A stretch of DNA of 24,590 nucleotides. Origin: a virus. This document shows positions 1 through 24,590 of this stretch, in pieces. The notes beneath the pieces are model-generated. The model made no database searches. It was not told the origin of the DNA and worked only from the letters and a program-made list of their open reading frames with translations. The stretch spans positions 1 to 24,590 of the IMG/VR virus record IMGVR_UViG_3300005782_000303, one strand, 5' to 3'. The stretch's first letter is position 1, and every line of letters begins with the position of its first letter. A program made the position numbers and the translations under genes.

Positions 1-813
1 GATGGTCTAACTTTAGCAAAGGCGTTTAAGACCATAAAAAAGGCGGTAAACACTTGTAAAGCCACAAACACCTACGGAGCAAATAAGCTGGATTATGTCT
101 TTATAGCTCCTGGATTGTATCCAGAAGGAGACATAATTCAAGAAGGGCACGGAACACATCTGATTGGACTGGGATTAAGGGGAGCTGATAGTGGAGTTAG
201 AATTATACCCGCTGAAGACCCTACCCATTGTATTTTAGCCCTTCAGTGTGCACACGTTGAGGTAGCCAATATCTACTTCTACTCTGCTTATGCCGACCCT
301 TGCATCTGGTCTCCTAATCACCTGGATAATAGCTGGATACACGACTGCACCCTTGCAGGTCTTTACACGGCGACTACTGATTGCCTCAAGATGCTGAACA
401 CTAGAGACTCCAAAATCGAGAATAACATAATTACTGGATTCAAGGAGAATGGGATAAAGTGTTATCTCGAGGCGGATGCCTATCTCATCAATACCATAAT
501 CAGAAAGAACTTGATTGGGAATGCCTGGAATGGTATTGGTGCCGCTGCAAAGGGGATTTTCGTTGAAGGTGACGTGTTGGTCTATAACAGTTTAATCGAC
601 AGAAATCACATCAACTTGGCAGCAGGTACGACACCCAAAGGAATAGATATTGATGCTACGACGCGAGATGGGGGGATATTTATCACTGACAACTATGTCA
701 TAGTCCCTACTGGTCAAACACCGATAGAAAGTGCTATGACGACTCACGGGATATTACATAACAAAACTTTGGCTGGAGCGGTTGTTGCTGACCCGTATCT
801 GACAGTGGGATAG
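1..813 (+). CDS. Partial right-handed beta-helix (pectate-lyase-like) virion protein, 3' end
   Basis: The frame is open from base 1, so the start lies to the left; 270 residues are visible before the stop. The text shows irregular rungs typical of parallel beta-helices: short Val/Ile/Leu strands broken by Asn and Gly, such as NNIITGFKENGIKC, NTIIRKNLIGNAWNGIG and DRNHINLAAG. The first visible residues (DGLTLAKAFKTIKKAV) resemble the start of such a fold, so most of the domain may be present. In phages this fold is used by tailspikes and other surface proteins that bind or cut polysaccharides. No catalytic residues can be named from this fragment. It heads a run of fibre-like genes, which fits a surface role. 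The Met at base 115 is internal and not the start. Confidence 0.75.
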   Translation, partial: DGLTLAKAFKTIKKAVNTCKATNTYGANKLDYVFIAPGLYPEGDIIQEGHGTHLIGLGLRGADSGVRIIPAEDPTHCILALQCAHVEVANIYFYSAYADPCIWSPNHLDNSWIHDCTLAGLYTATTDCLKMLNTRDSKIENNIITGFKENGIKCYLEADAYLINTIIRKNLIGNAWNGIGAAAKGIFVEGDVLVYNSLIDRNHINLAAGTTPKGIDIDATTRDGGIFITDNYVIVPTGQTPIESAMTTHGILHNKTLAGAVVADPYLTVG

Positions 814-822
814 TAGGATTTT

Positions 823-853
823 AAGGGAGGGGAGGCGAACTCTCCTCCCTTTT
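823..853 (+). terminator. Intrinsic (rho-independent) terminator
   Basis: A 12-bp stem runs from 823-834 (AAGGGAGGGGAG) to 840-851 (CTCTCCTCCCTT), with a single G-U pair. The loop is GCGAA and a short T run follows at 850-853. It sits 9 bases after the beta-helix stop and just before the SD of the next gene. It would end or attenuate transcription between the beta-helix gene and the rest of the virion operon. Confidence 0.85.
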
Positions 854-867
854 CTAGGAGGACATAG

Positions 868-1068
868 ATGGAATTAAGAAAAGTTAATTTTCCTGCCATT
901 CCTGCCAAGAGTAATTATAGCGGAAGTGGTAATGTGGAGGTTACTGGCGGAAAGCATCTCAAGATTGAGACGACTCCTGGCGGTTTAGACATTCTTGATG
1001 CTGTTGTGCCAGAAGGAAAAATGTGGAAAGTCAAAATAGATATTAGTATTGAAGAGACGGAGGAATAA
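868..1068 (+). CDS. Small beta-rich hypothetical virion-operon protein (66 aa)
   Basis: The ATG follows a strong SD (AGGAGG at 857-862). The product has alternating beta-strand pattern segments (NVEVTGGKHLKIETTPGG, MWKVKIDISIEE) and no membrane segment. I do not recognise the family. It is the first gene after the terminator, and its stop is directly followed by the ATG of the Lys-rich ORF, so the two are probably translationally linked. By position it may be a small fibre or decoration accessory protein; this is inference. Confidence 0.65.
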   Translation: MELRKVNFPAIPAKSNYSGSGNVEVTGGKHLKIETTPGGLDILDAVVPEGKMWKVKIDISIEETEE

Positions 1069-1170
1069 ATGGATAAAGATAAAAAAGTCAAAAAAGAAGT
1101 CAAGGTAAAGAAAGAAGAACAAAATTCAATATATCCCCCCTTAAAGGGGAAGAATCCGGTGAAGTGGTAG
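1069..1170 (+). CDS. Lys-rich small ORF (33 aa), possible zero-frame product of a -1 frameshift gene
   Basis: The ATG starts on the base after the preceding stop (TAAATG), and GGAGG at 1060-1064 could serve as SD. The N-terminal 19 residues are dominated by Lys and Glu (MDKDKKVKKEVKVKKEEQN). The frame then meets a stop at 1168. The -1 frame remains open from the A AAG GGG run at 1143-1149 to 1221 and encodes an acidic tail, so the intact product may be a 51-residue fusion. The alternative is a one-base sequencing error in the C6 or G4 run just upstream. Function unknown. Confidence 0.45.
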   Translation: MDKDKKVKKEVKVKKEEQNSIYPPLKGKNPVKW

Positions 1171-1223
1171 AATTTATTGTGGAGGATGCGGAGGATAAGG
1201 AGGATATAAATGGCTCTATTTGA
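1143..1223 (+). other. Candidate -1 slippery site and downstream -1 frame extension
   Basis: In the frame of the Lys-rich ORF the bases 1143-1149 read A AAG GGG, a perfect X XXY YYZ heptamer. A -1 slip would continue as GAA GAA TCC GGT GAA and so on to the TGA at 1221-1223. This adds 24 residues rich in Glu and Asp (EESGEVVEFIVEDAEDKEDI) and overlaps the next ATG by 14 bases. The extension has protein-like content and no start of its own with a good SD. A real indel in the neighbouring homopolymers would give the same picture. Confidence 0.4.
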
Positions 1224-1533
1224 AGCCTGTAAATCAACGGGACGAATTCCTGCGATGCCTGTTTCAACTATTACGCTTATAGATAGCTATTTAGTGGGTG
1301 TAGTTTTGGACGAGGGAAAGGGTGATGCTACACTCCTTGTAACTGATGGAAATGATGCTGAGTTACTCTATCTTACCATAGTTGCTGCTGTCGAGGGTTC
1401 ATCAAAAGCTGTAATGCTCCCTGTACCTGTTCTCGCTTCAAATGGGATAAAAGCTATTTTGACTGGACATGCAGATACCAGGTGTATTATTTATTACGCT
1501 GAACAATACTTCAGCGGACACAGGCACGTATAA
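1210..1533 (+). CDS. Small virion-operon protein, first of a tandem paralogous pair (107 aa)
   Basis: The ATG follows AGGAGG at 1199-1204. The product opens with MALFEACKSTGRI and ends with CIIYYAEQYFSGHRHV. The body is beta-rich (SYLVGVVLDEG, ATLLVTDGND, ELLYLTIVAA), with a PVPVLA turn before a final strand. It aligns along its whole length with the next gene, roughly every second residue matching. I do not recognise a named family. Length, beta character and position among fibre genes suggest a small decoration or fibre-associated protein of the particle. Confidence 0.7.
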   Translation: MALFEACKSTGRIPAMPVSTITLIDSYLVGVVLDEGKGDATLLVTDGNDAELLYLTIVAAVEGSSKAVMLPVPVLASNGIKAILTGHADTRCIIYYAEQYFSGHRHV

Positions 1534-1553
1534 AGGTATAAAAGGAGAGAGGA

Positions 1554-1874
1554 ATGTTTGATGCTTGTAAATCAACAGGGCGAATTGAATCAAAAGATGT
1601 GTCAACTATAGATAGTTACTTGGTGGGTGCGATTTTGGATCAGGAAAACGCTATAGCTACTCTTCTTATAACTGATGGGGATGGGGATGAGTTACTTTAT
1701 CTCACTCTTACGGCAGCTGAAGGTATAACATCAAAGCCCGTTATGTTTCCTGTACCTGTTCTTGCTCCAAAGGGAATAACTGTTCTTTTGACACCTGCTA
1801 ACGGGAATGGGGTTAACGCTACCTGCACTATCTATTATGCGGAACAGTATTTTGATGGGCATAAGCACGTCTAA
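1554..1874 (+). CDS. Small virion-operon protein, second of a tandem paralogous pair (106 aa)
   Basis: The ATG follows AAAGGAGAG at 1542-1550. The product shares DACKSTGRI, VSTI, DSYLVG, ELLYLT, PVPVLA and IYYAEQYF with the preceding protein. It differs by a shorter N-terminus (MFDACK against MALFEACK), a lost three-residue segment after VSTI, and a longer Asn/Gly loop (TPANGNGVNATC) near the C-terminus. The DNA has diverged, so the duplication is not recent. Function unknown; probably the same structural role as its neighbour. Confidence 0.7.
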   Translation: MFDACKSTGRIESKDVSTIDSYLVGAILDQENAIATLLITDGDGDELLYLTLTAAEGITSKPVMFPVPVLAPKGITVLLTPANGNGVNATCTIYYAEQYFDGHKHV

Positions 1875-1898
1875 TCTTAGTTAAGAAAGGAGAAAAAA

Positions 1899-2276
1899 TT
1901 GGCTAAGTTTGTTTCCAGGCAAAGGGGTTTCCGAGTTTTCCTAAAAATGGAAGAGTCGGGGGGGAAATGGGCAGATTTTGGAGATCGAGGAGAGTGTGAG
2001 GTTAAAGACCCAGAAGATGCAGAGAAATTGAGAAATGCTCCTAACCTTGGGAGGGATTTCTATGAGGTGGGGCACGGGGAAGAAAAACCCAAGGTAGCAA
2101 TTGAATCAGTTGAATCAGGCGATTTATATAAGTGTCCTGTCTGCGGTATAACAGAAAGCAAGAAAGGCTTACCATTTGATACAGCCGTCAAGGTGATTTT
2201 ACACGCCAGGATGAAGCATAAGAAGCATTACACTACGAAAGATATAGAAAAGATAGAGGAAGTGAAAGTTGCCTAA
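1899..2276 (+). CDS. Zinc-finger-like protein in the virion operon (125 aa)
   Basis: The start is TTG, preceded by AAAGGAG at 1887-1893. The C-terminal third holds C79-x2-C82 and H102-x4-H107, with hydrophobic residues between (YKCPVCGI ... VILHARMKH). This is the ligand layout of a C2H2-type zinc site with a longer than usual Cys-His spacing of 19 residues. Residues 1-60 are charged and end in a GRDFYEV segment. The stop overlaps the TTG of the next gene by 8 bases. A zinc finger amid fibre genes is unusual; it may bind nucleic acid, or the zinc may only stabilise a small structural domain. Confidence 0.65.
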   Translation: MAKFVSRQRGFRVFLKMEESGGKWADFGDRGECEVKDPEDAEKLRNAPNLGRDFYEVGHGEEKPKVAIESVESGDLYKCPVCGITESKKGLPFDTAVKVILHARMKHKKHYTTKDIEKIEEVKVA

Positions 2277-2763
2277 CGGGGAAGAGCATCCACTAAAGCA
2301 GCACGGATATAAACACATAGAAGGAGTTGACCCAATTCCTAATCTTGAGAATATAGGAGTTATTACACCCTCGGCTGCTCAGTGGGGATATCTTGGTGCT
2401 TCGTCTGGCATAGACCATTATGTAGACAGGGGCGACCCTGCGGTTATGGATTTCCTGGTAGGTGATTTCACTACTGATGGAGTTTGGCAGGATTTAGACC
2501 TTTCGGCTATTTGTCCTGCTGGTGCTAGAGCTGTTCATATATGGGGTTATATGAAAAATGTCGCTGCAAATAGAGAAATGAGATTTAGGAAAAAGGGAAA
2601 CGTTAATGAGATTAACATCCTTGTGCAATACATTCAGGTTGCTAACCAAGACCTTTGTTTTGATGGCAGAGTAGAATTAGATGCTGCTAGATTTATTCAA
2701 TATAGGGCAACCAATTGCGCTTGGGCTACCATTCGCTTAGCAGTAAGGGGTTGGTGGATATAA
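2269..2763 (+). CDS. Fibre-associated virion protein (164 aa)
   Basis: The likely start is the TTG at 2269, with GAGGAAGTG just upstream and an 8-base overlap with the preceding gene. The N-terminus (QHGYKHIEGVDPIPN) carries a His...Gly-x-Asp-x-Ile motif like the HKDGGSDEI segment of the 206-aa protein at 3274-3894, a pattern I associate with phage tail-fibre proteins. The rest is a compact beta-rich domain ending in RLAVRGWWI. Probably a fibre or receptor-contact protein; the exact role is not visible. Confidence 0.6.
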   Translation: MPNGEEHPLKQHGYKHIEGVDPIPNLENIGVITPSAAQWGYLGASSGIDHYVDRGDPAVMDFLVGDFTTDGVWQDLDLSAICPAGARAVHIWGYMKNVAANREMRFRKKGNVNEINILVQYIQVANQDLCFDGRVELDAARFIQYRATNCAWATIRLAVRGWWI

Positions 2764-2817
2764 ATGGCTAAAAAACTTATTCTAAAAGAGGAGATTGAGA
2801 AGCTAAAGGGTAATTAA
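2764..2817 (+). CDS. Seventeen-residue ORF, possible remnant of a fibre N-terminus
   Basis: The ATG follows the preceding stop without a gap (TAAATG). It encodes MAKKLILKEEIEKLKGN and then stops. The KKL...EE(I/V) pattern resembles the start of the fibre proteins at 3274 (WKKLAYEEDV) and 4156 (WKKLAYEDKI). It could be the N-terminal tag of a fibre gene whose body was lost or now begins at 2841, or a genuine micro-ORF. No good SD is present apart from GGTGGA. Confidence 0.3.
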   Translation: MAKKLILKEEIEKLKGN

Positions 2818-2840
2818 ACTGACATCATAGGTAAAGAATT

Positions 2841-3260
2841 GTGCATCTTATATGGGGAATAGCTTTAACTGGTGGAGGTCCGGGGGCGCTTGATGCCGAA
2901 GATGGTGCTGGGCTAAACGATAAAGATGCGGCTGTAATTATAAGGCCCACAAAAACGGATATTTACACGCTGGACGCTGATTCGGGTCTTGCGGAAGATT
3001 CCCCCAATGTGATTAAGCCCGACCTCAATGCGGGACTTAAGCGCTGGATTCGCACATTTGTAAGCGATGAGTTACCAGATGGCGCAAATACTGGCGATAT
3101 TATAAGGTGGAATGCGGCAACTGGTGCCTGGGAATCTAAGGCAGAACCTTTTGAGTTTGACCATATAATATTTACTCCTACAGATATACCGCCTATAGCG
3201 GTGCAGGGTGGAATGTATTTCAACCTATCTCAAAATGCGGTGTACGTAGGGGTAGCATAA
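2841..3260 (+). CDS. Tail-fibre-type protein (139 aa)
   Basis: The GTG start at 2841 is the first possible start after an in-frame TAA at 2832-2834; the upstream SD is weak (AGGTAAAG). The segment ALDAEDGAGLNDKDAAVII ... YTLDADSGLAEDSPNVIKPD ... NAGLKRWI resembles a domain common in environmental phage fibre proteins. The C-terminus (GGMYFNLSQNAVYVGVA) resembles the end of the 206-aa fibre. The unusual start and the 17-codon ORF just upstream suggest that the original N-terminus may have been separated from it. Confidence 0.6.
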   Translation: MHLIWGIALTGGGPGALDAEDGAGLNDKDAAVIIRPTKTDIYTLDADSGLAEDSPNVIKPDLNAGLKRWIRTFVSDELPDGANTGDIIRWNAATGAWESKAEPFEFDHIIFTPTDIPPIAVQGGMYFNLSQNAVYVGVA

Positions 3261-3273
3261 GGAGGTATAAAAC

Positions 3274-3894
3274 ATGGCAGTGACTTGGAAGAAACTAGCT
3301 TATGAGGAAGATGTAGTAACCAAGGCGCTTTTCAATGCGAATACAATACTAGCAGCTGACGGTGATGACACGCCTGCAGCGTTAGAGATTGCTGAGCAGC
3401 GAATAGTTGGTCGCATTACGGCAGGAAACATAGTTGGTTTGACAGCAGCCCAGGTACTCACCTTAATAGATGTCGAGTCTGGTGCAGATGTGACCGATGC
3501 TGATAATGTTGCGACAGCAGGGGCGATTATGGAGAGTCTCGTGGCAGCAAAGGGAGACCTTATTGGTGCGAGTGCAAACGATACGCCTCTGATTCTCACT
3601 GTTGGAGCGAATGGCAAGGTGCTTGTCGCTGACTCTGGTGAGGCTACGGGGCTGAAGTGGGGAGACGCTGCTGTTCACGCTGCAAGCCATAAGGATGGAG
3701 GCAGCGATGAGATTCTGTTGCACGAATTTGGTGAGCCGACCAGTGCTGTAAAGTTTGACGGCCAGCAGGCAACGGACTTCGTGGTTCACACGGTAGCGGA
3801 TGCGGATGCCAGAAATGCTCTGGACGCTGTGGTTGGCAAGATGGTTTGGCAAACGGATGAACTTGCAGTTTATATGTGCACTGTGGCTGCATAA
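3274..3894 (+). CDS. Tail-fibre protein with N-terminal MAVTWKKLAYE tag (206 aa)
   Basis: The ATG follows AAGGAGG at 3259-3265. Domains in order are the short tag MAVTWKKLAYEED, an Ala/Asp-rich region, a LIGASANDTPLILTVGANGK segment of the kind found in trimeric phage fibres, the motif HAASHKDGGSDEI, and a C-terminal VGKMVWQTDELAVYMCT strand pair. No enzyme motif is seen. The tag recurs at 4156, which suggests a shared docking peptide or shared ancestry. Likely a fibre or host-contact protein. Confidence 0.7.
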   Translation: MAVTWKKLAYEEDVVTKALFNANTILAADGDDTPAALEIAEQRIVGRITAGNIVGLTAAQVLTLIDVESGADVTDADNVATAGAIMESLVAAKGDLIGASANDTPLILTVGANGKVLVADSGEATGLKWGDAAVHAASHKDGGSDEILLHEFGEPTSAVKFDGQQATDFVVHTVADADARNALDAVVGKMVWQTDELAVYMCTVAA

Positions 3895-3906
3895 TAGGAG
3901 GCTATA

Positions 3907-4155
3907 TTGGCTAAGGCAAAATCTAAGGAGAAGGCTAAACAGCCGACACCTCAGGAGCTTAAAGGTGCAGCTCTCAGGCGGTTGGAGAAGATATACGGGC
4001 AACATCTGACTGACTCAATGGGAAGACTGCACAATCAGATGGTAGCCTATATCTCTGAGGCACGGATACCGCTCCCTCACTTGGTTATGGTATTGGAACT
4101 TCTCCTAAATGAGGCTGTCCAATTGGCTAGGCAGGAATATATAAAGAGGAAATAA
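3907..4155 (+). CDS. Small helical protein, basic N-terminus (82 aa)
   Basis: The start is TTG with TAGGAGG at 3896-3902. Residues 1-15 are Lys/Ala-rich (MAKAKSKEKAKQPTP); the rest is predicted helical (ELKGAALRRLEKIYG, LVMVLELLLNEAVQLARQEYI). The stop is directly followed by the ATG of the next fibre gene. I do not recognise the family. Between two tagged fibre genes it could be a fibre chaperone or connector; this is inference from position only. Confidence 0.65.
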   Translation: MAKAKSKEKAKQPTPQELKGAALRRLEKIYGQHLTDSMGRLHNQMVAYISEARIPLPHLVMVLELLLNEAVQLARQEYIKRK

Positions 4156-4542
4156 ATGGCTGTAACGTGGAAGAAGTTGGCCTATGAGGATAAGATTGTT
4201 AATCAGTTTTCCATCACCGTTGAAGACCCTGCCGCTGATGAGGATATCTGCATGGGTTTCACCTTCGTCGCAATCACAGTTACGGAGGTTCAGGCTGTCC
4301 TCAAAGGAACTGCTAATGGTCAGTCGGTTACTATTGACCCTGCTCACGACACAGATAGAAGCGCTGCTGGTAACGACATTCTGGACGCAGCAACAGCAAT
4401 TACATCTCTTACTACTGGCTCCAACCTGACTAGCTTTGATGACCCTACCATTCCAGCAGACTCGTATATTATACTGAAGACCACGGCAATGGCAGGAACG
4501 GTAACTGAGCTGACTGTAACTATAAAATATACGGTGGATTAA
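4156..4542 (+). CDS. Fibre-like protein with N-terminal MAVTWKKLAYE tag (128 aa)
   Basis: The first 11 residues match the 206-aa fibre exactly (MAVTWKKLAYE), although the DNA differs at several third positions. The remainder is unrelated: a Thr/Ala-rich beta domain (VTEVQAVLKGTANGQSVTI, DSYIILKTTAMAGTVTELTV) ending in TIKYTVD. The ATG abuts the preceding stop. The shared start points to a common anchor to the particle, with a different display domain. No enzymatic motif is visible. Confidence 0.7.
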   Translation: MAVTWKKLAYEDKIVNQFSITVEDPAADEDICMGFTFVAITVTEVQAVLKGTANGQSVTIDPAHDTDRSAAGNDILDAATAITSLTTGSNLTSFDDPTIPADSYIILKTTAMAGTVTELTVTIKYTVD

Positions 4543-4552
4543 AGGAATAATA

Positions 4553-5740
4553 ATGGCGGAGCATGACCTCAACAATTCAATTGAGAAAATAAATCCTTCT
4601 ACTTATCGCTTCAAACTAGGTGATGATGATGTTGAGATTGGTGATATAAAATCAGCTCAGTTTAAGCCCCATATTAAGCTAAACAGATGGGGCAAGGAAT
4701 GTTCACTGGGAATTGGTTTACCAAATTTAACATTCAGTCCGAATATTCAGGACAATAAAGTTAATGCTGAAAACTCTAAACTCAAAGTCTTTTTTTATCC
4801 GTTAAAATCTAAGGGTCAGAGTGATTTCGGTGGGGCAGAATTTGAGATACTGTTAAAGAAAAAACCTCTGAGTAATTCAATTTCTTTCGATATTGATGTT
4901 ACAGGCTTGGAGCTATTTTATCAGCCCCCACTCACAGAAGATGTCTGGCCGAAGGGAGCTATTATTACAGAAACTGATGTTCTTGACAAACAGGGAAACG
5001 TAATAGCACATCGTCCTGAAAATGTGGTTGGTTCATACGCTATTCTTCACGCTAGCAAGCAGCGAATCTATAGTACCAATAGCGAAGCTGAAAAATATAA
5101 GGCTGGTATAGCTTTTCACTTATACAGGCCAGAAGTCATCGATGCAAAGGGGAAAAAGACTTGGGCTGATTTGAATTTTGATAAACAAGCAAATATCTTA
5201 ACTTTATCAATTAACCAAAACTGGCTTGATTCTGCTGAATACCCAGTTAAAATTGACCCCAATTTTGGGTATGAAACGGGAGGAGCTTCAGCAAAATCAA
5301 TACATCTCTATATGTATGGTTGTTTTTTTGAGTGTGGTGGGAATGGCACTGCGACTAGCATTAGTTGGTATCTTACTACCTACGATGTTGGTGATGCCAT
5401 AAAGGTAGCTATCTATGATAGCGATAAAGTTAAATTGGCCGAAGGCGGACCCCTTGTAGCTGGAGCGACAGCAACACAGTATTGGCTGGTTACTTTAGAT
5501 AGCAATCCCGAAGTGAGTAATGGCAGTAGTTATTGGCTTACTGGAAGGGCAGATGGTGCCCTTGTTTATTGTTACTATACTACCGTTGGAGGGTGGTCTT
5601 ATATGTATAAGGAGTTGGCTTATGGTGATTTTCCCGAAGACCCGCTTGTGGGTACATTTACTACAGGTAGAAAATTTTCAGTTTATTGTACTTATGAAGA
5701 GGCAGGAGCAGCCCGCAGAATTTTTATAACTCATCAGTGA
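4553..5740 (+). CDS. Two-domain virion surface protein with C-terminal beta-sandwich (395 aa)
   Basis: The ATG has only a weak SD (AAGGAATAATA). Residues 1-235 form one domain ending in the signature ASKQRIYSTN ... GIAFHLYRPEVID ... NWLDSAEYPVKIDPNFGYE, which I associate with phage structural proteins. Residues 240-390 look like a carbohydrate-binding-type beta-sandwich: SISWYLTTYDVGDAIKVAIY, YWLTGRADG, GRKFSVYCTYEE. The sequence ends GAARRIFITHQ. A host-glycan-binding surface role is inferred from fold type and the neighbouring fibre genes. No catalytic motif was found. Confidence 0.65.
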   Translation: MAEHDLNNSIEKINPSTYRFKLGDDDVEIGDIKSAQFKPHIKLNRWGKECSLGIGLPNLTFSPNIQDNKVNAENSKLKVFFYPLKSKGQSDFGGAEFEILLKKKPLSNSISFDIDVTGLELFYQPPLTEDVWPKGAIITETDVLDKQGNVIAHRPENVVGSYAILHASKQRIYSTNSEAEKYKAGIAFHLYRPEVIDAKGKKTWADLNFDKQANILTLSINQNWLDSAEYPVKIDPNFGYETGGASAKSIHLYMYGCFFECGGNGTATSISWYLTTYDVGDAIKVAIYDSDKVKLAEGGPLVAGATATQYWLVTLDSNPEVSNGSSYWLTGRADGALVYCYYTTVGGWSYMYKELAYGDFPEDPLVGTFTTGRKFSVYCTYEEAGAARRIFITHQ

Positions 5741-5753
5741 TAATGGTGACGTG

Positions 5754-5960
5754 ATGGCTATAAGACTAGATGCTCCAACAGGAACGTGGCAGAAGCAAAG
5801 TCTAGCTAGTGGCGTAGCTGAGTTTATCTGGAAGGACACGGCGGACAACACCTTTTTAGACACTACCGCTTGCATCTGGCTTGACCGAGCGATTGACCTA
5901 ATTGAAAGATTGAGAGGTATCGAGGGAACTTGGGAAAAACAAAAAGTGCCATTTGATTAA
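5754..5960 (+). CDS. Small virion-operon protein (68 aa)
   Basis: A GTG at 5751 and an ATG at 5754 are adjacent in frame; the ATG is taken as the start. The SD is weak. The product is MAIRLDAPTGTWQKQS... with a Trp/Thr-rich first half and an amphipathic helix (CIWLDRAIDLIERLRGI), then GTWEKQKVPFD. The phrase GTW(Q/E)KQ occurs near both ends. Function unknown. It is followed by an SD and the adaptor-like gene, so it belongs to the same operon. Confidence 0.6.
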   Translation: MAIRLDAPTGTWQKQSLASGVAEFIWKDTADNTFLDTTACIWLDRAIDLIERLRGIEGTWEKQKVPFD

Positions 5961-5969
5961 GGAGATAAA

Positions 5970-6623
5970 ATGACTGCATTAGAGCTAGTGCAACAAGTTC
6001 AGGATTTGATTAGTGAGGAAACCTACGATAGATTTTCCAAACCAGAAATTATGCGTTGGCTAAATCGGGGTTTGGAAGATATCGCTAATAAAACCGGTTA
6101 CTTAACCTGGAAGTGGTTGATTACCACGGTAGCTAGTCATCGTGAATATCCTTATCCTACGGAAGCATTAAGGCTATTCAGGCTTGAGTATAATGATTTG
6201 CCTCTTTCTCCCTGTGATATACCAGGGATGGATGAGGTAACAGAGGAGACTGGAATAAAATGGCTTGCGGCAACTGGCCCGCCAGAGAATTGGTATCACT
6301 CTTGGAATAGAGCTTTTGGAATATATCCTACGCCTAATAAAGAGTATCCCATTTATGGCTATGGCTTTCACAAGGCAGCAGTCCTGTCAGATGATGCTCA
6401 CGTTCCTGTTATTCCTGACCAGTTCCATATAGCACCTGCTTTATTTGCGGCTTATCAGATATTACGGGAAGACAAGGATTTAATCACGATGGGTTCTGTG
6501 AGAAATGAATACTATAATCCCGCTAAACGCTCTGGAATCATCTATGACATGATAAAGGAAAAAAGGAAGATGAAGAATTTGGCTAGAGGTAGAACTATAA
6601 AATTAGCTAAATGGAGCTCATAA
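5970..6623 (+). CDS. Putative head-to-tail adaptor protein (217 aa)
   Basis: The ATG follows AAGGAG at 5959-5964. The N-terminus (LELVQQVQDLISEETYDRFSKPEIMRWLNRGLEDIANKTG) is an all-helical pattern found in podovirus-type adaptors: a pair of helices with an EI.RWLN..L motif. A middle beta region (EYPYPTEALRLFRLEYNDLPL, YGIYPTPN-type strands) and C-terminal helices (APALFAAYQILREDKD) follow. Adaptors form the ring between the portal and the tail tube. The stop TAA shares a base with the ATG of the nozzle-like gene (TAATG), the usual adaptor-nozzle order. Assignment is by pattern recognition only. Confidence 0.6.
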   Translation: MTALELVQQVQDLISEETYDRFSKPEIMRWLNRGLEDIANKTGYLTWKWLITTVASHREYPYPTEALRLFRLEYNDLPLSPCDIPGMDEVTEETGIKWLAATGPPENWYHSWNRAFGIYPTPNKEYPIYGYGFHKAAVLSDDAHVPVIPDQFHIAPALFAAYQILREDKDLITMGSVRNEYYNPAKRSGIIYDMIKEKRKMKNLARGRTIKLAKWSS

Positions 6624-8512
6624 TGCCCGTTACCCTAGATACAATTGACCTTAGAAATTGGGCTGGTGGTCTCAACCGTAGTTTGTCTGACTTCGAAATC
6701 CGAGATGACGAGTTGTGGCGAGCAGAGAACTGCTTTTTAGATTCAGCTGCTATTGTTAAACGAAAAGGCTATGTAAAGTTAAATGAGGATCCACTGATAG
6801 AGGATACTGAAGTTTTATCAGTCTATACTTACGGTTCTTACATATTAGCTAACTGTGGCACAAAAATCTTTGCCATAACTACTGCAGGTGTAGCTGTATC
6901 TATAGTTACAGGTTTAGAGGCAGGATACCCTGTTAGCTATGTCGTCTATGATGGCGTTGTCTATATGTCCAATGGCTATAATACGCCTTGGAAATGGGAT
7001 GGCGTGAGAGCTACCACTACGGTGGATGAAGATTCTGCTAATGGACAACCAATTCTCAAGGTTGCCTCCACTACAGACTTCGAGATTGGTAAAACCGTGG
7101 TTATCAATGAGGGTGGAGATAGGGAAGAGACTAAGATTATAGACGACATTGATGATGGTGTTTCTTTGACTATGACTCTGGATCTGACTTATGCTCATAC
7201 CGCACTCCAAGCAGACGAGGTATGGAGTGCAACAACTGAGCTTTCTGATTCTTTACCTAAAGCAAAGTGGCTTGTAGTTCATAGGGATAAGTTATTTTAC
7301 ATAGCTACCATCGACAACCCCAATTATGTTTATTTCTCTCAGGCTGGGATTCCCGAGACAATCGACGCCGATGCCTTCTTTATTGTTTACACCGATGACG
7401 GAGAGGATTTGACGGGTGCGGCTTCATTGTTTGGTTATCTTATGCTCTTTAAGAAATCCTCAATGCACCGACTTGCAGGAGCGTCGAAGGCACAATTGAC
7501 TCTAGCAAGCAACCTTGTCAGTGCTCATCCAAGAATTGGGTGCTTGGCGGCAAACACCATTATCCACGTTCCTGGAGGTTTGATGTTCTTATCCAACGAT
7601 GGAGTCCAATTCACTGATAGCGGTAATGCAGTCAAGCGAAGTGTAAAGGTAGATTATTTTTTGGGAAAGATTCCCGATGCGTATAAGGATAAATGCGCTG
7701 CTTTCTGGGATGGGAAGCGTTATAGAGTAGCTTATCCCAAAGGGACAAGTGCAGTGCCAGTTGAGAGCCTCGTCTATGATTTAGACTTTGGCTGTTGGTC
7801 GCTCTTTACCTACGGGATGAATGCTTTTGACAGAACCCCTGATGGAGTAGTCTATGCGGCAGGCTCAGATGGTCAGGTATATATAATTGATAGGGGACTG
7901 TCCGATGACTCCTCAGAAATTGAGATGAGAGTTGCCACTAAATTTTTTGATTTAGACACTCCTCGCACAACTAAGGTTTTCAGATATGCGGGGGCAAATT
8001 TTTATCGCAGTAACGCTTCTCCTGAATTTACATTTGTCATTGAAAGAGGATTAGCTTCTTGGCTAAAGTCTATTCCAGTAGGAACTGGTCTCACGTATTG
8101 GGGTGAGCATAACTGGGCAGTATCAGCGGGCACTGTTACTGTCACCAATGGCAACGCAAATGTTACTGGAGCGGGAGATGATTTAGATTGGAGTCACGTT
8201 GCCGCAGGGGATGATTTTCAAATTGATGGAGACGAAGACTCCTACATTATAGATAGCGTTGACGCTGAGGCTGAGACCTTAGTGTTGACTACGAATTACG
8301 AGGGGACGACTGGCGAGGGTAAGAGCTATGTTATCTGGAATGCTGATACATTGTTTTGGACTACTCCAACTCCTGCCTATAAAAAGTTTTCTTTGCCAAA
8401 AAGACTTAAAGGTAAAAATATGCAGATTCAAGTAAGAGAGATCGGAGATACCTCCGAGATTGAAATATATTCCTTAGACCTGGGATTATTCCCCCAGGAG
8501 GGAGCGAGATAA
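6623..8512 (+). CDS. Putative tail nozzle / DNA-stabilisation protein (629 aa)
   Basis: An in-frame ATG lies at 6611, but the ATG at 6623 is preferred: it has GGAG at 6612-6615 at good spacing and overlaps the adaptor stop (TAATG). The N-terminus (LRNWAGGLNRSLSDFEIRDDELWRAENCFLD) and repeated short beta blades (VYTYGSYILANCGTKIFAIT, VVYDGVVYMSNG, LVVHRDKLFYIATIDNPNYVYFS) match beta-propeller tail proteins related in role to P22 gp10 or T7 gp12. A later insertion (residues ~505-575) carries GNANVTGAGDDLDWSHV-type strands. Such proteins close the tail tube and hold DNA in the capsid. No catalytic residues are expected. Confidence 0.65.
   Translation: MPVTLDTIDLRNWAGGLNRSLSDFEIRDDELWRAENCFLDSAAIVKRKGYVKLNEDPLIEDTEVLSVYTYGSYILANCGTKIFAITTAGVAVSIVTGLEAGYPVSYVVYDGVVYMSNGYNTPWKWDGVRATTTVDEDSANGQPILKVASTTDFEIGKTVVINEGGDREETKIIDDIDDGVSLTMTLDLTYAHTALQADEVWSATTELSDSLPKAKWLVVHRDKLFYIATIDNPNYVYFSQAGIPETIDADAFFIVYTDDGEDLTGAASLFGYLMLFKKSSMHRLAGASKAQLTLASNLVSAHPRIGCLAANTIIHVPGGLMFLSNDGVQFTDSGNAVKRSVKVDYFLGKIPDAYKDKCAAFWDGKRYRVAYPKGTSAVPVESLVYDLDFGCWSLFTYGMNAFDRTPDGVVYAAGSDGQVYIIDRGLSDDSSEIEMRVATKFFDLDTPRTTKVFRYAGANFYRSNASPEFTFVIERGLASWLKSIPVGTGLTYWGEHNWAVSAGTVTVTNGNANVTGAGDDLDWSHVAAGDDFQIDGDEDSYIIDSVDAEAETLVLTTNYEGTTGEGKSYVIWNADTLFWTTPTPAYKKFSLPKRLKGKNMQIQVREIGDTSEIEIYSLDLGLFPQEGAR
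8479..8498 (+). promoter_or_regulatory. Small hairpin overlapping the SD of the collar gene
   Basis: CCTGGG (8479-8484) can pair with CCCAGG (8493-8498) across an 8-base loop. The right arm runs into the SD of the next gene (AGGAGGG, 8496-8502). It lies in the last codons of the nozzle-like gene. When folded it would partly hide the SD, which could tie collar translation to ribosomes finishing the upstream gene. It could also be chance. Confidence 0.3.
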
Positions 8513-8513
8513 A

Positions 8514-9095
8514 ATGGCTACAGTTGTAAGACCTCATACTTATCCAGAAGGGACGACAGCACAGCCCGCACACGCAAATGCAAATGAGATTGCTTTATAC
8601 AACGAGGTTAATGGAAAGCTCGATTGGCAGAACCTCAAGGCGGCATTAGCCAACGCCGCTAATGGTCTTGTCAAGCTAGATGCAGATGCGAAAGTTCCTG
8701 TGGCACAGATGCCTTCTATTGTTCCCAGTGGCGTGATTGTAATGTGGTCGGGGACATTGGCAACTATTCCTGACGGTTGGTCTTTGTGTGATGGAGAGGG
8801 TGAAACGCCTGATTTGAGAGATAGGTTCATTTATGGATGGAGTGATGGCGTTGATCCAGGCGATACGGGGGGAGCGACTACCCACACTCATACTTATTCT
8901 CAGGTGCCAGCTCATACTCATCGGATAAGATGCGCTGCGGGTATCCTTGCTTTAGTAGGGGCTGGAGCCGAAGTATGGACTGACCACGGCTATAAAACTG
9001 GTTGTATAGAATCTACTGGAGTAGCTAATCCGGTTACTAATGCAGGTTCGTCCTTGCCACCTTACTTTAAGCTCGCTTTTATTATGAAGGATTAG
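8514..9095 (+). CDS. Tail collar fibre protein (193 aa)
   Basis: The ATG follows AGGAGGG at 8496-8502. Residues ~70-110 (PSGVIVMWSGTLATIPDGW, LCDGEGETPDLRDRFIYG) are the phage tail-collar signature. Next comes a His-rich metal-binding segment (THTHTYSQVPAHTH), then NAGSSLPPYFKLAFIMKD, the standard end of the fold. Such His-x-His sites bind metal ions in trimeric fibre tips such as T4 gp12. The N-terminal 65 residues (RPHTYPEGTTAQPAHANANEI) are a typical fibre lead-in. It is the last clear surface-fibre gene before the internal proteins. Confidence 0.85.
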   Translation: MATVVRPHTYPEGTTAQPAHANANEIALYNEVNGKLDWQNLKAALANAANGLVKLDADAKVPVAQMPSIVPSGVIVMWSGTLATIPDGWSLCDGEGETPDLRDRFIYGWSDGVDPGDTGGATTHTHTYSQVPAHTHRIRCAAGILALVGAGAEVWTDHGYKTGCIESTGVANPVTNAGSSLPPYFKLAFIMKD

Positions 9096-9099
9096 GAAA

Positions 9100-9336
9100 A
9101 TGAAACACTACGATGAAACGAGGAGAGAAGATGGTAGCTTATTCTTCATCAGCAACCGCAAATGCCCGTTTCAGAAGTTTAAGAGATGTTTAGGTGAGGA
9201 ATGTAGCCTTTTTGCTGTTACAGGCTATAACGATGAGAAAGGAATTAGAAGGGATTTTGGGGAGTGCGCTCTAGTGAAACTACCATATTTTTTGATTGAT
9301 GCTATGCGATTACTAAAAGAATCAAAAGGAAAATAA
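9100..9336 (+). CDS. Small four-Cys protein, putative metal or Fe-S site (78 aa)
   Basis: The ATG has AGGAAA close upstream. Cys residues lie at 22, 30, 35 and 56 (KCPFQKFKRCLGEECSLF ... GECALVK), the spacing of a CPF...C.G..C..F...C type site, probably Zn or Fe-S. An amphipathic helix (PYFLIDAMRLLKESKGK) follows. A similar C...C...C...C layout occurs in the early-operon protein at 21313-21564. Cellular role unknown. It is odd to find this type between collar and internal virion genes. Confidence 0.6.
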   Translation: MKHYDETRREDGSLFFISNRKCPFQKFKRCLGEECSLFAVTGYNDEKGIRRDFGECALVKLPYFLIDAMRLLKESKGK

Positions 9337-9337
9337 G

Positions 9338-9553
9338 ATGGTTTATGTGGTCGCTACGAATAGAAAGACTAACAATGCAAAGGTATTTGAGTTCTCAAGT
9401 AAAGCTGCGGCAAAAGTGGCAATAGAAAAAAACTTGGATAAATACACTCTAATTGCTATTATTCTTGGGACAAGTCTTAAATTTAGCATCAGTTACGAAG
9501 ATGTAGAAGAAACCATTACCAAGAAAAAACCTAAAGTAGATATTGTAGATTAG
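9338..9553 (+). CDS. Small basic hypothetical protein (71 aa)
   Basis: The ATG lies one base after the preceding stop, with AAAAGGAAA as a weak SD. The product is mixed alpha/beta (MVYVVATNRKTNNAKVFEF, SKAAAKVAIEKNL, YTLIAIILGTSLKFSISYED) and ends in a charged tail (TITKKKPKVDIVD). No signal peptide or clear TM segment is seen, although IAIILG is hydrophobic. I do not recognise the family. It is tightly packed in the late operon and followed by a strong SD (GGAGGTGA) for the next gene. Confidence 0.6.
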   Translation: MVYVVATNRKTNNAKVFEFSSKAAAKVAIEKNLDKYTLIAIILGTSLKFSISYEDVEETITKKKPKVDIVD

Positions 9554-9566
9554 GAGGTGAAGAAAA

Positions 9567-10820
9567 GTGACACTTCAAGAATTTTTAGCTGGTTCTCTTA
9601 CTGCTGAGGAACGTGCGGAGAGAGAGGCAATTTGGCAATCTTCCTCAAGTGGGGGGGGAGACGTATATGGATATGAATTTGGTCAGGCACATCCCTCTTA
9701 TCCAGGTTCTGTAATTGTAGGGCATAGATATGTTAATGGTATAAGGGATTACTATATACAGCCTATGGACCGTAGCCTGAACCCTTTCTGGTTCTCAGAA
9801 GGCCCAGTAACAGGAGCGGAAGGGGAAGGTGAAGAAGGAGCAGGAGATGGAGAGGAAGAAGGAGGAGTGGAACAACCTTATCCTGAGTTAGAACTACCTC
9901 GTTATGAGACTTACGGTGGTTTGTATCCTTATACTGAAATGCCTACTTATGAACCTTTTGAAGCGCCTTATCCGACGCTTCAACTTCCAAGATATACTGC
10001 TTTTCCCGAGGCTTTTCCAGAGTTGGGTGCTTTATATGGTCAGGCTGAAGATGTCATAGGTAGAATGCTTAGAGGAGAAGGTTTGGGCCTTCCAGTTGAA
10101 GAGCTGATGACGGCTTACACTGAAGAAGAAAGACTGGCCATGGAAAAATATATGCCAGAGCTAAGGGAATACTGGGCAGGAAAAGACCTTTTAAGGAGTG
10201 GTATGGAGAGGGAAGCGGAAAGGGGAGCCGTAGAGAGAGCAGGCGCAGCTAGAGGAACTTATCGGGCTCAGTTAGAGAAGGAATCAGTAATTAGAACTCA
10301 AGAAGGAATAGTAACTGCCCTGAATCTGGCTATGGAACACGCAGGAATGGGATACGAAGCTCAAAGGGACGCCTGGCAGGCTGCTATGGGTGAATATACC
10401 AAGGTATATCAGTATGAGATAGCCGCGGGTATTGGCGAATACGAAGCCGATGCTAGAGCCTGGGATGCAGCACTTGGCGAATATACTAAAGTTTTTGCTT
10501 CAAACGTAGGGGCTACTACATTTGGTCAAGCTATACAGGAAAAGGCTTACTCAGCAGGCGTAAGTGAATATACAAAGGTGTATGACTCTCTTTTCCGAGC
10601 AACAGGTGATGAATACGGAGCCGATGTGCAGGCTTTTGAAGCAGCCTGGAGAGAGATGGATACGGTTAGACAAATGGAGTTCCAAAAATGGCAGATTGAG
10701 TTTCAGGCAGAACTTCAGATAGAATTGCAGAAAATGGGCTATAATTCCCAGGAGAGACAAAGTCTTATGAATACCATATATAATGTTCTTGGGTGGGGAT
10801 TATTGGCTTGGATTCTGTAA
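9567..10820 (+). CDS. Putative internal virion protein with 29-residue helical repeats (417 aa)
   Basis: The GTG start has an ideal SD (AGGAGGTGA at 9553-9561). Parts in order: a short N-terminal region; an acidic low-complexity linker near residues 87-107 (Gly/Glu runs); a Tyr/Pro-rich stretch with two YP.L.LPRY units (residues ~109-145); a charged helical region; then exact 29-residue repeats at residues 246-361. It ends in a hydrophobic helix (IYNVLGWGLLAWIL). An extended helical body with a membrane-seeking tail, next to two other large proteins in the late operon, fits an ejected inner-core protein. This is inference; no named family is recognised. Confidence 0.65.
   Translation: MTLQEFLAGSLTAEERAEREAIWQSSSSGGGDVYGYEFGQAHPSYPGSVIVGHRYVNGIRDYYIQPMDRSLNPFWFSEGPVTGAEGEGEEGAGDGEEEGGVEQPYPELELPRYETYGGLYPYTEMPTYEPFEAPYPTLQLPRYTAFPEAFPELGALYGQAEDVIGRMLRGEGLGLPVEELMTAYTEEERLAMEKYMPELREYWAGKDLLRSGMEREAERGAVERAGAARGTYRAQLEKESVIRTQEGIVTALNLAMEHAGMGYEAQRDAWQAAMGEYTKVYQYEIAAGIGEYEADARAWDAALGEYTKVFASNVGATTFGQAIQEKAYSAGVSEYTKVYDSLFRATGDEYGADVQAFEAAWREMDTVRQMEFQKWQIEFQAELQIELQKMGYNSQERQSLMNTIYNVLGWGLLAWIL
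10302..10649 (+). repeat. Exact 87-bp-period tandem repeat (29 residues, four units)
   Basis: Units start at 10302 (degenerate), 10389, 10476 and 10563, each 87 bases. Units 2-4 begin (G/S)EYTKV(Y/F). Units 1, 2 and 4 end with (Y).A...(A/W)(W/F).AA. The spacing is kept with no insertion or deletion although the DNA has diverged, so length is under constraint. The pattern suits paired helices of a solenoid or long coiled coil. Confidence 0.8.
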
Positions 10821-10847
10821 AAAAACTAAAAATAGGAGGAAATAAAA

Positions 10848-11891
10848 ATGGCTGATTTAATTGGCAGAATGTTACAAGGAGGAGGAGGAGGAGGAGGGCT
10901 TCCAGATTTAACTAAACCATCAGGAGGCCCTTGGCAGCAATTAGGGGGTCTATTGGGGACAGCTGCTAAGGCTGGTCAACATTCACCAGAATATTACAGG
11001 GTAGCAGCCACTTACGAAGGCAGTGCGGCAAAAGCAGAGAGTAAGGCGAGTGATCTAGCGACTTTTAAGGATCAACCCGATATTCTGAACGACCTCATTG
11101 AACGAGATCCATACTGGCAGAAACATCCAAAAGGTAAAGCTTATTTAAAGACCCTGTTGGGACAAACGCCAGAGGTGAGACCCGAAACGCTTCCTCCAAC
11201 TCAAAGGGCAGCAACTTATAGGGGAGAAACTCAGCAATTGCTCAGCAGACTACCTGGAATGAGGGCTGGAATAGAGCCTGAATCCGAAATGGAACGGCGA
11301 TGGGTTGAAGCTATGAGACCTGGAATGATGTTACAGAAATATCCAGCGGAAGGATTTCGACCTTCAGGTCTTACTGAAGAGCAACAAAAAGAATGGGCAA
11401 CACTTGCAGGAGGTATCTTTGGTGGAATGCCACCTACGGCAACTGAAGCAGCCAAAGCCACAGTAAGGGGTGAAGTAGTTCCAGAACCCTCGCAGAAATT
11501 TGCTAGGTGGCTATCAATGAAAGGAAGCGATTTAAGCCAAATTAACGAAAACGAGCAGGCATTGGTCGCTTATCTTACTGAGGGAGCAAGTGTATTTACA
11601 AGTTTCCCAGGAGATACGGAAGCTGACCTAGCAATGAACTACGGAAGTTTAATGGCAGACGAAGACCTAAAGAGTCAGTTAGGAATAAAAGAGGATGATT
11701 TATCTACCTTCAGCCCTGAGAATATAAAGAGAATACCATTTATGGGTCGGATGTCAATTTTCGTAAATATGGTTAATAGTCTTCGACCAGATGACAAGTC
11801 GGCAGCTTATATTCTCTGGAATTGGTTTGAGGATATATTTGCAGGAGCGGCAGGAACGCCCCCATGGGCTAAACTTGCATGGGAGGAATAA
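10848..11891 (+). CDS. Hypothetical internal virion protein with poly-Gly segment (347 aa)
   Basis: The ATG follows TAGGAGG at 10832-10838. The N-terminus is MADLIGRMLQ then seven Gly, then a Pro/Gly-rich stretch, and from about residue 40 a soluble, mainly helical, charged protein (PDILNDLIERDPYWQKHP, ESEMERRWVEAMRPGM, DEDLKSQLGIKEDDLSTF). No TM segment or enzymatic motif is seen. It lies between the repeat protein and the 1365-aa protein with no gap to the latter, a position typical of podovirus inner-core genes. Role inferred from context only. Confidence 0.6.
   Translation: MADLIGRMLQGGGGGGGLPDLTKPSGGPWQQLGGLLGTAAKAGQHSPEYYRVAATYEGSAAKAESKASDLATFKDQPDILNDLIERDPYWQKHPKGKAYLKTLLGQTPEVRPETLPPTQRAATYRGETQQLLSRLPGMRAGIEPESEMERRWVEAMRPGMMLQKYPAEGFRPSGLTEEQQKEWATLAGGIFGGMPPTATEAAKATVRGEVVPEPSQKFARWLSMKGSDLSQINENEQALVAYLTEGASVFTSFPGDTEADLAMNYGSLMADEDLKSQLGIKEDDLSTFSPENIKRIPFMGRMSIFVNMVNSLRPDDKSAAYILWNWFEDIFAGAAGTPPWAKLAWEE
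10878..10898 (+). repeat. GGA microsatellite encoding seven Gly
   Basis: Six GGA codons followed by GGG lie near the 5' end of the 347-aa gene. Length changes of whole units would only change the Gly run. The repeat also mimics SD sequence on the mRNA; a later ATG at a fitting distance is not apparent. Listed as a sequence feature without proposed function. Confidence 0.7.
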
Positions 11892-14800
11892 TTGTCTCCC
11901 TTAATAGACATAGATAAGGAAATATTGGAGAGATGGTGGAATGAAGCACAAGATGAGCTACCACCTGAGGAGAGGCGATATACGCAAAGTTGGCTCCAGA
12001 AAAAAGAAGAAGCCTTAGAATTAAAGGCTGAAAAATATGGAGCTATAACTGAGCCAAAGCCTAAGTCTTGGTGGCAACGGGCTGTGGGAGGAGTGGAATG
12101 GCTTGGTAAAACTATAGCTGGACCGCTTATTCCAACAGTAAAACAACCTGAGTCTATAAAAATTCCTGAGCTTAAAATTCCCACAGAATGGCCCTTGTCT
12201 CCTCTTCTTCCAAAAATTAAAATTGCGTTCGGTCCACCAAAGGAATATAAAGAAGTCTATGCTCCTGAACTCGGCAAGATGGTTCCCGGCAAACGGGTAG
12301 AAACTCCTCTAGGAACAAAAATTGTTGAGCGACTTAAATTTGAGTGGGAGTCAGATTGGCCCAACTGGATTGGATTGGGTATATTTCTCGGCACTTATGG
12401 AGGTCTTAAAGCCATACCAGTGGCTTACGAAGGCATAATAAGCAAAAATGCCTCCAAGTTTGCTAAAACTAATTTGCCTGTGCTAAAAGAGAAATTTCCC
12501 GATGTTATTAAAACTGCTGAAGATGCTAAGATTTATGTTGAAATGGCCTTAAAGTATAAGCTTCAGCCTATATCAGAAAAGCTAGGTGGATTAAGGACAG
12601 GGGAAGCATTCCAGGTTATTAACAAACTATCTAGTCAAATTGGCAACTTAAAATTAGCTGCTCCTAAAGTTATACCGAGCTTACCTGCCGTTGCTGAAAA
12701 GATTATCACTCCAGCCACTATAGATTTAACGAATAAACTCGTTCAAACTGGATTAGATAAAGTTGGAGCCGAGGCTCTGGCTGGTTCAATGCACCTTATG
12801 AAAGAAGGGACAAATGAGCTAATCGTTGGTCAAGTGATAAATGATTTTGTAGATAGGAATATAGCACGAACTGAAGATTTAGCACCCCTGACGGCTGAAG
12901 AGAAACTGGGGTTTAATGAGATGAGAAGAACGCTGGACGAGAGAGTAACGGGTGTATTGGAGGAGGAATTTCCTCCTCCTAAAGTAGCACCGAAGGCTGA
13001 GATACCAGAAGAAGAAGCAACTGCATTCATTGGTGAATATGAATTTAAATTAGACCCCAAAATATATGTTGAGGCTGCAAACGAGGCTAATCGATCCGAT
13101 GAATTAGTTCGATATTATGCAGAAATGACTGATCAAATTGAGAAATGGAAACAGGGTCAAGACATTAAGGGTCTAAATGATGATGCTGAATTGGTTAGGC
13201 TGTCACAAGAAATATATTTAGCTCAAGGCTTAACAAAGGAAGGTAAAGCACCAAAGGGAAAGCCAATCGCTCCTAATTATCAAAGAGTCTTGGAGCTTGA
13301 AAGAAAAGCGGGAAAAATAGTAGAAAATAAAATTGAAAAATTGGACATTAAAGAAGTAGCACCGAAGGCTGAGACTATTACATCTGAACTTCAAGCTATG
13401 TTAAACGAAGCAAAAGAAGCTGAGGCTGGTAGAAGAATAAGAACTGAGACTGGAGTTTATATGGCAGAACCATCGACTTATCCTGACTGGATGAGTAATT
13501 ACAAAATAAGCAAAAAAAAGGCTCTGGAAGCGTTTGAGACAAAGAAAGGAATAACTTGGGAACGAATGCAAGACATTGCCAAGGATAGAGTTGAGCGTGG
13601 TTATAAGCATCCTGTATATGGTGAGGTGCCACCTAGTATGACTGAATTTTATTCTGGTATGCCTCTTCCTAAATCAACTCAAGTTTGGTTAAAAGATATG
13701 GTAAAACCTAGTGGAGAGCCAACTCTGGCTGTAGAGAAAGCCGTAAATAGCTGGTATGCTCAGACCAACGAGGCAACCCTATACGGAAAGAGGATGGGAG
13801 ATGCAATTCTAAAAGATATGGAGACCAGAAATATTCCTCGTTCTCAAATGAAACTCATCTTTAAGTATAGACAAATGCCAGATGAATATGCTAATCAAGT
13901 TAGTCCAGAAGAAAAAGAAATAGCTGATAAAATAGGGGAGAGTTTTGATAAACTGCACGCCCTAGCAAAAGAAAATGATGTATTGGAAGCCTATATAGAA
14001 AACTATATAACTCAGCTTTACAAAGATAAGCCTGAGGAAGTATACAAAAAACTCTATCCCGCTGGGGGAATGAGATTAGGCACAAAATTCAGATTTGCCC
14101 GCCAGAGGAAAATTCCCAACACTGATGAAGCAGAAAAACTGGGACTCCATCCTATTTATGACCTAGATACTGTAATACAAATTTATACCAATAGTCTTTA
14201 TCGAACTCTTGCCAATAAGCAATTTGTGGATTTCCTCAAAGAGATGAAAAATAAGGATGGCCTACCCTTGATAATGCGAACGGATAAGGCTCCTCCCAAT
14301 TACGTAATGGTTACTGAACCAGCGTTTAATAGATATATGTGGGCAGGGGAAAAGGAGACTGTAGAAGGCAAAGAAACTTATCTAGTTAAAATTCCCTGCA
14401 AAGCAGATCCTCAAGTAGCCAAAATAATAAATGATATGGTAAATCCCTTTGTGCGCTATAAGAGTTGGGCTGGACGAACTCTAACTACAGCTCAAGGCGT
14501 AGTAAAAAGACTAATAATGTATAACCCGATGATACACGGATGGAATGTCTTTTCTGATACTTTAGACGAGGCTAACTTTAATTTTATCACGGCTTTCAAA
14601 GCAACATTCCGAGGGAAAGTTCCCGATAAGCTAATGAAAGAGCTTGATTTTAAAGATGTAGACGAACTGGATTTGGATGCAGTGCAACATGGATTAGCTT
14701 CAGATGTAGTTTGGGCAGCTAGAAGTGAATTATACGAGAAAATGAAAACTCTGGAGAATACTGAGGTTTCAAAAATCTTACAACCACTTATCAAATTACG

Positions 14801-15989
14801 TGATTTTAATGATAAAGTGCTTTGGGGAAATATAGTTCTTGGCTCTCAAAGATATGTTTATCTCTTAAACATAGCCAAGCTAACAAAGAAGAACCCAGAT
14901 ATGGATATTGACCAGATAAAATCAATGGCAGCCCATTATACAAATGATTTACTGGGAACGCTTCCCTCTATTATCTTCACCAAGAATGAAGCAAACCTAC
15001 TTAGATTATTCCTATTTGCTAGAAACTGGACCGTGAGTAATTTGCGGCTTCTTACGGGGGCATTAGGCCAGACAGGAACCTCAAAAATAATCCCGGGATT
15101 TTTAAGACATAAGGGTTTATCAGCAGAAGAAGCAAATAAATTGGCTCCCCATTACCAGAAACATTTAATCAAGGGAATATTGGCACTTATTTTGATGACG
15201 ACTGGAATCAATAGTGTTATTAAATCTACACAAGAGGAAAAACCAACTGTATGGCTTCCTTGGGAAGCAGAAAAGGGACACGAATTTGATATAGACACAG
15301 GACTTAGAGATAAAAGAGGTAGAAAAATCTATATCAAGCCTCCCTTTTTCCGCTATATAGGAGATTACATTGGATATGGAACTGATCCGATGCAGACTGT
15401 AAAAAATAAAATGGAACCTTTAATGAAAGGAACCGCAGAGCAAGTTATAAACTATAGCCTATTTTTCAAGCGACCTATTACTGAGAGAGAAGGAATTGAT
15501 GCTATAAAAGATAGGTTACAATACTTCTTTAGAGGAACAACTCCTTATGGAACTGCTTATGGAGTTACGCAACCAGCCGCTAGGGGATGGGAGAAAATTG
15601 TACCTCTCACTGGAACTTGGGCAAGACACGGAATAACTCCTGAAATCACCATAAGATATAGATCATTATCAAGAGATGAGAGAGCTGACTTTTTGAAGAA
15701 ACTCAATCGGCAAGAAAAAAATGAATTTTTGCGTCTTTATTCTAAACAAAATTATGGTGCTAAACTTAGTGAAGAGGAACTAGCCAAATCCAGTAAATAT
15801 GCCCGTAAGATTATTGATTTTCGTGAAGAGACAGCAGGAAAATGGAAAGATATTGACAAAGAGATTGACGAACTAATACTGGATGGAAAAACCATACAGG
15901 CTATTAAACTTATGCAGAAAAGTGGTCGATATAAAAGTGTCCAAGGGATGAAAGATAGAATGAGAAGAGTGAAGGGTGGGTTACTTTAA
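11892..15989 (+). CDS. Large putative internal virion / DNA-ejection protein (1365 aa)
   Basis: TTG start directly after the preceding stop, with GGGAGG at 11881-11886. Regions: residues 1-130 soluble with WWQRAVGGVEWLGK; a Gly-rich hydrophobic stretch at ~155-175 (NWIGLGIFLGTYGGLKAI); long Lys/Glu-rich helices to ~520; a globular core at ~550-1080 (SQMKLIFKYRQMPDEYA, PIYDLDTVIQIYTNSLYR, MYNPMIHGWNVFSDTLDEAN, NEANLLRLFLFARNWTVSN); a hydrophobic helix at ~1093-1110 (KGILALILMTTGINSVI); and a charged C-terminal tail. The core resembles giant phage proteins ejected with the genome, but no lysozyme or transglycosylase motif is evident. The largest gene of the late block, it fits an inner-core pore or channel protein by size, order and hydrophobic helices. 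Confidence 0.6.
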   Translation: MSPLIDIDKEILERWWNEAQDELPPEERRYTQSWLQKKEEALELKAEKYGAITEPKPKSWWQRAVGGVEWLGKTIAGPLIPTVKQPESIKIPELKIPTEWPLSPLLPKIKIAFGPPKEYKEVYAPELGKMVPGKRVETPLGTKIVERLKFEWESDWPNWIGLGIFLGTYGGLKAIPVAYEGIISKNASKFAKTNLPVLKEKFPDVIKTAEDAKIYVEMALKYKLQPISEKLGGLRTGEAFQVINKLSSQIGNLKLAAPKVIPSLPAVAEKIITPATIDLTNKLVQTGLDKVGAEALAGSMHLMKEGTNELIVGQVINDFVDRNIARTEDLAPLTAEEKLGFNEMRRTLDERVTGVLEEEFPPPKVAPKAEIPEEEATAFIGEYEFKLDPKIYVEAANEANRSDELVRYYAEMTDQIEKWKQGQDIKGLNDDAELVRLSQEIYLAQGLTKEGKAPKGKPIAPNYQRVLELERKAGKIVENKIEKLDIKEVAPKAETITSELQAMLNEAKEAEAGRRIRTETGVYMAEPSTYPDWMSNYKISKKKALEAFETKKGITWERMQDIAKDRVERGYKHPVYGEVPPSMTEFYSGMPLPKSTQVWLKDMVKPSGEPTLAVEKAVNSWYAQTNEATLYGKRMGDAILKDMETRNIPRSQMKLIFKYRQMPDEYANQVSPEEKEIADKIGESFDKLHALAKENDVLEAYIENYITQLYKDKPEEVYKKLYPAGGMRLGTKFRFARQRKIPNTDEAEKLGLHPIYDLDTVIQIYTNSLYRTLANKQFVDFLKEMKNKDGLPLIMRTDKAPPNYVMVTEPAFNRYMWAGEKETVEGKETYLVKIPCKADPQVAKIINDMVNPFVRYKSWAGRTLTTAQGVVKRLIMYNPMIHGWNVFSDTLDEANFNFITAFKATFRGKVPDKLMKELDFKDVDELDLDAVQHGLASDVVWAARSELYEKMKTLENTEVSKILQPLIKLRDFNDKVLWGNIVLGSQRYVYLLNIAKLTKKNPDMDIDQIKSMAAHYTNDLLGTLPSIIFTKNEANLLRLFLFARNWTVSNLRLLTGALGQTGTSKIIPGFLRHKGLSAEEANKLAPHYQKHLIKGILALILMTTGINSVIKSTQEEKPTVWLPWEAEKGHEFDIDTGLRDKRGRKIYIKPPFFRYIGDYIGYGTDPMQTVKNKMEPLMKGTAEQVINYSLFFKRPITEREGIDAIKDRLQYFFRGTTPYGTAYGVTQPAARGWEKIVPLTGTWARHGITPEITIRYRSLSRDERADFLKKLNRQEKNEFLRLYSKQNYGAKLSEEELAKSSKYARKIIDFREETAGKWKDIDKEIDELILDGKTIQAIKLMQKSGRYKSVQGMKDRMRRVKGGLL

Positions 15990-16175
15990 TGTGTAATCAG
16001 GGGTCGATTTCGGTAGTCTATTGAAATTTTTTATGAAACGTAGAATATATTCTTGTTCTCGATACCACTTCATCATCTGCAATCTTGGTCTTATAAATGT
16101 TGGTTCAAATATTAGAGCGATTAGAGCAATAGCAATTACAGTCAGCATTATCTCAATGTAAAGGTTTTTCTTCAT
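15981..16175 (-). CDS. Reverse-strand single-TM small protein with its own promoter (64 aa), moron candidate
   Basis: The ATG at 16175 is chosen over an upstream in-frame GTG at 16184 because the SD (AGGAGGTG) includes that GTG and lies 6 bases before the ATG. Residues 1-6 are MKKNLY, then one TM helix (IMLTVIAIALIALIFEP), then a basic cytosolic or periplasmic region (RPRLQMMKWYREQEYILRFIKNFNRLP). The 3' end overlaps the end of the 1365-aa gene by 9 bases on the opposite strand. It is the only minus gene in the late block, with its own promoter. Possible roles are lysogenic conversion, superinfection exclusion or lysis control; none is shown by sequence. Confidence 0.75.
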   Translation of the reverse strand: MKKNLYIEIMLTVIAIALIALIFEPTFIRPRLQMMKWYREQEYILRFIKNFNRLPKSTPDYTLK

Positions 16176-16198
16176 CTCTCTCACCTCCTCGGTGGGGG

Positions 16199-16226
16199 AC
16201 TATATCAGAAAAAATAGTTTTGTCAA
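16199..16226 (-). promoter_or_regulatory. Sigma-70-type promoter for the reverse-strand gene
   Basis: On the minus strand, TTGACA (16226-16221) is followed after 16 bases by TATAGT (16204-16199). The -35 is perfect and the -10 differs from TATAAT at one base. The SD and ATG of the reverse gene follow within about 25 bases, giving a very short leader. It lies in the only intergenic gap between the 1365-aa gene and the lysis cassette. Confidence 0.8.
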
Positions 16227-16238
16227 GAGGCAACTAAA

Positions 16239-16436
16239 ATGAACAAGTTCAAAGATCCAGAGCATAATCTACTGTGGGCGGAAATTCATTGGGTAAAGGA
16301 ATCCGTAAAAAATCATATTACAACCAGGCTCGACAGGATTGATGCTCGTATGTGGAAAGGTTTTGCCATTATTCTCACAATCCTGGGCACTTTGAGTATA
16401 GCTCTAATACTAGCTTTGCTAAAAATACTTCCATAG
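16239..16436 (+). CDS. Small C-terminal-TM protein, XhlA-like layout (65 aa)
   Basis: The ATG follows AAGAGG at 16225-16230. An amphipathic N-terminal region (EHNLLWAEIHWVKESVKNHITTRLDRIDARMWKG in two parts) is followed by a C-terminal TM helix (FAIILTILGTLSIALILALLKIL). This layout of about 65-90 aa with one C-terminal TM matches XhlA-type lysis accessory proteins, which work with holin and endolysin. It opens the lysis/surface cassette, which supports that reading. A holin or generic membrane anchor is the alternative. Confidence 0.6.
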   Translation: MNKFKDPEHNLLWAEIHWVKESVKNHITTRLDRIDARMWKGFAIILTILGTLSIALILALLKILP

Positions 16437-16446
16437 GAGTTGCATC

Positions 16447-16593
16447 TTGCAAAGTTCATTGTATAATAATAGTAAATATCGAGTGAGTAAATCAAAGTCC
16501 AAAAAAGGGGTACTTCCGTGCGAGTTTTACCTGCGAGATTTTTTAGATAATGATGCAATCCTGGCTTTAGAGAGATTAAGGAGAGAGAAATGA
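16447..16593 (+). CDS. Small basic protein, TTG start (48 aa)
   Basis: The TTG at 16447 has TAGGAG at 16434-16439 at good spacing. The 48-residue frame has a Lys/Ser-rich N-terminus (SKYRVSKSKSKKG), then a hydrophobic/charged helix (CEFYLRDFLDNDAILALERL) and RREK. Its TGA overlaps the ATG of the 582-aa gene (ATGA), an arrangement of real coupled genes. Function unknown. The overlap and the SD support it more than the sequence itself. Confidence 0.55.
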   Translation: MQSSLYNNSKYRVSKSKSKKGVLPCEFYLRDFLDNDAILALERLRREK

Positions 16594-18338
16594 GAAAGTT
16601 ACTAAAGGCTGAGGGATATGACGAGATTTTCGAGATAGCCGATGATGGTCACAAGTGCTGGATAGAAACGTGGGAGACATTTCTCTATCTCGGCTATAAG
16701 ATTGAGGACGTAGAGCCTATTCCCTTCGAGGAGCTAAGAGACGACTATCCCGTGGGGCCGACGAAAGTTAAAAAAATCATCACGACTATCATTGAGGGAA
16801 AGAAGCCTCGTGAAATTTTCTATCCAGAGGAGGAGCCTCAGCCAGAACCAGAGCCTGAGCCAGAATTTCCTGTGGTTAAATCCCTGCGGGGTGACTACTA
16901 TCACCTCGGAGTGCGTACAGGTAGTGGAGGAACAGACATTCCCCGACTTGTAGCCGCACTCAAAAAAATGCACGCACAGGACTATATGCACCAAATCTGG
17001 AAAGACGGGAATCCCTGGCAGGATTTTCAACTAATGGCTCCAGAGTTTCAAAAAGCTGGAATTCAGTTGTGGCTTTACTTAGTGCCACCTTCGGAACCGC
17101 CAGCACCAGAACCGTTTAAGTATGACTATGTAAAGTGGGCTGTGGAGTGCGCTAAGTTAGCTGAGAACTATCCAGTTATTCGGGGGATCTGCATCGATGA
17201 TTTCAATGGTAATGTTTCTAAGTTTACTCCTAGTTACTGCAAACAGATGATGAATGCAGCTCGGAGAATAACACCCCACCTAGCGCTTCTGGCTGTTTCG
17301 TACTATGGCTACTATGGTAATATTGCACCTCACGTGAAGGAAAGGGCTATCGATGGTGTGGTCTTTCCCTATCTATTTCCCCACAAGAACCATTGGGATA
17401 CATCTAAGCTTCTACCACAAATCAAGGAATATCGCAGTTGGTTAGATAATCAGAATGCTCAATACAAAATGCCTCTGATTATAATGCCTTTTGCGATGAG
17501 ACATTCACAGTGTCCTGATGAGCCAAAGCCCGAATATGTGAAGAAATGCCTTGAGATTAGTTTGAATGCTACTGAAACGCACGGGACTGTCATTTATTGT
17601 TTACCTAAAGATAAGCCAGAGTTTGTTAATGCAGTGGCTTCGGTTTATGGAAACAATCCAGAGAATCCCTATGCTGATGTGAGAGGACTTCTTACACTCA
17701 ATCCCAAGCCCTCAGCAGCCAAAGCACGAGAATTAGGATTCAATTTGATAATTCCCTATGCTAGTAAGGTGAGTGGTTGGGATAGAAAATGGATTCCTAA
17801 CACCAGAACTCCTTGGGCAAATGAAGATGATGTTGAGGCGTATAGTATGTGTGATGAGTCTGATTGTCGGAAGCACGATCCCCAAGAGGAGCTAAAGCGT
17901 TTTGAGGAAATGAAGGGAAAGACCAGCAAGCCTGTGGGTAGTGTAATGTGCTGTGATATAGGCTGTGGCTTCCCAGTCGGATCTCCAGAAGAAAAGGAAG
18001 CACTCAAGAAGGAGTGGCTGGCGGTTGTGAATCAGTGGGATGTGGTGATATGTTCTACCTATCCCTACAACACAAAGTGGGGGCAGACTCCGCTCCAGTA
18101 CATGGAGAGATTTTATAACGACTGGAAACAGAATATAAGAATTCCCATCATTGTAATCGTTCAGGCTATGTGGGATACTCAAGGATTCACAAAGCCCAGT
18201 GCTATCTATCAGGTTAAGTATTGGGTTGATAGGGGATTTGGTATCATCGTCTATCCCTGGAAAGACGATAACGGCACTGGTGTTTGTGCTGCTCAGGATG
18301 AATGGAAGGAAGCATTAAAATATAAGAAGGAGGCCTAA
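16590..18338 (+). CDS. Two-barrel glycoside-hydrolase-like protein (582 aa)
   Basis: The ATG overlaps the preceding stop, with AAGGAGAG just upstream. Residues 1-77 form a small N-terminal domain (LLKAEGYDEIFEIADDGHKCWIE), followed by a Pro-Glu linker at 78-94 (PEPEPEPE). Residues ~100-355 resemble a TIM barrel: strands ending HLGVRTGSG, GIQLWLYLVPPSEPP, RGICIDDFNGN (Asp203-Asp204), LALLAVSYYGYYG, IDGVVFPYLFPH. Residues ~360-580 look like a second barrel (FNLIIPYASKVSGW, VEAYSMCDESD, IPIIVIVQAMWDTQGF, FGIIVYPWKDDNG). The acidic pair at a strand end suggests a glycosidase-type site. Position near lysis genes allows a cell-wall or capsule hydrolase, or a host-binding protein. Family not identified. 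Confidence 0.6.
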   Translation: MRKLLKAEGYDEIFEIADDGHKCWIETWETFLYLGYKIEDVEPIPFEELRDDYPVGPTKVKKIITTIIEGKKPREIFYPEEEPQPEPEPEPEFPVVKSLRGDYYHLGVRTGSGGTDIPRLVAALKKMHAQDYMHQIWKDGNPWQDFQLMAPEFQKAGIQLWLYLVPPSEPPAPEPFKYDYVKWAVECAKLAENYPVIRGICIDDFNGNVSKFTPSYCKQMMNAARRITPHLALLAVSYYGYYGNIAPHVKERAIDGVVFPYLFPHKNHWDTSKLLPQIKEYRSWLDNQNAQYKMPLIIMPFAMRHSQCPDEPKPEYVKKCLEISLNATETHGTVIYCLPKDKPEFVNAVASVYGNNPENPYADVRGLLTLNPKPSAAKARELGFNLIIPYASKVSGWDRKWIPNTRTPWANEDDVEAYSMCDESDCRKHDPQEELKRFEEMKGKTSKPVGSVMCCDIGCGFPVGSPEEKEALKKEWLAVVNQWDVVICSTYPYNTKWGQTPLQYMERFYNDWKQNIRIPIIVIVQAMWDTQGFTKPSAIYQVKYWVDRGFGIIVYPWKDDNGTGVCAAQDEWKEALKYKKEA

Positions 18339-18341
18339 AGA

Positions 18342-18536
18342 ATGGCTAAATTAAAAGTGCGTATCAAAGAGGTTGTGCAACTGGATGAAGATTCAGTTGG
18401 GGTAATGTTCGATTTTGATAAGGTCAACGAGCCTGCAAAAGTTGTCGAGACGATAAAGTCTGCAAAGGAATACTGGGAAGGCAGTTTAACCTTCTGGCAA
18501 GTCATTGGAATTATTATCAAAATCTGGACGGGATAA
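18342..18536 (+). CDS. Small protein with hydrophobic C-terminus (64 aa)
   Basis: The ATG follows AAGGAGG at 18328-18334. The N-terminal 45 residues form strands (AKLKVRIKEVVQLDEDSVGVMFDFD) and a helix (VVETIKSAKEYW). The last 18 residues are hydrophobic (LTFWQVIGIIIKIWTG) and could be a short membrane-associated helix. The stop overlaps the next ATG (TAATG). Unknown family; its place between the barrel protein and the membrane proteins suggests the lysis cassette. Confidence 0.6.
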   Translation: MAKLKVRIKEVVQLDEDSVGVMFDFDKVNEPAKVVETIKSAKEYWEGSLTFWQVIGIIIKIWTG

Positions 18537-18763
18537 TGGCTGTGCCCATTGTCTATATACTACTAGGACTCCTGGCTGGACACCACCTGAAGAAGCTAAT
18601 CCGAAAGCACCTGAACATTAAGGACTTTGACACTGAGATGTCTGAGCTGGTTAGGGCTGTTATATACGCTAAACAAACAGGCAAGAAAGTTGATGAGAGA
18701 AAGGTTTGGAAAGAAGCTAAAGAAGCAGGCTTAGCTTTCTTGCTGGACAAAGTTATTAAATAG
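18536..18763 (+). CDS. Small N-terminal-TM protein (75 aa)
   Basis: TAATG coupling to the preceding gene. Residues 2-15 are hydrophobic (VPIVYILLGLLAGHH), followed by a basic helix (LKKLIRKHLNIKD) and a charged amphipathic helix (ERKVWKEAKEAGLAFLLDKVIK). One TM with a cytosolic coil could suit a holin partner, antiholin or membrane anchor. Family not recognised. It lies just upstream of the better holin candidate. Confidence 0.6.
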   Translation: MAVPIVYILLGLLAGHHLKKLIRKHLNIKDFDTEMSELVRAVIYAKQTGKKVDERKVWKEAKEAGLAFLLDKVIK

Positions 18764-18772
18764 GAGGTTAAC

Positions 18773-18946
18773 ATGGAGTGGCTTAGAAGTTTGGTCAGAC
18801 CAACGGTTACTTGGGGAATGTTAGCTATCTTTGGCTATGGTTTAGTCAAGGGCTTTGTTCCCTGGGAAGCAGCAGCACCTATTATCACTATGGTGTTTGT
18901 ATTCTGGTTCGAGGAAAGAGCTATAGAGAAAGCAAAAAAAGTGTAA
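18773..18946 (+). CDS. Holin candidate (57 aa)
   Basis: The ATG has an ideal SD (TAGGAGGT at 18761-18768). Two hydrophobic segments are visible: TWGMLAIFGYGLVKGFV (residues ~13-29) and APIITMVFVFWF (~35-46), then a charged tail (EERAIEKAKKV). The RP-TM...TM-FWF.ER.. layout resembles short phage holins. It directly precedes the endolysin gene, as expected for holin-endolysin pairs. No biochemical signature can prove it. Confidence 0.65.
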   Translation: MEWLRSLVRPTVTWGMLAIFGYGLVKGFVPWEAAAPIITMVFVFWFEERAIEKAKKV

Positions 18947-18961
18947 GATTTCCTTACATCA

Positions 18962-19483
18962 ATGCTACTAAAAATTAGAATCAGTATTCTCATAACGATA
19001 CTGGGAGGTTTGGTTATGCTTGCGGTGCTTCCTTTGCCTGCTGGCAAAGATGACCCAGATGTAATTTATGCCGCACAGACCGTATTCGGAGAGGCTAGGG
19101 GAGAGTGCTGGAATGCTAAACTTGGCGTGGTTCACGTAATTGTTAATCGGAAGAAAGTTAAACGAAGATACTTTGGCCGCAGCATAAAAACCATTGTGCA
19201 AAAGCCTCAGCAGTTTAGTTGCTGGAATCACAGAGACCCAAACCGCTCAAAGATACATGACCCGCTGAAGCACGAGAGCGTTGATGTTTGGCTGGAATGC
19301 TACATAGCTGCTCGTCTTGTCTTGCGGGGAGAGGTAAAAGACAATACTGGTCAGGCTCTTTACTACATTGACGAGTCAATTATCGACAATCCTCCCGCTT
19401 GGGTAGCCAAACTAGAGCTATCTGCTCAGCACGGAAAGCTATATTTCTTCAGGGAAAGAAAGGTTAGGACTAAAGAATGCTAA
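18962..19483 (+). CDS. SleB-type cell-wall hydrolase endolysin with N-terminal TM (173 aa)
   Basis: The core matches the cell-wall hydrolase SleB family: AQTVFGEARGE (Glu44, Glu48), VVHVIVNRKK, IVQKPQQFSCWN, VLRGEVKDNTGQALYYI. These hydrolases cut the glycan strand of peptidoglycan; the EARGE Glu is the probable acid. Residues 1-24 form a signal-anchor-like helix. The ATG at 18962 has no SD. An in-frame ATG at 19016 (residue 19) has GGGAGG at 19003-19008 and would give a product with almost no TM. So both an exported and a soluble form are possible. It overlaps the spanin-like gene by 7 bases and follows the holin candidate. Confidence 0.8.
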   Translation: MLLKIRISILITILGGLVMLAVLPLPAGKDDPDVIYAAQTVFGEARGECWNAKLGVVHVIVNRKKVKRRYFGRSIKTIVQKPQQFSCWNHRDPNRSKIHDPLKHESVDVWLECYIAARLVLRGEVKDNTGQALYYIDESIIDNPPAWVAKLELSAQHGKLYFFRERKVRTKEC

Positions 19484-19824
19484 ACGACAAAGCTCCATCA
19501 AGACTAGGTTTCTATATTGTCATTGGCTTCTTGGTAGCTGTGCTATGCTTTTTTGTATATAAAACTGCGGATTATAAGGAGGCGTATAAGTGGAGAGGTG
19601 TGGAGATAAACTTTCAAAAAGAGAAAGTAGAAAACCTTAAAAAAGCTTATGAAGAACTCAATGATGTAGCCAAACGATACTATATGGCAGTAGTGCAATA
19701 CCAGCAGATGTTTAATAGAGGTATTGTTATGCCAAAGGACGGCGTAATTTCTGTAAAGAAAGGAACGTTAATTATACCACCTAGACAAGAACCAAGTAAA
19801 GAAATCCCTGAGAGTCAACAATAA
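19477..19824 (+). CDS. i-spanin-like membrane protein (115 aa)
   Basis: The ATG overlaps the end of the endolysin gene, with AGGACTAAAG upstream. One N-terminal TM (GFYIVIGFLVAVLCFFVY, residues ~11-28) is followed by a coiled-coil-rich segment (EINFQKEKVENLKKAYEEL) and a Pro/Glu/Lys tail (IIPPRQEPSKEIPE). N-terminal TM plus periplasmic coil plus position after endolysin is the i-spanin layout. No nested lipoprotein (o-spanin) with a Cys lipobox was found in the other frames here. Alternative: an Rz-like accessory without a spanin role. Confidence 0.55.
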   Translation: MLNDKAPSRLGFYIVIGFLVAVLCFFVYKTADYKEAYKWRGVEINFQKEKVENLKKAYEELNDVAKRYYMAVVQYQQMFNRGIVMPKDGVISVKKGTLIIPPRQEPSKEIPESQQ

Positions 19825-19955
19825 TGAAGACGCTAAATAAGAGCGGTCAAGCTGAACTCGATTTACTAAGGGATGAGCTTAATGATATTCTTGCAAAAAC
19901 TAAAGTAGTAGAGCAAATTGTAAAAGCATTATTATCAAAAATAACAGGGATGTAA
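19824..19955 (+). CDS. Small helical protein (43 aa)
   Basis: The ATG shares a base with the spanin-like stop (TAATG). The product MKTLNKSGQAELDLLRDEL... is one long amphipathic helix with heptad-like Leu/Ile spacing (LLRDELNDILAKTKVVEQIVKALLSKI). No TM and no motif. The stop is again followed by an overlapping ATG. Probably the last or second-last gene of the late operon. Function unknown. Confidence 0.5.
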   Translation: MKTLNKSGQAELDLLRDELNDILAKTKVVEQIVKALLSKITGM

Positions 19956-20041
19956 TGACTCAATCCACTAACTCTCTCTACTTAGCTTTTGGAAATGAGC
20001 TAAAGGATTGGCTCCTTCAGGACACCTGGGCCAGTGAATGA
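19955..20041 (+). CDS. Possible last late-operon micro-ORF (28 aa)
   Basis: The ATG overlaps the preceding stop (TAATG). The product is MTQSTNSLYLAFGNELKDWL and eight more residues. It overlaps the 58-aa minus-strand ORF over almost its whole length, so at least one of the two may be spurious. The coupled start is its only support. Confidence 0.25.
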   Translation: MTQSTNSLYLAFGNELKDWLLQDTWASE

Positions 20042-20144
20042 ACAAAGTTTTGGAGTTACGTCCCCCATGTGCCGCGGGTGCTCCTATGCGACGGTAGCCT
20101 TCTGTCTGGGGGTCAATCTCCTTTAGGCAATTATGACAGATCAT
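19968..20144 (-). CDS. Small Cys/His protein, end of the early operon (58 aa)
   Basis: The ATG at 20144 overlaps the nuclease stop (ATGA). The product opens MICHNCLKEIDPQTEGYRRI, with C3-x2-C6 and later H26, H37 and C41 as possible metal ligands, and a C-terminal FQKLSRES. The coding DNA is GC-richer than the flanks. It is opposite the 28-aa plus-strand ORF and the end of the 43-aa gene's region. The junction and Cys pair favour it over its antisense rival. Function unknown; possibly a small zinc protein acting with the nuclease. Confidence 0.45.
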   Translation of the reverse strand: MICHNCLKEIDPQTEGYRRIGAPAAHGGRNSKTLFIHWPRCPEGANPLAHFQKLSRES

Positions 20145-20524
20145 TTCTCTATGTATAGTTTTCTCCTTATTATCTTGCCGTAATCTATCAAGTTCTCTCC
20201 ATCAAATCTTTTCAGATTAACTACTTTATCCTTTTTTTGCCAGACCTGGACTTTTACATATTCAAGAGGCCAGCTATATTTCTTCAGCTCATCCAGCCTT
20301 TTTTGCACAGCACTATGTAAAGTAGCTTGGATAAACAATGGCTTCTCGGCAGACTTTATTGCTATAATATCACACCCAAATATATCCGCTGCCAGCGAGA
20401 CCCAATAACCCCCTTTGAGACGATGGGCTACAGTCTTCTGGTTACGCACATCGTAGCCTTGCTCTTCTAGCCAGGCAGCGCAGAAGTCTTGGAATTGATT
20501 ACCCTTTTGGCGAGTGCTTTTCAA
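20141..20524 (-). CDS. PD-(D/E)XK-like nuclease, resolvase type (127 aa)
   Basis: The TTG start follows AAAGGAG at good spacing. The N-terminus (RQKGNQFQDFCAAWLEEQGYDV) is the usual helix-strand lead-in. D47-IFG-C-D52-IIAIK corresponds to the metal-binding core strand, and FIQAT (Gln66) takes the place of the E-x-K element. The fold and size fit Holliday-junction-resolvase or archaeal-Hjc-like nucleases, but Gln and Thr instead of Glu and Lys make it a variant. Expected role: cutting branched DNA in replication or packaging. It lies downstream of a hairpin that abuts its SD. Confidence 0.6.
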   Translation of the reverse strand: MKSTRQKGNQFQDFCAAWLEEQGYDVRNQKTVAHRLKGGYWVSLAADIFGCDIIAIKSAEKPLFIQATLHSAVQKRLDELKKYSWPLEYVKVQVWQKKDKVVNLKRFDGENLIDYGKIIRRKLYIEK

Positions 20525-20539
20525 TAGCTATCTCCTTTC

Positions 20540-20575
20540 TAGCAGCCCCACCAGATAAAACTGGCAGGGCTGCTA
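20540..20575 (-). promoter_or_regulatory. Two-tier hairpin abutting the nuclease SD
   Basis: Outer arms TAGCAGCCC (20540-20548) and GGGCTGCTA (20567-20575) are perfectly complementary (9 bp). Inside, CCAG (20551-20554) pairs with CTGG (20561-20564) around a 6-base loop, with a 2x2 internal mismatch. On the minus strand the stem is followed at once by GAAAGGAG, the SD of the nuclease gene, and not by a U run. This argues against an intrinsic terminator in that direction and for a translational or mRNA-processing element. On the plus strand a T-rich tract follows, but no plus gene ends there. Confidence 0.6.
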
Positions 20576-20590
20576 TTCTTTTCTCTTCAA

Positions 20591-20887
20591 TTATTCTACT
20601 CTTTTGACTTCCCCCGCTGCTACTGCTCTTTTTAATCTCTGGGATTCCTCTAATCTAGTTACCTGTATTTTTCCCCTTAGATAGGTTAATTTCTGTAACA
20701 TCTCTTCAAACCAACCAGAGGGTGCACTTTTGTCTTCTCCAGGTTGTGCTTCTTTGGCAACGGGCTGAACTGGTAGTAATTTCGTATTTATATCTACCAG
20801 ATCGGCTTGTAACCCTATCATCTCTTTATACGCTGTGTCCACAACTTCCTCTATCCGTTTAACAATTACCATTTGACTAGCTTCCAT
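20591..20887 (-). CDS. Coiled-coil-like hypothetical protein (98 aa)
   Basis: The ATG has an extended SD (GAGGAGGTGAT), among the strongest in the window. Two helical parts (MVIVKRIEEVVDTAYKEMIGL; EMLQKLTYLRGKIQVTRL) flank a Pro/Gln-rich middle (VQPVAKEAQPGEDKSAPSGW). No TM, Cys or enzyme motif. The SD lies inside the end of the upstream 23-aa ORF. Function unknown; an early-operon regulatory or host-takeover role is possible but not shown. Confidence 0.65.
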   Translation of the reverse strand: MEASQMVIVKRIEEVVDTAYKEMIGLQADLVDINTKLLPVQPVAKEAQPGEDKSAPSGWFEEMLQKLTYLRGKIQVTRLEESQRLKRAVAAGEVKRVE

Positions 20888-20893
20888 ACTTTA

Positions 20894-20965
20894 TCACCTC
20901 CTCCCTTCCACTAATACCATCCATCCAAGCATAATCATAAACATAGTTGCTAGGATTAGTTCCAT
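20894..20965 (-). CDS. Micro membrane peptide (23 aa)
   Basis: The ATG follows the stop of the 96-aa gene with no gap, with AGAGGAGG at good spacing upstream. The product is nearly all hydrophobic (MELILATMFMIMLGWMVLVE) and ends GRR, so it is a single-TM micropeptide. The TGA lies within the SD of the next gene. The strong SD, exact junction and clean TM support a real gene. Role unknown. Confidence 0.55.
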   Translation of the reverse strand: MELILATMFMIMLGWMVLVEGRR

Positions 20966-21256
20966 TTATTTATCCTCCTCTAAACCTTTCATCTGTTCGG
21001 TAAAATTGTTCCATTCAACATAGATACGATTTGTAGTATTTTTCAGAATGCGAATATCTTTCCTAATCTCATCCAAATAATTCCTGATACTCTGAATGCT
21101 TCCCTTTCTAGTCTTGAGTTGGAGTTCCTTAAAAACTTCATTTGCTATTAACCTTATCTCATCCTTTGCTCTAATTGCTTCTAGTTCCATTTCTTTCATT
21201 CTATCTTCCGTCACACTCCGCTTAAATAATCCTCTAAACCAATTTTTTATATGCAT
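20966..21256 (-). CDS. Coiled-coil hypothetical protein (96 aa)
   Basis: The ATG follows AAGGAG. The N-terminus (MHIKNWFRGLFKRSVTED) is amphipathic and basic; the remainder is charged helix (EMELEAIRAKDEIRLIANEVF, IRNYLDEIRKDIRILKN) and ends GLEEDK. An amphipathic start plus a coiled coil could peripherally bind membrane and act with the next 23-aa TM peptide. No family recognised. Confidence 0.65.
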   Translation of the reverse strand: MHIKNWFRGLFKRSVTEDRMKEMELEAIRAKDEIRLIANEVFKELQLKTRKGSIQSIRNYLDEIRKDIRILKNTTNRIYVEWNNFTEQMKGLEEDK

Positions 21257-21326
21257 TTGTTTTTCTCCTTAGGGGAATTAGTCGTCTCAGTTTTTTGCTG
21301 TAAAAACGCCTCTCAAGATAAGCCAT
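21234..21326 (-). CDS. Possible basic micro-ORF (30 aa)
   Basis: It bridges the gap between the 83-aa and 96-aa genes: ATG at 21326, inside the 83-aa gene, and stop at 21234, inside the 96-aa gene. The SD is weak (AAGG). The product is very basic (ERRFYSKKLRRLIPLRRK). It may be translated by coupling, or may be chance. Confidence 0.25.
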   Translation of the reverse strand: MAYLERRFYSKKLRRLIPLRRKTNAYKKLV

Positions 21327-21564
21327 GCAAGCGAACCTTATTTTTGACTTTTCTCCAGACGATAAATCTTACTCCACGTCGAAGGCAAATCTTATTAAAT
21401 TTTTTATAGTCATTTCTGAATCCATTGCCCATTATTGCAAGTAAATCTTCGGGCTTCATTTTGCACGTTGGTTCTCCCTCGAGGTAAACTCTTTCTTCAA
21501 TATCATTATCGAGTGGGCAAAGGGGAGCATCACAGGAAATAAACTTTGGACATTTCTCCCTCAT
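21313..21564 (-). CDS. Four-Cys metal-site protein (83 aa)
   Basis: The ATG follows AAGGAGG, which overlaps the preceding stop. C5, C11, C16 and C34 (KCPKFISCDAPLCPLD ... GEPTC) form a probable Zn or Fe-S site. A basic C-terminus follows (RNDYKKFNKICLRRGVRF, WRKVKNKVRLHG). The CPKF.SC.APLCPLD pattern is one I have met in short proteins of anaerobes and phages, but I cannot name a function. Basic tail plus metal site suggests nucleic-acid binding. Confidence 0.65.
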   Translation of the reverse strand: MREKCPKFISCDAPLCPLDNDIEERVYLEGEPTCKMKPEDLLAIMGNGFRNDYKKFNKICLRRGVRFIVWRKVKNKVRLHGLS

Positions 21565-21566
21565 GA

Positions 21567-21941
21567 TTACCTCCTTAACGGATGATGAGGAAACTCTGCC
21601 AGAAGTATCTGGATTTGTTCTTTTTTCCTTGGTTCAGCATCCAAGCCACTGCTTTCTAAGTCTCTCAGCAGGACAGAGAGGCAACGCCTGTTTACTGAAT
21701 TTTCAAGGCTTCTTTGACGGCACGCTAGGGCCCAACCCTCCATATTTTTTTTGCTTCTTTTTGGAAAGGAGGGAAGCGGAGGCATTTCTTGGTACGCATA
21801 AGAGGAAATCCTACTTAACATCCAGCGCCTAGTTTCTTGTTGAAGCTCTTGGAGCGTGATAGTCCCTTGAATATACTTATTCCAAATATCCTTAAAGGGA
21901 TTAGTTGTCTTTCCCACCGTAGAGTTCAATGAGTTTTTCAT
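21567..21941 (-). CDS. Early-operon helical protein (124 aa)
   Basis: The ATG at 21941 lies inside the upstream gene (41-base overlap), with AAAGGAGG at good spacing. The stop is just before the next gene's SD. The N-terminal part (NPFKDIWNKYIQGTITLQELQQETRRW) and a basic helical C-terminal half (ACRQRSLENSVNRRCLSVLL) suggest a nucleic-acid-associated protein. By position after a winged-helix replication-type protein it could be a helicase loader or replication partner, but no Walker motif is present. Function not assigned. Confidence 0.6.
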   Translation of the reverse strand: MKNSLNSTVGKTTNPFKDIWNKYIQGTITLQELQQETRRWMLSRISSYAYQEMPPLPSFPKRSKKNMEGWALACRQRSLENSVNRRCLSVLLRDLESSGLDAEPRKKEQIQILLAEFPHHPLRR

Positions 21942-22593
21942 AACTTACTTCCTCCTTTTTCATTTTGGCGATCCACTCCTCACTGAGTATCTTCCAGGGG
22001 GTACCATCTTTTGCTTTGTCTATTCTTTCTTTTATGGCTTGGAGTGGAATACCGTCAAGATGAGCTCCTTCAATGATATCTCTCATTTTGAATACGGTTT
22101 TCCTACCAATCCGTTTGACGTGCCCGGGGAATTTCGCTTGATACAGTTTAATAAGCTTATCAATTTGGTTAGATGTTTCATCATCAATCGAGAGGGGAGC
22201 AGGCACTTCTGACTGTTCGCTTCGCTGTAACGTTCGTGCTTCTGGAAACGCTCGCAAAGTCTCATAATTACAGATGGTAAAGAGAGTTCCGTGGTGTAAC
22301 GTTCGCAGTATTATTCGTCCTTCCTCTATCAGTTCTTTCACAATCCTTTCGATAGTGGGAGCTGAAGGTTTTTCAGTCCTATAGCCTATTTTATAACTTA
22401 GGTCTTTTGCGATTTGACGATAACTTCGGAACATCTGACCTCTTTTTATTTCGATGCCCTGGTAAACACTATCGGTGTAATTTGCCTGCTCACAGAGGTA
22501 AATCCAGATTTTGAGTTTCCAAGGCGAGGCTTGCCAGATTTTCTTATCCAAAGTGAATTTCATGCCTCTGCCCAGTTTCTCGGGGTTAGTCAC
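21901..22593 (-). CDS. Winged-helix replication-type protein (230 aa)
   Basis: The GTG start at 22593 has AAGG nearby and is linked to the upstream gene by a 7-codon mini-ORF. Residues ~15-115 are a winged helix-turn-helix typical of phage replication initiators and DnaD-like proteins: ASPWKLKIWIYLCEQANY, GQMFRSYRQIAKDLSY, SAPTIERIVKELIEEGRI, LFTICNYETL. The C-terminal part (KLIKLYQAKFPGHVKRIG, MRDIIEGAHLDGIPLQAIKERI, DGTPWKILSEEWIAKMKK) resembles the helical domain that contacts the helicase or origin. Expected role: origin recognition or primosome assembly. The origin itself was not identified. Confidence 0.7.
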   Translation of the reverse strand: MTNPEKLGRGMKFTLDKKIWQASPWKLKIWIYLCEQANYTDSVYQGIEIKRGQMFRSYRQIAKDLSYKIGYRTEKPSAPTIERIVKELIEEGRIILRTLHHGTLFTICNYETLRAFPEARTLQRSEQSEVPAPLSIDDETSNQIDKLIKLYQAKFPGHVKRIGRKTVFKMRDIIEGAHLDGIPLQAIKERIDKAKDGTPWKILSEEWIAKMKKEEVSYEKLIELYGGKDN

Positions 22594-22612
22594 TGAACCT
22601 TAGCCTTTCTCA

Positions 22613-22936
22613 TCAGGGCTCGTCCAGCAGAACGGGATGACCCAGGACTCTGACTGTCCTAGCACGTCTTTTAATCAAACCTTTGACCCGTGGACGCTTG
22701 GGTGGCTTAGTAGTCGAATCGATGTTGGTAATCTTAAAACCTTTCTTCTTTGCCTTTTGCTTCTCGGCGTGAAAAGCAGGTAAAGATTTACCATCTGTAC
22801 GGTAGGTTATACTCGTGCGACGAATAATTTCGACCAGAGGCGTGATTTTGATAATGCTCTTGAAAAATGTACGGCCATTTCGTTTTACCAACCACTCCTC
22901 TTTACCGGATGGATGTTTCGCGATGAATCCTTCCAT
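22613..22936 (-). CDS. Basic hypothetical protein (107 aa)
   Basis: An in-frame start five codons upstream exists, but ATG 22936 has AAAGGAGCTAGC directly before it and is chosen. The N-terminal 60 residues look like a small beta domain (FIAKHPSGKEEWLVKRNGRTFF, IRRTSITYRTDGK). The C-terminal half is very basic (KQKAKKKGFKITN, KPPKRPRVKGLIKRRARTV). Probably binds nucleic acid; no fold recognised. It directly follows the methyltransferase-like gene. Confidence 0.6.
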   Translation of the reverse strand: MEGFIAKHPSGKEEWLVKRNGRTFFKSIIKITPLVEIIRRTSITYRTDGKSLPAFHAEKQKAKKKGFKITNIDSTTKPPKRPRVKGLIKRRARTVRVLGHPVLLDEP

Positions 22937-22954
22937 GCTAGCTCCTTTCAATAC

Positions 22955-23488
22955 CTATTTATTAGCTTCAAAGAATGCTTTTGCGAATCCCGGAGGTGTT
23001 ATACTTCTTAATTTTGCTCTATCAGGGGATGGTGGCATTAAATGTATTTTACTTCCTCGTGTTGGGACTACTGGATTCTTTTTGGGAATATTAAAATTAC
23101 CCCACAAACAGGTTTTCTTTGTCCAAGGGTCGCCATAATCGCAAGGGTTGAAATACATTTTTGGTTTGCCTAGGTAGTGAACTAATCTTCCAACTGGATT
23201 TTCTAAACACCAGAAATGTGGATTTGCTATTAAAATTATTCTCATACAAGCATCTACAATGGCGATGGCTTCAAAAAAAGCAGATTCACCTGCTTGTTTC
23301 CACCACCGAGCACCACTTCCAGCCAAACGAGTGCAGGGTGGGGCAGCTAGTATTCCGTAAACATTATTTGGTGGAAAATAGAACCTGACATCATAATCGG
23401 GTAAAGTGATGATTCTTACATCATATCCATTATCTCTATAATCCTTACTCCACGAGCCCGTTGCTCCACAGAGGTCAAGAATTATCAA
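22955..23488 (-). CDS. Mini C5-cytosine methyltransferase-like protein (177 aa)
   Basis: The TTG start overlaps the upstream stop (TTGA), with AGAGGAAAAAA upstream. LDLCGATGSW (residues 4-13) is SAM motif I, with the acidic pair around D31 and D33. AAPPCTRLA carries the catalytic-type P50-P51-C52 of motif IV, and LENPVG (E96-N97) resembles motif VI. The C-terminus (SITPPGFAKAFFEANK) resembles motif X. At 177 aa it lacks most of the target-recognition region of full C5 enzymes of over 300 aa. Probable role: methylating phage DNA against host restriction. Target sequence not predictable; inactivity or a different substrate is possible. Confidence 0.7.
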   Translation of the reverse strand: MIILDLCGATGSWSKDYRDNGYDVRIITLPDYDVRFYFPPNNVYGILAAPPCTRLAGSGARWWKQAGESAFFEAIAIVDACMRIILIANPHFWCLENPVGRLVHYLGKPKMYFNPCDYGDPWTKKTCLWGNFNIPKKNPVVPTRGSKIHLMPPSPDRAKLRSITPPGFAKAFFEANK

Positions 23489-23697
23489 GTTTTTTCCTCT
23501 TTATTTTTCAGATATTTCAGATGCCCCGGGCAAATACCCTTATTTAGCAGACTCTCGCAGCAGCCGTCTTTCTTGCCATACTTCACGCAATACTTCTTGT
23601 TTATCTCTGGCATACATTTCCCGCAATATAGGTCTGGGTCTGTAATATAGGTAAAACTAAGGCTTTTGCCTTCTTTCCCGCAACCAGTACAGTTCAT
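23485..23697 (-). CDS. Double zinc-ribbon-like Cys-rich protein (70 aa)
   Basis: The frame is open to a start at 23766, but ATG 23697 is chosen because it overlaps the stop of an SD-led small gene (ATGA) and opens with the first Cys. C3-x2-C6 and C25-x2-C28 form a standard zinc ribbon; C37, C46, C47, C56 and H59 may form a second site. The C-terminus is Lys-rich. Such small ribbons often bind nucleic acid or host proteins. It precedes the methyltransferase gene with overlapping stop/start. Confidence 0.6.
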   Translation of the reverse strand: MNCTGCGKEGKSLSFTYITDPDLYCGKCMPEINKKYCVKYGKKDGCCESLLNKGICPGHLKYLKNKEEKT

Positions 23698-23807
23698 ATT
23701 TTGGGTCTCTTTGTTAGCGATGAGAAAGTTCGTCTGAAATGCCGTTTTTTTCCTAGATATTGACATAGAAAACGGATGAGATAATCGAGTAAACTAATCT
23801 TTTTCAT
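23694..23807 (-). CDS. Small basic protein (37 aa)
   Basis: The ATG at 23807 has AAGGAGG at ideal distance inside the end of the 159-aa gene, and its TGA overlaps the ATG of the zinc-ribbon gene. The product MKKISLLDYLIRFLCQYLGK... ends with Arg/Lys-rich RHFRRTFSSLTKRPKI. The amphipathic N-terminal helix could associate with membrane. Strong SD and exact coupling support it. Function unknown. Confidence 0.5.
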   Translation of the reverse strand: MKKISLLDYLIRFLCQYLGKKRHFRRTFSSLTKRPKI

Positions 23808-24273
23808 TGCTTGCCTCCTTCCCCAACTCAATCACCGCCCGCTGGACGGCTTCTTGGCGGGTTTTTATCCCCTTAAGATAAACAAATTGTTCATACTTTT
23901 GTGTTACTTCTCTTTGACTACCAATCCAACACTCGAATCCTGTTTTGAATGGCTTAACCCCGGGGTCCACTCCTACTGTTAATCTATACCCCATCCCCTC
24001 CAATATCTTCTCAATCCTCTCCCAATGGAGGAGGGGGATGGATATATCAGTGATATATGTCAAACCAGTTTCTAATTTTATTGTGCCAATAGAGGGGAAA
24101 ACCTCAGTTATTAAGCCAATTCTATCATTCCACCCTTTTCTTCCTACCTGTTTATCTTTGACAATACACCACTCCCCCACTTCCGGCTTCCATTCCCACT
24201 TCCCCTTGCTAATTTTCTTGATAGCCTCAATTGTCTTCGGCGTTAGTGCTATAGCTTCTTTGGTGAATTGCAT
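23794..24273 (-). CDS. Hypothetical phage protein with MQFTKEA start (159 aa)
   Basis: The ATG follows GGAGG at 7 bases, inside the end of the upstream gene. Residues 1-25 are helical (FTKEAIALTPKTIEAIKKIS). Residues ~27-80 look like a small beta barrel of KOW/SH3 type (EWKPEVGEWCIVKDKQVG, RIGLITEVFPSIGTIKLETG). A mixed C-terminal part follows (WERIEKILEGMGYRLTVG, ECWIGSQREVTQKYEQFVY, ALAEERAV-type helix ending in GKEA). I recognise the general type from phages of anaerobic bacteria but know no function. Its N-terminus matches those of its two upstream neighbours. Confidence 0.65.
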   Translation of the reverse strand: MQFTKEAIALTPKTIEAIKKISKGKWEWKPEVGEWCIVKDKQVGRKGWNDRIGLITEVFPSIGTIKLETGLTYITDISIPLLHWERIEKILEGMGYRLTVGVDPGVKPFKTGFECWIGSQREVTQKYEQFVYLKGIKTRQEAVQRAVIELGKEASNEKD

Positions 24274-24434
24274 TTAAGTCCCTCCAATTTGCGTTTTATC
24301 TCTCTTTCCTCGAATCCCAAATCGAATAGAAATCCCTCAGCTAACTTTATGTCCTCTTGGTACATTTCTTTTTCACTTTCTATCTGCTTAAGTCTTTCTT
24401 TTAAGTCTGTCTCTTGCGCTTCTTTGGTGTACAT
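24249..24434 (-). CDS. Short coiled-coil protein (61 aa)
   Basis: The ATG follows AGGAG at 7 bases, within the coding end of the upstream gene (34-base overlap). The product is MYTKEAQETDLKERLKQIES... , almost wholly charged helix with a second segment FLFDLGFEEREIKRKLEGL. It overlaps the 159-aa gene by 25 bases. Function unknown; the shared TKEA start suggests a related origin or a common junction. Confidence 0.6.
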   Translation of the reverse strand: MYTKEAQETDLKERLKQIESEKEMYQEDIKLAEGFLFDLGFEEREIKRKLEGLKCNSPKKL

Positions 24435-24571
24435 CGCTCTATCTCCTCTTTAAGTTCTTTTACGTGTTTTTTCCATTTTTCAATTTCATCTCGGTCCCAA
24501 ATTATTCTTGCACCTTGCAGACGAGTTTTGGCATATCTAAGTTTACTTTCTAGCTCTTCTTTGGTGAACAT
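24401..24571 (-). CDS. Short basic coiled-coil protein (56 aa)
   Basis: The ATG at 24571 has AAGGAGGAATAA upstream, a strong SD. The product MFTKEELESKLRYAKTRL... is a charged helix (EIEKWKKHVKELKEEIERC) with a basic end (PKKRKRQT). It opens the visible part of the minus operon; the promoter is probably to the right of the window. It starts with FTKEE, like its neighbours. Function unknown. Confidence 0.6.
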   Translation of the reverse strand: MFTKEELESKLRYAKTRLQGARIIWDRDEIEKWKKHVKELKEEIERCTPKKRKRQT

Positions 24572-24590
24572 TTATTCCTCCTTCCTTGCC

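What the first reader, a model, noticed from the sequence alone, without database searches (positions are those of the whole stretch)
15981..16226. Promoter-bearing reverse-strand membrane gene inside the late operon (moron candidate)
One small single-TM gene faces against all its late-operon neighbours and carries its own near-consensus sigma-70 promoter (TTGACA, 16 bases, TATAGT) and strong SD. Known morons have this layout and act in the prophage state, for example in superinfection exclusion or surface change. Its transcript would also be antisense to the end of the 1365-aa gene, and the promoter sits at the boundary with the lysis genes, so lysis control is a second option.
Basis: partly seen in the sequence, partly recalled or inferred. 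Interest (0 to 1): 0.65.

Follow-up and report, generated by a model that had tools for sequence, protein, structure and literature searches.

The report
Swappable reverse gene with own promoter
A short-tailed phage of an unknown bacterium carries one small membrane-protein gene that runs backwards inside its virion genes under its own strong promoter; two related phages keep the promoter, one with a diverged copy and one with an unrelated exported protein, which fits an accessory slot like the one that holds phage P22's superinfection-exclusion gene sieA.

Summary
A 64-aa single-TM ORF (15984-16175, reverse) has a near-consensus extended -10 promoter (TTGACA-16-TATAGT, TG before -10) and a GGAGG Shine-Dalgarno, the only such combination in the window (0.01 expected). 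Two relatives, found through the neighbouring 65-aa gene, keep the promoter/leader beside that gene. One (L007) encodes a 35%-identical 68-aa TM protein; the other (L008) an unrelated 155-aa signal-peptide protein. In window versus L008, identity falls from 81% in the leader to shuffle level at the start codon. L007's contig has the same promoter type, reverse only, on two beta-barrel outer-membrane genes set in its forward block and at three sites near its early region. So this is a moron-type exchange slot for envelope proteins, under an early-type host promoter. Its layout (reverse, tail-to-tail with the presumed last ejection-protein gene, own promoter, inner-membrane product) matches P22 sieA, without sequence homology. 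SieA-like exclusion of related phages is the best guess, not shown. Prophage expression is unsupported (no tyrosine or serine recombinase or HTH_3 repressor found, records incomplete). Lysis control is unlikely. A new member of a known kind.

The parts
15981..16175 (-). 64-aa single-TM accessory gene (ATG 16175, stop 15983-15981); net-positive C-terminal half suggests N-out/C-in
   Evidence: homolog L007:9731-9937 at the same position; TM by hydropathy, single helix by AlphaFold
16199..16226 (-). sigma-70-type promoter TTGACA-16-TATAGT with extended -10 (TGA before TATAGT)
   Evidence: conserved at the same place in L007 and L008
16176..16198 (-). leader with Shine-Dalgarno (CACCGAGGAGGTGAGAGAG); SD inside a small predicted hairpin
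   Evidence: nearly identical in L008, CACCGAAAGGAGG in L007; fold
16239..16436 (+). 65-aa TM-protein gene; conserved right-hand border of the slot, 84% (L007) and 91% (L008) DNA identity
11892..15989 (+). 1365-aa protein, presumed largest ejection (internal virion) protein; left-hand border of the slot, C-terminus not conserved among the three phages
   Evidence: position after SU10-type adaptor and nozzle-like gene; ejection role inferred from position and size, no family match

Best explanation
The reverse gene is a moron-type accessory gene in an exchange slot between the presumed last ejection-protein gene and a conserved 65-aa gene. Shown by sequence: its own extended -10 sigma-70-type promoter and ribosome-binding site; conservation of promoter/leader with a diverged or replaced coding sequence in two relatives; a single-TM product. 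Inferred: host RNA polymerase transcribes it independently of the late operon, probably early in infection, because a relative has the same promoter type near its early region. Inferred, less certain: the protein sits in the inner membrane and blocks DNA entry of superinfecting related phages by interfering with their ejection proteins, as P22 SieA does from the same layout.
For: Window versus L008: leader 81% and 65-aa gene 91% identical, while the reverse coding sequences are at shuffle level (36% vs 36%); the blastn match starts at 16165, just inside the reverse gene. L007 has the same layout with a 35%-identical TM protein. Promoter motif TTGACA-N13/14-TGNTAT: 6 on the reverse strand and 0 on the forward strand of the 54.7-kb relative against 0.05 expected; two drive OMP_b-brl genes (E 4e-14 and 1e-14) set reverse in its forward block, three lie at 35.7-37.2 kb near the early region. 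Early character of that region: RecT, RusA, DnaB-like. P22 sieA: reverse strand, 22 bp from the end of gene 16, own promoter, inner-membrane protein blocking injection, escape mutations in ejection proteins gp16 and gp20 (PMC10883804). The large proteins of window and L007 share a 64%-identical 100-aa stretch that BLAST does not find in L008, and only window and L007 share the TM-gene family.
Against: No homology to SieA (hhalign probability 0.1%) or to any Pfam, PADLOC or PDB entry; PHROG and NCBIfam gave only weak TM-level hits. SieA is 164 aa with several TM segments, this protein is 64 aa with one. The L008 product is exported rather than a membrane anchor, so the slot does not hold one function. 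Only three occupied slots are known and no empty one. No convincing terminator follows the gene. The ejection role of the 1365-aa protein is positional inference. No expression data; host unknown.
Confidence: 0.45

Rival explanations
1. Accessory envelope gene with another role: it alters the host surface or inner membrane for host fitness, phage-receptor masking or membrane stress, not by blocking ejection.
For: The slot gene is replaced by an unrelated exported protein in L008, and the same promoter type drives outer-membrane beta-barrels elsewhere in the L007 contig.
Against: Layout next to the presumed ejection genes copies P22 sieA; two of three slot genes are small inner-membrane proteins.
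Confidence: 0.3
2. The promoter mainly makes an antisense or convergent transcript that limits expression of the end of the 1365-aa gene; the small proteins are secondary.
For: Tail-to-tail arrangement with 1-9 bp spacing or overlap in all three phages and no convincing terminator after the reverse gene; the promoter is better conserved than the genes.
Against: Good Shine-Dalgarno and start codon in every case; a conserved protein family in two of three; P22 sieA has the same arrangement and encodes a functional protein.
Confidence: 0.08
3. Lysis control: an antiholin or timing protein expressed against the lysis genes.
For: Single-TM protein beside a 65-aa TM protein, upstream of the lysis genes.
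Against: The lysis enzyme is 2.7 kb downstream behind a 582-aa gene; in L007 and L008 the following genes are a methylase and subtilases; in L008 the slot gene is an unrelated exported protein.
Confidence: 0.06
4. Ordinary early-gene fragment: an early gene displaced into the late block by rearrangement, with no special role.
For: It carries the promoter type seen near the relative's early region.
Against: Same position in three phages that otherwise differ on both sides; consistent envelope targeting of the products.
Confidence: 0.08

Closest known systems
sieA of Salmonella phage P22, in the 'ant moron' between gene 16 and tailspike gene 9
   Same: Reverse strand inside the late operon, tail-to-tail with the last ejection-protein gene, own promoter, membrane protein, variable region between relatives.
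   Different: No sequence homology; 64 aa with one TM against 164 aa with several; P22 is temperate, lysogeny not shown here; no mnt/arc/ant genes.
HK97 gp15 moron
   Same: Phage-encoded predicted inner-membrane superinfection-exclusion protein described as a moron (cited in PMC10883804).
   Different: HK97 is long-tailed and its exclusion involves the tape measure protein; the sequence was not compared here.
lambda bor and lom (from own knowledge)
   Same: Envelope-protein morons in the lambda late region; lom is an outer-membrane barrel, like the L007-contig genes.
   Different: Act in lysogens; unrelated small TM gene here; not compared here.

Membership tests
Moron (independently transcribed gene inserted in a phage operon) | Own promoter, orientation independent of the operon | tested here: met
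   (promoter by sequence; activity not tested)
Moron (independently transcribed gene inserted in a phage operon) | Gene differs or is absent in related phages at the same place | tested here: met
   Diverged in L007, replaced in L008; an empty slot was not found
Moron (independently transcribed gene inserted in a phage operon) | Own transcription terminator (from own knowledge of the original definition) | tested here: inconclusive
   Only weak hairpins downstream
Moron (independently transcribed gene inserted in a phage operon) | Base composition differs from neighbours | tested here: inconclusive
   GC 32% against 42% for the window, but a 192-bp hydrophobic gene and 38% to its left
Moron (independently transcribed gene inserted in a phage operon) | Expressed from the prophage | not testable with these tools
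   No expression data; no integrase, resolvase or HTH_3 match in three incomplete records
SieA superinfection-exclusion protein | Sequence homology to SieA | tested here: not met
SieA superinfection-exclusion protein | Position between the gene 16 homolog and the following late gene, reverse, own promoter | tested here: inconclusive
   Layout matches P22, but the 1365-aa protein as gene 16 equivalent is inferred from position only
SieA superinfection-exclusion protein | Blocks DNA injection of relatives | not testable with these tools
   Needs a host and plating assay

The most novel reading that the evidence does not exclude
A conserved promoter/leader joined to the conserved 65-aa gene acts as an anchor through which envelope proteins are exchanged at one slot, and the small TM family (window, L007) is a new superinfection-exclusion family matched to the neighbouring ejection protein, in phages that may be virulent and express it early.
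Probability: 0.2. Interest if true: 0.6.

Novelty: new member of a known kind. Interest (0 to 1): 0.38.

Why it matters
It suggests that the P22-type arrangement of a swappable membrane protein beside the ejection genes recurs in uncultured short-tailed phages with no sequence homology to P22's sieA, and it gives two small proteins and a set of promoters as testable candidates for exclusion genes outside the enterobacteria.

Tried and rejected
Whole-region megablast against phages: no match. Direct search for the 64-aa protein in viral contigs and phages: none. The 1365-aa, 582-aa and C-terminal queries gave no slot-covering relatives. Both genome-contig scans found nothing, so the host is unknown. 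Distant relatives from the alignment scan either do not reach the slot or are too divergent to compare. The L010 match of the promoter pattern is an unrelated phage with a cytosolic-type gene behind it. The L008 protein model is poor (pLDDT 48) and was not used for fold search; the 64-aa model is a lone helix, so fold search would be uninformative. Phage_integrase, HTH_3 and Resolvase searches were negative; other integrase, repressor and transposase families were not searched.

Full report
What is there. The window is a 24.6-kb linear viral record. Forward genes run from the left end to about 19.9 kb: a protein with the SU10 adaptor profile (5970-6623, PF24175, E 1.5e-16), a nozzle or stabilisation-like protein (6611-8512; relatives annotated 'phage stabilization protein'; structural PHROG hits), a tail-collar protein (8514-9095), then 417-, 347- and 1365-aa proteins without family matches that I take for ejection proteins from position and size, a 65-aa TM protein, a 582-aa protein and lysis genes with a Hydrolase_2 enzyme at 18962-19483. 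Reverse genes fill 19.97-24.6 kb. The only reverse gene with a promoter inside the forward block is the 64-aa ORF at 15984-16175.

Observation. The promoter is TTGACA-16-TATAGT with TG before the -10, 11 of 12 matches. Promoter-like sites as such are no commoner than in shuffles, but promoter plus GGAGG occurs once against 0.01 expected. The ORF starts at ATG 16175 after AGGAGGTG and overlaps the end of the 1365-aa gene by 9 bp.

Relatives. The 64-aa protein itself found nothing, but the 65-aa neighbour found two contigs, L007 (54.7 kb, G001) and L008 (27.5 kb, G002). In both, a reverse gene lies between the large protein (1166 and 1276 aa) and the 65-aa gene, with TTGACA-N13-TGN-TATA at the same place. 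L007 encodes a 68-aa TM protein 35% identical to the window's, score 77 against 25 +/- 5 in shuffles. L008 encodes an unrelated 155-aa protein with a signal-peptide-like N-terminus. In the comparison of window and L008, identity is 91% in the 65-aa gene, 81% in the leader and at shuffle level in the reverse gene and in the end of the large gene. So the promoter is on the conserved side and the coding sequence is exchanged.

Promoter family. In G001 the motif TTGACA-N13/14-TGNTAT occurs six times on the reverse strand and never on the forward strand (0.05 expected). One drives the slot gene, two drive reverse genes for outer-membrane beta-barrel proteins (PF13505) in the forward block, and three lie at 35.7-37.2 kb, next to the reverse block that holds RecT, RusA and DnaB-like genes. 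The window and G002 carry it at the slot; the window has one further match at 11757 without a Shine-Dalgarno. The natural reading is that these genes are read by host sigma-70 polymerase on the early schedule. This is inference; the early regions of the window and G002 phages are not fully in the records.

Function. P22 sieA has the same layout: reverse, 22 bp from the end of ejection gene 16, own promoter, in the variable 'ant moron'. [quoted passage not shown] The window protein is predicted to be an inner-membrane protein, and its relative in L007 goes with a large protein sharing a 64%-identical 100-aa stretch not found in L008; with three phages this is only suggestive. There is no homology to SieA. 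I therefore say it may work like SieA and do not file it as SieA.

Alternatives and limits. Lysis control is unlikely since the lysis enzyme is distant and the slot content changes. An antisense effect on the large gene is possible but secondary. Prophage expression is unsupported: no match to Phage_integrase, Resolvase or HTH_3, though the records are incomplete and other families were not searched. The host is unknown; the beta-barrel genes suggest a host with an outer membrane.

Noticed in passing
L007:1652-2290 and L018:4439-5107 (G001): Two reverse beta-barrel genes on the contig are 96% identical over a 573-bp block with unlike ends and differing promoters: gene conversion, exchange or an assembly effect.
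   Followed up: partly
window 16447-16593 (+): A 48-aa ORF after the 65-aa gene is conserved in L007, within the 82%-identical block 16219-16580; TATAAT near its start.
   Followed up: no
window 16590-18338 (+): 582-aa protein without Pfam, PHROG or NCBIfam match; relatives have a methylase and subtilases at this place.
   Followed up: no
window 12962-13352: Near-identical contig L002 has 46 nt in place of these 391 nt in the 1365-aa gene, a 345-nt in-frame difference.
   Followed up: no
window 1210-1533 and 1554-1874: Tandem related genes, about 70% DNA identity.
   Followed up: no
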